Part shown: positions 1-40,866 of the stretch, piece by piece
Layout of the letters: every line of letters begins with the position of its first letter
How positions within the stretch are numbered: position 1 is the first letter of the stretch
IMG/VR virus record: IMGVR_UViG_3300037297_000059
Span: 1 to 40,866 of that record
DNA from: a virus
Direction: 5' to 3' (one strand)
Length of the DNA stretch: 40,866 nt
Made by a program: the position numbers and the translations under genes
The notes under the pieces: model-generated
What the model was told of the DNA's origin: nothing
What the model saw: the letters and a program-made list of their open reading frames with translations, nothing else
Database searches by the model: none

Positions 1-127
1 CCTGTTTAAAAAATCAGCTTTCATCATATTAAAACTTGCTTCGGTTAAACCACATGTGTTTGGTGACCAGGTTGTTATATGTCCTATTTTCATACTAGTT
101 AATCCTTTCTTTTATTTTAAAGGGTCA
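1..127. repeat. Terminal direct repeat, left copy
   Basis: These 127 bases are identical to 40740-40866. They hold the first 31 codons of the glycosyltransferase gene (start codon at 93-91, minus strand) plus its upstream ribosome binding site. Such an exact overlap is what an assembler leaves when a circular or circularly permuted genome is written as a line; 127 is also a common assembly k-mer size. It is therefore probably not a biological terminal repeat, although a short true repeat cannot be excluded from sequence alone. Confidence 0.95.
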
Positions 128-154
128 ATTACTGACCCTTTAAAATTTAAAAAT

Positions 155-1333
155 TTAAGATACTTGACCGTCAATTACTTCAATATAACTTAGTATCAAA
201 TCACCATATACTTTAGAATATGACATACCGGCATCAGCTTCAACTTTTGTATAACTTTCAATTCTATCACCATATACTTTAGTGTAAGACATGGACGTAT
301 CAGCTTCAACTTTTGTGTAAGACATAGAAGCGTCGGCCTCTACTTTTGTATAACTTTCAATTCTATCACCATATACTTTTGTATAACTCATAGAAGCGTC
401 AGCCTCTACCTTTGTGTAACTTTCTCCAACTTCATTTTCAACTTTTACATAACTCATTACGGCATCAGCTTCAACTTTTGTGTAACTTTGAATTTCAGTT
501 GATTGTGCGTCAACATCATCCGCGCCAATACCTCCAACACTGCCGCCAGAAATATAAGCCTCGCGACCTCTATCCCATGACCTTTTTAATCTATATACTG
601 AGCTTCCAATTGTATCAACAACCATTTTTGAGCTATCAGTTATACCATAAACCAACGCATCCAATTCAATTTCAATATTAGTACTTAAAACAGTTACAAA
701 GTTAACAATTCCAGTTTGAACCGCTGTAATTCCTGTAACTTTAATCCAACCATCAGTACAACCATTCATGGAAATAACTCTTTGATTTGCGTTACCACCG
801 ATATCCCCAAGTTTTTCAACTTCAATTGTGTTTCTATCCCCAGTAACTTTGATATCATCGACTACCTCAATATCATTTTGGTCCTCTACTTTAACTTTAA
901 CTATATTATCATCACCTGAAACCGTTAAATAAGTTGTTAAACTGTCAATATTACATTTAAATTTAATGTTCTCAATTTTGATACTATTCCCAGATAATAA
1001 CATTGTTGCACCGGTATCAGTACTAAATGTAAACGTTGGAATATTATCACCTACACCAATACCAATAATAGTTATCCCATCAATATCATAAGTTACATGA
1101 TTTGCCGCGGTTGTAAATTCCTCAGCGTGACCAGGCGCAATTAAAATTTTATCGGCATTATCAGCGGCACATTTAGCAATAGCAGCGTCAAGTGTTGCAA
1201 GTGCATTACTCCAATGGTCTTTACCGGTGTTAGTGTCAACTCCAGTGTTAGAGTCTACCAAAATAACATCATTATCAAAAAAATTCAAATTATCTAAAAT
1301 ACTTTGCATTTTACCCTTAGTTGAATAAGGCAT
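155..1333 (-). CDS. Beta-helix virion protein with C-terminal 11-residue repeats
   Basis: 392 aa. Residues about 20-250 look like a right-handed beta-helix: a start block with GKDHWSNALATLDAAIAKC, then many short strands with alternating hydrophobic residues and repeated Ile/Val/Asn turns, as in pectate-lyase-like phage fibre and virion proteins. A glycine-rich linker (about 255-272) leads to ten tandem 11-residue units of the type SYTKVEADASM. The gene sits in the head module between the MuF-like protein and the glycosyltransferase, so a capsid-attached fibre or decoration protein is the best inference; a tail fibre is the alternative. The start is ATG with a GGAAG-type site upstream. Exact function not recognised. 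Confidence 0.6.
   Translation of the reverse strand: MPYSTKGKMQSILDNLNFFDNDVILVDSNTGVDTNTGKDHWSNALATLDAAIAKCAADNADKILIAPGHAEEFTTAANHVTYDIDGITIIGIGVGDNIPTFTFSTDTGATMLLSGNSIKIENIKFKCNIDSLTTYLTVSGDDNIVKVKVEDQNDIEVVDDIKVTGDRNTIEVEKLGDIGGNANQRVISMNGCTDGWIKVTGITAVQTGIVNFVTVLSTNIEIELDALVYGITDSSKMVVDTIGSSVYRLKRSWDRGREAYISGGSVGGIGADDVDAQSTEIQSYTKVEADAVMSYVKVENEVGESYTKVEADASMSYTKVYGDRIESYTKVEADASMSYTKVEADTSMSYTKVYGDRIESYTKVEADAGMSYSKVYGDLILSYIEVIDGQVS
158..487 (-). repeat. Ten tandem 33-bp (11-codon) repeats
   Basis: The 3' end of the beta-helix gene encodes ten consecutive 11-residue units: six SYTKVEAD(A/T)xM-like or close variants, two SYTKVYGDRIE, one SYSKVYGDLIL and a diverged last unit. Two unit types alternate irregularly, which suggests expansion by unequal recombination. 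The heptad-breaking 11-residue period with V, A and M/I positions fits a right-handed coiled coil or triple-stranded fibre. Confidence 0.9.
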
Positions 1334-1373
1334 TTAACACACTTCCCTTCTAAACTTTATTATAGTTTAATTT

Positions 1374-1544
1374 CTAACTGTATAGCTTTATATAATATTT
1401 ACATTTGTTTTTTTCCTCGTCGGTTAATGCTACAATTAACCGACGTTCCCATTTTCTAAGTAAAGTCTCTGTGGAAATTACAGACCATATTTTTTTATTT
1501 ATTATTTGTTGTTGTTTTTTATATGATAATTTTGATATATCCAA
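1374..1544 (-). CDS. Small protein of the head module
   Basis: 56 aa, basic, starting MDISKLSYKKQQQI. I place the start at TTG (1544-1542) because GGGAGG lies 9 bases upstream; a longer reading to 1586 would overlap the preceding gene by 40 bases and has no such site. No family recognised. Its place directly after the MuF-like protein and in the late operon suggests a minor structural or assembly role. Confidence 0.6.
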   Translation of the reverse strand: MDISKLSYKKQQQIINKKIWSVISTETLLRKWERRLIVALTDEEKNKCKYYIKLYS

Positions 1545-1546
1545 AA

Positions 1547-2143
1547 TTACACACCTCCCACAACAAATAATATAAAATGCAAACAATTTGGATGAAATAA
1601 ACCTTTTATTTTTGCTTCTTCTAGTTCTTTAAATGTTAATATTTTACCCTCATAAGGTTTACATAGTTCACAAGCTGTACCATGCTCAGATATTTTTACT
1701 GTTTTACGCCCTTGTGCTTTAATTTGTTCAATAATATCCATCCTTACCAATTCATTATTGACATGACGCGAAAACATATTACTATATGTTTCAATATTCC
1801 ATCGTGCGCCATTTTCAGCAATGAAACCAGTACAACCATTTTTTGCATAATCAGTTAAAAATTTTTGTTTTAAAAGAATATCATTAGTTGATTTTATTTT
1901 TTCCAAAACTAAATTATATTCTTTCCTAGCTTCAATATACATATTATTCATTGAAGTTGTATATTCTTTTATAAGTTTTACAGCTTCTTCACTTTTAGAT
2001 ATACTTTCATAATGTGATTCTACAGCTTTTAATAATGAATGATTAGTTAAGTGTTTTCTAAATTGAAATTTTTTTTCATCTTTCAAATTTTTTAATGCCA
2101 TTTCCGAAACTCGTTTATAATATTTATTTATTAATTCTAACAC
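1547..2143 (-). CDS. MuF-like minor capsid protein
   Basis: 198 aa. The C-terminal half has the features of phage minor capsid (MuF / Phage_min_cap2-type) proteins: NGARWNIETYSNMFSRH at about 110-126, then EHGTACELCKPYEGKI at about 154-169 and a final HPNCLH. The Cys and His residues resemble the conserved C-x2-C plus N-C-x-H pattern of that family. These proteins bind the portal inside the procapsid and can be ejected with DNA. It is shorter than most relatives because the N-terminal portal-binding part is compact. It follows the capsid gene by 17 bases. Confidence 0.75.
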   Translation of the reverse strand: MLELINKYYKRVSEMALKNLKDEKKFQFRKHLTNHSLLKAVESHYESISKSEEAVKLIKEYTTSMNNMYIEARKEYNLVLEKIKSTNDILLKQKFLTDYAKNGCTGFIAENGARWNIETYSNMFSRHVNNELVRMDIIEQIKAQGRKTVKISEHGTACELCKPYEGKILTFKELEEAKIKGLFHPNCLHFILFVVGGV

Positions 2144-2160
2144 TTAACTACACCACCTAC

Positions 2161-3045
2161 TTATGCCTCTTTTTTGTGAATAAAAATACCTGCCTGTTTA
2201 TTTGTATAACAATTTAATCCGTGGTAATTTCTAGCTGTCATCAACCATCCATCAACATCTGTTTGCTGGTCAGGTGAAAAGATACGAAGCACAGACCTTT
2301 TTATAATTGCCATTAAAGCATTCCTATAAACAATCATAAAGTTAATTGCTTCCCCTGTGGTAGTGTTTGAACCTGCTCCAAATGTAGCGGCAGAATTAAA
2401 ACGACTTGACGGAACCCTAACCAATGGCATATTATCAAAAACCTCAATATCTCTATTAAGTATTTTTGAATTTGCTGTTATAATTCTTGTATTTGTTACT
2501 TCACCAGATTGTTTCATATTTTGATAAGTGTTTTCCGAAACAAACATAATCCTCATATCTTTTGGCACTTCAGCATTATCTAACACCGCAATAGCCGCGT
2601 CAATCGCCGCAACAACATTATCAAAATCTAATGTACCCTCAACTATATTAGTGCCAGAAACCGCACCGCCATTTATATCGGTGTAAATTTTAGTAAATCT
2701 ATATAGATCCAATTCAGGAAAGAATTTTTCCCTTAAATATGTATCATTAATTTTTGCCGCTGAAATATGCGCTTCTTCGGCGTCCACAGCATCAATAGGA
2801 AGCTTTACGCCCCTATCCATGTCTAATGTATAACTATCCCACGCATTATTTACGGTACCGGCTGAATATCCTGAACTTTTAGAATAGTCATAATTTCCTG
2901 AAATTGTAAGTTTATTTATCAATACTGTGTTTGCACCTTTGAATTCATATAAACTTGAAGGTGTTTCTAAAAATCTTGTTACACTTTCTCTTTTGTAAAC
3001 ATCATCAAAATACATCAAGTATTTTTGAGCCGCATTAATTGCCAT
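2161..3045 (-). CDS. Major capsid protein
   Basis: 294 aa. Pattern of HK97-fold capsid proteins of Gram-positive siphoviruses: an N-arm (MAINAAQKYLMYFDDVYKRE), an extended loop rich in Gly/Ser/Tyr at about 48-70, an alpha domain with DAEEAHISAAKINDTYLREK, then a segment (PKDMRIMFVSENTYQNMK) and a C-terminal part with AIIKRSVLRIFSPDQQTD. Position right after the scaffold and before the MuF-like gene agrees. The assignment rests on position and fold-like pattern rather than a diagnostic motif. Confidence 0.85.
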   Translation of the reverse strand: MAINAAQKYLMYFDDVYKRESVTRFLETPSSLYEFKGANTVLINKLTISGNYDYSKSSGYSAGTVNNAWDSYTLDMDRGVKLPIDAVDAEEAHISAAKINDTYLREKFFPELDLYRFTKIYTDINGGAVSGTNIVEGTLDFDNVVAAIDAAIAVLDNAEVPKDMRIMFVSENTYQNMKQSGEVTNTRIITANSKILNRDIEVFDNMPLVRVPSSRFNSAATFGAGSNTTTGEAINFMIVYRNALMAIIKRSVLRIFSPDQQTDVDGWLMTARNYHGLNCYTNKQAGIFIHKKEA

Positions 3046-3063
3046 TCAAATCAATCCTTTCAA

Positions 3064-3690
3064 TTAGAACGACGATTCACCATGATTTGATAATAATTGA
3101 TCATAAATATCACCTGTAAAATTATCATCATTATTATCATTATTATTATTAGAATTACCAGTATTGTTAGTATTTGCCGAATTTTTATTTGTTTTTGGAA
3201 ACATATCGATATAATCTTTTTTAAATATGTCAACTTGTTCCTGTATACCAACTAAATTTCCATTATCTAAAGATATTTTTTCAAAATCTAAAGAGTTCAT
3301 TAATAATTTAAGATTTTTATCATTTACTTTTTCATTTCTCAAATAACTTTCAGCTAAATAATTTTTTTCAAGGTCAATATTTTTTAAATTAGCTTTTTCA
3401 TTTTCAGCCTTTAACTTAGCTTTTTCAGTATTATAATTTTGTAATGCTTCATCAACATTCTCAGCATTTAAACCTTTAAGAATTTTATCAACATTTTTTT
3501 GTGATTTTGAAGCTGTTTCAATCTGAGATTTTAAATTACTAACTTCTCCATTAACCTTGTTAAACCTTGATAATGTAACATAATTATCTTTAACTATATC
3601 AATATTATCAATTTCAATTTTGTCACCCAATAATTCTTTAATTTTGTCATAATTTTCGTCGCCTACTATTTTTTTAATTCTTTCAGACAT
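3064..3690 (-). CDS. Capsid scaffolding protein (GP20-like)
   Basis: About 208 aa, charged and mostly helical: a short N-terminal domain (MSERIKKIVGDENYDKIKEL), a coiled coil from about 50 to 120 (Lys/Glu/Asn rich, few aromatics), then an Asn-rich tail (about 170-195). This is the layout of phage GP20-type scaffold proteins that guide procapsid assembly and are then lost. The start is the ATG at 3690, since GGAGG lies 8 bases upstream; the ATG five codons earlier overlaps that ribosome binding site. Located between portal and capsid genes, as usual. Confidence 0.8.
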   Translation of the reverse strand: MSERIKKIVGDENYDKIKELLGDKIEIDNIDIVKDNYVTLSRFNKVNGEVSNLKSQIETASKSQKNVDKILKGLNAENVDEALQNYNTEKAKLKAENEKANLKNIDLEKNYLAESYLRNEKVNDKNLKLLMNSLDFEKISLDNGNLVGIQEQVDIFKKDYIDMFPKTNKNSANTNNTGNSNNNNDNNDDNFTGDIYDQLLSNHGESSF

Positions 3691-3814
3691 CTTATTTTCC
3701 TCCATTTTTACGTTTTTATTTAACGATTTTAGATTTATACGTATCTAAAACGATTAAACCATATTACTAATATTGTAACATGGTTTACATTCATAACTAT
3801 AAAAACCACACGTG

Positions 3815-5092
3815 TTAAAATGAATTGTTTTTTACTTCTTCTTTTCTCTGTTTTTCCATTCGACCCCGTTCTTTTTCAATATCATCTACAAATGGGTGTA
3901 TTTCACGTAGTCTTTCGTCAGATACTAAACCCATTGATTTTAATATATCACCTATTAATTCACTTTCATTAATTAACATTGATTTTTGAAATGTTATTTC
4001 TGGATTATAAGATTTATTAATCATTTTTTCAGCCATTTCAAGAAAATCATTATAAAATTCAATCATTTTTTGTATTGTATCAGAACCTTTAAAATCTAGT
4101 TGTATATATCTAGATTTTAATACAATATTTGTTATATTTGTGCCTTCGGCCAATTTTGAAGGGTCAACACCACGACCGACTAAAAAAATAACTTCTCTTA
4201 AAATTTTTAAAAGCAATTCACGAGCCTCGACAGGTATATCTACTTTAGCATAACCAAAGTCGCCGTCATCAGCGACCGAAACCGCTTTTATTTCTAACAT
4301 TTTTTTCATAATCTTTTTAAGTTCATTATCTTCACCAATATAACCTTTCAAAATCGCGACAGCTTCTTGAAACTTTTCTACATTTTCAATAAATCCGGTT
4401 GTAATTGAATTATAACTATAAATAAGATTTTCAATATCATCTATATCACCAGCGCCGTCATCATTATTGTCAAGCCTTACCCATGGTATAAAATCATATA
4501 CGCCGCTGTGAATTTCTTCGGTAGATTGTCCATAGTTATCTTCAATTGTATAATGATTAATAGTTTTATCATCAATCATTATTTTTTCTTTGTTGTAAAT
4601 CATATATCTTACACCAGTTTTTGACCAGATTTCTATATATAATTTTTCATCTTTTTTATAATACCTAATTAATTCTTTTAATTCTTTTCCATCTTCAGAA
4701 TAATAAGGGATAATTTCATTATCTTGGACAACAATAAATTTTAATTTATTGTTCTTAATATAAAGATTACACCAAGCAATTTTATCTAAACTAGCATTAA
4801 GCAACATCTTTTTAAATAATCCCCACAATAAAATAGTATTATTATCATCAATTAATTTATCATATGTTGGTTTTTTACCTAAAGTATAATCAATTTTTTG
4901 TTTTACCAACATTTTAAAATAATTAATATAAATTTCGCCTTTCTTTTTTTCTTTAATAACTTTATCATTTGAATAAAATTCTTTGGTTGTTGCTTTTTGA
5001 GGTTTATAATTGTAATAAAATCTACCTGCATAACGGTCCTCATTATCCTTTTTTTTCTGGTCCTTTTCAATAATTTCTAGAATTTTATCCAT
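3815..5092 (-). CDS. Portal protein (SPP1 gp6-like)
   Basis: 425 aa, within the usual length of SPP1-type portals. The N-terminus has RYYNYKPQ-like and the hallmark YINYFKMLVKQKIDYTLGKKPTYD at about 52-75, typical for the region where these proteins enter the wing/clip domain. A central helix pair and the segment GRGVDPSKLAEGTNITNIVLKSRYIQLD (about 308-335) match the stem/crown part of the family. It forms the dodecameric DNA channel at one capsid vertex and docks the terminase. Start ATG with GGAGG 8 bases upstream. Confidence 0.9.
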   Translation of the reverse strand: MDKILEIIEKDQKKKDNEDRYAGRFYYNYKPQKATTKEFYSNDKVIKEKKKGEIYINYFKMLVKQKIDYTLGKKPTYDKLIDDNNTILLWGLFKKMLLNASLDKIAWCNLYIKNNKLKFIVVQDNEIIPYYSEDGKELKELIRYYKKDEKLYIEIWSKTGVRYMIYNKEKIMIDDKTINHYTIEDNYGQSTEEIHSGVYDFIPWVRLDNNDDGAGDIDDIENLIYSYNSITTGFIENVEKFQEAVAILKGYIGEDNELKKIMKKMLEIKAVSVADDGDFGYAKVDIPVEARELLLKILREVIFLVGRGVDPSKLAEGTNITNIVLKSRYIQLDFKGSDTIQKMIEFYNDFLEMAEKMINKSYNPEITFQKSMLINESELIGDILKSMGLVSDERLREIHPFVDDIEKERGRMEKQRKEEVKNNSF

Positions 5093-5095
5093 ACT

Positions 5096-5299
5096 TTACA
5101 CCTCCTGACCATATTTAACGGCGCACGGTTTAAATTCTATTTTTGTTTTAATTTTATTATCTTTATGTTTTTTATAAAAGTCAATAATCATTTCTAATGT
5201 TACATTTTGGCTATCCCCTGTTTTATTTGCAATTTCTTTAATAAATTCAATATGTGTTTCAGGTAATTCATAAGTACGCTTTTTTTTAATTTTTTCCAT
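5096..5299 (-). CDS. Small ribbon-helix-helix-like protein
   Basis: 67 aa, basic. KKKRTYELPETHIEFIKEIA followed by a second helix (TLEMIIDFYKKH) resembles a CopG/MetJ-type ribbon-helix-helix fold: one strand and two helices. Lies between terminase large and portal genes, with its stop overlapping the portal ribosome binding site. Could be a DNA-binding factor for packaging or a regulator; not proven. Confidence 0.55.
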   Translation of the reverse strand: MEKIKKKRTYELPETHIEFIKEIANKTGDSQNVTLEMIIDFYKKHKDNKIKTKIEFKPCAVKYGQEV

Positions 5300-5302
5300 G
5301 AT

Positions 5303-5518
5303 TTATAATTTCCTTTCTACTAAATTAATTCCATGTTCTAAACCTCTTTCATAATAATGTACATTAATTCCGTCAAGTTCTCCATTACATTTTTTACATT
5401 TATATCTTTTTCCAATTTTACGATCTGGTGTTATATCTTGAAAATTATGTAATTTACAATTATTTAATTTTCTTGAATTTTCTTTTACTTGGTTCCATAA
5501 TTCTTTATCATCAATCAT
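5303..5518 (-). CDS. Small zinc-ribbon protein
   Basis: About 71 aa. Start chosen at ATG 5518 (MIDDKELWNQV) because AAAGGA lies 9 bases upstream. A C-x2-C pair (YKCKKCNGEL, about 43-46) and upstream CKLHNF suggest a zinc-binding knuckle, with Cys24 and His26 as possible additional ligands. Family not recognised. Located between the terminase large subunit and the RHH-like gene. Confidence 0.55.
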   Translation of the reverse strand: MIDDKELWNQVKENSRKLNNCKLHNFQDITPDRKIGKRYKCKKCNGELDGINVHYYERGLEHGINLVERKL

Positions 5519-5542
5519 AAATATCATTCCTTTCTATTTTAT

Positions 5543-6871
5543 TTAACTCACTTTCCATGTATCAGCCCTAATATTTTTTTCCTGTCCATATCTTACACTA
5601 GCTGAACCATCTGGCTCGTCAGGATATTCATAAATTATTTTATCTGTTTTCTTGTCCTTCTCATATTCATATGTTTTAAAATCTACAGCTAAGTTAGGAC
5701 ATCTTTTTGGATCAATAATAATTTCGGCTCTATCCTGAACCCATTTTATACCATGATTTTTACTATCTGGACCTTTTTTTGTTTTAATTGCATTTAAACC
5801 GAATTTTTGCATCTCTTTTATTGTTCTTGGATCTTCATTATCAACCCAAATTAAGAAATTTTTTGATTTTTGCTTTATTTTTGTAAATAATAACCAATTC
5901 GAAGCATGATATAAATATACTTCATCAAATATATATAATTTTTGATTAGATTTATCATAAAAACTTTCACTATAACAACTCGCATGTGAATAACCCAAAT
6001 CAACACCGCGCTGTATTTGTGAAAATTTTGAAATTTCTTCGTCGGTAATTTCTCTTAATGTCAAGACACCTGTCTTTGTTCTTGGATCGTATTCTGGATA
6101 AATTTCTAAACCTTCGCCAGTCTCTTCACCTAAATACATATGTCTATATTTTTTAGGGTTTATCTTTTTAATTAATTCAGCTTCATTAATAAAACTTTCG
6201 CCTAACCATTCTGGCGGTGCTTCTAAATAAGTACTATGATGTATACGCGTTTTTGTATCAATACTTTGTCTTTCAAGTTTTTTAAATTCTCTAACCTGGT
6301 CATTAACCCAACTTGAAATACTTGCAGGTGGATTATACATATAATTTACTATCGCTTCATCTCCACCCCTAAGTAATGATTGATTTATAGAACGTATTTC
6401 ATCCATTCCAACAAATTCGGTTAATTCTTCAAAAATAATATGTTTACAATAACCTTTTTTAAATTTTATACTTTTTATCTTTTGATAATCGCCTTGATTC
6501 GCCGCACCTCTAAATAAAATAGTGTTTTGTGGATTTTTTGAAGTGCCTGTATAAATTCTCATCGGATTTGTTGTATAATGCCAGATATCATTAAGACCTA
6601 ACATATCAATAGCCCACAAGAAATTTGTAAATACACTATCCTTTATTGTATCTTTAACTTTTCTTAACCCTAAGGCATGGGTATTTTTACCTTGTAAAAA
6701 ATCTCTGGTTAAATCAAAAATTGTATATAAATGGACATAAGAACTTTTTAAACTACCTCTACCACCTTTAAACCAATAATGTAAATGTTTTTTTCTTTCC
6801 ATGTCCCAAAAAATCTTATAATATGCTGGCCCAATTAATTTAGCTAAACTAATATTAATTACGTTATTCAA
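5543..6871 (-). CDS. terL: Terminase large subunit
   Basis: 442 aa. ATPase domain: Walker A-like FKGGRGSLKSS at about 35-45, Walker B HIIFEEL at about 144-150. Nuclease domain: RGVDLGYSHAS (about 290-300) with the metal-binding Asp, then WVDNEDPRTI (about 346-355), equivalent of the D-x-A-D/EP-xSI motif, here DNEDP. The end reads DGSASVRYG. Length is standard for Terminase_3-type proteins. It translocates and cuts the DNA concatemer at the portal. It overlaps the small subunit by 4 bases. Confidence 0.95.
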   Translation of the reverse strand: MNNVINISLAKLIGPAYYKIFWDMERKKHLHYWFKGGRGSLKSSYVHLYTIFDLTRDFLQGKNTHALGLRKVKDTIKDSVFTNFLWAIDMLGLNDIWHYTTNPMRIYTGTSKNPQNTILFRGAANQGDYQKIKSIKFKKGYCKHIIFEELTEFVGMDEIRSINQSLLRGGDEAIVNYMYNPPASISSWVNDQVREFKKLERQSIDTKTRIHHSTYLEAPPEWLGESFINEAELIKKINPKKYRHMYLGEETGEGLEIYPEYDPRTKTGVLTLREITDEEISKFSQIQRGVDLGYSHASCYSESFYDKSNQKLYIFDEVYLYHASNWLLFTKIKQKSKNFLIWVDNEDPRTIKEMQKFGLNAIKTKKGPDSKNHGIKWVQDRAEIIIDPKRCPNLAVDFKTYEYEKDKKTDKIIYEYPDEPDGSASVRYGQEKNIRADTWKVS

Positions 6872-7320
6872 TTAACTTTTTCCTCGTCAGGAACATCATT
6901 ATAAATGTTTAAAGTTGGTTTATGTTCTTCTTTTTCCTTATCCCATCCCCTAATTTTAGAATATATTTCAACCGCCTTTAAAATATCTCTTTGTTTAATA
7001 GGGAGTGTTTTTTCTATTAAATTTTCATGGAAACTTGTTTTAGTTCCAGATCTAGTAACGAAAACATGTGTTTCAATTGCTGTACCTCTAATTTTTTCAG
7101 ATAATAATTTTAAAACTTCTTCTTTTCCTATTTGTAATTCCCTTTCTTTTTCTTCCATACACATATCAACATATTCCATAATTTCAGGGTCTTTTTTTAA
7201 TCTGTACCCTTTTTGCATAGCACTTTTATTACTATATCCAGCGTCAATGGTTGCCTGGGTAGCATTAAACCCATTCGCCATATATATATCAGACCATAAT
7301 TTTTTTTGTTTAGTTAACAA
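6868..7320 (-). CDS. terS: Terminase small subunit
   Basis: About 150 aa. N-terminal helix-turn-helix KQKKLWSDIYMANGFNATQATIDAGYSN is the Terminase_2/XtmA signature that recognises the packaging site; the middle has an oligomerising helix (KEREL..KEEVLKLLSEK). I place the start at TTG 7320 because GGGAGG lies 8 bases upstream; the GTG at 7329 overlaps that site. Its stop overlaps the large-subunit start by 4 bases, so both are probably translationally coupled. First gene of the late operon. Confidence 0.9.
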   Translation of the reverse strand: MLTKQKKLWSDIYMANGFNATQATIDAGYSNKSAMQKGYRLKKDPEIMEYVDMCMEEKERELQIGKEEVLKLLSEKIRGTAIETHVFVTRSGTKTSFHENLIEKTLPIKQRDILKAVEIYSKIRGWDKEKEEHKPTLNIYNDVPDEEKVN

Positions 7321-7340
7321 TTTTTGCACCTCCCTATTTG

Positions 7341-7349
7341 ATTATATCA
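7341..7349 (-). promoter_or_regulatory. Putative late promoter, extended -10
   Basis: On the minus strand this reads TGATATAAT, an extended -10 box, 20 bases ahead of the terminase small-subunit start, with no TTGACA-like -35 at 16-18 bases. The same nine bases occur at 7424-7432, 10506-10514 and 16360-16368. The lack of a -35 suggests use with an activator or reliance on the TG extension. Confidence 0.6.
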
Positions 7350-7351
7350 CA

Positions 7352-7381
7352 AAGAGGCACACGTATATACATGTGCCTCTT
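7352..7381 (-). terminator. Hairpin terminator before the late operon
   Basis: A 10-bp stem (AAGAGGCACA / TGTGCCTCTT) with a 10-base loop. On the minus strand the stem ends CTCTTTG, a short U-run, and the late promoter follows at once. It would stop read-through from 7440-8308 into the packaging genes. Confidence 0.7.
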
Positions 7382-7423
7382 AATCTATATAAAAGTAGTA
7401 ACTAGTAAAACCAGTTTATTTTT

Positions 7424-7432
7424 ATTATATCA
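7424..7432 (-). promoter_or_regulatory. Second TGATATAAT element upstream of terminase
   Basis: A copy of the extended -10 element just before the 7352-7381 hairpin. Transcripts from here would meet the hairpin first, so this copy may be conditional on antitermination, or be a chance match in AT-rich DNA. Confidence 0.35.
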
Positions 7433-7439
7433 CTTTTTA

Positions 7440-7649
7440 TTAAATATATCCACCCCTACATATTTTAATAATTTCAGAAACAAAACCAGTAAAACCATCC
7501 TGTATATTATAAGGTTTTCTTTCCTCGGAATTAAATATTTTATAATATCTTTCAATTTGTCTATTTCTACATTGTTTTATTCTAGTTTCAAGCTTAGGTT
7601 TAATTTGTCCCTCACTGTAGTCAACTTTATCATACTTTCGAGGTTTCAT
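7440..7649 (-). CDS. Hypothetical basic protein
   Basis: 69 aa, rich in Lys and Arg (MKPRKYDKVDYSEGQIKPKL), with RIKQCRNRQIERYYKIF predicted helical. It overlaps the preceding gene by 20 bases and ends before the late-operon terminator. Ribosome binding site AAAGG at a good distance. No family recognised; a nucleic-acid-binding accessory role would fit the charge but is not shown. Confidence 0.55.
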   Translation of the reverse strand: MKPRKYDKVDYSEGQIKPKLETRIKQCRNRQIERYYKIFNSEERKPYNIQDGFTGFVSEIIKICRGGYI

Positions 7650-7956
7650 TTACATCAACCTTTCTATAATACATATTAAAAATTGCTGTTGGTACTAAAT
7701 CAAAATTTTGTTGAGCATAATTATAAACAATTGTATGATGATTAAGCAAAGTTGAATATTCTGGCCCTAAAAAGAAATATTCGTTAAGTGCAGCATCAAA
7801 TTTTATAACTTTATACTGTTTACTAAACATATCAATAAAAGTCATAATTTCACTTATACGTTTTTTATCATACTCACAAGCAAAAACGATATTATCTTTT
7901 TGAATATCTTTATTTTTATAACCTATATATTCATATTTATAATTTTCTATTGTCAA
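7630..7956 (-). CDS. Hypothetical protein
   Basis: 108 aa. Start is TTG at 7956, ten bases after GGAG. Mixed alpha/beta composition with a central aromatic segment (FKFDAALNEYFFLGPEYSTLL-like, about 56-76) and no cysteine cluster or membrane helix. Overlaps its neighbours on both sides by about 20 bases, so it is translated as part of the 8308-7440 trio. Family not recognised. Confidence 0.6.
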   Translation of the reverse strand: MTIENYKYEYIGYKNKDIQKDNIVFACEYDKKRISEIMTFIDMFSKQYKVIKFDAALNEYFFLGPEYSTLLNHHTIVYNYAQQNFDLVPTAIFNMYYRKVDVNETSKV

Positions 7957-8308
7957 AATTGATCAACTCCTTTTCGTAAATTTCAATAGGCGTAATTACA
8001 CTTTGATTAAGTTCTATTGGAGTCGAGTAATATAAATCAAACGGAAAACTTATATCAAATGAATAGTAGACAAATAATTTATATGAATAAGTTTTTATTA
8101 ATTCTTTTTTTATGTTAGAAACGACATGTCTAAACAGATGGTAAAAAAAATCATTTTTACATTTCTTAAAGCCTCCAAAATCTTTATTGATAAATTCATT
8201 CATAAATTTATCAATCATTTTATAATTTGGTTCTGACACCTTAAGGTATCGTCCAATAAATTCAACCTCATTTGAATAAGCTATTTTACCTAAATCTATA
8301 TATTCCAA
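7937..8308 (-). CDS. Hypothetical protein
   Basis: 123 aa. TTG start with a perfect GGAGG 8 bases upstream. Aromatic-rich, especially around 75-95 (YSYKLFVYYSFDISFPFDLYY split by charged residues), no membrane segment. Follows the 8324-8367 palindromic terminator and opens a three-gene unit that ends at the late-operon terminator. Family not recognised. Confidence 0.6.
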   Translation of the reverse strand: MEYIDLGKIAYSNEVEFIGRYLKVSEPNYKMIDKFMNEFINKDFGGFKKCKNDFFYHLFRHVVSNIKKELIKTYSYKLFVYYSFDISFPFDLYYSTPIELNQSVITPIEIYEKELINFDNRKL

Positions 8309-8323
8309 TTTTCAAACCTCCTT

Positions 8324-8367
8324 TTATAATAATAGGCGATTCTAATTAGAATCGCCTATTATTATAA
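8324..8367 (-). terminator. Long palindromic terminator
   Basis: Perfect dyad centred on 8345/8346; the core arm is TAATAATAGGCGATTCTAA followed by its complement, nearly 20 bp per arm. It starts 5 bases after the stop of the 9139-8372 gene. The U-run is weak in both directions, so it may act partly as an RNA-stabilising hairpin. Confidence 0.7.
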
Positions 8368-8371
8368 GTTC

Positions 8372-9139
8372 TTAATCTTCAACCTCTTCATCAATAAAAT
8401 CACCAGGATAATTATTTTCTATCATTTTTTCTTTTAAGTTTTCTTCATAATAATTTTCTGGTAAAATAGTAACATTTTTATTTTCTGAACTTTCAGGGAC
8501 CGGCGGCGCTTGTTTGTAATCTCCCTCAACTTTGTCTACATTATGTAATTTTACAGCTTCTTCAATTGGTATTTCATGCCCTGTATAACTTGGATGACTT
8601 TCAATTGGATTTTCATTCATTGGTTTTTCTGGTATTGGTATAGGCGGCTGTTTTGCTAAATCTTGCATTATTTTATTTAATAAATTTTTTGATAATTTAA
8701 TTTCATATGGTGAAATCATATAAAACATTTCTTTTAAATCTTTTAACATTAAATCAAATTTTTCATTATCTTTTAAATTATCACTTTCATCATTATAATA
8801 CTTAAACAAATGCTCTTCTTCGGGGAAACCATTTTTTTTAGCCGCCTCAACTCTAATTTCCATCAATAAATCTGTAATATCTTTAAGTTTCCATTTTTTG
8901 TTTTCAACTTGTCCAGACATTATAACTCTTAATTCACGTAATTTGTTACTTAATTCAGGATACTCATTAATAGTTTCGCGTTCAGCTTCGGCAATATGAC
9001 CAGTTGCTAGCCAACGATGTCCTAAATACCCCTGTAAAGCTTCAACACATAAAACATATGCTTGTGATATATGTTTAGATGCGCAAAATAGACAATCTAC
9101 CGCTTGAATATTGTTATCACTTAAAATATTTTTTTCCAT
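8372..9139 (-). CDS. Conserved phage protein with CxxC and HRWLA motif
   Basis: 255 aa. The N-terminal domain has CLFCASKHISQAYVLCVEAL then GYLGHRWLATGHIAEAERE (about 16-55), a pattern I associate with a widespread but uncharacterised family of phage proteins with a C-x2-C followed by helices ending in H-x-WLAxGHxAEAE. The C-terminal half is Pro- and Glu-rich and probably disordered (about 165-255), ending in an acidic tail. It has a weak own promoter at 9187-9215. Function unknown; conserved His/Cys hint at metal binding. Confidence 0.65.
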   Translation of the reverse strand: MEKNILSDNNIQAVDCLFCASKHISQAYVLCVEALQGYLGHRWLATGHIAEAERETINEYPELSNKLRELRVIMSGQVENKKWKLKDITDLLMEIRVEAAKKNGFPEEEHLFKYYNDESDNLKDNEKFDLMLKDLKEMFYMISPYEIKLSKNLLNKIMQDLAKQPPIPIPEKPMNENPIESHPSYTGHEIPIEEAVKLHNVDKVEGDYKQAPPVPESSENKNVTILPENYYEENLKEKMIENNYPGDFIDEEVED

Positions 9140-9186
9140 TTACTAGTTAACTCCTTTTAATTTATTTTTATTAACTTACATTAATA

Positions 9187-9215
9187 ATAGTACATTATTA
9201 TATATAATAATTCAA
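9187..9215 (-). promoter_or_regulatory. Putative promoter for 9139-8372
   Basis: Minus strand: -35 TTGAAT, 17-base spacer, -10 TACTAT. Both boxes deviate from consensus, so this is weaker than the promoters at 14262 and 14676. It lies in the gap before the gene at 9139. Confidence 0.4.
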
Positions 9216-9223
9216 GAAATTTT

Positions 9224-10057
9224 TTAAATATTTTGATTCATTCCAAATAAATCCCCTAAAGTTATTTTACTTTGATTGTCAATATTTTCCATATTTTGAT
9301 TATATCTCTCGATGGTATCTTCATTAACCTTAGGCCTAATTAAATTAATATCATTATTTGGAAATTCATTTTCATCGAAAGATATTTGGGTCGGTCCTTC
9401 GTTTCCAATTTCCTCAACATAATTTTTTGATTTTTTTATTTGATAATCTTCTTTTTTTAAATCTTCAGATTGTTTCCTTTTTTTACCAAAGTCACATTTA
9501 GGTTGACTACACCAGGTTTCTCCGGCTTTATTCCTTATCAAAATAAAATTGCAAACTGGACAATATTCATTGGTAAACTCACCAATAAAACTAGATTGAT
9601 TAACTTTATTAAGTTCTTTTCCATTATCCACAATAAGACCAATATCACTTTCGGCCTTATTTTTTGCTTTAATATTATTTTGTAAAACTTCATTTTTAAA
9701 TTCTTGTATTTTTTCATCATTTTTAATTTTTTGCTTTGAAATTTTATTCTCAGTATATTTTTTATCAAGATAAATTTCATAAGCTTTTTTATTTATATGT
9801 TCTTGACCAGATATACACATTTCAATTAAAGATTGTAAAAATTCAGTTAGTTGTTTTACTTGACTGTTATAATATTTTGAAGCTTCAATCATGTTAGTTT
9901 TATGATTAGTCAAAACATTATCACTATACAATAAATTTCGATTAAAACGTCCTCTAATTTTATAATTATCAATAATTACACCAACAGCTAAACCAACAAT
10001 TATAAAAGTAACAATACTTGCATACACCAATAAAACAATATTAATAGTTTCATTCAT
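9224..10057 (-). CDS. Membrane-anchored coiled-coil protein with zinc ribbon
   Basis: About 277 aa. Start is the second ATG (10057), seven to eight bases after GGAGGG. An N-terminal membrane helix (IVLLVYASIVTFIIVGLAVG, about 7-26) is followed by long charged helices (40-150), then a four-cysteine ribbon: CPVC about 161-164 and CSQPKC about 177-182. The tail is acidic. It would sit at the inner membrane face with the ribbon in the cytoplasm. Zinc ribbon plus anchor suggests tethering of a phage or host factor; not assigned. Confidence 0.6.
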   Translation of the reverse strand: MNETINIVLLVYASIVTFIIVGLAVGVIIDNYKIRGRFNRNLLYSDNVLTNHKTNMIEASKYYNSQVKQLTEFLQSLIEMCISGQEHINKKAYEIYLDKKYTENKISKQKIKNDEKIQEFKNEVLQNNIKAKNKAESDIGLIVDNGKELNKVNQSSFIGEFTNEYCPVCNFILIRNKAGETWCSQPKCDFGKKRKQSEDLKKEDYQIKKSKNYVEEIGNEGPTQISFDENEFPNNDINLIRPKVNEDTIERYNQNMENIDNQSKITLGDLFGMNQNI

Positions 10058-10089
10058 TTTATTTCCCTCCAATAGTTTTCGGAAAGCTA

Positions 10090-10476
10090 TTAACTAGCTT
10101 TCCTTTTAATATTATTTTTATTACTCATAACAACTTTACTTAATAATTTTTTTCTTCTTTTTTCTTTTATAATTTTATTTTTATTATCTAAACGTTTTTT
10201 ATACTTTTCTACAGTCATACCACTTTCATAAATATTATCTTTTGCCATTTCAGCCGCAAAATTAATATTATACCCTTGTTCTTTTGTTAGCTTAACAAAA
10301 TTATCTTTAAAAGTTTTTAAGTTATGTTGTGTTGCCATTTTACCATATATAGTTATAACTTTATTGTTTAATTCTTTACAAATATAACTATATGGAATAT
10401 AAGCAACATTTTTTTGTATTGTATCATATCGAAGCGGTAAACCTTTCAACAATCGTTTTTTATTTGGTCTTTTCAT
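10090..10476 (-). CDS. Hypothetical basic helical protein
   Basis: 128 aa, very Lys-rich at both ends (MKRPNKKRLLKGL; KEKRRKKLLSKVV), with GYNINFAAEMAKDNIYESGM in the middle that might form a helix-turn-helix-like unit. Start ATG after AGGAGGG. A TGATATAAT element lies 30 bases upstream. The strong positive charge suggests nucleic-acid contact. Family not recognised. Confidence 0.55.
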   Translation of the reverse strand: MKRPNKKRLLKGLPLRYDTIQKNVAYIPYSYICKELNNKVITIYGKMATQHNLKTFKDNFVKLTKEQGYNINFAAEMAKDNIYESGMTVEKYKKRLDNKNKIIKEKRRKKLLSKVVMSNKNNIKRKAS

Positions 10477-10505
10477 AATTTTTTAACCCTCCTATATTAA
10501 TTTAC

Positions 10506-10514
10506 ATTATATCA
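10506..10514 (-). promoter_or_regulatory. TGATATAAT extended -10 element
   Basis: Minus-strand extended -10 box 30 bases upstream of the gene starting at 10476 and just downstream of the stop of the 10801-10517 gene. No clear -35. Confidence 0.45.
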
Positions 10515-10516
10515 TT

Positions 10517-10801
10517 TTAAACACTGTCATTTATTGTTAACCAAACATTTCCAGACTTCGCATGTAATAATTTTAAATCTTCTAAAGTTAAAAAACCATT
10601 TGATTTTTTAATCATGTCATCAATAAAATTATTAGTTTTCTTTTTTTTCTTAATTTTACTATACATAGGATTTAAAATTTTATTTTGTGCTTTTTTTATT
10701 TGTTTAGCTTTGCAATCAATGCATAAAACTTGTTTTTGCATTATATAAATATTTTTGCAACCTTGACATAAATGTTGACCTTCAATTATTTTTCCTAACA
10801 T
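10517..10801 (-). CDS. Small four-cysteine zinc-binding protein
   Basis: 94 aa. CQGCKNIYIMQKQVLCIDCK at about 13-32 gives two C-x2-C pairs 13 residues apart, a classic zinc ribbon, followed by a Lys-rich helix and a C-terminal helix (LTLEDLKLLHAKSG). Similar in build to small phage regulators with an N-terminal ribbon. Its 88-base leader is unusually GC-rich. Start ATG after GGAGGG. Confidence 0.65.
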   Translation of the reverse strand: MLGKIIEGQHLCQGCKNIYIMQKQVLCIDCKAKQIKKAQNKILNPMYSKIKKKKKTNNFIDDMIKKSNGFLTLEDLKLLHAKSGNVWLTINDSV

Positions 10802-10889
10802 CTATTTCCCTCCAAATATTATAATATTTTTCCAGTGTGATAACGCCTATATCTTAGCTTATTAAACTGGCGACGGCTTTCAGGGTAAC
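10802..10889 (-). other. GC-rich structured leader
   Basis: The 88 bases between the annealing-protein stop and the next gene are clearly richer in G+C than flanking spacers. On the minus strand CCAGT pairs with ACTGG around a 29-base stretch. In an AT-rich genome such an island often marks structured RNA; I cannot match it to a known riboswitch. Confidence 0.35.
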
Positions 10890-11690
10890 TTATCCGGCTT
10901 TTATAAAATTTGATTCAATTAATATTTCCTTTCCAAGTTTTTTTAATTTTTCATTTATGGAAGCTATTATTTTATCTTTTGTATTATCCTCCATAAACTT
11001 TGTAAATTTATCATAATCAGCTTTTAACCAATCATTTTTAGTTTTAAGATTATATATTATTTCAACACACTTATCTATATAATCTTGATTTATTTTTTTA
11101 CTTTTAGCAATTGCCCAAAATCGCTTTAATTGTTTATGTGTAACTTTTGAATAATCTATAGTATTTGTATATTTTTGTTGTTGTGGTTCTGTAGTTTTTC
11201 CAAGTGAATTATTAACTTTTTGATTTAATGGAATATCATTCCCTGGCACAAAATCATATTTTGTTTTATCTTTATCCCAATATATATCCGCACCAATACC
11301 AAGTTTTTTACAACAAACTGAAATTGCATCTGTTTCAGCCATTTTTAACGCCTCGTCGTTACTTCGCATACCTGCATTTTTAAAATTATTAATTAACATA
11401 TTTCCGCCAGTACCTTCGACCGGTTTTGACCATTCATTTCCTACTTTATAATAAAGTTTTAATTTAACAAACATTGCAACCTCATTATTAGCCGCCGGTT
11501 CTGTCCATTCTTTTATAATTTCAGTATACCAACCGATACCGCATGGACCATAAGTTTCAGTTAATAACTTTATTCGCCATATTGGATTAATGTCGGATTT
11601 TCCCTGTAAATTACCTTTTTCAATTGTTTTTAATGCAGTTTGCGGAACACTCCTAAATTTTTCCCAATATTCTAAATTTTTATTTTCCAT
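10890..11690 (-). CDS. Putative Rad52-like single-strand annealing protein
   Basis: 266 aa. The core reads LTETYGPCGIGW (about 43-54), a beta strand AMFVKLKLYYK (about 72-82), GTGGNM, and SNDEALKMAETDAISVCCKKLGIGADIYWDKD (about 112-143). The last block resembles the EAVTDALKRALRxFG..LYDK block of Rad52/Sak proteins, which form rings that anneal ssDNA. A linker (150-180) leads to a small helical C-terminal domain (HKQLKRFWAIAKSKKI), as in other phage annealing proteins. Own promoter at 11725-11753. Family call by motif only; a RecT-type relative is possible. Confidence 0.55.
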   Translation of the reverse strand: MENKNLEYWEKFRSVPQTALKTIEKGNLQGKSDINPIWRIKLLTETYGPCGIGWYTEIIKEWTEPAANNEVAMFVKLKLYYKVGNEWSKPVEGTGGNMLINNFKNAGMRSNDEALKMAETDAISVCCKKLGIGADIYWDKDKTKYDFVPGNDIPLNQKVNNSLGKTTEPQQQKYTNTIDYSKVTHKQLKRFWAIAKSKKINQDYIDKCVEIIYNLKTKNDWLKADYDKFTKFMEDNTKDKIIASINEKLKKLGKEILIESNFIKAG

Positions 11691-11724
11691 AATATTAACC
11701 CCCGGTAAAATTATTATTATTTAC

Positions 11725-11753
11725 ATTTTATCATTCTTATTAATAATCGTCAA
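11725..11753 (-). promoter_or_regulatory. Promoter for the annealing protein
   Basis: Minus strand: -35 TTGACG, 17-base spacer, -10 TAAAAT, about 35 bases ahead of the start at 11690. The -35 overlaps the last codons of the XRE gene. Confidence 0.6.
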
Positions 11754-11971
11754 TCTTTACAAATAAATACTTCTTCAAATGTCATATTAAGAACTTTTAA
11801 AATTTTGAAAATATCGTCAAGTGTAAATCTACAATTTCCAATAATTTTATTATTCAAAGTTACTTGTTTAATGCCTATTTTTTTTGATAATTCTGCAGTT
11901 GTAATGCCACTATCTTGTAATATACCTCGAAAATGCCCACCCTTTATTTTTAAATTTCTTTTATTTTCCAC
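11750..11971 (-). CDS. XRE-family HTH regulator
   Basis: 73 aa, GTG start eight bases after AAAGGA. Helix-turn-helix GITTAELSKKIGIKQVTLNNKI (two halves, about 22-43) followed by the C-terminal helix TLDDIFKILKVLNMTFEEVF, typical for small Cro/CI-type DNA-binding proteins. No separate dimerisation domain. It probably regulates one of the nearby sigma-A promoters (11725 or 12348). It could be a Cro-like protein of a lytic phage rather than a lysogeny repressor, as no integrase is present. Confidence 0.8.
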   Translation of the reverse strand: MENKRNLKIKGGHFRGILQDSGITTAELSKKIGIKQVTLNNKIIGNCRFTLDDIFKILKVLNMTFEEVFICKD

Positions 11972-11995
11972 AATATCAATCCTTTCTTTTTTAGT

Positions 11996-12019
11996 TAAGG
12001 AGGTTTTTACACCTCCTTA
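11996..12019. terminator. Hairpin AAGGAGGT/ACCTCCTT
   Basis: A 9-bp stem with a 6-base loop between the 12307-12020 gene and the XRE gene. One arm is the full anti-16S-complementary sequence AAGGAGGT but no start codon follows at a suitable distance. U-runs are weak on both sides, so it may be a terminator or an RNA end-protection hairpin. Confidence 0.5.
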
Positions 12020-12307
12020 TTATGAAACTTTGCCATATTCCCTTATCCATTCTAGCGCCTGAACTTGTGAAATATGATGTCTTTCAATTCTGGGAGTTCT
12101 TCCAGCAATTTCGGTTAATTGACGATATTGTTTAGGACTACATTGGCCATCTTCCACACAGGAAAAAAATAAATCTTTGTTTAATCCAATTATTGTGTAA
12201 GCTTGTTTTGGTGTGTACCATGATTTTTTTCCTATTGTTCCATAATCCATTTCATAATCTAAAATGTCAATCATATCGTCAATAAGTTTTTTTTGTTTAC
12301 TAGTCAT
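12020..12307 (-). CDS. HTH-like hypothetical protein
   Basis: 95 aa. SWYTPKQAYTIIGLNKDLFFSCVEDGQCSPKQYRQL (split about 29-64) looks like a MerR/excisionase-type winged helix with an extra Cys loop, followed by RIERHHISQVQALEWIREYG. Start ATG after GGAGG. Directly downstream of a consensus promoter (12348-12376) and followed by the XRE gene, so it may be part of a regulatory pair. Family not firmly recognised. Confidence 0.6.
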   Translation of the reverse strand: MTSKQKKLIDDMIDILDYEMDYGTIGKKSWYTPKQAYTIIGLNKDLFFSCVEDGQCSPKQYRQLTEIAGRTPRIERHHISQVQALEWIREYGKVS

Positions 12308-12347
12308 TTAAACTACCTCCGGTAAAGTATTTTTAAATCTTAACTAT

Positions 12348-12376
12348 ATATTATCACTTCTTTTTATATTTGTCAA
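12348..12376 (-). promoter_or_regulatory. Sigma-A-type promoter
   Basis: Minus strand: -35 TTGACA, 17-base spacer, -10 TAATAT, about 40 bases ahead of the start at 12307. Strong match; serves the HTH-like and XRE genes. Confidence 0.75.
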
Positions 12377-12385
12377 CTATTAATA

Positions 12386-12515
12386 CTAACTTATTGCAAT
12401 TTTATATAAATAATCTGTTATTGGTTTAAAATACCATTTGAAATATTTATATAATTGTCTATTAGCATATTTAAATGTTTTAGAATAATAATATCTAAAA
12501 TTTTTTTCTTTTCAT
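12386..12515 (-). CDS. Short ORF interrupted by a +1 frame change
   Basis: A perfect ribosome binding site (GGAGGGAAATAAT) precedes ATG 12515, but the frame stops after six codons (MKRKKF, then TAG). One base further on, the +1 frame stays open for 35 more codons (RYYYSKTFKYANRQLYKYFK, then WYFKPITDYLYKIAIS) and ends at 12386. The turn is at AAA-TTT-TAG-A. Either a +1 slip at TTT-T, a decayed gene, or a one-base error in the A7/T4 runs explains it. The product would be about 41 aa, aromatic and basic. Confidence 0.4.
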
Positions 12516-12535
12516 ATTATTTCCCTCCATAAAAA

Positions 12536-12561
12536 TATAAAAGGGATTATAATCCCTTTTA
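12536..12561 (-). terminator. Palindromic terminator
   Basis: Perfect 26-base dyad (arm ATAAAAGGGATTA), three bases after the stop of the 12725-12564 gene. The 3' arm ends in CCCTTTTAT on both strands, giving a short U-run. Confidence 0.7.
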
Positions 12562-12563
12562 TA

Positions 12564-12725
12564 TTATAATCCCAAACTCCCTTTAATTTTACGTAAATCA
12601 TTTGATGAATCATCAATCGTTTTAGGTCTTTTGTGTTTAATTTTTTGTTTTTTTGGTGTTGAGATTGTTTTAACTTCATTTTTCTTTTTGTCATTAATAA
12701 TTTTTTCAACTTTTTTACATAACAT
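12564..12725 (-). CDS. Small lysine-rich protein
   Basis: 53 aa, starting MLCKKVEKIINDKKK and ending RKIKGSLGL. GGAGG lies 5 bases before ATG 12725 and a terminator follows the stop, so this frame is the real gene; a longer reading on the same strand (12512-12709) is in another frame without a ribosome binding site and runs through the terminator. Very basic, probably disordered. Function unknown. Confidence 0.65.
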   Translation of the reverse strand: MLCKKVEKIINDKKKNEVKTISTPKKQKIKHKRPKTIDDSSNDLRKIKGSLGL

Positions 12726-12835
12726 GTTAACCTCCAAAAATTTTAATTTTTCTTACTATTATAGTATATAATTATTAATAATAACTTTCTACTATTATTA
12801 CTAAAATGTAATATTATTTACTTTCCCTCTATTGA

Positions 12836-13033
12836 TTATTTTATAATTGCATTTATCAATTTTTCTTTGAATACATTTTTTTGCCATTGCTCTTCACTAT
12901 ATTGAAAAGCCCATTTTATTCCATATACATCAACCATTTTAGACCTTGCTTCTTCATAACTATCTGCATAAACTACTTGTACATACCCTTCAAATGCCAT
13001 ACCACATCCAAATGTAAAATACCATTTTTTCAT
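12836..13033 (-). CDS. Conserved small phage protein (YFTFG family)
   Basis: 65 aa. MKKWYFTFGCGMAFEGYVQV, then ADSYEEARSKM and YGIKWAFQYSEEQW. This combination of an N-terminal beta hairpin and an EEAR helix followed by WAFQYSEEEW is common in small uncharacterised phage proteins of Gram-positive hosts. Start is ATG 13033; the upstream in-frame ATG overlaps the GGAGGG site. Overlaps the preceding gene by 4 bases. Function unknown. Confidence 0.7.
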   Translation of the reverse strand: MKKWYFTFGCGMAFEGYVQVVYADSYEEARSKMVDVYGIKWAFQYSEEQWQKNVFKEKLINAIIK

Positions 13034-13410
13034 TTCATTTCCCTCCATAAATTTTCGATTTCTTCTAAATCTCCAATGATTTCCTCAGTTAATTTTACTG
13101 CCTCTTCTTCATGTTCAAATAAATATTTCAATAATTTTTCTTTGTAATATTCAATTAAATCATCTATCATTTTAGGATAAAAATAACTATCTGCTAAATA
13201 TTTACCAATATATTTAGGTTTCATTGTATATATTTTTGAATCATTTTTTGTATATTTAATATGCCCTCTTTTTGGAGTAATACGAACAATTGTTCGAACT
13301 TCTTTTATTTCTTTGTGAGTTACTATCTGACCGTCAAAAGCTGGAAATAAAATTTCATGATATAAAAATGTTAATCCTGGTTTAATATCAGATTTTTTTA
13401 TTTTATTCAT
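13030..13410 (-). CDS. Hypothetical protein
   Basis: 126 aa. N-terminal beta-rich part (KPGLTFLYHEILFPAFDG, EVRTIVRITPKRGHIKYT) resembling a small SH3-like barrel, C-terminal helical part ending in an acidic/basic helix (EEEAVKLTEEIIGDLEEIEN). Start ATG after AGGAGG. Translationally coupled to the next gene by a 4-base overlap. Family not recognised. Confidence 0.6.
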   Translation of the reverse strand: MNKIKKSDIKPGLTFLYHEILFPAFDGQIVTHKEIKEVRTIVRITPKRGHIKYTKNDSKIYTMKPKYIGKYLADSYFYPKMIDDLIEYYKEKLLKYLFEHEEEAVKLTEEIIGDLEEIENLWREMK

Positions 13411-13430
13411 TTATATTTTCCTCCTAACTA

Positions 13431-13634
13431 TTAATAATCTGAATCAATAATTTTTAACATTTTTTTTACATCATTAATATTAATAAATTTATTAGTTTCT
13501 ATAGTGTCAATAATATTTCCACAATTACATTTGAAGTGTGTCCAATTTGGATCTGTTTTTGAAACTTCAATTATTGGCTCTTTTATGTTTTCTTGACATT
13601 CATAACAATAAAATTCTTTTTTTTCAAATATCAT
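13431..13634 (-). CDS. Small zinc-finger-like protein
   Basis: 67 aa. CYECQENI at about 9-12 and HFKCNCGNII at about 34-38 give four cysteines (C-x2-C ... C-x-C) arranged as a zinc ribbon with a beta hairpin between. Short C-terminal helix (NDVKKMLKIID). Start ATG after AGGAGG. Part of the 14221-12836 run of small genes. Partner unknown. Confidence 0.6.
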   Translation of the reverse strand: MIFEKKEFYCYECQENIKEPIIEVSKTDPNWTHFKCNCGNIIDTIETNKFININDVKKMLKIIDSDY

Positions 13635-13657
13635 TTAATTTTCCTCCTAATAAATAT

Positions 13658-13936
13658 TTATCCCTGATTTTCATTTAATAATGAATAAACAAAAACAATT
13701 TTTAAATTTCTCTTAACACGATCTAGTTTTGGAGTATCAACAGTATTGTAATACAAATTTTTAACATAATGTATTAATTCCAAAATACTATACGTTGAAC
13801 ATTTCGCGTTAACAACTGGAATAATTTCACGAATGAAAAAATCAAGGTCCTGAACCTCATTTTCATTAAAACTATAACAATACTTTACTTCATCTAAAAC
13901 ATTTTTATACAATACTTCAATTTTGTTTTCTTCCAT
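13658..13936 (-). CDS. Hypothetical helical protein
   Basis: 92 aa, mostly helical (MEENKIEVLYKNVLDEVKYC; CSTYSILELIHYVKNLYYN), no motif recognised. Its ribosome binding site (GGAAAGG) follows directly on the AGGAGGG/CCCTCCT hairpin at 13951-13968, which may affect its translation. Confidence 0.55.
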   Translation of the reverse strand: MEENKIEVLYKNVLDEVKYCYSFNENEVQDLDFFIREIIPVVNAKCSTYSILELIHYVKNLYYNTVDTPKLDRVKRNLKIVFVYSLLNENQG

Positions 13937-13950
13937 AATTAAACCTTTCC

Positions 13951-13968
13951 AGGAGGGTTTTCCCTCCT
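13951..13968 (+). terminator. Hairpin with T-run on the plus strand
   Basis: Stem AGGAGGG/CCCTCCT with a TTTT loop, followed on the plus strand by seven T. This is a textbook intrinsic terminator in the rightward direction, although no rightward gene ends here; it may block antisense transcription. On the minus strand it lies in the leader of the 13936-13658 gene. Confidence 0.6.
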
Positions 13969-13972
13969 TTTT

Positions 13973-14221
13973 TTATATTATATTTTGACTTTTTAAATTA
14001 TGAATTGAAATTTGTGTCTGTAATTGACATATATAATTACAATAATTTAAATAAATTTCTTCTAATTTTGTAGTTGAATTTTTTCTTATAGAATCAACTT
14101 TCATTAATATTTCTATTGTGTGGTCATATATATATGATGAATCATAATTCTGTGGATATTGTTTCCTTACAGTTTTACATAATTGTCTAATTATCATAAT
14201 TATTTTTTCCTTTTTATTCAT
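13973..14221 (-). CDS. Hypothetical protein, first of an early operon
   Basis: 82 aa, helical and basic at the N-terminus (MNKKEKIIMIIRQLCKTVRK), with no recognised domain. GGAGG lies 10 bases before the ATG. It is the first gene after a perfect consensus promoter at 14262-14290, so it is probably expressed early and strongly together with the small genes down to 12836. Confidence 0.6.
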   Translation of the reverse strand: MNKKEKIIMIIRQLCKTVRKQYPQNYDSSYIYDHTIEILMKVDSIRKNSTTKLEEIYLNYCNYICQLQTQISIHNLKSQNII

Positions 14222-14261
14222 ATTAAAACGCCTCCAAATTTAATATTTAACTTCTAATATT

Positions 14262-14290
14262 ATTATACTACTATTATTAATAACTGTCAA
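14262..14290 (-). promoter_or_regulatory. Consensus sigma-A promoter
   Basis: Minus strand: TTGACA, 17-base spacer, TATAAT, a perfect match to the vegetative consensus, about 40 bases ahead of the gene at 14221. Confidence 0.85.
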
Positions 14291-14329
14291 TCATTATTAC
14301 TATTAAAAAGAGAAATTAAAATATTTCCC

Positions 14330-14632
14330 TTAAATTACTTTATTAGCTATCTTTACTAATTGACCACAATATTTATAAAGTCTTTTTCTTGCAATAAATG
14401 TTTGTTTTCTGGATAAATAGCCTTTCCAAATTGCTTGTTGAGCGAATGAACTTAATAGTTCTGCATCAAAACCGCTAAAACCTACTCCATTATGAGTTAA
14501 AGTTTTGCATTCTTCTTTTTCTTCCTGTGTTTGTAATTCCCATAACTTGATTACAGAGCGTAAAACCATTGTGTCATTGTTTTCAAGTAATTCTTTGATT
14601 TCTTCAATACTCCAAATTTTTGTATTAGTCAT
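14330..14632 (-). CDS. Conserved phage protein (single-gene unit)
   Basis: 100 aa. I choose ATG 14632 (MTNTKIWSIEEIKELL) because GGAGG precedes it; the longer reading has no such site and would overlap the promoter. The body reads VIKLWELQTQEEKE, THNGVGFSGFDAELLSSFAQ, then LSRKQTFIARKRLYKYCGQL. This HNGxGFxGxDAExL plus LxRKQxxxARKRLxKYxxQL arrangement recurs in small uncharacterised proteins of phages and plasmids. Own consensus promoter at 14676. Function unknown. Confidence 0.65.
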   Translation of the reverse strand: MTNTKIWSIEEIKELLENNDTMVLRSVIKLWELQTQEEKEECKTLTHNGVGFSGFDAELLSSFAQQAIWKGYLSRKQTFIARKRLYKYCGQLVKIANKVI

Positions 14633-14675
14633 AAAAATAACCTCCGGTAATAAATTATTTTCAACTCTTAATACT

Positions 14676-14704
14676 ATTATAATATTATTATTAATAGTTG
14701 TCAA
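14676..14704 (-). promoter_or_regulatory. Consensus sigma-A promoter
   Basis: Minus strand: TTGACA, 17-base spacer, TATAAT, a second perfect match, about 45 bases ahead of the gene starting at 14632 and right after the lysis-operon terminator. Confidence 0.85.
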
Positions 14705-14730
14705 GTATTATTAATAATAATTTGCATAAA

Positions 14731-14752
14731 AAAAGACCTGCAAAGGTCTTTT
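14731..14752 (-). terminator. Intrinsic terminator of the lysis operon
   Basis: Stem AAAAGACCT / AGGTCTTTT with a 4-base loop; on the minus strand the stem runs into seven T. It lies 14 bases after the endolysin stop. Confidence 0.85.
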
Positions 14753-14766
14753 AACTAATTACTTTT

Positions 14767-15612
14767 TTACTTTTTTACTTTTTTAATAGTTTCCAAAATA
14801 CTATCAAGTGCATCATCATACTTGAAAATACCTTCGATTAAATCTTTATTTTTAGATGTTAAATTTTCATTTAATTTTTTTAATTGTTCAACTTCTTCAT
14901 TATTTGCCAAAACTTCAATTAAACCCTTCAAATTTAAACCTTTTGAGTGATGTTTTTGAACAAAAGGTATCCAAATTTCAACCGCCCAGGCAGATTTTTC
15001 TAATAAAATACGTTTCCATTTTTCATCTGTATCATTTGTTACATCATTTACAGGTGGAACATATTTAACATCTAAATATTTACAAATTGCTTTTGTTATT
15101 TCTTCGGCGCATTCTCTTTGATATGCTTCGGTTTTCATTAACGCCGCTTCTTGTTTATTGTCCATAAATCCGCATTCAACAAGCGCGGCCGGTGCTATTG
15201 TTTGTCTTAACACTTGATAATTAGAATATTTAACACCGCGGTCCCTTAACTTAGTACCATCAAGTAAATAAGCTTGCAAATATTTAGCAAGTAATTTACC
15301 TCCATCAGACGGCGCGTCTGGATGACAATGCGTTTCTATGCCGCCCCATTCACCCCAATCACCAGTCAACGCATTAAAATGAACATATACAGCACACGCA
15401 ACATTATTTTTATTTGCAATTTCGGCACGCTGATTTAAACTAGTTTCACCAGGCGGATTAAGGTCAATTGGTTCTAAACCACAACGTTTTAATGCTGTAA
15501 TAGCAAAATCACATGTAGGCCTATTAAACTGATACTCTTTAAATCCGTCAGGAGTTCTTTTACCTGGTGTATTTGGTTCATGTCCTGGACATATACCGAC
15601 TTTTTTATTCAT
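14767..15612 (-). CDS. Endolysin: N-acetylmuramoyl-L-alanine amidase
   Basis: About 281 aa. Amidase_3 zinc-hydrolase domain at about 1-185: VGICPGHEPN gives the first zinc His, EYQFN the zinc Glu, YVHFNAL the third zinc ligand (His), and VECGFMDN the catalytic Glu. It cuts the bond between muramic acid and L-Ala of peptidoglycan from inside at the end of infection. The C-terminal 85 residues are helical and charged, possibly a wall-binding or oligomerisation segment not resembling LysM or SH3. No signal peptide, so a holin is needed. Start ATG 15612 after GAGGG. Confidence 0.92.
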   Translation of the reverse strand: MNKKVGICPGHEPNTPGKRTPDGFKEYQFNRPTCDFAITALKRCGLEPIDLNPPGETSLNQRAEIANKNNVACAVYVHFNALTGDWGEWGGIETHCHPDAPSDGGKLLAKYLQAYLLDGTKLRDRGVKYSNYQVLRQTIAPAALVECGFMDNKQEAALMKTEAYQRECAEEITKAICKYLDVKYVPPVNDVTNDTDEKWKRILLEKSAWAVEIWIPFVQKHHSKGLNLKGLIEVLANNEEVEQLKKLNENLTSKNKDLIEGIFKYDDALDSILETIKKVKK

Positions 15613-15868
15613 CAATATTTCCCTCATTTCCTAAAGATTTAGTTTGTAATAATATTGGTGGATGAGTTACGCCCCAACAAGCAAAAAAAATTTTTTTAGT
15701 TTTAATTATAGTTTGAATTTCTTTTTCTGATAATTCCCAACAAGATTCAACTAAATCCAGATTATTTGAATCTTTAAATCTTGCAATTGGAAGATCAAAA
15801 ACTTCATTTTCCTTTCCCTTTGGTGCTTTTAAAATAAATGTAGTAAATTTATTTTTCACTGGTTTCAT
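15605..15868 (-). CDS. Hypothetical protein of the lysis cassette
   Basis: 87 aa from ATG 15868 (MKPVKNKFTTFILKAPKGKE); the preceding GGAGG is 12 bases away, a little far. Mixed strands and helices, a hydrophobic segment KIFFACWGVTHPPILL (about 62-77) that is too short and polar for a membrane span. It overlaps the endolysin start by 8 bases and the previous gene by 20. Could be a lysis accessory protein by position only. Confidence 0.5.
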   Translation of the reverse strand: MKPVKNKFTTFILKAPKGKENEVFDLPIARFKDSNNLDLVESCWELSEKEIQTIIKTKKIFFACWGVTHPPILLQTKSLGNEGNIDE

Positions 15869-16031
15869 TTTTTTGATCTGCCTCCTTAATTTCTTTCCAA
15901 TCTCCACAACCTTGATTTTGTAAATCACCAGTAATAATAACTACTTTTTTATCTCTTTTACTTTTAAACATACATTTATTCCCCAAATCTTTTCTCATAT
16001 TTCCACAATTACCACAATGAGCATATCCCAT
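15849..16031 (-). CDS. Small zinc-binding protein
   Basis: About 60 aa. MGYAHCGNCGNMRKDLGNKC and NQGCGDW give a C-x2-C ... C ... C arrangement typical for small one-ribbon proteins (some annotated as rubredoxin-like or DUF with C4). I choose ATG 16031, 11 bases after AAAGGA; a TTG nine bases earlier is too near to that site. Lies between the holin-like gene and the 87-aa gene. Role in lysis not implied. Confidence 0.55.
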   Translation of the reverse strand: MGYAHCGNCGNMRKDLGNKCMFKSKRDKKVVIITGDLQNQGCGDWKEIKEADQKNETSEK

Positions 16032-16062
16032 ATTTATCAATATCCTTTCTAAGAAAGTTTAA

Positions 16063-16329
16063 TTAACCAAAAAATAATTTTAATATTCCTAATATTCCAG
16101 AAAAAAATACAGTTATAATTCCAGCATAACCAGTTAAGCGAGCCGGTGTTAACTCGAATTTTTTTATTTGCAATTTTTTATTACAATTATCTTGATTTTT
16201 TTGACACATTTCTTTAGTTATAACAATTTCATTTAATTTGTCTATTTTATTTTCAACCCTTGTTACATCATTTACAAGTACAGTTAATAATTTATCTGTA
16301 TAATTTAATTTATCAAAATCTTTTTCCAT
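16063..16329 (-). CDS. Holin-like membrane protein (XhlA type)
   Basis: 88 aa. An amphipathic N-terminal coiled coil (LNYTDKLLTVLVNDVTRVEN, about 9-28) is followed by two cysteines (C40, C48), and one C-terminal membrane helix (LTGYAGIITVFFSGILGILK, about 65-84). N-terminal coil with a single terminal anchor is the layout of XhlA-like hemolysin/holin accessory proteins. With the amidase three genes downstream it is the best holin candidate in the genome. A TGATATAAT promoter element is 30 bases upstream. Confidence 0.65.
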   Translation of the reverse strand: MEKDFDKLNYTDKLLTVLVNDVTRVENKIDKLNEIVITKEMCQKNQDNCNKKLQIKKFELTPARLTGYAGIITVFFSGILGILKLFFG

Positions 16330-16359
16330 TAATCTCGCTTCCTTTTCATTTTATTTTTA

Positions 16360-16368
16360 ATTATATCA
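16360..16368 (-). promoter_or_regulatory. Putative late promoter of the lysis genes
   Basis: Minus strand TGATATAAT, ten bases after the tRNA-locus terminator and 30 bases before the holin-like gene. Same arrangement (terminator, then extended -10) as before the terminase genes. Confidence 0.6.
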
Positions 16369-16376
16369 CGTTAATC

Positions 16377-16414
16377 AAAAAAGACCTCAAACGGCTAAGC
16401 AAAAGGTCTTTTTA
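16377..16414 (-). terminator. Intrinsic terminator of the RNA locus
   Basis: 10-bp stem (AAAAAGACCT / AGGTCTTTTT), 16-base loop; on the minus strand the stem ends in six T. It closes the gene-free transcription unit that begins near 17382 and insulates the lysis promoter. Confidence 0.85.
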
Positions 16415-16522
16415 AAGTATTATAGTAGTACCCAAATTATTATAATTTTATATAGAATAATAATATAATTTTTTTACCGTTTTGGTATATACGGAAGGAA
16501 AAATTATTTGAAAACCTATCAA

Positions 16523-16595
16523 TTGCGGCGACCGGATTCGAACCGATACCCGTTTTGGTTATGAGCCAAACAATCTGCCGTTGATATACGCCGCG
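16523..16595 (-). tRNA. tRNA-Met(CAT), initiator-like
   Basis: Full cloverleaf: acceptor CGCGGCG/CGCCGCA, D arm TATC/GATT with loop AACGGCA, anticodon stem TTTGG/CCAAA with loop CTCATAA, T arm ATCGG-TTCGAAT-CCGGT, discriminator A, no encoded CCA. Position 1-72 is a C-A mismatch, 11-24 is A-U, and two of the three anticodon-stem G-C pairs are kept; these are hallmarks of bacterial initiator tRNA. Elongator Met or lysidine-modified Ile are the alternatives. Confidence 0.85.
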
Positions 16596-16599
16596 TCAA

Positions 16600-16714
16600 G
16601 TGGGGACTGTGTATATTGCGATTTCCCCACGCCACCGCGTTTACCGATACACTCAGCCATAAAGCTTGATATCTAGGTCATTGCTTTACGCGTCCTTACA
16701 CCTAGTTGGACGAA
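16600..16714 (-). other. GC-rich structured segment between tRNAs
   Basis: 115 bases without an ORF. Minus strand features: a 7-bp hairpin GTGGGGA/TCCCCAC (17-base loop), nested stems CGCGT/ACGCG and AAAGC/GCTTT, CTAGGT/ACCTAG, and GTGTAT/ATACAC as a longer-range pair. The text TGGCTGAGTG recalls the D arm of serine tRNAs, but no matching T arm is present. It may be a domain of the larger RNA or a decayed class II tRNA. Confidence 0.4.
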
Positions 16715-16786
16715 TTGCCGTAATCGGATTTGAACCGATATTTCCATCCTATATAGGCCAGCGACTCCCAAATTGTCTATACGGCG
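16715..16786 (-). tRNA. tRNA-like element, anticodon arm not standard
   Basis: Acceptor CGCCGTA/TACGGCA (six pairs, C-A at the top), D stem GAC/GTC with GGG in the loop and T arm ATCGG-TTCAAAT-CCGAT with its perfect stem are all good. The middle reads CTGGCCTATATAGGATGG, which gives only an interrupted stem with a 6-base TATATA loop, so I cannot assign an anticodon. It may be a tRNA pseudogene or a tRNA-mimicking domain of the surrounding RNA. Confidence 0.4.
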
Positions 16787-16883
16787 ACCATATACAAAAA
16801 CACTGTTATAATATAATACGTTTGATATATTATGCTGATTTTATTTTTTTGGAGAAAAACCAGCAAAAACACAACATTTTTTA

Positions 16884-16954
16884 CGACCAATAGTGGAATT
16901 GAACCACTAACTTTAGATTGACAATCTAATATGTTTCCATTACACCAATTAGTC
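16884..16954 (-). tRNA. tRNA-Asp(GTC)
   Basis: Complete cloverleaf: acceptor GACTAAT/ATTGGTC (with one T-G pair), D arm GTGT/ACAT with GG in the loop, anticodon stem TTAGA/TCTAA and loop TTGTCAA, T arm AGTGG-TTCAATT-CCACT, discriminator G as required for Asp. No encoded CCA. First tRNA of the leftward RNA locus. Confidence 0.92.
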
Positions 16955-17063
16955 AAGTGGAAAATTTATTATTAGATTTAAATGTGAAATAAATTTTCCG
17001 AAATAAACACATTACTAATTAATTAGATTAACATTATATTTTTACGTCTTACATGCTATGATA

Positions 17064-17294
17064 TGACGGGTTTTTTTCTCTTTTCTCCATTGGTTATGAA
17101 AGGTAACAATTTCTAAAACCTCCAAAGGGTTTACCAGTAAACCGACCATCGGACCTCACTAAGATTATATAAGTTTGCCTACTCTACCCGTAACCCTGGA
17201 CACTTTCCCAAAACTTATATAATTTATTAGTACGTTCTGCCACTTAAACTATAAACCATATTTTTGGTAATAGTTACCGGACTATTACCAAAAA
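17064..17294 (-). ncRNA. Structured RNA core
   Basis: Contains a 13-bp hairpin at 17261-17294 (loop TTACCGGA), a 13-bp stem (ATTATATAAGTTT at 17164-17176 with 17211-17223) enclosing a 34-base GC-rich loop, and a GGTTTAC/GTAAACC hairpin at 17128-17143. GGTTT at 17128-17132 can pair either with AAACC at 17116-17120 or with AAACC at 17139-17143, so two exclusive folds exist. No start codon with ribosome binding site and no ORF above 30 codons. Family not recognised. Confidence 0.5.
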
Positions 17295-17388
17295 AACACC
17301 AAAAAACAAACAAATTACATCAATAAACACGCTTATGACTTCAAAAAAGAATTTAAGTACTCTACTATTTGTAAACAAGCACAACCCA

Positions 17389-17417
17389 ATTTTAACACAA
17401 CTATTCATTAAAATCAA
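17389..17417 (-). promoter_or_regulatory. Promoter of the RNA/tRNA locus
   Basis: Minus strand: -35 TTGATT, 17-base spacer, -10 TAAAAT preceded by TG (extended -10). The expected start is near 17382; no protein gene follows for 1 kb. Confidence 0.7.
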
Positions 17418-17452
17418 TGTTTGTATATAAAAATACAAAATAAAATTTACTC

Positions 17453-17489
17453 AAAAGTGTAAAATAACATTAAAAGTGTAAAATTACAC
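17453..17489. promoter_or_regulatory. Operator-like repeats upstream of the RNA locus
   Basis: Two direct copies of AAAAGTGTAAAAT (17453-17465, 17472-17484) spaced 19 bases, the second forming a dyad GTGTAAAATTACAC (17476-17489). They lie 36 bases upstream of the -35 box of the RNA-locus promoter, a fitting place for an activator or repressor. Confidence 0.45.
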
Positions 17490-17527
17490 ATTATGCAATA
17501 TATATCTAACATTTTTAATACTAAATA

Positions 17528-17725
17528 TTATGCTTTTAATTTAAAATCAATCAATTTTAGTATCTCATTTAAATAATACACTGTAGTATGAGTAGTTGAC
17601 ATATCTATATTTAACATTCTACATATAAAATCTACTTTACCTCTAATAGTAATATTTCTTTCAGTATTATCAATATTTAAATCACTGATAATTTTATCTA
17701 AAACTAAATGCAACATTGTTCCCAA
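17528..17725 (-). CDS. Small hypothetical protein
   Basis: 65 aa from TTG 17725, seven bases after GGAGGG (the GTG at 17740 overlaps that site). MGTMLHLVLDKIISDLNIDN, then ITIRGKVDFICRMLNIDMST; two helical halves with a central Arg/Lys patch. Last gene of the early leftward operon. Family not recognised. Confidence 0.55.
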   Translation of the reverse strand: MGTMLHLVLDKIISDLNIDNTERNITIRGKVDFICRMLNIDMSTTHTTVYYLNEILKLIDFKLKA

Positions 17726-17726
17726 T

Positions 17727-18053
17727 TTATTTCCCTCCACTATTTATAATAAATTTTATAGCATTTAACTTGTTTTGATATTCTCTAAATTCTTTATCAT
17801 ATATTTTACGTTCGTCATATGTTAATTTTGATAAATTATCTTTTTCAACTCTTAAACTATCAATATTATTTTTCAAATCTTCTATAGTACTTAATAAACT
17901 TGAAATTTTACTAATAAATTTATTTGAGCTATCTTCTATTTTTTCTAGTATCTGGTTTAACTCTGCCATATCAATTTTATCATTAGGATGTTTTTTAAAT
18001 ATTTCATTTTTAATAGAATCAATCTCATTTTTTACATAATTTTCAATTTCCAT
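17727..18053 (-). CDS. Coiled-coil protein
   Basis: 108 aa, nearly all helical, with heptad-like spacing of I/L through MAELNQILEKIEDSSNKFIS and ISSLLSTIEDLKNNIDSLR (about 29-75). No Cys, no membrane span. Probably an oligomerising adaptor or inhibitor. Start ATG three bases after the preceding stop. Function unknown. Confidence 0.6.
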   Translation of the reverse strand: MEIENYVKNEIDSIKNEIFKKHPNDKIDMAELNQILEKIEDSSNKFISKISSLLSTIEDLKNNIDSLRVEKDNLSKLTYDERKIYDKEFREYQNKLNAIKFIINSGGK

Positions 18054-18055
18054 AA

Positions 18056-18340
18056 TTAACCCTCACTTTTATTTTTTACATATAAATATATATCACCATG
18101 ATAAGTACACATTTTTACATACATATTATCATTATATTCGAACCATAAATCATGACATGAACCACTATCATTTGAATCAATATCAATAAAATCGCTGAAT
18201 ACTTCCCCTATATAATCAATAATTTTATATACTGGAAAATTAGCAATAAATTTTATATCTTTTTTATCTTCCAGAAACTTATCAATAATTTTTTTTGCCT
18301 GGTCCAAATCAATTTCACCTAAATTTTTAATTTTATTCAT
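18056..18340 (-). CDS. Hypothetical protein
   Basis: 94 aa. An N-terminal helix (IDLDQAKKIIDKFLEDKKDI) and a C-terminal beta-rich, acidic part (DIDSNDSGSCHDLWFEYNDN, then MYVKMCTYHGDIYLYVKN). GAGGGTTAATT precedes its ATG and the same leader text occurs before the next gene. No family recognised. Confidence 0.55.
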   Translation of the reverse strand: MNKIKNLGEIDLDQAKKIIDKFLEDKKDIKFIANFPVYKIIDYIGEVFSDFIDIDSNDSGSCHDLWFEYNDNMYVKMCTYHGDIYLYVKNKSEG

Positions 18341-18349
18341 AATTAACCC

Positions 18350-18490
18350 TCACTTTCTAATTTCTAAATTAATCCTAAAATTATTACAATATTCATTCCA
18401 TAAAACAACTTTTATACCTAAGAAAAAACAAATTCCATTTACATCATTCTTTTTTCTTTCAAAGTATCTGCAATTTGCGCAAATTAACAT
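18350..18490 (-). CDS. Small cysteine-rich protein
   Basis: 46 aa: MLICANCRYFERKKNDVNGI then CFFLGIKVVLWNEYCNNF. The C-x2-C at 4-7 with C21 and C36 gives four cysteines of the small 'CxxC-xxF' iron/zinc type. ATG 18490 follows GTGAGG and its stop overlaps the ribosome binding site of the next gene. Function unknown. Confidence 0.55.
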   Translation of the reverse strand: MLICANCRYFERKKNDVNGICFFLGIKVVLWNEYCNNFRINLEIRK

Positions 18491-18505
18491 TTTACCTCAC
18501 TTTCT

Positions 18506-18535
18506 AATTATACAAAAACATTATTTTGTATAATT
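18506..18535 (-). terminator. Hairpin, 12-bp stem
   Basis: AATTATACAAAA / TTTTGTATAATT with a 6-base loop, four bases after the stop of the frameshift extension (18539). No long U-run, so attenuation or RNA protection is likelier than full termination. Confidence 0.55.
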
Positions 18536-18538
18536 AAA

Positions 18539-18648
18539 TTATTTAACAATAGCTTTTCGAAAACAACTTTGATGATAAAAACATTCACCCATGTCTACAT
18601 ATCCATAATGTTTATTAATATCTTTGCCACAAGAACAACATTTTATTT
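18539..18648 (-). CDS. Frame -1 extension encoding a cysteine-rich domain
   Basis: The -1 frame past the stop of the 18882-18643 gene is open for 35 codons: IKCCSCGKDINKHYGYVD, then MGECFYHQSCFRKAIVK. It has five cysteines and two histidines in a zinc-finger-like order but no ATG/GTG/TTG start and no ribosome binding site. The run of eight A at 18646-18653, ending in TAA, allows a -1 slip that joins it to the upstream product (about 114 aa). Confidence 0.5.
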
Positions 18649-18882
18649 TTTTTCAACTGGTTTATCATTAATTACTTTCATTAAATCAGTGACAGTTAAA
18701 TCCTTTACATAAACATTTTCAAGCTTAATTTCTTCATAATTTTGAATTTTAATATCATCTTCTTTAATATTATTAAATCTTTTTTTAAAATATTCTGAAA
18801 ATGTTTCATTTTCATTTAAAATAATTTTCCCATAAAAACTTGAATAATCTATTTCCGCTAATATTTCAAATGCTTTCAACAT
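18643..18882 (-). CDS. Hypothetical acidic protein, likely slip-site donor
   Basis: 79 aa. MLKAFEILAEIDYSSFYGKI, a central acidic helix and VKDLTVTDLMKVINDKP before ending VEKK at an A8 run followed by TAA. Strong GGAGG upstream. The A8-TAA end suggests a programmed -1 frameshift into the cysteine-rich extension, giving short and long forms. Family not recognised. Confidence 0.6.
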   Translation of the reverse strand: MLKAFEILAEIDYSSFYGKIILNENETFSEYFKKRFNNIKEDDIKIQNYEEIKLENVYVKDLTVTDLMKVINDKPVEKK

Positions 18883-18887
18883 TGTTT

Positions 18888-19058
18888 TTAACCTCCTTTC
18901 GTAATAAATTTTGGCTTTTCTTGTAAATCTTGTAAGCTTCCACCATAAATATTTATACCTGGATATTTAAAATTAAAATTTAATATATCTTTAATTATTA
19001 AAATTATTTCTTCATTTGTTTTATTTTCAAATAAATCATTATTTATTTCTATAATCAT
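18888..19058 (-). CDS. Small hypothetical protein
   Basis: 56 aa from ATG 19058 (MIIEINNDLFENKTNEEI), after GGAGG. Two short helices and a Gly-rich end (INIYGGSLQDL). Its leader (19056-19080) is identical to that of the gene starting at 19640, so the two leaders share a recent duplication. Function unknown. Confidence 0.5.
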   Translation of the reverse strand: MIIEINNDLFENKTNEEIILIIKDILNFNFKYPGINIYGGSLQDLQEKPKFITKGG

Positions 19059-19080
19059 AATAAACCTCCACACTAATATA

Positions 19081-19389
19081 TTATTTTTCGTTAAATTTTA
19101 TTAGTTCATATCGATTTAAACCAGTTTTTATATAAATATTTGAAAGATGCTTTTTTATAGTATTTATACTTAAATTAGTTTCAGCCGCAATTTCTTTATT
19201 AATCAAACCTTTTTGAACATATAATATAATTTTAAGTTCTTGGTCTGTTATTTTGTCATAGTTAATACTTTTTATATTTCTATTAACTAAACTTTTATAA
19301 AATTTTATATCTTCTTGAATTTCTTTTATTTTATTTACATATATTTGCAATTGTTCTTGTTTTAATTGTATTATTTCTTTAATATCCAT
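19081..19389 (-). CDS. LuxR-type helix-turn-helix protein with coiled coil
   Basis: 102 aa. N-terminal coiled coil (IIQLKQEQLQIYVNKIKEIQ, about 5-24). C-terminal GerE/LuxR DNA-binding domain: ITDQELKIILYVQKGLINKEIA then AETNLSINTIKKHLSNIYIK and TGLNRYELIKF, with the family's typical E-x-hydrophobic, NKEIA, S-x-NTIKxHxSNIxxK signature. No ligand or receiver domain, so dimerisation by the coiled coil probably sets activity. Likely a phage transcription factor for middle or late promoters, for example those lacking a -35. Starts at ATG overlapping the previous stop. Confidence 0.8.
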   Translation of the reverse strand: MDIKEIIQLKQEQLQIYVNKIKEIQEDIKFYKSLVNRNIKSINYDKITDQELKIILYVQKGLINKEIAAETNLSINTIKKHLSNIYIKTGLNRYELIKFNEK

Positions 19390-19640
19390 TATCTATATAC
19401 CTCAAAATCTCTTGTAAAATATCTGTCCTTTGTATAAAAAGCAATCTGTATAAATCCTTTTCCTAACCAATATGTAATTGCTTTCATATCTTTTAATAAA
19501 ATATTTTCTTTGCTTAAAATTTCTAATGTTTTGTTATATAAAATATCTCTTGATTCAGGTGTTATTATATTTTCGTATTCATTAACTTTATTCTTAATAT
19601 ATTTTTTTGTAACTTTGGTAAATTTAACAGGTGATAACAT
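19389..19640 (-). CDS. Hypothetical protein
   Basis: 83 aa from ATG 19640 (MLSPVKFTKVTKKYIKNKVN), after GGAGG. Helical first half; second half ends KGFIQIAFYTKDRYFTRDFE. Overlaps the LuxR-type gene start by one base, so both are coupled. Family not recognised. Confidence 0.55.
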   Translation of the reverse strand: MLSPVKFTKVTKKYIKNKVNEYENIITPESRDILYNKTLEILSKENILLKDMKAITYWLGKGFIQIAFYTKDRYFTRDFEVYR

Positions 19641-19663
19641 AATAAACCTCCACACTAATATAA

Positions 19664-19828
19664 TTAATCTGGATATGGTTCGTAATCATTTGCATTAACC
19701 CAGATCCATTCTTCTTCTAAATCTTGTATTATATATACTAAAAAATAAAAACCTTTTTCTTTTTCTACCCATTGAAAAGCATATACTTTTAAAACTTCAC
19801 CTGTCTTTTTATTTTTAATTTTAAACAT
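19664..19828 (-). CDS. Small hypothetical protein
   Basis: 54 aa: MFKIKNKKTGEVLKVYAFQW, then acidic and Trp-rich (EEEWIWVNANDYEPYPD). A KNKKTGEVxxV beta hairpin followed by EPY is common in small phage proteins of the YopX/DUF type but too short for a call. Its ATG overlaps the stop of the 20187-19828 gene (TAATG). Confidence 0.6.
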   Translation of the reverse strand: MFKIKNKKTGEVLKVYAFQWVEKEKGFYFLVYIIQDLEEEWIWVNANDYEPYPD

Positions 19829-20187
19829 TAATATAATTTCATTCCTTCCCTTTCTAATTGTTTATACTCCTTTTCTTTATCTTTTTCTTTTTTAAAATAA
19901 TTAATTTTGTAATAATCTTCAAGATAAATTTCTACATCTTTTCTTTTCAATTGTTTTGGGATTTCTAAAACTTCAATAATTTCATTTTCCCTAAAGGTAA
20001 CACCAACATTATTTAATTTTTTCAATACAATGTCCATGTCATCAAGTAATTTTATCATTTTTGGAGTAAATTCTTTTTTTTTATCTATTGGAACATTATC
20101 ATTTTCTAACCAGACATAACCTTTTTGAAATTTAACCAACAATTCATTATATTGCATTGATAAATTAATTATTTCAATTATTCGCAT
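19828..20187 (-). CDS. Hypothetical helical protein
   Basis: 119 aa. MRIIEIINLSMQYNELLVKF, central KMIKLLDDMDIVLKKLNNVG and a Lys/Glu-rich C-terminal helix. GGAGG precedes ATG 20187. Its leader contains the two hairpins with complementary loops (20212-20304), so its expression is probably attenuated or RNA-regulated. First gene after the origin region. Family not recognised. Confidence 0.55.
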   Translation of the reverse strand: MRIIEIINLSMQYNELLVKFQKGYVWLENDNVPIDKKKEFTPKMIKLLDDMDIVLKKLNNVGVTFRENEIIEVLEIPKQLKRKDVEIYLEDYYKINYFKKEKDKEKEYKQLEREGMKLY

Positions 20188-20211
20188 TATTTACCTCCAT
20201 ATAAAAAGAAA

Positions 20212-20304
20212 TCCTATAAATCCAGTTTGCCAGCTCGAATTTATAGGACTTCTATACTATTTTTATATAGTTTGTTTTGGCTGGCAATCAAAACAAACTA
20301 TATA
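20212..20304 (-). promoter_or_regulatory. Two-hairpin leader with complementary loops
   Basis: Hairpin A (20212-20248): 10-bp stem TCCTATAAAT/ATTTATAGGA, 17-base loop containing TTGCCAGC. Hairpin B (20264-20304): perfect 16-bp stem, 9-base loop GCTGGCAAT. The loops can form eight uninterrupted pairs (TTGCCAGC with GCTGGCAA). On the minus strand hairpin A is followed by TTTCTTTTTAT and then the ribosome binding site of the 20187 gene, like an attenuator. A kissing complex could control termination, translation or replication. Confidence 0.7.
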
Positions 20305-20354
20305 ATTTATTAAAATTATAACATATTATTATAATTTTACAATAAAAATTTTAT

Positions 20355-20680
20355 TTGCGGGAATTTGCGGGAATTTGCGGGATACTTGCGGTATAATTGC
20401 GGGTCAAAAAAAATTATTCCGAAGCCAGTAATATTAATACTCACAAGATTTTTTGCAGGTCAGCGGGAATATTTTTTCATAATATAATAATATATTATTA
20501 TTTGTACATATGTATATATAAAACATAAACAAATGTATAAATAAATATATATATATATATATATATTATTCCCGCTTTACCCGCAAATGTTTATAAGTTA
20601 GTAATAGTCTATGTTTGGTTATGCAGGTATACAAATGTTTATCCCGCATTTAACCCGCAAATTTAAAAATACTCCCGCAA
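20355..20680. other. Putative replication origin
   Basis: Five TTGCGGG-type repeats at 20355-20403 (starts 20355, 20365, 20375, 20386, 20397; the fourth is TTGCGGT) are spaced 10-11 bases, one helical turn. Inverted copies (CCCGC/CCCGCAA) occur at 20571, 20579, 20643, 20654 and 20674. Between them is an AT-rich stretch with a run of about ten AT units (20546-20569). Iterons around an easily melted segment, next to the primase-helicase gene, fit an origin. No ORF in this 510-base gap. Confidence 0.65.
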
Positions 20681-20698
20681 ATAAAATAAAAAACCTTT

Positions 20699-23056
20699 TT
20701 AAAAAGGTTCTTTATTAATATCAATATTATTTATTGGTAAATCTTCTATTTCTTCAAATCTTTTACTTACAAAATATTTATTTTGTTTTTTATGTTTATC
20801 GTAAATCATTTGTATATTTAATTTTTTCAGTTCTCGACCTATAGTTAATTTATTTAATAAAACTTGATTTGCTGGAAGTTCTTTAAATATTTCGCCAGCG
20901 GTTAACCATTCGCCTTTTCCTTCCTGTGGATAAAGATTCCAAGTTTCCTCTATTAATAAAATCTTTTCAGGTTTATTAAGATATTGATTATTAATTTCAT
21001 TAATTTTTTTCACTTCTTCAATATCAAATTTATAACTTATTCCTTTTAAATAAAGGGAATACATATAGCCCCACAGCATATCTATGTCAATTTTAATATC
21101 TTTATCAAAGTCAATACAATCTATTGTAATATACCGCCTTGTTCCTGTTAAATCTTTTAAAAATTCATTATCATTAGTTGTAGCTGTCAAACATACGCGC
21201 CTTTTAACTGTTATTGCCGCGGCTCCATAAGGTAATCTAAATTTGTCAGATGGTGAAGTTATAAAATTTTTCATTGCTTCCTGATCAGATTTTTTAAAAG
21301 TTGTTGCAATTTCGCCCATTTCAATTAATATATTTGAAACGGTTTCCATTATTGAATCTTTATTATTTACATCTAAACTTCTACCAGTTAAAAAATATTT
21401 ATATTTTAATTTGTCAGGTAATAAATTTTGTAACCAGGTTGTTTTACCTATAAATTGAGGTCCTTTTAAAACTAACATATAATCACTATTTATCATTGAT
21501 TCATCGGAAGAACAACCAACATTAATCATCTGTAATAAAAATTTACCTAAAAATTTATTTTTATATTCACTATCACTAATAATAGTATCAGCTAATTTAA
21601 GAAAAATATCTTTATCAGGATTTTTTAAATAATATTTATAAGCATCTTTTAAATATTCTTCCCAGGGATTGTATTTATTTTTTCTTCCAATTAAAGTTAA
21701 ATTTGACAATATTCTTTTATCAGTTGTTTTAAGGTCCTGAATTAAACATAAATTTTCAATATGGGATCTAACATTTTCCAAAACATCATAATACTTTCCA
21801 TCTTTGAAAACTTCATATTCCATTTTTATCATATTATATTTTATCTGAAAATTATAATGTTGTAACAAGCATTCAAAATTTTGTTCAACTGGTAAAACTG
21901 TCATTTTATCAATTTTTGGTTTTTCATCACCTGAATATTCTGTAAAATACTCAGATAATCTCATTGTTTCATTTTCATCTAAATGATTTTTAAATTTTAC
22001 ATATACATAATCAGGATCCCATTTAACATTTTTTAAATCTAAGTTATCCACAGATTTATTCATAGGTTGTTGACTGATTTTGGGTTTACTGATATTATTA
22101 CTATTATAGTTATGGTTGTAAATAACTGTTAAATTCCTTAATGCATTGTCAATAGTATTATCTAAATAAGTTGGATGTTTTGTAAATTTAGCCCTATTTC
22201 TAGGACTATTTTTTATTATTCTTTTAATTTGATTATGGTCCTGGGTATAAAATGCCAACATATTTATGAAAGCCAAATCACTTTCACTATTACCAGGTTT
22301 ACCAGGTTCATTATACAAAGATTGAAATTTATTTCCGTTTTTTGCTTTGGAAGCAATTTCAATTATTTTATAATCATCTAAATACATAGATGCTGCATTA
22401 TGTTTTTCTTGATTATTATTAGTATTATTTGTATAAATATTTTTCATATAGGCCGCGTAAACTTCCTTAATTTTCATATTAGTATTAATATTAAAATTAG
22501 AATAATACATATTCCCGGTAAATGTACAATATCGATTATCTTTAGTACTGTATATTTCAAGGCCTTTATGGGTATTTTTATTTTTATAATGAGTATTTTT
22601 AAATTTTTCTCTAAATTCATCGAAAGATCCATTATCTTTTATTATAATTCTTATACCTTCCATTCCTGGTGAAATTTCCGTATAAGAATTTAATAAATTA
22701 ATAATTTTTAATGCTTCCTTAGAAACATTATTAACATGTCCTTTTATACAATGATCAATATCAACAAATATAAAGTCGGTTCCTGGAAGCATTAACCCAA
22801 TACCACCTATTATTATACCTTTAGAATTTTTTGTATTTTTAAATTTTAATTGTTGCTGTTTTGTAAACTGTAAATTTCCCCAGGTTTGACTATTATTTGA
22901 CATTGCATTCCCAAGTGTTTTTGGATTGATAGGCGGTTTCGTAAATTTCCCATTTTCAAGTTGTTTCAATCCCCATAAAACCCAATTATTATGAGGATTG
23001 TTTCCAAAAAGCTTTTCTATATTGTGGTAATTAACATCAAAATTATAATTTTGCAT
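20699..23056 (-). CDS. Primase-helicase (PrimPol-like N-terminus, VirE/D5-like helicase)
   Basis: 785 aa from ATG 23056, eight bases after GGAG. N-terminal primase-polymerase-like domain (about 10-215) with the metal-binding FVDIDH at about 95-100 and KGLEIYSTKDNRYCTFTGN. The C-terminal half is a VapE/VirE SF3-like ATPase: Walker A GPQFIGKTTW (about 528-537), Walker B ILIEMGEI and the TATTNDNEFLKDLTGTRRY signature (about 630-648). Such fusions prime and unwind at the origin and, in some phages, also polymerise. It is the only replicase-type gene here and faces the putative origin. Confidence 0.85.
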   Translation of the reverse strand: MQNYNFDVNYHNIEKLFGNNPHNNWVLWGLKQLENGKFTKPPINPKTLGNAMSNNSQTWGNLQFTKQQQLKFKNTKNSKGIIIGGIGLMLPGTDFIFVDIDHCIKGHVNNVSKEALKIINLLNSYTEISPGMEGIRIIIKDNGSFDEFREKFKNTHYKNKNTHKGLEIYSTKDNRYCTFTGNMYYSNFNINTNMKIKEVYAAYMKNIYTNNTNNNQEKHNAASMYLDDYKIIEIASKAKNGNKFQSLYNEPGKPGNSESDLAFINMLAFYTQDHNQIKRIIKNSPRNRAKFTKHPTYLDNTIDNALRNLTVIYNHNYNSNNISKPKISQQPMNKSVDNLDLKNVKWDPDYVYVKFKNHLDENETMRLSEYFTEYSGDEKPKIDKMTVLPVEQNFECLLQHYNFQIKYNMIKMEYEVFKDGKYYDVLENVRSHIENLCLIQDLKTTDKRILSNLTLIGRKNKYNPWEEYLKDAYKYYLKNPDKDIFLKLADTIISDSEYKNKFLGKFLLQMINVGCSSDESMINSDYMLVLKGPQFIGKTTWLQNLLPDKLKYKYFLTGRSLDVNNKDSIMETVSNILIEMGEIATTFKKSDQEAMKNFITSPSDKFRLPYGAAAITVKRRVCLTATTNDNEFLKDLTGTRRYITIDCIDFDKDIKIDIDMLWGYMYSLYLKGISYKFDIEEVKKINEINNQYLNKPEKILLIEETWNLYPQEGKGEWLTAGEIFKELPANQVLLNKLTIGRELKKLNIQMIYDKHKKQNKYFVSKRFEEIEDLPINNIDINKEPF

Positions 23057-23061
23057 ATACA

Positions 23062-23226
23062 TTACTCCTTGTTATATATTTTATGACAGCATTTACAACA
23101 GATATATTTTTCTAAATATTCACAATATATAACATATCTGCCGCACTCACATAAACCAAGCCAACAACGATTATCATGCAATGACAATTCTTTAGGAATA
23201 GTATTTTTACATTTAATAACTTTCAT
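23062..23226 (-). CDS. Small cysteine-rich protein
   Basis: 54 aa: MKVIKCKNTIPKELSLHDNR, then CWLGLCECGRYVIY and YICCKCCHKIYN. Nine cysteines in pairs suggest a zinc ribbon (CEC ... CCKCC). ATG 23226 follows ACGAGG. The stop overlaps the first ATG of the primase gene, so the two are coupled. Possibly a small primase partner; not assigned. Confidence 0.6.
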   Translation of the reverse strand: MKVIKCKNTIPKELSLHDNRCWLGLCECGRYVIYCEYLEKYICCKCCHKIYNKE

Positions 23227-23229
23227 AAT

Positions 23230-23415
23230 TTATACCTCGTCAACGCTTATTATTTTATCAATTTTAAAACCATATTTTTCAAAGATTGAATTAATAATAA
23301 ACTCGTCACTTTCTTCTATAGACATATTTGGCTCGCATAATTTTTCAAAATTTTCAATATTAAGTTTATGTTTTAATTCACATTTAATAGTAATTGTTAT
23401 TGTTTCAACCTTCAT
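23230..23415 (-). CDS. Hypothetical protein
   Basis: 61 aa: MKVETITITIKCELKHKLNI then NFEKLCEPNMSIEESDEFII. A beta-strand start with alternating T/I and a helical end; no motif recognised. Lies between the AbrB-like regulator and the Cys-rich gene in the early operon. Confidence 0.5.
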   Translation of the reverse strand: MKVETITITIKCELKHKLNIENFEKLCEPNMSIEESDEFIINSIFEKYGFKIDKIISVDEV

Positions 23416-23420
23416 TTAAA

Positions 23421-23714
23421 TCATTCCTTTTCTGTGTATTCTTCTTTATTATTACAGTTAGTACATATATATTCATATGTCTTATAACAAATGGTATCAT
23501 CATAAAACATTTTAGTTAATTGGTTTTTTATCATTTTATTTTTACATTTTGGACATTTCTTTTCTTTTTTATTGACCGCTGTAATAATAATTTTATCATT
23601 TTCAAGTTTTAATGAAACCGTATCTTTAGTTTTAAGATTTAATATTTTCATAAAATCATTTGGAATTAAAATATAATTTGAATTAGCTATTTTATTAATT
23701 TTTTTAGTTAACAT
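23421..23714 (-). CDS. AbrB/SpoVT-like regulator with zinc ribbon
   Basis: 97 aa from ATG 23714; GGAGG is seven to eight bases upstream. Residues 1-48 match the SpoVT/AbrB swapped-hairpin DNA-binding fold: KIANSNYILIPNDFMKILNL, then KTKDTVSLKLENDKIIITAV. The second half is a four-cysteine ribbon (CPKCKNKM and YICTNCNNKE). It is the first gene leftward of the symmetric promoter pair at 23738-23783 and the obvious candidate to bind that dyad. A stand-alone antitoxin is less likely since no toxin gene follows. Confidence 0.8.
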   Translation of the reverse strand: MLTKKINKIANSNYILIPNDFMKILNLKTKDTVSLKLENDKIIITAVNKKEKKCPKCKNKMIKNQLTKMFYDDTICYKTYEYICTNCNNKEEYTEKE

Positions 23715-23737
23715 TTTTCTTTCCTCCAAAAAAATAT

Positions 23738-23783
23738 ATTGACTACTTAATACATTGTATTATACAATAATATTGTAGTCAAT
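23738..23783. promoter_or_regulatory. Mirror-symmetric overlapping divergent promoters
   Basis: Outer dyad ATTGACTAC (23738-23746) / GTAGTCAAT (23775-23783) holds both -35 boxes (TTGACT on each strand). Inner dyad ATTGTAT-T-ATACAAT (23754-23768) holds both -10 boxes. Leftward: TTGACT, 17 bases, TACAAT. Rightward: TTGACT, 18 bases, TACAAT (or 16 bases, TATACA). The two promoters occupy the same DNA, so polymerase can hold only one at a time. They drive 23714 leftward and 23801 rightward. Confidence 0.8.
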
Positions 23784-23800
23784 AGAAAGGAGAAAATATT

Positions 23801-25225
23801 TTGATTCAATTAAGAGATTATCAAGAAAAAATTATAAATGAGATTAAACAAAATTTGTTAATGTATAAGAGAATATGTATACAAGCGCCGTGCGGTTCTG
23901 GTAAATCTGTTATTCTTTCTAAAATTATAGCAGACGCGACAAAAAAAAGAAATAGAATTTTATTTCTTGTACATAGGAAGGAATTAATTGAACAAATTAA
24001 TAATACATTACAAAAATTTAATGTTGATTTTATGTATGTAAAACTTCTTATGGTTCAAACAGCCGTTCGCCGTTTAAAAAAAATGCAACAACCAACTATT
24101 ATAATAACCGATGAAAACCATCATTGTTTAGCTAAATCATACACTAAAATTTATGATTATTTTCCAAATAGTTTTTTGTTAGGTTTTACTGCTACACCTG
24201 TTCGACTAAATGGTGAAGGATTAGGCGAAATATATAAGTATATGGTTAAAGGTCCTGAAATTAAATGGTTAATAAAAAATAAATTTTTAGCACCATATAA
24301 ATTATTTTCCGTGAAATTGGCAGATACTTCAAAGCTACATATAAAAGCCGGTGATTTCAATAAAAAAGAAACAACTTCTTTAATGGAAAATAATACTATT
24401 TACGGAGAAACAATTAAAAATTATTTAAAACTTGCAAATGGGAAACAAACAATTGTATATTGTTCTTCCATAGAATCATCAATTGAAACCTCAAAAATGT
24501 TTAATGATAAAAATATAAGAGCTAAACATTTAGACGGTTCTACTCCTAAAAATGAGCGTCAAAAAACCATAGAAAAATTTAGGACCGGAGAAATAAAAAT
24601 TCTTTGTAATGTTGATTTGTTTGGTGAAGGTTTTGACGTTCCTGACTGCGAATGCGTTATTCTTTTGAGGCCAACAAAATCTTTATCGTTATATATTCAA
24701 CAGTCAATGAGATCTATGAGATATAAAGAAGGAAAGGAGGCTATAATAATAGACCACGTTGGTAATTGCTTTGAACATGGATTGCCAGATGATTTAAGGG
24801 AATGGACATTAAAAGGAAAACAGAAAAAAGAAAAAAACGAAATTAAAGTTAAGGAATGTCCGAAATGTTTTTCAGTGATTCAACCAGGTTTGAAAAATTG
24901 TCCATATTGCGGTCTTGAATTTCCAAAAATGATTACAAGACCAGAGAAGGAAATTGTTGATGTTGAACTTGCTGAAATAAAAAGAAAAGATATTTTAAGG
25001 ATGAAACCATTTAGTTATATAAAAAAATTAAATACTCTAAATGAAATTCTTGATTTTGTTGAATTAAAAAATTATAAACCTGGTGTTATTTATCATCAAC
25101 TTGAAGAACGCGAAAACATTAGAGTTACAGAAAATGACTTGAAACGCTGGCAAAAAATTGCAGGATATAAGCGCGGTTGGTGGACACATAGGAAAAACTT
25201 AATCAATGAAAGTGAGGTTATTTAA
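23801..25225 (+). CDS. SF2 DEAD/DEAH-type helicase with zinc ribbon
   Basis: 474 aa. TTG start (MIQLRDYQEKIINEIK), eight bases after AAAGGAG. Motif Q/I: LRDYQ and APCGSGKSVIL (about 29-39); motif II TDENHH (a DEAH variant, about 103-110); motif III GFTATPVRL; motif V LFGEGFDVPDCE; motif VI QQSMRSMRY. A C-x2-C ... C-x2-C ribbon (CPKC and CPYCG, about 350-370) follows. Of the SSL2/ResIII type common in phage recombination or replication. Overlaps the nuclease gene by one base. Confidence 0.9.
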   Translation: MIQLRDYQEKIINEIKQNLLMYKRICIQAPCGSGKSVILSKIIADATKKRNRILFLVHRKELIEQINNTLQKFNVDFMYVKLLMVQTAVRRLKKMQQPTIIITDENHHCLAKSYTKIYDYFPNSFLLGFTATPVRLNGEGLGEIYKYMVKGPEIKWLIKNKFLAPYKLFSVKLADTSKLHIKAGDFNKKETTSLMENNTIYGETIKNYLKLANGKQTIVYCSSIESSIETSKMFNDKNIRAKHLDGSTPKNERQKTIEKFRTGEIKILCNVDLFGEGFDVPDCECVILLRPTKSLSLYIQQSMRSMRYKEGKEAIIIDHVGNCFEHGLPDDLREWTLKGKQKKEKNEIKVKECPKCFSVIQPGLKNCPYCGLEFPKMITRPEKEIVDVELAEIKRKDILRMKPFSYIKKLNTLNEILDFVELKNYKPGVIYHQLEERENIRVTENDLKRWQKIAGYKRGWWTHRKNLINESEVI

Positions 25226-25536
25226 TGACCGAACATGATATTCAAAATATGATTAGACTAGAATTGTCTAAGTTAGGATGGTTAACTTTTAGGTTTAATG
25301 TTGGAAGAGTTAAAACATCAGATGGTAGATATTTTGACACCGGCCTTCCTGTTGGCTTTACTGACTTAGTCGCATTTAAAGAAGGTAAAACAATTTTTAT
25401 TGAAGTAAAAAAAACAGGTGGAAAAGCTACACAAAAACAAAAAGATTTTATTGATTTAATGAAAAAAAATGGTTTTAAAGCTGGCATAGTTTACAGTGTA
25501 GAAGATGCTATAAAATTAATAGAAAGTGAGGTTTAA
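25225..25536 (+). CDS. VRR-NUC domain nuclease
   Basis: 103 aa, the length of stand-alone viral VRR-NUC enzymes. TEHDIQNMIRLELSKLGWLT then GLPVGFTDLVAF and the core IFIEVKKTGGKATQKQKDFI: G-hT-D, E-x-K and Q-x-x-F are the PD-(D/E)xK catalytic positions (D at about 49, E and K at about 59-61). A Holliday-junction or flap-type nuclease, often paired with an SF2 helicase as here (TAATG overlap). Confidence 0.9.
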   Translation: MTEHDIQNMIRLELSKLGWLTFRFNVGRVKTSDGRYFDTGLPVGFTDLVAFKEGKTIFIEVKKTGGKATQKQKDFIDLMKKNGFKAGIVYSVEDAIKLIESEV

Positions 25537-25538
25537 AA

Positions 25539-25706
25539 ATGAAAATAATTTGGAAATTACTAATAATTTTGGCAATAATAATTAATATTCTAAATATAGT
25601 AAATAAAGATAATTTATTTAATATAATTTTATTAATTGGTTGTATTTGTTATCCAATTTATTTATTTTTAATAGGAGGTTTAAATAATGAAAATAAAAGG
25701 AATTAA
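25539..25706 (+). CDS. Small membrane protein
   Basis: 55 aa with two hydrophobic segments: IIWKLLIILAIIINILNIV (about 3-21) and NIILLIGCICYPIYLFLIGG (about 28-47). Start ATG 25539 after GAGG; its end overlaps the next gene by 20 bases. A two-helix hairpin protein could be a small holin-like or superinfection protein; no family recognised. Confidence 0.6.
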   Translation: MKIIWKLLIILAIIINILNIVNKDNLFNIILLIGCICYPIYLFLIGGLNNENKRN

Positions 25707-26100
25707 TTATGATATTAATTATCATCGTGGAACATCAACATATAGAGAAGAAAAACAAAATTCTTCACAAGACAAAAATAATTTAAAAAATTTATTAAAT
25801 CAAATGAAACACACAAAAAGATGTTGTGATAATTGCAATTATTATATAGGTGATATTTGTATTTATTATGATAAAGAACCAAAATACTTACCATCTAAAA
25901 AAAATAATTGTAAACATTTTTTATCAAATGTTTTAAGTATAAAAGATTTGGAAACTAAAATAAAAGAAAGTATGTATTGTCATACATGCGGGAAATTAAT
26001 TTTAAAACCATTAGATTTTTACAAAAAAAATTGTAAAAAATGTAAGGAAAAATTTAAAAATGAATCATTAACTATTTTTAGTGATTTAATTAAGGAGTGA
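25687..26100 (+). CDS. Two-ribbon zinc-binding protein
   Basis: 137 aa. First cluster CCDNCNYYIGDICIYYDKEP (about 44-63) plus C at about 77 and H; second cluster CHTCGKLILKPLDFYKKNCK (about 97-116) plus C. Both look like zinc ribbons. AGGAGG precedes the ATG. Third gene of the rightward operon. Function unknown; protein or nucleic-acid binding by the ribbons is likely. Confidence 0.6.
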   Translation: MKIKGINYDINYHRGTSTYREEKQNSSQDKNNLKNLLNQMKHTKRCCDNCNYYIGDICIYYDKEPKYLPSKKNNCKHFLSNVLSIKDLETKIKESMYCHTCGKLILKPLDFYKKNCKKCKEKFKNESLTIFSDLIKE

Positions 26101-26105
26101 TTATT

Positions 26106-26345
26106 TTGAAAATAAAAGAAGGTAAAATTATTGATTTATTAGAAGGGTTTACAGATGATAAGGAATTTATAGACCTTTGCACAACAAAAAAAGAAGATAG
26201 ATTAAAAACAGTAAAACAAATTAAAGAAATGCATAAAAATGATAATAGCAACGGTTATTATTTAAGCCAATCTAAGTTTAATTATGGTAAAACTCTAAAG
26301 CATTCTATAAGATATCAAACTTATGGATTGTATAACGAAGTATAG
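26106..26345 (+). CDS. Hypothetical protein
   Basis: 79 aa from TTG 26106, eight bases after AAGGAG. MKIKEGKIIDLLEGFTDDKE, then KTVKQIKEMHKNDNSNGYYL; basic second half, no motif recognised. Ribosome binding site overlaps the stop of the upstream gene, so coupled translation is likely. Confidence 0.55.
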   Translation: MKIKEGKIIDLLEGFTDDKEFIDLCTTKKEDRLKTVKQIKEMHKNDNSNGYYLSQSKFNYGKTLKHSIRYQTYGLYNEV

Positions 26346-26358
26346 GAGGAAAATATAA

Positions 26359-26739
26359 ATGATTCCAAAAAAATTTTTTGAAAATAATTTAGAAAGAAAT
26401 TTAAAACATATGCAAAAATTAGAAGAAGAACAAATAAAATTTGAAGCTTTAATAGGTTTTAATATTGAAAATTTTATTAAATTAGTTATGTCTGGAATGA
26501 TAAAAATTGAATCATATGATAAAAATATTCCGATTGCTGATATTATTAATGTTTTATCAAAAATGAATGTTGATGAAACAATATTATGGTTCCAGAGTAA
26601 TATAAAGCCATTTAAAATGGAATATAAAAAATTGACATTTTGTAGAAATTGCGGAAATTACATAAGTCAGCGCACATTGAAAAAATATGAAGGTTATTGT
26701 AAAATTTGCTACAAAAATATAAAAAATAATAAATATTAA
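26359..26739 (+). CDS. Hypothetical protein with C-terminal zinc ribbon
   Basis: 126 aa. Helical N-terminal two thirds; the end has CRNCGNYISQRTLKKYEGYC then KICYK, i.e. C-x2-C ... C-x2-C (about 93-117). AGGAGG precedes the ATG. It shares the terminal ribbon design with the 25687 and 26753 products of the same operon. Confidence 0.6.
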   Translation: MIPKKFFENNLERNLKHMQKLEEEQIKFEALIGFNIENFIKLVMSGMIKIESYDKNIPIADIINVLSKMNVDETILWFQSNIKPFKMEYKKLTFCRNCGNYISQRTLKKYEGYCKICYKNIKNNKY

Positions 26740-26752
26740 TAAGGAGGTTAAA

Positions 26753-27151
26753 ATGTTATGTCCATATTGTGGGTCAAAAGTATTATTTAAACCTGGTACA
26801 TATGTATATAAAAAATATTATACTGAAAATGTTTATGTGTGTTCTAATTATCCTGACTGCAATAGTTATGTAGGCACACATAAACGAACGGGTAAACCAT
26901 TAGGCCGGTTATCAAATAAAAAACTTAGATTGTTAAAAGTTCAGGCACATTTATATTTTGATACGATTTGGAAGTATAAAAAAAAGAAAGGCGATAAAAA
27001 AGCCCGTTATAAGGGATATAAATGGCTAAGTAAAAAATTAAATTTAAATTTCAATGATACTCATATTGGTTATTTTGATGAAGAATACACAAAAAAAGTT
27101 ATTGAATTATGTAAACCTTATTATTTAAAATTGAAAGGAGTTAAATTATAA
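26753..27151 (+). CDS. DUF3268-like zinc-finger phage protein
   Basis: 132 aa. MLCPYCGSKVLFKPG, then VYVCSNYPDCNSYVGTHKRT and KPLGRLSNKKLRLLKVQAHL; a C4 ribbon followed by the LGRLANxELRxxKxxAH and YKWLSKKL..HIGYFD blocks typical of the zinc-finger-containing DUF3268 family of phages. Function not established. Last gene of the rightward operon; a strong bidirectional terminator follows. Confidence 0.8.
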   Translation: MLCPYCGSKVLFKPGTYVYKKYYTENVYVCSNYPDCNSYVGTHKRTGKPLGRLSNKKLRLLKVQAHLYFDTIWKYKKKKGDKKARYKGYKWLSKKLNLNFNDTHIGYFDEEYTKKVIELCKPYYLKLKGVKL

Positions 27152-27219
27152 AAATGAATTTATTCAATTAAAAATACAATACTTAATTTTAAATGACATG
27201 ATTGACTTGGCCGAAATGC

Positions 27220-27254
27220 AAAGAGTGACATATATTTAATATATGTCACTCTTT
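27220..27254. terminator. Bidirectional terminator between convergent operons
   Basis: 17-bp perfect stem, AAAGAGTGACATATATT with its complement and a one-base loop, followed by T on the plus strand (CTCTTTTT) and by CTTTGC on the minus strand. It separates the rightward 23801-27151 operon from the leftward 28449-27269 operon. Confidence 0.85.
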
Positions 27255-27268
27255 TTATGCTACTAAAA

Positions 27269-27709
27269 TTATCTTTTAGAAATAAATAAACCTAATTTTT
27301 TTCTAAAAATAAATAATAAACCTGATAAAAATAATGATATTCCAATCAATAAAGCAAAAATATTTTCCTTTTCGCCCGTATTTGGAAATTTTTCAACAGT
27401 TGGCGTAATTTCTGGTGTTACTGTTTGTGTTGGTTCTAACGTTTTTAAGTCGGTACCGGTTACTATTGGCGTAATTTCGGGCGTTACTTCTTCGGTTACA
27501 TCTGCTGTCGGGTCAACAGTTGGCGTAATTTCGGGTGTAGTTTCGATAGTTTCAGTAATTTCAATAGTAATTTCTGGTGTTGCTTCTTCTGTAGTTTCAA
27601 TAGTTGGTTGTGGTGTAGGCCAACAAGGCCATGGAAAAGCGTTTACACTACTTGAAAAACTAAATAAAATAACTAGCATTACTAGTAAAAACAAAACTTT
27701 CTTAAACAT
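27269..27709 (-). CDS. Cell-wall-anchored surface protein (FPNTG sorting signal)
   Basis: 146 aa. Signal peptide: KKVLFLLVMLVILFSFSSSV with likely cleavage after NA (about 24). Then a Thr/Glu/Pro-rich stalk of repeats such as TPEITP and ETTPEITPTV (about 35-105), extended and probably glycosylatable. C-terminal sorting signal: FPNTGEK, hydrophobic helix IFALLIGISLFLSGLLFIF, basic tail RKKLGLFISKR, as for sortase substrates (LPxTG with F for L). It should be displayed on the infected or lysogenic host surface. Last gene of a three-gene operon. Start after AGGAGG. Confidence 0.8.
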   Translation of the reverse strand: MFKKVLFLLVMLVILFSFSSSVNAFPWPCWPTPQPTIETTEEATPEITIEITETIETTPEITPTVDPTADVTEEVTPEITPIVTGTDLKTLEPTQTVTPEITPTVEKFPNTGEKENIFALLIGISLFLSGLLFIFRKKLGLFISKR

Positions 27710-27734
27710 TTAATAAATCCTCCTAAATTTTTTT

Positions 27735-28277
27735 TCAATTAATTATTTCTGTATTATAAGGCAAAAATATATTTGCCGAATCTTTGTATAGTTTAATTTT
27801 TGAACCATCTGAAAATTCAAAAATTTGACTTTTGTCTCCAAAAATACCTATATCTTTTGGCGTACTTGGAATAACGTTAATATCAATTTCAAGGACCATA
27901 TCAATAATTAGGTCATATGGTTCATTGATAAGATTATCAGTATTAAGTAATTTATAAGCATTTTGCGCGGTAGTTTCTGGTGTTATTTCTTCAATTTGGT
28001 CCTCTAATCTTAAAATATCACTTTCTTTTGATTCTAACATTTGATTTAAGTGAAAAATTTGATTTTCATTTTCAAAAATTTCATTTTCTAAATCACTTGT
28101 ATCAATAGATGGATAACTAAAAACTAGTATAAACCATAATAAACCACTTAAAACACCAATAACTATACCTTTCCATGTAAAACCAGTTTTATTTTTATTA
28201 TAAATGCCCACAGCAATAAACGGGAAAACAGATATTAAACCTTGTTTTACAATTTCAAAAATATTATTTTTCTTCAT
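27735..28277 (-). CDS. Membrane protein with extracellular coiled coil
   Basis: 180 aa. Two hydrophobic segments: LISVFPFIAVGIY (about 14-26) and GIVIGVLSGLLWFILVFSY (about 37-55). A coiled coil follows (DLENEIFENENQIFHLNQML and SDILRLEDQIEE, about 61-95) and a small mixed domain (100-180). The domain probably lies outside the membrane. Second gene of the accessory operon, overlapping the HTH gene by 14 bases. Could cooperate with the wall-anchored protein in blocking superinfection; inference only. Confidence 0.65.
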   Translation of the reverse strand: MKKNNIFEIVKQGLISVFPFIAVGIYNKNKTGFTWKGIVIGVLSGLLWFILVFSYPSIDTSDLENEIFENENQIFHLNQMLESKESDILRLEDQIEEITPETTAQNAYKLLNTDNLINEPYDLIIDMVLEIDINVIPSTPKDIGIFGDKSQIFEFSDGSKIKLYKDSANIFLPYNTEIIN

Positions 28278-28449
28278 TTTTATACACCTGCCTAATTTTA
28301 TTTACTTCAGTTTCAGATATTCTCCATCTGTTTCCAACCCTAAACCCTTTCCATTCACCAGTTTTTAATTTTCTCCAAACAGTATGCTTATGCAATTTAA
28401 ACATTCCGGCAACTTCGGCAGGAGTATAATAAATGTCAACATCAACCAT
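28264..28449 (-). CDS. Excisionase/MerR-like HTH protein
   Basis: 61 aa. YYTPAEVAGMFKLHKHTVWR, then KLKTGEWKGFRVGNRWRISE: the helix-turn-helix plus wing of the 'helix_turn_helix, excisionase family' (HTH_17). It starts the accessory operon and lies right behind a promoter carrying a 9-bp inverted repeat, so autoregulation is likely. With no integrase present, a true excisionase role is doubtful. Confidence 0.8.
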   Translation of the reverse strand: MVDVDIYYTPAEVAGMFKLHKHTVWRKLKTGEWKGFRVGNRWRISETEVNKIRQVYKNEEK

Positions 28450-28466
28450 AAAAACACCTAACTTTC

Positions 28467-28512
28467 GTTAACTAATTATAACAATTATATACTTTAGTTA
28501 ACAAAAAGTCAA
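28467..28512 (-). promoter_or_regulatory. Promoter with overlapping operator of the accessory operon
   Basis: Minus strand: -35 TTGACT (28507-28512), 17-base spacer, -10 TATAAT (28484-28489). An inverted repeat GTTAACTAA / TTAGTTAAC (28467-28475, 28494-28502) brackets the -10 box. Binding there would block the promoter. Confidence 0.8.
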
Positions 28513-28516
28513 AGTT

Positions 28517-29188
28517 TTATAAATCATATTCAATTGCTTGAACAATTAATTTTGTTGTCTGTGAATAGTTAACTATTTTATTTCCAGCATCAGAAGCAGA
28601 AAACCGTAAATACCCATAAATATAATCATTTTCTGTTACATCTACAAAAGAAAAACAATTTAAAGTTCTCCATGGTTCAGTTAAATATACTCCTGCCGAA
28701 TTGGTATCTCTTCTTGGGAAAATAGAATAAGAAATTGCAGAACTATTTATATATATATATATAGCTGAATATGCATTTTCAGTATTACAATTTGCCCATA
28801 CTTGCAACCCAATTTTAACACGCTTAATTCCTGGCCCAATTTTAACACCATAATTATTAAGTGAAAAATTTGCTCCACTTTTTTCGGATTCTGAATCAAA
28901 CTGTATCTTTGTTGCATTTGTATTTGTAATAAATTGTTCAGTTGTTTTTAACAGTTCAATACAATCAATTGTAGGATTCCCAATTATACCAACCGCATAA
29001 AATTGATTTTCAATTTTGATTAATGTTAATTTAGATCCAACTGTTACACCAAATAAATTTCCAGATGGAACTACATTAATTTCATCATCAGCATCAAATA
29101 ATTTTACGCCAAGAGGTTTTATAGTTGTTACTATTCCTGTATAAAAATCTTTTTTTACTTCTTTCGGATTTAAAAAATTCTTTATCAT
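28517..29188 (-). CDS. Distal tail / baseplate protein
   Basis: 223 aa. N-terminal beta barrel (TGIVTTIKPLGVKLFDADDE, VPSGNLFGVTVGSKLTLIKI) like an OB-type insert, then a jelly-roll-like C-terminal part (about 105-223) rich in beta strands and aromatic residues, similar to lectin-like tips. Overlaps the upstream gene by 4 bases and is the last gene of the late operon. Receptor-binding or baseplate upper-fibre role is inferred from position. Confidence 0.6.
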   Translation of the reverse strand: MIKNFLNPKEVKKDFYTGIVTTIKPLGVKLFDADDEINVVPSGNLFGVTVGSKLTLIKIENQFYAVGIIGNPTIDCIELLKTTEQFITNTNATKIQFDSESEKSGANFSLNNYGVKIGPGIKRVKIGLQVWANCNTENAYSAIYIYINSSAISYSIFPRRDTNSAGVYLTEPWRTLNCFSFVDVTENDYIYGYLRFSASDAGNKIVNYSQTTKLIVQAIEYDL

Positions 29189-30285
29189 GGAGTCGTCACC
29201 CTCCTTATAATACTTTCTACATTTGCATTAATATCTAATTGCCAGGACATTGATTCAATTTTATATGTTGCTGATTTTTCCATTAATTTATTAATAAATG
29301 TGTAATGGTCGCCCTGGTATGGAAGGCCGTCATTTTCGCGCGAAGTAACAAAACCATGCGAAAAACTTAACGGTTCCTCTAGTTCTAAAGCTTTTCGAAT
29401 TTCTCTTTTTGCTCTTAAGTTTAAATATTCTTGGCTTGACGCTTCGGAAAATAATCTTTTATCAACATATCTATTAATATTTGAATAACTAAATGGATGA
29501 TCCTCAATCCCTTCATCTTCCATAGACCAAGATTTATATAAATTTGCACTCGTTGAAAGTTCATTAGCAATAAGAATTACACGATTAAACATTCCGGCAT
29601 AATCTTTATTTTCAAAAATATCATTAGTATAAATACATTCTTCATCATCTACAAAAGTATATGTAATATTTTTTACATCACTCCACGGTATAGCTCTATA
29701 TACACCATTTCCACTAACCCAAATTGGATAATAATTAATCATCTTTAATAATGAATTAATGATTTCTAATTTACTTGTTCCAACAAGCCAAACTTTATCG
29801 TAAGGTAATGTTTCGTCACATGGTTCTATGTTATATATAACCCATGATCCAATAGTATCAAGAACTGTTTTTATTGCTGTGGTTATTACGGTACCGCTTG
29901 AAATAGTATAACTAGCATCAACTTTATTATCGTCAAGAGCTTTTAAAAGTCCATAACCTAAAATATTCCGTGTAATGCTGTCATCTTCTTCCATATGACG
30001 CGGTGGCGTTAGGGGCATATATACACCTAACGGAAACTCATAACCAGATAAGCAATAATAAATTTTAATTCTATCAGATACATAATTTATATCAATACTA
30101 TCATTTAATTTAATTTTGCAATTTCCTATTGTTTTTCTACTAAAATTAATATTAATATTAGACTCTTTTGCATTCACATAATTAGTTATCCAGTCACTAT
30201 GTATGTATTCACCACCTGATAATTCTAATAATTCAAATTTCCATGATTCATATCTATTCCCTGTAAATATACTATTATCCACCAT
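29185..30285 (-). CDS. Baseplate hub / tail-associated protein (Tal-like)
   Basis: 366 aa from ATG 30285 (MVDNSIFTGNRYESWKFELL), seven bases after GGAG. The layout resembles the gp27/gp44-like hub N-terminus of siphovirus tail-associated proteins: FSRKTIGNCKIKLNDSID, RIKIYYCLSGYEFPLGVYMP, then repeated beta segments and a C-terminal LRAKREIRKALELEEPLSFSH-like part. It follows the distal tail protein as usual. No peptidase domain is fused, so it is a short, structural form. Confidence 0.65.
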   Translation of the reverse strand: MVDNSIFTGNRYESWKFELLELSGGEYIHSDWITNYVNAKESNININFSRKTIGNCKIKLNDSIDINYVSDRIKIYYCLSGYEFPLGVYMPLTPPRHMEEDDSITRNILGYGLLKALDDNKVDASYTISSGTVITTAIKTVLDTIGSWVIYNIEPCDETLPYDKVWLVGTSKLEIINSLLKMINYYPIWVSGNGVYRAIPWSDVKNITYTFVDDEECIYTNDIFENKDYAGMFNRVILIANELSTSANLYKSWSMEDEGIEDHPFSYSNINRYVDKRLFSEASSQEYLNLRAKREIRKALELEEPLSFSHGFVTSRENDGLPYQGDHYTFINKLMEKSATYKIESMSWQLDINANVESIIRRVTTP

Positions 30286-33200
30286 AAACACGCTCCAAAT
30301 CACAACTAAATTGATAACCTTTATTGTCTTTACTTATTACACGAGGATTTTTTATAGCTACTGTGAAATATCTACCGTTCCAATCTCTGAACATGTGATT
30401 TCCAACCGTTTCAATAATATCAAACAAATCATCATAATTAATTTTCAATAAATCACATTCAAATTTTATTGTTCTAGTTTTATTTACTGATTGATATTTT
30501 ACAGGAAATTCCCTATTATGATATTTTTTTATTGCTGTGTCCCTTTCTCTTAATTCATTAATAAATATGTCGCCACTCAACTTTGCATAATCTTCATAAT
30601 TATTACCACCATTAATAAAATAATATCCTGTTAATTCTATATCAATATCGACCTCAGTACTTAAAGCACTTGACGGCAAAATACTAACGGCTTCGGCATA
30701 ATAATTAGTATTTCCCCCGACATTTGGCACATAATCGGTAATAGTCGTATTTCCAGGAATATTAGTGTCAACTAGTTCCCACGCTCCACCAGCAACTGAC
30801 CTATAAACTTTATTATAATCTAGTTCAGCATTACGCGGCTCTATTTCAATAATTAACTCAGGTTCATAATTTGTAATAGTACTATCATAGAAATAATCTG
30901 CGCTACCATCTGTTGTCGTTGCTACAACTGCCATACCTTCATAATCTGTAATTGTACCATCTAAAATATCCTCTACTAATGTTTTAACGTCCCATGTTTC
31001 ACTATCGCCGGCTGCATGCGTATGGTCATCATATGCAGTACCATTAAGTGTTGGTTTAGTTGCATATGTAACGGTTGTTTCATCCCATGAAGTAGTAATA
31101 TATTTTACAGCACTATCAATTCCAGGTGTTAACGCATATTCACGATATAAAAATAAATCGGCGCTTACTATTGTATCATCTGCGAATTCACTTAAGTCAA
31201 AATCTAATAAAATTATATCTATTTCAGTACCGCCAGCACTATCATCCTTTAAAGATAAATGTCCATTTCCATTATAATTTGATGACGACTCATCACTATT
31301 AATATATGTATCTTGGTCGCTGTCAATAGAATAAACAACTTCTATATCAGGATTTGTTATTGTTATATTAGTACCACCTATGTCATTATCAGCCACAACG
31401 CTAATAGTTGGCGTAGTTGGTTCTAAAAAAACAGTATCGAATTCAATTTCATTTTCCACAGACCATAAACCGGCCGCGCTTTTCACCATTAAAATAATTG
31501 TATATGTAGAATTATTTTCTAAAGCGGTTTCAAAAGTTGCCGTATCAGTGCCGCCCGTTGCTACATTTGTTGATTCTTGTTGAGTTTCAAGTAATGTATC
31601 ATTTGAATCATATAAATAACATAAAAATTCAACTTGATTACTACTATTTGCTTGCGTATAAGTCCAGTCAACCTCTAATTCACTATAAGCATAATTACTA
31701 ATAGCTGTTGGATCTGTTATCGTTGCAACTGGGGTATTACTCGCAACAAAAGTACTTGTATCGCTATAATCGCTCGAACCATCTGAAAAAGTACCGCCTG
31801 TTGTAGCTTGACCCCAGGTTTTAACCTGCCAATCAAAACTATAACCATTTACAAGACTATCACCATCAAGTGATAATAATTCATCTGTATCACTTATTTC
31901 ATGAAATTGAACGAATTTTGTACCTGCATAACTAGTAAAATTTGTAACTTTTGCCAATTGAATATATTGTAAACTAATATGTTCGGCAGATGCATTATTT
32001 TCACTCGTAATTTCAAATCTAATAAAAGTAATATCATCCCAACCGCTTGGGCTTCCAGTTGTACTAAATGCAGATTTAGCTATATCAATTCTATTCCAAC
32101 CATCTACTAAATCTGTAGACGGATCTTTAGATGTCTCATAACAATTACTATTATCATCACCTAATTTCAATGTTACATCAGAAAATAATGTTTTATCTGT
32201 TATATAAACTAAAAATGAAATTAAATCGCTTGTATCGCTTGCGCTTTCGTCATCAAATTCTGTCAAATCCATTGAATCAAGACCTGCTCGATACATATAA
32301 TATGTGTTTCCTGTATCATCGTTATCATATAAAGCTACTGAATTAGTTAACCCTGTTACATAATTTGTAGTATCATTTGTTGGTTGTACGCCGCCGCTAT
32401 AATCCCAATCAGTATATTCATTAACCTTGTAAATTTCCTTTGGATAAGTACCATCAGCAATTTTTATTTTTAAACTGTATTTAGCTTGTATCGTACTATC
32501 ATTTGAATTGTGTGTCCATTCAAAATCATTGTTGTCATCTCCATCAATTGCAGTATTATCGGTTGGGGTCAATCCCGTTGGTGCGTCGGGAGGTTGCAAA
32601 ATTATAACTTCATTTGATTCAACAAAAGAACTGTGTAATGTTGGGTCAGTACAATCTGCACGAACTTCATAATAATTATAATTAGCCGGGGAAGTGTCTG
32701 TATAACTTTCTGTATTAGTTGCAATAGTATCATCTAATAAAGCATAACCCGACCATGAAATACCATCAGCACTTGTATTTCTATATATAGTTTGACTAGT
32801 TTCTGCAGTTGCGTTATCATTCCAAGTTATTAAAACATTAGAACCAACACGAGTTGCCACAACACTAGACGGTGCCGCCGGTGTAGTTCTTATATAATCA
32901 CTATAAGCCGCACTAGAATAACCACTCGCATTATAAGCTTTTATATAATATTTATAACGCCTGTTTGCTACTGTGCTAGTATCACTATATGAAGTTGCTG
33001 AACCTGATAATGTTGCCTTCCAATAATATGAACCTGTTACATTATCGTAACGATAAATTTTAATGCTGTCATATGGTTCGTTTGTTGTGTTATTATTTGT
33101 CCATGTAAGTGTTTGTTTTGTATCACTTACACGACTTATATTCACAGAACTAACCGCCGCCGGTGCTTCTATATAAAATAAACCGACTGTTACTTCATCA

Positions 33201-33655
33201 CCACTATCAGTATGATAACCAGACATTGAATAAGCATTTGGAAAACCACTTGTATTTGTTTTCTCATAAGCGCTTGCACCAGGAGAAGAAGGACGCCCAA
33301 ATATATGACCGCCGGATGGATTTCTATACAATCCTACCCAAAGAGTCCCTCCGCTTGAAAAAGTATAATCGTCAATATCTTTTGTATACCAATATTGACC
33401 GCCGCCGGCCTCTGAACCAACAGCCATACTAAAAGTAGAAGATTGTTTTAATACTGAACTTCCAGCACTCCACAAACATAACCTTGTTGAAACTGTATTG
33501 TTTCTCGCCGCCGCGTATACTCTTAATTGTCTTATAGTCGCACCGGCCGGGATACTTCCAATAGCCGCACAATGTTGATTATATAAATTTGTACCACGCC
33601 ATTCATAAGAGCTTGGTGTTGATGGATAAGATGTATTGCTATATAACCACGACAT
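30275..33655 (-). CDS. Large modular distal tail protein (FN3 and DNRLRE modules, Dit-like C-terminus)
   Basis: 1126 aa, the largest product. Residues 1-163: jelly-roll-like domain. About 165-345: two fibronectin type III domains (SSVNISRVSDTKQTLTW..., APSSVVATRVGSNVLITW...). About 453-570: a jelly-roll module also found in the long tail-tube protein. About 773-938: a DNRLRE-like module (DTYINSDESSSNYN, LLDFDLSEF, TVTYATKP, WDVKTLVEDIL) inserted in another FN3 domain. C-terminal 90 residues (REFPVKYQSVNKTRTIKFEC, then MFRDWNGRYFTVA) resemble the distal tail protein. Several sugar-binding-type modules suggest host recognition. FN3 domains are often exchanged between phages. Confidence 0.8.
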   Translation of the reverse strand: MSWLYSNTSYPSTPSSYEWRGTNLYNQHCAAIGSIPAGATIRQLRVYAAARNNTVSTRLCLWSAGSSVLKQSSTFSMAVGSEAGGGQYWYTKDIDDYTFSSGGTLWVGLYRNPSGGHIFGRPSSPGASAYEKTNTSGFPNAYSMSGYHTDSGDEVTVGLFYIEAPAAVSSVNISRVSDTKQTLTWTNNNTTNEPYDSIKIYRYDNVTGSYYWKATLSGSATSYSDTSTVANRRYKYYIKAYNASGYSSAAYSDYIRTTPAAPSSVVATRVGSNVLITWNDNATAETSQTIYRNTSADGISWSGYALLDDTIATNTESYTDTSPANYNYYEVRADCTDPTLHSSFVESNEVIILQPPDAPTGLTPTDNTAIDGDDNNDFEWTHNSNDSTIQAKYSLKIKIADGTYPKEIYKVNEYTDWDYSGGVQPTNDTTNYVTGLTNSVALYDNDDTGNTYYMYRAGLDSMDLTEFDDESASDTSDLISFLVYITDKTLFSDVTLKLGDDNSNCYETSKDPSTDLVDGWNRIDIAKSAFSTTGSPSGWDDITFIRFEITSENNASAEHISLQYIQLAKVTNFTSYAGTKFVQFHEISDTDELLSLDGDSLVNGYSFDWQVKTWGQATTGGTFSDGSSDYSDTSTFVASNTPVATITDPTAISNYAYSELEVDWTYTQANSSNQVEFLCYLYDSNDTLLETQQESTNVATGGTDTATFETALENNSTYTIILMVKSAAGLWSVENEIEFDTVFLEPTTPTISVVADNDIGGTNITITNPDIEVVYSIDSDQDTYINSDESSSNYNGNGHLSLKDDSAGGTEIDIILLDFDLSEFADDTIVSADLFLYREYALTPGIDSAVKYITTSWDETTVTYATKPTLNGTAYDDHTHAAGDSETWDVKTLVEDILDGTITDYEGMAVVATTTDGSADYFYDSTITNYEPELIIEIEPRNAELDYNKVYRSVAGGAWELVDTNIPGNTTITDYVPNVGGNTNYYAEAVSILPSSALSTEVDIDIELTGYYFINGGNNYEDYAKLSGDIFINELRERDTAIKKYHNREFPVKYQSVNKTRTIKFECDLLKINYDDLFDIIETVGNHMFRDWNGRYFTVAIKNPRVISKDNKGYQFSCDLERVYGG

Positions 33656-33669
33656 TTTTTACCTCCTTT

Positions 33670-35496
33670 CTACATTGAATTTAATTCCAGTTGTATGTTT
33701 TCTTTTGAAAACATTTTTATCAAATCGTTTAATTCTTTTATTTCTTTAGCATTAATTACAACTTTTTCTATTAAAGTTGTATTATTACTATTTACATTAG
33801 TATTATTTACACTAGATTGATTTAAAATTCGCCTTGTTTCAGGTGTACTAAAAATTTGGCTACCTCTAGGAATGTTTAAAAGTTCTGGACCTTTTTCACC
33901 GACTAACGATAATCCACCTGGTGCAAAATTAGTCCCGTCTGCATGTTTTCCACCTGGTAAAGCAAAAATGCTTAATGGACTGCCTTCTTTGTTTACTTGG
34001 TCCGACCAATATTTATACCTTTGAAATAGTTCTATTGCTTTTTCGGCGGCTCCTATTATTTTTTTCCAAATATCAACAATTTCGCCTAAATCTTCAACAA
34101 CATCACCCGCAAAACTCGCAATAGCCGCGCCATTTTCATCAACCCAATCTAACAATTCAATACCAAAATCAATTATTTCTCTAATGAATTGGGCTATTTC
34201 GTGTCTATTATCATAAATTTTATTAAATAATTCTTCTAATTTATTTTTAACCTTAGTTCCAATTTTTTCGGCTACTTCATCAAATTTTTCTTTTAATTCC
34301 TGAACCTTTTCAATAAATTTAAAAGTTTCTTCCCTGGAAAGATTAAATTTTGTTATTAATAATTCCATCATTGCGTCATGGTCATTAGTAAAGATTGCAA
34401 ATATTAGTTTTGGTATTGGCGTTACTGCCTCTTTAAATTTTTCAAAACTTTCTTTAACTTCTTTAATTTTCCCACTTTTTATAGCCATTGCAACAACAGC
34501 GCCGCCTATACCACCAATTAAAGTAATTAAACCTGTAATTAATCCAGTAACTATTATTATAGGTGAACCAATTGCAGTAATAGCACCTATAAAAGTACCA
34601 ACCGCAGTAACAGCAACACCAATTATTATTATAAATGGACCTATAACTAAACTAAGAGCTGTAAAACCAAATGCTACATATTTTATTGCTGGATCAAGTT
34701 TATCAATTTTTTCAATTAAATTTGTTAAATATGGAACCGCTTTATTTTGAATAAAATTGAATAATGGCATTGTAGTTTTACCAAGAAAATCATTAAAAAC
34801 ATCGCTTAATGTTGATAATCTACCACTTAATGTCTGTGAACCTTTCGCCATACCTTCATAAAATCGACCGCCTTTACTAGTCGCACTTTCTAAAGCGTCG
34901 GCGACTTCGTCATAAGTAACTTTTCCGGCTGACATTCTTTTTCTAACTTCTTCCATAGTTTCACCGGTTTTTTTCGTAATCTCATTTAATGGATTCCATC
35001 CCCAATTTATTAATTGATTAAGGTCACCGCCTTGAAGTTTTCCAAGTGCATTAATTTGTCCCATTACACGTGACATTGCTTGAAAAGCTTCATTATTTCC
35101 TAAACTGACATCACCTAAACGCGTCATTGTTGGAATTAAATTTTCTTGTTCTACACCAAAAGCTAATAATGTCTTTGTTGCACTTGCTAAACCTGTAATT
35201 TCAAAAGGAGTTTCGGCACCAACTTTCTTTAATTTATTTGTAAGTTCGATTGCATCTTCTTCACTTCCTAATAAAACACTAAAACTTGTTTCCAAATCTT
35301 CAACAGTCGAATTATATCTTATACCTTGCGTTATAAGCGCGGCAATAGGAATTGTAACCCCGGCCGTTAATTTTGTACCAAAACCAATCATTTTACCGCC
35401 GACATTTGTAAGATTGCCGCCTAATTCTTTCATTGTGTTATTAATTTTGTCGCCGCCCTTAAGCGCCATTGTACCAAAAACATTAAAAATTTCCAC
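33670..35496 (-). CDS. Tape measure protein
   Basis: 608 aa, GTG start nine bases after AGGAGG. N-terminal tape_meas_nterm-type region: TSFSVLLGSEEDAIELTNKL, KKVGAETPFEITGLASATKT and KVTYDEVADALESATSKGGR (about 50-215). Hydrophobic segments at about 275-345 (LVIGPFIIIIGVAVTAVGTF and IIIVTGLITGLITLIGGIGG) serve in DNA ejection. Long helices follow, and the end has GEKGPELLNIPRGSQIF. It sets tail length; at the usual ~0.15 nm per residue about 90 nm. Confidence 0.92.
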   Translation of the reverse strand: MEIFNVFGTMALKGGDKINNTMKELGGNLTNVGGKMIGFGTKLTAGVTIPIAALITQGIRYNSTVEDLETSFSVLLGSEEDAIELTNKLKKVGAETPFEITGLASATKTLLAFGVEQENLIPTMTRLGDVSLGNNEAFQAMSRVMGQINALGKLQGGDLNQLINWGWNPLNEITKKTGETMEEVRKRMSAGKVTYDEVADALESATSKGGRFYEGMAKGSQTLSGRLSTLSDVFNDFLGKTTMPLFNFIQNKAVPYLTNLIEKIDKLDPAIKYVAFGFTALSLVIGPFIIIIGVAVTAVGTFIGAITAIGSPIIIVTGLITGLITLIGGIGGAVVAMAIKSGKIKEVKESFEKFKEAVTPIPKLIFAIFTNDHDAMMELLITKFNLSREETFKFIEKVQELKEKFDEVAEKIGTKVKNKLEELFNKIYDNRHEIAQFIREIIDFGIELLDWVDENGAAIASFAGDVVEDLGEIVDIWKKIIGAAEKAIELFQRYKYWSDQVNKEGSPLSIFALPGGKHADGTNFAPGGLSLVGEKGPELLNIPRGSQIFSTPETRRILNQSSVNNTNVNSNNTTLIEKVVINAKEIKELNDLIKMFSKENIQLELNSM

Positions 35497-35510
35497 CTGG
35501 GTACACCTCC

Positions 35511-35840
35511 TTATTGTTGCTTAATGTTAGCAATTTTTTGTATATAAACTTTTATATGGTCGTCTAAATTTGCAGTATTATGTGGGTCACTTACAACCTC
35601 ATATGTTTTTTCATTATAAATAATTATATCTCCATATTCCAACTCGAAATCATTACATAAAAAGTTATAAACACTTATAACGGTCCATTGTCCAGCTACT
35701 TGTTTATGTATGTCCTTTTGTCGACCTAAATACCCTAATATACTTGTTTCATCTGTATATGTTTTTATCGACCTATTAGTATCGTTAAGTGTTTGTGTTG
35801 GTCTTATTCTTGTGCATGAAATATATAATTCTTCATTCAT
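35511..35840 (-). CDS. Head-closure / neck-type protein
   Basis: 109 aa beta-rich: CTRIRPTQTLNDTNRSIKTY, GQWTVISVYNFLCNDFELEY and GDIIIYNEKTYEVVSDPHNT. The 'GD.I.Y.g..YeV' hairpin is common to head-closure and head-tail joining proteins. It lies next to the gp6-like connector, but both genes are between tail chaperones and tape measure, an unusual place. A tail-terminator role is the alternative. Confidence 0.55.
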   Translation of the reverse strand: MNEELYISCTRIRPTQTLNDTNRSIKTYTDETSILGYLGRQKDIHKQVAGQWTVISVYNFLCNDFELEYGDIIIYNEKTYEVVSDPHNTANLDDHIKVYIQKIANIKQQ

Positions 35841-35852
35841 TCATATCACCAC

Positions 35853-36446
35853 CTAATCAACACAAATATTTACATTATCAAAAAAACTTTTCTTGTAAAG
35901 AGTTCTATGTGTTTTTAATCCGCTAACTAAATTAGTTGGATAACCATTTGCCGCTACTGATAATTTATATCTATAATCGTCGATATCTTCTTCTAAAACT
36001 CCGGCTTTAATTTTTTTATTATCAATATTATATTTAATCATTTGCGCCGCAATGAATTTAAAGCTTACAGGATATTTAACTTTAGTTATAAAAATACTTT
36101 CGTTTTCATCTTCATCAACAATAGTATTTATAGAATTTATAATAATTTTATCAGTGGTAACCGATGAAATTGTAAAAGGGCCGTCATTCCTTAAAGAACC
36201 GTAAACCCTAATACTATCATTTGCTACAAATTTATAATCATTTAAATTTGTCATATTAATACTATTGTCAGTATTAATAAATGATATATCGTTTGAACTA
36301 ACATAATCAAAATTATCTTGGAAAAAATCTTGGTTGCAATAATCACAAATAACTTGTTCTATTATTGGAATTAATGAATCAATTAAGCTATCATTAAGAT
36401 TAGAATTATCTAGTAATGTTTTTACCTCAGTTCTAGTTATAATCAT
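35853..36446 (-). CDS. Head-tail connector, gp6-like adaptor
   Basis: 197 aa. MIITRTEVKTLLDNSNLNDS, LIDSLIPIIEQVICDYCNQD then FKFIAAQMIKYNI...: the N-terminal helical LLD..D..I..LI..A...I..YcN pattern is typical of SPP1 gp15 / HK97 gp6 adaptor proteins, and the C-terminal helix (AAQMIKYNIDNKKIKAGVLE) agrees. Residues 50-120 form a beta insertion. ATG overlaps the end of the chaperone reading frame by 4 bases. Location in the tail block is unusual. Confidence 0.7.
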   Translation of the reverse strand: MIITRTEVKTLLDNSNLNDSLIDSLIPIIEQVICDYCNQDFFQDNFDYVSSNDISFINTDNSINMTNLNDYKFVANDSIRVYGSLRNDGPFTISSVTTDKIIINSINTIVDEDENESIFITKVKYPVSFKFIAAQMIKYNIDNKKIKAGVLEEDIDDYRYKLSVAANGYPTNLVSGLKTHRTLYKKSFFDNVNICVD

Positions 36447-37296
36447 GTTTTAATCACCTTCTTTTTTAATCTTGATTCATCCATATTTTCAACTCTTTTC
36501 ATAATTCTTTTTTCTTCCTGGTCTTTATCATAATTAGTCATTTGTATATTTTCAGTTTTTTTAGTTTTAGATTTAAAATATTCTTCAAAAGTTCCAGTAT
36601 AACCATTTTGAACTTCTATTATAAAAAGGTCCCAATATTTTTCTTTTAATTTTTCTTCATTTTCAATTTCAACTCTTTTAACACACTGATAATATAATTT
36701 ATAACCTTTGGAAAATTTCATTTTTAAAATTGATTCTACATATGAATAATCTTTATAATAATTCATCATAAACTCAATAATATTTTCATTTGTGAACATT
36801 TTCGAAATAACAGCATAACCAACGGCATAATTTAATAATTCACTTTTAATAAAATCATCAATATTTATTTTTTTGCCGCTATTTCCAATTTTTTTTTCAA
36901 GTCATTAGTATCAACAATTTCCTCAACCGCTGACCAAAGACCATTTAAAAATAAATTTTTAAATTCTGTAATAAGTTTTCTAAATCCAAAATTTCTAACA
37001 GCTTTTTCACCTTGACCAGTATATGAAGATAATAATTTAATTAATAAATCACTAGCTTTAAACATTTTTTGACTAATATAAGCAAAAACATCAAGTGCTA
37101 TAACCATCTGCATACCTTTTAATGTTTTATCATCAATATTTTCATCTTTTTTAATCATTTTTAAAACTTTGTCAAGTTTAGGACCGCTTAACCTGTCAAC
37201 ATATTCCTGTATATCAACCCTATCTAATATTTCAGATAATATCATTACTTCATCGAACAATAGTTCTTTTACTTCTTTTTTAGCTTCCATTTCCAT
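36443..37296 (-). CDS. Tail assembly chaperone, -1 frameshift product (GT)
   Basis: Classic G/GT arrangement. The upstream reading frame (37296-36865) ends GCA-AAA-AAA-TAA; a -1 slip on the A7 run (36868-36874) continues ATA-AAT-ATT and joins the T frame: INIDDFIKSELLNYAVGYAV, then ISKMFTNENIIEFMM and on to 36443. The fused product is about 284 aa. ATG 36799 inside the T frame has no ribosome binding site. The T part is helical and charged, as usual for the part that binds the tape measure protein. Confidence 0.88.
36865..37296 (-). CDS. Tail assembly chaperone (G form)
   Basis: 143 aa, helical: ELLFDEVMILSEILDRVDIQ, LDKVLKMIKKDENIDDKTLK, MVIALDVFAYISQKM. The composition and position between tail-tube and tape measure genes are typical for the short chaperone that coats the tape measure protein with the GT form. 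Stops right at the slip site. Preceded by a palindromic hairpin (37327-37356) that may lower expression relative to the tail-tube protein. Confidence 0.85.
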   Translation of the reverse strand: MEMEAKKEVKELLFDEVMILSEILDRVDIQEYVDRLSGPKLDKVLKMIKKDENIDDKTLKGMQMVIALDVFAYISQKMFKASDLLIKLLSSYTGQGEKAVRNFGFRKLITEFKNLFLNGLWSAVEEIVDTNDLKKKLEIAAKK

Positions 37297-37326
37297 TTTA
37301 AAAACTCACTTTCTTATAATAAAATT

Positions 37327-37356
37327 TATACCTTAGATTTATAAATCTAAGGTATA
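37327..37356 (-). terminator. Internal palindromic hairpin of the late operon
   Basis: 14-bp stem (TATACCTTAGATTT and its complement, 2-base loop) between the tail-tube paralogue stop and the chaperone start. On the minus strand it runs into ATAAATTTTA, a weak U-run: likely a partial terminator or 3'-end stabiliser. Confidence 0.6.
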
Positions 37357-37364
37357 TATAAATC

Positions 37365-37913
37365 TTACGCAGGTACATAATCCCATATATCAAATGGCGG
37401 TGTAGTCGGTGTATTATGCGCATAAAATCCGGTATAAATCATAGGGCTTATTACTTCATCTTTAGATTTAAATGTCCATTTAATAGGGTCTATGTTAATT
37501 GCATTATAAACAAATATCTTACATTCAGTACCATCAAGTTTATAGCCTCGAAAACTTACACTATCTAAAACATCTGTACTGTTAATATCAGTATCAAAAA
37601 CAATTTTCTTATATGTCCCGTCCTGGTCACTGCCGTCACTAACAGTGATTGGTAAACCGTAAGCTAAATTTGTATAAGTAATTTTTAAAAAATTAATTTT
37701 TAATTTAGCTGTATATATTGTAACTCTTCTCATACCTTTAGTTTCACCTAAAGAACCGTCAAAATTAATTCTTTTGATTTCACGACCTAATATTAACTCG
37801 CTTCCTTCTTTTGTCGCACCAATTACATTATCATTTGCATATACAACACCTTCACCCAACATTATATCGTTCGCTGTATCTGGTACCACCGGCGTCCATA
37901 TTCCAACAGACAT
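37365..37913 (-). CDS. Tail-tube protein, short paralogue
   Basis: 182 aa from ATG 37913 (MSVGIWTPVVPDTANDIMLG), nine bases after GGAGG. The start block (VxxPVxxTANDxxxGEGxxYAN), the segment GREIKRINFDGSLGETKGMRR and the end TGFYAHNTPTTPPFDIWDYV match the 39035-37932 product, with the large insertion missing. Both are probably tail-tube subunits; which is major is not clear. Compact, beta-rich. Confidence 0.7.
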   Translation of the reverse strand: MSVGIWTPVVPDTANDIMLGEGVVYANDNVIGATKEGSELILGREIKRINFDGSLGETKGMRRVTIYTAKLKINFLKITYTNLAYGLPITVSDGSDQDGTYKKIVFDTDINSTDVLDSVSFRGYKLDGTECKIFVYNAINIDPIKWTFKSKDEVISPMIYTGFYAHNTPTTPPFDIWDYVPA

Positions 37914-37931
37914 ATTTATCAACCTCCTTTT

Positions 37932-39035
37932 TTATGCGACATATTCGTAAATTTCTATAGGCGGTGTAGTTCCTTTTGTTGCATCATAATGACCAGTAAA
38001 TACCGTTCCATTAATAACTTCTTTAAATTCTTGAAAAGCCAAATTAATTTCACCATCATTTAAAGCATTCTTAATTACAACTTTCCATTTTTTACCGTCT
38101 AATTTTTGTCCAATAATTGTAATATTTTCTAAATAATCATCTTCGGTAATTTCAATATCAGGCGTAATTTTACGGTATGTAGTTTCATCTGTGTAATCAA
38201 AACCACCAGCATTTAATGGAACAAAAGAACTATTTGTTTGTGCTTGAATTAAATCGATGCTATCGACATAAAATTCTAGCGCGTCGTCGGTTTCGTCTGG
38301 TACTTCAAACGAAATACCAGTTACAGCCGACCAATCACCGGAACCTTGTGCCGTAAATGACGATTTCAAAATTTTCAAATTATTCCATTGGTCAGCAGTT
38401 AAAGCGGTTGCCTCAATATCATACCAATAATAATTAGTTTCAGTCCCTTCAATATCCATATGTAATCTTATTTGTATACTATCAGTACCCAATATTGCTA
38501 ACATTGCAGTTGTAATGTAGATACTAAAGCCTATATAATCACCTGTATCACTTGTTTCAGAATTATCAAAAACTGTTAAGTCTTTACTAGCTGTAAAAAC
38601 TTCATGTATTCCGTGACCAGTTTGCGCACTTGCTATAGAACATTTAGCAGATTGATTTTCTGTGTTAACAATACTAGTTTCAGCGGCATAAGTACCGCCA
38701 TCACCACCCCAATTATTATTTTCCCACGCTCCATCACTTTCACAATCTGAAATTTTCTTTGAATGAAAATATTTTAAATATAATTGATTTAAAGTTACTT
38801 TTCCATTTAATTTCATGTATCTAACTAGTGGTAAACCATCACTATCTAACGTATGTCCATAAGCACCATCAAATTGAAGTATTTTTATTTCCCTTTCAAC
38901 ATCTATTTCTACACCTCCGTCACTCGCACCCAAAAGTGTTTGTTTTGGAGTATTATAATTTGCGTATGCTTTGCACTCACCTTGTAAAACATCATTTGCA
39001 ACCGGTACGGTTGTACTAACAACTGTAATACCCAT
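37932..39035 (-). CDS. Tail-tube protein, long paralogue with jelly-roll insert
   Basis: 367 aa. Tube-like parts at 1-95 (TVPVANDVLQGECKAYANYN, EREIKILQFDGAYG) and about 275-367 (TPDIEITEDDYLENITIIGQ ... TGHYDATKGTTPPIEIYEYV). Residues about 95-270 are an inserted beta-sandwich (CESDGAWENNNWGGDGGTYA, GDYIGFSIYITTAML, WNNLKILKSSFTAQGSGDWS) with the build of carbohydrate-binding modules, related to residues about 453-570 of the 30275-33655 product. Such inserts decorate the tail surface and can bind host glycans. Probably the major tail protein because it is first in order. Confidence 0.75.
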   Translation of the reverse strand: MGITVVSTTVPVANDVLQGECKAYANYNTPKQTLLGASDGGVEIDVEREIKILQFDGAYGHTLDSDGLPLVRYMKLNGKVTLNQLYLKYFHSKKISDCESDGAWENNNWGGDGGTYAAETSIVNTENQSAKCSIASAQTGHGIHEVFTASKDLTVFDNSETSDTGDYIGFSIYITTAMLAILGTDSIQIRLHMDIEGTETNYYWYDIEATALTADQWNNLKILKSSFTAQGSGDWSAVTGISFEVPDETDDALEFYVDSIDLIQAQTNSSFVPLNAGGFDYTDETTYRKITPDIEITEDDYLENITIIGQKLDGKKWKVVIKNALNDGEINLAFQEFKEVINGTVFTGHYDATKGTTPPIEIYEYVA

Positions 39036-39050
39036 AATTTCACCTCTTTT

Positions 39051-39455
39051 CTATCCTATATGAAATAAATAACGTTGTTTTAAATGAACTATATCTTTAT
39101 TTGGGTCTTTAATTTCATATGTATCACCATCAATATAGCATTTATAAAAACCTTCCGTTTCAACTTGTGAGCTATTATTTAAACCATAATATTCAATTTC
39201 GTCAACAGTTCTACCATTTTTTATATTTTCGGCCGCTTCTAAAACAGTAGTATCATCATTTGAATCGTTCCAGAAATCTATTTCCATTATGCGGTCTGTT
39301 CTAGTCTGCCTAATTTCATTGGTACCTGGAAAAGGGAAAGTATAAATTAAATAAGGATATTCCGCGCCGGTTTTTGCAACGCCATCATAAATATCAATAT
39401 CTGTTAAAGTTTCAAGTCTATTTTTAATGTGTGGTTTCAATTTACTTAATTCCAC
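39051..39455 (-). CDS. Tail completion / terminator-type protein
   Basis: About 134 aa. GTG 39455 (MELSKLKPHIKN) is chosen since GGGAGGG lies nine bases upstream; the ATG at 39476 precedes that site. PHIKNRLETLTDIDIYDGVA, YPYLIYTFPFPGTNEIRQTR, RIMEIDFWNDSNDDTTVLEA follow the plan of DUF3168-like or Gp37-like tail terminators: an N-terminal helix, then strands with Y-P-Y and WxxS. Located before the tail-tube gene, as expected. Confidence 0.65.
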   Translation of the reverse strand: MELSKLKPHIKNRLETLTDIDIYDGVAKTGAEYPYLIYTFPFPGTNEIRQTRTDRIMEIDFWNDSNDDTTVLEAAENIKNGRTVDEIEYYGLNNSSQVETEGFYKCYIDGDTYEIKDPNKDIVHLKQRYLFHIG

Positions 39456-39810
39456 TTGCCAATTCCCTCCCTGCAATCCTATTTATTTCTGGAATATGAT
39501 TATAAACAGCCGGCCTTATAAATGGGGTATAAGTATAATTTGGGTTACTTGTTCCGAATTCTTGATATACAGCATAATAACAGTCATTTCCCATAATTAA
39601 ATTTTTCCCAAATATTGTAACTTTGTAACGGTTACGACTTTTTAAATATCCAGTATCAACAGCGACATAATAATCCATTTTATTTTTTACAAATTTGCCA
39701 ATAACCTTTAATGTTCTGTGTTGATTAAACCTAAATAAATTTGTAAATTTAGGTATGTTATTAGTTACGCGAAGAGTTAACCCGCCGCTTTTATGAATTG
39801 TAACACTCAT
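39442..39810 (-). CDS. HK97 gp10-like neck protein
   Basis: 122 aa from ATG 39810 (MSVTIHKSGGLTLRV). YYVAVDTGYLKSRNRYKVTI, then YYAVYQEFGTSNPNYTYTPF and IRPAVYN: the 'DTG.L..S' and 'YA.y.EfGT......pfirPA' motifs define HK97 gp10-type / minor head-tail joining proteins. Acts at the head-tail joint or as tail terminator. Overlaps the next gene. Confidence 0.85.
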   Translation of the reverse strand: MSVTIHKSGGLTLRVTNNIPKFTNLFRFNQHRTLKVIGKFVKNKMDYYVAVDTGYLKSRNRYKVTIFGKNLIMGNDCYYAVYQEFGTSNPNYTYTPFIRPAVYNHIPEINRIAGRELASGIK

Positions 39811-39815
39811 TACAA

Positions 39816-40832
39816 TCACCTTATTATATCATTGTAAATATTGTTCATTTCTTCACCAAACTTTTTTAAACTCCAAATTGGTTTATTTTCAAAATTATTT
39901 ATATTTTCAATTGCGCCAATTAATTCAATTGGGTTTTTTGTATCTATAGTTTGACTTGCAATTTTATTACCATTTTCAGCAATAACTTTAGTGCCACAAC
40001 TTACACATTCGCCGACAATTTGAGTAATAATTTTTTGATTAGTATATAAAAAATCCACAGAATTATAAATTAAATTCATTTCCTTAATTTTATTTAATAC
40101 TAAACCTAAATTACCCATTTGTTGAAGTTTATTTAAAAGTCTTTCCTCAGCGGCATTAATCGGATTATCTAAACCGATAAAATGCCATTTTAATTTTGGG
40201 AATTTTTCAGCGGCTTTTATTGCCCCAATGAATAAATCAAATCGGTTTATATCTGTTCTGTTACCATCACAAATTAAACCGTTTAATTCTCCCAACTTTT
40301 CAGGTGGAATAAATCCCTTGTCTTTTTTAAAAATATCGCCATCAATTGCCGGATAATCTAAGGCTATTAATTTATCCTTATTACAAACAATTTCCCAATA
40401 TTGTGTATACTCAGGCCAAAAATAAACCATTTTTTTTACTCTTTTAAAATATGTAACATGTCCATAGGCTGTAAATGCTAACATATTTTGTTCTTTAAAT
40501 TCTTGCAAATACGCGGCCTCTGGTCGTCCATGATTTATATATATTATTGGCGCTTCGGTATAACTCAAATACTTATCTGGTATCCAAGTATGTTGAATTA
40601 TTAAATCAACATTATTTAATATTTGTGGGTCCATAGATTTAATTAAAAAACCTTTACGGTTAACAACTTCACCAACACTTGATTTTTTTTTGGGTTTTAA
40701 ATCTGCATTTATACCAGTATCAACACAAAAAACTTCATGCCTGTTTAAAAAATCAGCTTTCATCATATTAAAACTTGCTTCGGTTAAACCACATGTGTTT
40801 GGTGACCAGGTTGTTATATGTCCTATTTTCAT
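39816..40832 (-). CDS. Glycosyltransferase, GT-B fold (GT4-like)
   Basis: 338 aa. N-terminal domain begins MKIGHITTWSPNTCGLTEAS like GT4 enzymes that open with xxPxxCGIAxxT; a middle DLIIQHTWIPDKYLSY and IYINHGRPEAAYL (His for donor or acceptor binding). The C-terminal domain has LKWHFIGLDNPINAAEERLL and IVGECVSCGTKVIAENGNKI, equivalent to the E-x7-E nucleotide-sugar region (here ECxxCGTKVIAENG). It would add sugars to a phage virion protein or to host wall polymers. Found between the beta-helix protein and neck genes, so a virion substrate is suspected. The gene's first 31 codons are also present at 1-93. Confidence 0.75.
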   Translation of the reverse strand: MKIGHITTWSPNTCGLTEASFNMMKADFLNRHEVFCVDTGINADLKPKKKSSVGEVVNRKGFLIKSMDPQILNNVDLIIQHTWIPDKYLSYTEAPIIYINHGRPEAAYLQEFKEQNMLAFTAYGHVTYFKRVKKMVYFWPEYTQYWEIVCNKDKLIALDYPAIDGDIFKKDKGFIPPEKLGELNGLICDGNRTDINRFDLFIGAIKAAEKFPKLKWHFIGLDNPINAAEERLLNKLQQMGNLGLVLNKIKEMNLIYNSVDFLYTNQKIITQIVGECVSCGTKVIAENGNKIASQTIDTKNPIELIGAIENINNFENKPIWSLKKFGEEMNNIYNDIIR

Positions 40833-40866
40833 ACTAGTTAATCCTTTCTTTTATTTTAAAGGGTCA
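40740..40866. repeat. Terminal direct repeat, right copy
   Basis: Identical to bases 1-127. Covers the start of the glycosyltransferase gene and its leader; shows that the late operon is continuous across the ends of this window. Confidence 0.95.

What the first reader, a model, noticed from the sequence alone, without database searches (positions are those of the whole stretch)
16377..17417. Kilobase noncoding RNA unit with embedded tRNAs
A promoter (extended -10, 17-base spacer) and an intrinsic terminator enclose about 1 kb without protein genes. It holds several long hairpins, GC-rich islands, tRNA-Asp, an initiator-like tRNA and a tRNA-like element. Its ends can pair (17357-17368 with 16422-16431). 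Known giant phage RNAs (GOLLD, ROOL) also sit next to tRNAs, but no established family could be recognised, so this may be a new large structured RNA.
Basis: partly seen in the sequence, partly recalled or inferred. Interest (0 to 1): 0.8.

Follow-up and report, generated by a model that had tools for sequence, protein, structure and literature searches.

The report
New tRNA-coupled double-pseudoknot phage RNA
A small phage gene cluster of transfer RNAs hides a previously undescribed, roughly 115-letter folded RNA that recurs in at least nine metagenomic phage sequences, each time starting about ten letters after a tRNA or a tRNA look-alike, so it is a new RNA family whose job is not yet known.

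Summary
The 1-kb 'giant RNA' is not supported: no Rfam large-RNA family matches, folding energy is unremarkable, the promoter and end-pairing are within chance, and most of the sequence has no detectable counterpart in related phages. But a 111-nt piece between the third tRNA-like element and tRNA-Met (16599-16709, minus; 'element B') is a new structured RNA family. Nine phage contigs carry it, including phages with no detected shared proteins. It folds into two successive pseudoknots; 10 of 30 pairs show changes on both sides, 96% of cells pair, and no shuffle matched this (0/500). A model built without the window finds it at 66.9 bits (E 4e-12). In all nine a tRNA or tRNA-like acceptor/T-arm lies 10-14 nt upstream of the first stem. 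Those elements range from normal tRNAs to forms with greatly enlarged anticodon arms. Most likely B is a stable small RNA cut from a tRNA precursor by tRNA-processing enzymes; its target is unknown. Known large phage RNAs (GOLLD, ROOL) are neighbours in style, not relatives.

The parts
16599..16709 (-). element B, conserved core of the new double-pseudoknot RNA (whole spacer between the tRNA-like element and tRNA-Met is 16596-16714)
   Evidence: CM built without the window: 66.9 bits, E 3.9e-12; covariation
16673..16705 (-). stem a of pseudoknot 1: CTAGGT 16700-16705 with ACCTAG 16673-16678 (6 bp)
   Evidence: 3 of 6 pairs change on both sides in homologues, 100% of cells paired
16658..16690 (-). 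stem b of pseudoknot 1: CGTAAAGC 16683-16690 with GCTTTATG 16658-16665 (8 bp, crosses stem a)
   Evidence: 4 of 8 pairs change on both sides; not used to fit alignment A2
16609..16652 (-). stem c of pseudoknot 2: GTGTAT 16647-16652 with ATACAC 16609-16614
   Evidence: invariant except one U-A to G-C change in L098
16618..16638 (-). stem e of pseudoknot 2: GCGGT 16634-16638 with ATCGC 16618-16622
   Evidence: 97.5% cells paired, one double change
16600..16630 (-). stem d of pseudoknot 2: GTGGGG 16625-16630 with CCCCAC 16600-16605 (hairpin loop pairs downstream)
   Evidence: 90% cells paired; L098 keeps it with a different sequence, AGCTG/CAGCT
16715..16786 (-). tRNA-like element directly 5' of element B (sound acceptor, D and T arms; 8-nt anticodon loop on a poor stem)
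   Evidence: Rfam tRNA 33.3 bits; homologue in L098 with enlarged anticodon arm
16523..16595 (-). tRNA-Met (CAT), directly 3' of element B
   Evidence: ARAGORN, Rfam 50.4 bits
16883..16955 (-). tRNA-Asp (GTC)
   Evidence: ARAGORN, Rfam 65.2 bits
17128..17257 (-). element A: probable tRNA-like element with a hugely enlarged anticodon arm (13-bp stem 17164-17176/17211-17223)
   Evidence: resembles L202 8981-9098, 1 of 300 shuffles as good; stem; T-arm degenerate, so tentative
17261..17294 (-). 14-bp hairpin
   Evidence: z -4.4
16959..16999 (-). 12-bp hairpin just 5' of tRNA-Asp
   Evidence: inverted repeat I14; z -2.3
16834..16864 (-). hairpin 5' of the tRNA-like element
16378..16413 (-). intrinsic terminator
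   Evidence: z -3.8
17389..17417 (-). promoter-like site, not better than chance

Best explanation
The locus is a phage tRNA operon that carries a new small structured RNA. SHOWN: element B (about 111 nt) is a conserved RNA of two consecutive pseudoknots, each a hairpin whose loop pairs with the sequence just downstream, and it lies at a fixed short distance 3' of a tRNA or tRNA-like acceptor/T-arm in every one of nine phage loci. INFERRED: B is transcribed as the 3' trailer of that tRNA. RNase Z cuts after the discriminator base (no CCA is encoded) and, where a tRNA or tRNA-like element follows (window, G26/G27 group), RNase P cuts before it. This would release B as a free, pseudoknot-protected RNA of about 118 nt. 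The variable D and anticodon regions of the flanking tRNA-like elements suggest that their acceptor/T-arm, which the processing enzymes read, is what matters rather than decoding. GUESS: the free RNA acts in trans during infection, for example on the translation machinery or on a host nuclease or defence factor.
For: Nine homologues with 30 pairs in 5 helices: 96% of cells paired, 10 pairs with double changes, 0/500 shuffles reach any measure, slid controls 33-48%. The same result on an alignment fitted only to stems a, c, e, so pseudoknot stems b and d are tested independently of the model structure. A model without the window finds the window at E 3.9e-12 and L199, also left out, at 1.6e-20. 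Acceptor end to stem a is 10, 11 or 14 nt in 9 of 9. The upstream elements are of different kinds: Met in L202, Gln in L113, a canonical-length one in L199, enlarged forms in L098 and the G26/G27 group. A T-arm plus acceptor too short to hold D and anticodon arms follows B in L085, L083, L190 and L204. Carrier phages L098 and L199 share no detectable protein with the window in the 11-12 kb compared (L098's only hit is the antisense reading of the RNA itself).
Against: No transcript data. RNase Z and RNase P cleavage is inferred from position only. Four loci (L202, L098, L199, L113) have no recognised tRNA right after B (L113 is cut by the contig end). Effective diversity is modest (about five clades). 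Stem c hardly varies and stem d shows few clean covarying columns because W and L098 need a one-base shift. No target of B is known.
Confidence: 0.55

Rival explanations
1. Element B is a cis-acting block to 5'-3' exonuclease: RNase Z cutting at the tRNA 3' end leaves a 5'-monophosphate end that RNase J1 would attack, and the pseudoknots stop it, protecting the RNA that follows (often the lysis mRNA).
For: Hairpin loop pairing downstream, fixed distance of 10-14 nt from the predicted RNase Z cut, indifference to which tRNA precedes. A folded viral xrRNA is known to stop bacterial RNase J1 in vitro (PMC5760640).
Against: In the window a tRNA-Met and a terminator follow, so no mRNA is left to protect; in L098 the next gene appears to have its own promoter-like sequence. 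No ring-like xrRNA fold was tested.
Confidence: 0.2
2. The whole kilobase is one large ornate RNA of the GOLLD/ROOL style with tRNAs embedded.
For: Shared architecture of hairpins, tRNA-like elements, B and a hairpin or terminator in the window and the G26/G27 group; one homologue (L199) has a tRNA-like element inserted inside a loop of B, as tRNAs are in some GOLLD linkers (PMC12286853).
Against: No Rfam match; unremarkable fold energy; no alignable sequence outside B and the tRNA-like elements; end pairing within chance.
Confidence: 0.1
3. Element B is an insulator or folding aid in a tRNA operon: it keeps neighbouring tRNAs from misfolding or pauses RNA polymerase, with no function as a free RNA.
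For: It always follows a tRNA-type element.
Against: Strict loop sequence conservation (AUAUCAA and AAYG) and spread across unrelated phages argue for a specific partner or fold.
Confidence: 0.15

Closest known systems
[quoted passage not shown]
   Same: Phage or prophage structured non-coding RNA near tRNAs, with one studied example directly downstream of a Met-tRNA; tRNAs sometimes inside its linker (PMC12286853).
   Different: Many members exceed 800 nt; element B is about 111 nt with its own pseudoknot fold; no GOLLD match at E <= 5.
ROOL RNA
   Same: Phage or prophage RNA near tRNA islands with several pseudoknots (PMC12286853).
   Different: Much larger; no ROOL match.
Viral tRNA-like structures with adjacent pseudoknots (plant RNA viruses)
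   Same: tRNA-like element next to consecutive pseudoknots (recalled, not tested).
   Different: Here the tRNA-like element is 5' of the pseudoknots and in a DNA phage; the order is reversed in the plant viruses.
Exoribonuclease-resistant RNAs (xrRNA)
   Same: Hairpin whose loop pairs downstream; one can stop RNase J1 (PMC5760640).
   Different: No sequence match; ring topology not shown; function untested.
tRNA gene clusters of phages
   Same: The locus contains ordinary tRNA-Asp and tRNA-Met.
   Different: Extra conserved RNA; tRNA-like elements with enlarged or missing D/anticodon parts.

Membership tests
GOLLD (Rfam) | Match to the Rfam covariance model | tested here: not met
   cmscan of all 4227 families, no match up to E 5 in 16300-17600
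GOLLD (Rfam) | Phage location near tRNAs | tested here: met
ROOL (Rfam) | Match to the Rfam covariance model | tested here: not met
OLE and HEARO | Match to the Rfam covariance model | tested here: not met
tmRNA | tRNA-like domain plus tag reading frame | tested here: not met
   ARAGORN default tmRNA search found none; no Rfam match
tRNA (RF00005) | Score above the gathering threshold | tested here: met
   16884-16954, 16523-16595, 16715-16786; element B and element A do not match
Group I intron | Match to RF00028 | tested here: not met
   none in the window, although the model finds one in L061
xrRNA | Blocks a 5'-3' exoribonuclease | not testable with these tools
   needs a biochemical assay
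Element B family (new) | Five helices a, b, c, e, d in double-pseudoknot order and a tRNA-type acceptor 10-14 nt upstream | tested here: met

The most novel reading that the evidence does not exclude
A new class of phage RNA: a double-pseudoknot RNA made only as a fusion to a tRNA or to tRNA look-alikes kept for their processing signals rather than for decoding, and acting in trans against host translation, nucleases or defence.
Probability: 0.3. Interest if true: 0.85.

Novelty: new variant of a known kind. Interest (0 to 1): 0.68.

Why it matters
Few phage non-coding RNA families are defined by covariation, and those near tRNAs (GOLLD, ROOL) still have no known function. Element B is small, easy to synthesise and probe, and its fixed spacing from tRNA-type elements gives a testable rule for how it is made. 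The tRNA look-alikes with enlarged or missing anticodon arms also question the assumption that phage tRNA genes always serve decoding.

Tried and rejected
A kilobase RNA as one fold: rejected on energy, Rfam and lack of conservation outside B. End-to-end pairing: within chance. Promoter: within chance. Group I intron, tmRNA: no match. A permuted tRNA in 16600-16710 (GTAAAGC before GCTTTAT): considered, then explained by the pseudoknot stem b, which covaries. Direct DNA search of INPHARED phages with the whole region and of phages and plasmids with B: no match. Pattern search of 84,980 genomes: 40 hits, none with the structure; CM search of samples of one bacterial phylum and two of its orders (392-398 genomes each, partly overlapping): none, but without a positive control and with strict filters. 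Nearest syntenic relatives G001, G002 and G023 lack B. Element A against the G27 and G23 leader regions: not significant. A weak partial second copy in L202 (9233-9292, E about 0.9) was not counted as a member.

Full report
What is there. The window is a 40,866-base virus record coding a siphophage: terminase, portal, tape measure, helicase, primase, endolysin. On the minus strand, between a small gene ending at 17528 and an 88-aa gene starting at 16329, lies a non-coding stretch. The 88-aa gene resembles in position and weak similarity the gene before the endolysin in relatives. The stretch holds tRNA-Asp, tRNA-Met and a third tRNA-like element at 16715-16786 that passes the Rfam tRNA threshold. 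It ends in a sound terminator (16378-16413).

The promoter-like site is one of 20 where shuffles give 22. The claimed end pairing is matched by 8% of shuffles. Sliding-window folding energies in the region are ordinary (mean z -0.46 against -0.28 for the contig). No family of Rfam 15 other than tRNA matches convincingly, even at E <= 5. The nearest relatives found by terminase (G001, G002; 63% identity) have a non-coding gap at the same place, but no tRNA and no similar sequence.

Finding the conserved part. Further relatives were found through the helicase and a tail protein. One, G026 (L083), has at the same site a stretch with a 67%-identity match to window 16603-16736. Reading it showed a shared motif, CAATGAC-NNN-GATATCAAG, flanked by segments that differ in sequence but keep complementarity. 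G027 (L085) showed the same. Pattern scans of 2.9 million viral contigs plus a structure filter gave further members: L202, L098, L199, L204, L190 and L113 (cut by its contig end). With the window, G026 and G027 this makes nine.

Structure. Element B (window 16599-16709) has five helices: a (6 bp), b (8 bp), c (6 bp), e (5 bp), d (5-6 bp), in the order a-b-a'-b' and c-e-d-e'-c'-d'. These are two successive pseudoknots, each a hairpin whose loop pairs just downstream. On nine sequences 96% of cells pair, 10 of 30 pairs have changes on both sides, and none of 500 shuffles reaches any of the five measures; sliding the partner by 1-3 columns drops pairing to 33-48%. Because the first alignment was a plain sequence alignment and the second was fitted only to a, c and e, the pseudoknot stem b (4 pairs with double changes) is tested without having been imposed. 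Stem d needs a one-base shift in the window and in L098; L098 keeps it with an unrelated sequence (AGCTG/CAGCT). The single-stranded linker AUAUCAA is invariant. A model built from seven members without the window or L199 finds the window at 66.9 bits, E 3.9e-12, as the only significant hit in the contig, and L199 at E 1.6e-20.

The tRNA link. In all nine loci a T-arm plus acceptor stem precedes B, with 10, 11 or 14 nt between the acceptor end and stem a. The element is a normal tRNA in L202 (Met) and L113 (Gln; ARAGORN), of canonical length in L199, and unusual elsewhere. In the window it has an 8-nt anticodon loop on a poor stem. In L098 its homologue has a longer anticodon region, while a 20-odd-base D/anticodon segment is nearly identical to the window's. 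In L204 the anticodon arm is replaced by a long hairpin that folds as a clean extended cloverleaf (z -2.5). In L085, L083 and L190 it is longer still and its acceptor is imperfect. Just 3' of B, the window has tRNA-Met, and L085, L083, L190 and L204 have a T-arm with acceptor but only 36-37 nt from acceptor start to T-loop, too short for D and anticodon arms. L199 has another tRNA-like element inserted inside a loop of B. The window's element A (17128-17257) is probably one more tRNA-like element with an enlarged anticodon arm; its only support is resemblance to L202 8981-9098, so it is tentative.

Distribution. L098 and L199 come from phages with no detected protein similarity to the window in the 11-12 kb compared, and L113 shares only the endolysin and a fragment of a structural protein. 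G001, G002 and G023 lack B. No match was found in INPHARED phages or plasmids by blastn, among 40 pattern hits in 84,980 genomes, or in samples of one bacterial phylum and two of its orders by CM search. The last searches had no positive control and used strict filters. The host is unknown.

How it probably works. Shown: conserved fold, conserved position, many kinds of upstream tRNA-type element. Inferred: co-transcription with the tRNA, and release by RNase Z (no CCA is encoded) and, where a tRNA-type element follows, RNase P, both of which read mainly the acceptor/T-arm (established knowledge). The product would be about 118 nt in the window. Unknown: the target. The main rival is a cis-acting block to RNase J1, suggested by topology and by the finding that a viral xrRNA stops RNase J1 (PMC5760640); it fits poorly with the window, where tRNA-Met and a terminator follow B.

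Comparison with the known. GOLLD and ROOL are phage or prophage RNAs often near tRNA islands, many GOLLDs exceed 800 nt, one studied GOLLD lies downstream of a Met-tRNA, and tRNAs can sit in its linker (PMC12286853). Element B shares the neighbourhood, not the family: the covariance models do not match and the size differs several-fold. The literature searches made here turned up no description of such an RNA, but only open-licence papers were searched.

Noticed in passing
L202:8981-9098 (+): tRNA-like element with good acceptor, D-arm and T-arm but roughly 46 extra nt in the anticodon arm, just before a normal-length tRNA (9110-9181) and the holin-like gene.
   Followed up: partly
L085:9106-9165 (-); also L083, L190, L204: Mini tRNA-like element directly after element B: acceptor and T-arm with no room for D and anticodon arms.
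   Followed up: partly
L199:93-175 (+): A tRNA-like element is inserted inside the first loop of element B, so the loop tolerates a tRNA-sized insert.
   Followed up: partly
L202:9233-9292 (+): Weak partial match to the first pseudoknot (18 bits, E about 0.9) upstream of the holin-like gene, possibly a degenerate second copy.
   Followed up: no
L082:5500-5600 (-), phage G023: Unannotated tRNA-like element with a long variable arm at the syntenic site; no element B there.
   Followed up: no
L061:6166-6409 (+): Group I intron (Rfam RF00028, 69 bits) in a distantly related phage.
   Followed up: no
L059:1348-5850 (+): Four tRNA genes spread among short ORFs upstream of an endolysin, with further tRNA-like sequences around 5640-5760.
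   Followed up: no

Follow-up and report, generated by a model that had tools for sequence, protein, structure and literature searches.

A putative 5' leader RNA with covarying kissing loops ahead of unrelated phage accessory genes

In the control of plasmid copy number, as by RNAI and RNAII of ColE1, a sense and an antisense RNA kiss loop to loop at the origin, and these loops vary between relatives. The PeSL cassettes of T4-like phages are not known to contain a kissing pair. They are units of a promoter and a stem-loop tied to gene shuffling, as described in the available parts of papers citing them (PMC4503421, PMC3950731). In the guanidine-IV riboswitch (GGAM-1 RNA), the terminator stem enters a loop pseudoknot with the preceding hairpin and termination is controlled; highly conserved loop bases bind guanidine, the RNA stands upstream of sugE and of transporter genes, and the authors propose that the two kissing hairpins could stretch the linker and so keep the outer terminator pairs open (PMC7736828, in the portion of the text available). 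The put RNA of phage HK022, about 70 nt with two hairpins that open a phage transcript from an early promoter, is self-acting through sequence-specific binding of RNA polymerase, over 10 kb, its antitermination at distant terminators involving the zinc-binding domain of the polymerase, and the accessible part of the paper does not mention kissing (PMC9378689). Kissing loops, some of them supported by covariation, also occur in the phage and bacterial RNAs GOLLD, ROOL and OLE, which according to the sections available are large multimer-forming RNAs and not leaders (PMC12286853).

The element described here comprises two hairpins behind a promoter, in about 105 nt, and its nearest described case for mechanism is the guanidine-IV riboswitch, the likeness being in layout: a hairpin loop is joined to that of a terminator-like stem, ahead of a gene start. 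Whereas guanidine-IV has conserved ligand-binding loop bases, the loops of the element vary and mainly their pairing is kept, and it precedes phage accessory genes instead of sugE or transporter genes. It shares loop-loop kissing, with loops differing among relatives, with ColE1 RNAI/RNAII, but both its loops lie in one transcript, before various genes. The element lacks a defining feature of guanidine-IV and also one of the plasmid copy-control RNAs. Like the PeSL units, it repeats a promoter and stem-loop before different genes and, as far as the citing papers describe those cassettes, seems to resemble them in its apparent travel. It differs from GOLLD, ROOL and OLE in size and as a leader, and it gave no Rfam match in the sources scanned.

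The window, that is the whole stretch of DNA analysed, is a virus record of 40,866 bases with tailed-phage genes (terminase, portal, capsid, tail tape-measure). On its minus strand a promoter-like site is followed, after 9 nt, by hairpin H1, a 9-nt linker, hairpin H2, a U-run, GGAGG and an ATG at 20187. The element has origin-like repeats on one side and a gene of 119 amino acids on the other:

20315–20342, minus strand: sigma-70-like promoter-like site TTGTAA-16-TATAAT, with TG ahead of the second hexamer (consensus scan)
20263–20305, minus strand: hairpin H1, perfect 17-bp stem with 9-nt loop, predicted 5' end of the transcript
20280–20287, minus strand: kissing sequence of the H1 loop, UUGCCAGC in RNA (GCTGGCAA as written in the window)
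20254–20262, minus strand: linker between H1 and H2, 9 nt
20207–20253, minus strand: hairpin H2, 17 pairs including one G-U and one U-G, 13-nt loop
20227–20234, minus strand: kissing sequence of the H2 loop, GCUGGCAA in RNA (TTGCCAGC as written in the window)
20201–20211, minus strand: U-rich run starting within the 3' arm of H2 and continuing past it, terminator-like (from sequence)
20194–20198, minus strand: ribosome binding site GGAGG (from sequence)
19828–20187, minus strand: downstream gene, 119 aa (P0001), without Pfam or PHROG match

The original prediction had placed a 10-bp and a perfect 16-bp hairpin side by side at this position. Both are present, the left one with the 10 bp claimed (a core of 10 perfect Watson-Crick pairs with a 17-nt loop, 20212–20248), which on the minus strand extends to 17 pairs through a G-U near the base and a U-G near the top, and the stem of the right one is actually a perfect 17 bp. 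The predicted match between the loops was recovered as an exact 8-base complement of TTGCCAGC (20227–20234) and GCTGGCAA (20280–20287). A U-run and a ribosome binding site, said to follow the first hairpin, do follow H2, but on the minus strand only, and the hairpins do not flank the putative origin as proposed but adjoin origin-like repeats on one side. The minus strand folds over 125 nt at -38.4 kcal/mol (z -6.6). Among the 26 hairpin pairs of the window with stems of at least 8 bp and at most 150 nt apart, one has 8 complementary loop bases, and none has them when 100 first-order Markov versions of the window are counted in the same way. With looser limits (stem at least 7 bp, at most 200 nt apart), another 8-base loop match appears at 29117–29364; therefore loop matching alone is not the proof, whereas covariation is.

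In total, 22 full copies of the element were found in 20 records. Besides the window these are 18 IMG/VR contigs and one contig binned with a Spirochaetes MAG (L135), which is phage-like and carries portal, minor capsid and tape-measure genes. Further copies beyond an initial DNA search were reached by a pattern of the H1 stem, then a pattern of H2 and then covariance models, and the first pattern to yield new copies constrained the H1 stem alone, leaving the loops and H2 free. Scans with H1-stem patterns gave 8 matches, 7 of them copies, and another 6, one of them a copy; the H2 pattern gave 22 stretches, comprising 12 full copies, one solitary H2 and 9 chance matches. In one pattern scan, the 40 matches without model support had 3–7 kiss pairs, whereas the 7 supported by the model all had 8. 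Two other pattern scans yielded no additional member, and a search of 149 genomes of the phylum Spirochaetes with model R2 under strict filters returned the known copy only. Among annotated phages, the 3.3-kb locus had no DNA match; a 150-base query matched 35 records, where the 20 matches listed cover only query positions 1–59 (promoter region and start of H1) and were taken as chance. Plasmids were searched with the primase protein as query. No Rfam 15 family reached gathering level for the element, either in the window or at 17 loci that carry other copies, and the element itself at E ≤ 5 gave weak matches only, far under gathering scores. No guanidine riboswitch was matched by Rfam in the sources scanned, with a release (15) that may lack a guanidine-IV model. 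No description of the element was found in the titles and abstract openings searched in the literature, which included few subscription papers. Close to one copy, at L038 2682–2757, lies a RAGATH-18 RNA (66.7 bits).

The 22 copies contain 14 distinct loop pairs, each keeping 7–8 standard pairs without a shift of register. These 8-base registers were picked by eye and checked by script against the DNA for 21 of the copies, the one in L073 being read separately. Summed over the 14 loop pairs, 106 of 112 positions form Watson-Crick pairs, to be compared with a mean of 72.9 and a maximum of 94 in 100,000 permuted partner sets. The proposal of kissing loops is therefore supported by covariation over 14 distinct pairs: as the loops change among relatives their complementarity is retained, to a level that permuted partners never reach. 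An alignment of 9 rows had the kiss paired at 94.4%, with two-sided changes at 5 of the 8 pairs. In an alignment of 17 rows, which was built on both stems without using the kiss in the fitting, the kiss was paired in 96.3% of the cells with two-sided changes at 6 of 8 pairs, and the H1 and H2 stems were paired at 95.8% and 97.5%, respectively, against 31–44% for the whole structure in slid controls. Near-duplicates (L035, L073, L119, L120, L122) were dropped from these counts, and the E-value limit of the alignment was set so that the antisense match of L040 is excluded. Few columns of the 17 rows are constant and most loop positions vary. The H1 sequence is even wholly replaceable, its 9-nt loop and stem of about 17 pairs being kept (L045, L117, L118, L125), and the computed energy of the kiss duplex lies between -11.7 and -13.9 kcal/mol in all 17 rows.

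G-U occupies 40 cells against 3 for A-C, and the minus-strand RNA is therefore the selected molecule. The same ratio argues against the element acting as DNA (an operator, a recombination site or a single-strand origin), as does its fixed position between promoter and gene before many different genes; the inverted repeats do adjoin origin-like repeats in the window, but we consider this explanation scarcely credible. Taken together, these comparisons of sequence give good support to the fold, the strand, the kiss and a leader position in cis.

Of 16 upstream regions, 11 have their best promoter-like site 6–9 nt ahead of H1, whereas shuffled sequences gave 0.24 such regions on average and never more than 2; in the remaining five the distance was 14, 17, 44, 46 and 52 nt. 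With this spacing, H1 is expected at the extreme 5' end of the RNA. Its main role could then be to protect that end, H1 leaving few or no 5' bases unpaired and the kiss fastening H1 and H2 into one block against RppH and 5' exonucleases, with the U-run serving only as a ribosome standby or spacer. This is the main rival to attenuation, since RppH of B. subtilis requires at least two unpaired 5' bases, according to the available part of PMC3997798, and it agrees with H1 starting near the expected transcription start in 11 of 16 regions and with an H1 stem of near-constant length despite complete change of sequence. A simple 5' hairpin would however be enough for protection, with neither a covarying kiss nor the U-run at the foot of H2 present in all 17 rows, and in L045 some 50 nt separate H1 from the best promoter. 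We regard protection as the main role as rather unlikely, although both activities may operate jointly.

All 17 rows have 5–7 U per 8 bases at the end of H2, and the longest T run of the tail was 3–6 in all 21 copies examined (only 3 in L115 and L073). H2 has the stem and the immediate U-run of an intrinsic terminator and departs from the textbook form in the G+C-rich stem and short loop, its stems being mostly A-U rich and its loops long (13–15 nt); a terminator scan of the window did not call it. In one record (G016; L123 1530–1600), a solitary H2 with a U-run stands 11 nt past a stop codon, where a terminator would be expected; its loop is the same as the GUCGGGAA type, H1 is absent, and no partner H1 occurs in that record. 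Behind the full element, a start codon with a ribosome binding site follows after 9–26 nt in 17 of the 22 copies and lies 68 nt off in two; for the other three, no gene was detected by the script. The original prediction had seen an RNA device for attenuation or for replication control. Attenuation is plausible from these sequence features, because H2 is terminator-like in every one of the 17 rows and in most copies is followed by a ribosome binding site; no support was obtained for replication or copy-number control.

Because H2 has the form of a terminator and lies ahead of the ribosome binding site, attenuation is the leading idea, and we give an about even chance to an attenuator-like 5' leader RNA acting in cis, in which the terminator-like H2 is docked by the 5'-terminal H1. 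Transcription would begin at H1 or within a few bases of it, so that the 17-bp hairpin would be the 5' end of the mRNA, and the loop of the emerging H2 would pair with the H1 loop over 7–8 bases. As H1 is complete ahead of H2, the kiss could form before the polymerase reaches the U-run. H2 and the U-run would then present the form of an intrinsic terminator immediately ahead of the ribosome binding site; a fraction of the transcripts would stop at the U-run, with read-through into the gene tuned by the H1–H2 kiss. The same fold, leaving few or no free 5' bases, would also be expected to give the mRNA a longer life. Termination at H2, and an influence of the kiss on termination or on the lifetime of the mRNA, in either direction, are inferred.

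A rough strain model indicates that the kiss stays favourable with the linkers seen, and that in window-like copies the outer pairs of H1 open and not those of H2; antitermination by a stretched linker is therefore unsupported for these copies. The linker measures 7–9 nt in 9 of 17 rows, a length at which two 17-bp stems could kiss straight within one molecule only under strain, and which would suit a kiss between molecules, either in leader dimers or from the H1 of one copy to the H2 of another, the loops acting as private addresses. The loop pairs do differ in the two phages that have two copies each, and multimers through kissing loops are known for other phage RNAs (PMC12286853, in the sections available). 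But the two copies of G018 match at 6 of 8 bases across copies, so these codes are not clean; the solitary H2 has no free partner in its own record, and the spacing of promoter and gene favours a role in cis. An intermolecular kiss appears improbable to us. The two hairpins in about 100 nt directly behind a phage promoter are also reminiscent of putL (available part of PMC9378689), and the leader might, as an RNA-only antiterminator like HK022 put, bind its own polymerase and pass later terminators. The sequence-specific binding of polymerase by put, as described in that part of the paper, stands against this, as here stems and loops vary and mainly pairing is kept, and so does the absence of the word "kissing" from the text available; this explanation is very unlikely.

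The genes led by the element encode Dam-type methylases, an N6/N4 methylase, Rha regulators, a Nudix protein, an ERCC4 nuclease, a DUF6948 protein and a polysaccharide-synthesis enzyme, the others being unnamed small proteins, and the sequences present the element as a promoter-leader cassette ahead of unrelated phage accessory genes. At least 8 of the 21 copies examined stand directly behind the gene for the terminase large subunit, which was assigned by Pfam for L014 and by PHROGs for L118/L119 and L045; the C-terminus of the L014 terminase recurs in L036, L037, L041, L043 and L073, and L117 and L121 have an L045-like C-terminus, yet without a terminase match. In L121, the ORF ahead of the element (301–1461) has a weak match to intein splicing (Pfam, 26.9 bits, below cut-off). 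In L135, the element precedes a glycan-synthesis gene (Polysacc_synt_2) with a DegT aminotransferase gene next to it; these glycan genes are perhaps an accessory operon that changes the surface.

Related primases were found at seven loci and relatives of the 119-aa protein at four, three of them in the same records. At these loci, the element behind the primase is absent. A DNA search of eight whole records found the element at other sites in four, with the loops altered together. The related records of L003, L004 and L009 have no match. The orthologues of the 119-aa gene in L005, L006, L007 and L010 have other promoter-leaders that are seemingly unstructured; since they stand behind different leaders, the leader is exchangeable. 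Upstream of these orthologues recurs a second type of promoter-leader, ATCATAGTCAAGGAACATTAA and then a ribosome binding site, also seemingly unstructured; it precedes several genes in L005, L006, L007 and L010 and is also present at about 4640–4700 of L006.

Control of replication or copy number was rejected: the copies precede unrelated accessory genes, and the origin-like regions of related phages are without the element. In the window, the origin-like region (20350–20700) lies behind a VapE / NrS-1-type primase-helicase and has TTGCGGG repeats in opposite orientation on either side of an AT-rich core. Downstream of the primase gene, L003–L010 have the same layout with other repeat words, such as TTGCGAAAG in L007, ACGGGTA in L005 and ATTACA in L010, and it is possible that primase and origin change together. 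Elsewhere in the window, at 16715–16786, a weak third tRNA-like match (33.3 bits, Rfam) lies between two tRNA genes, where ARAGORN made no call.

The same device with varying matched loops stands before other accessory genes and therefore looks like a transferable part for gene control. We tentatively suggest, as a possible but doubtful extension, a mobile switch without ligand, in which a kissing code of 8 bases gates an intrinsic terminator and may be rewritten at will as long as the loops stay matched. If this is true, each accessory gene would have its own self-addressed attenuator, and several could work side by side in one phage. The element adds a structured RNA family, unmatched by Rfam 15 in the sources scanned, and the phage accessory genes behind it include those for DNA methylases and for regulators of the Rha type. 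Should the kiss gate the terminator, the element would be a compact natural switch without ligand; it would offer 14 natural loop codes and a clean way to study the action of a loop-loop contact on polymerase.
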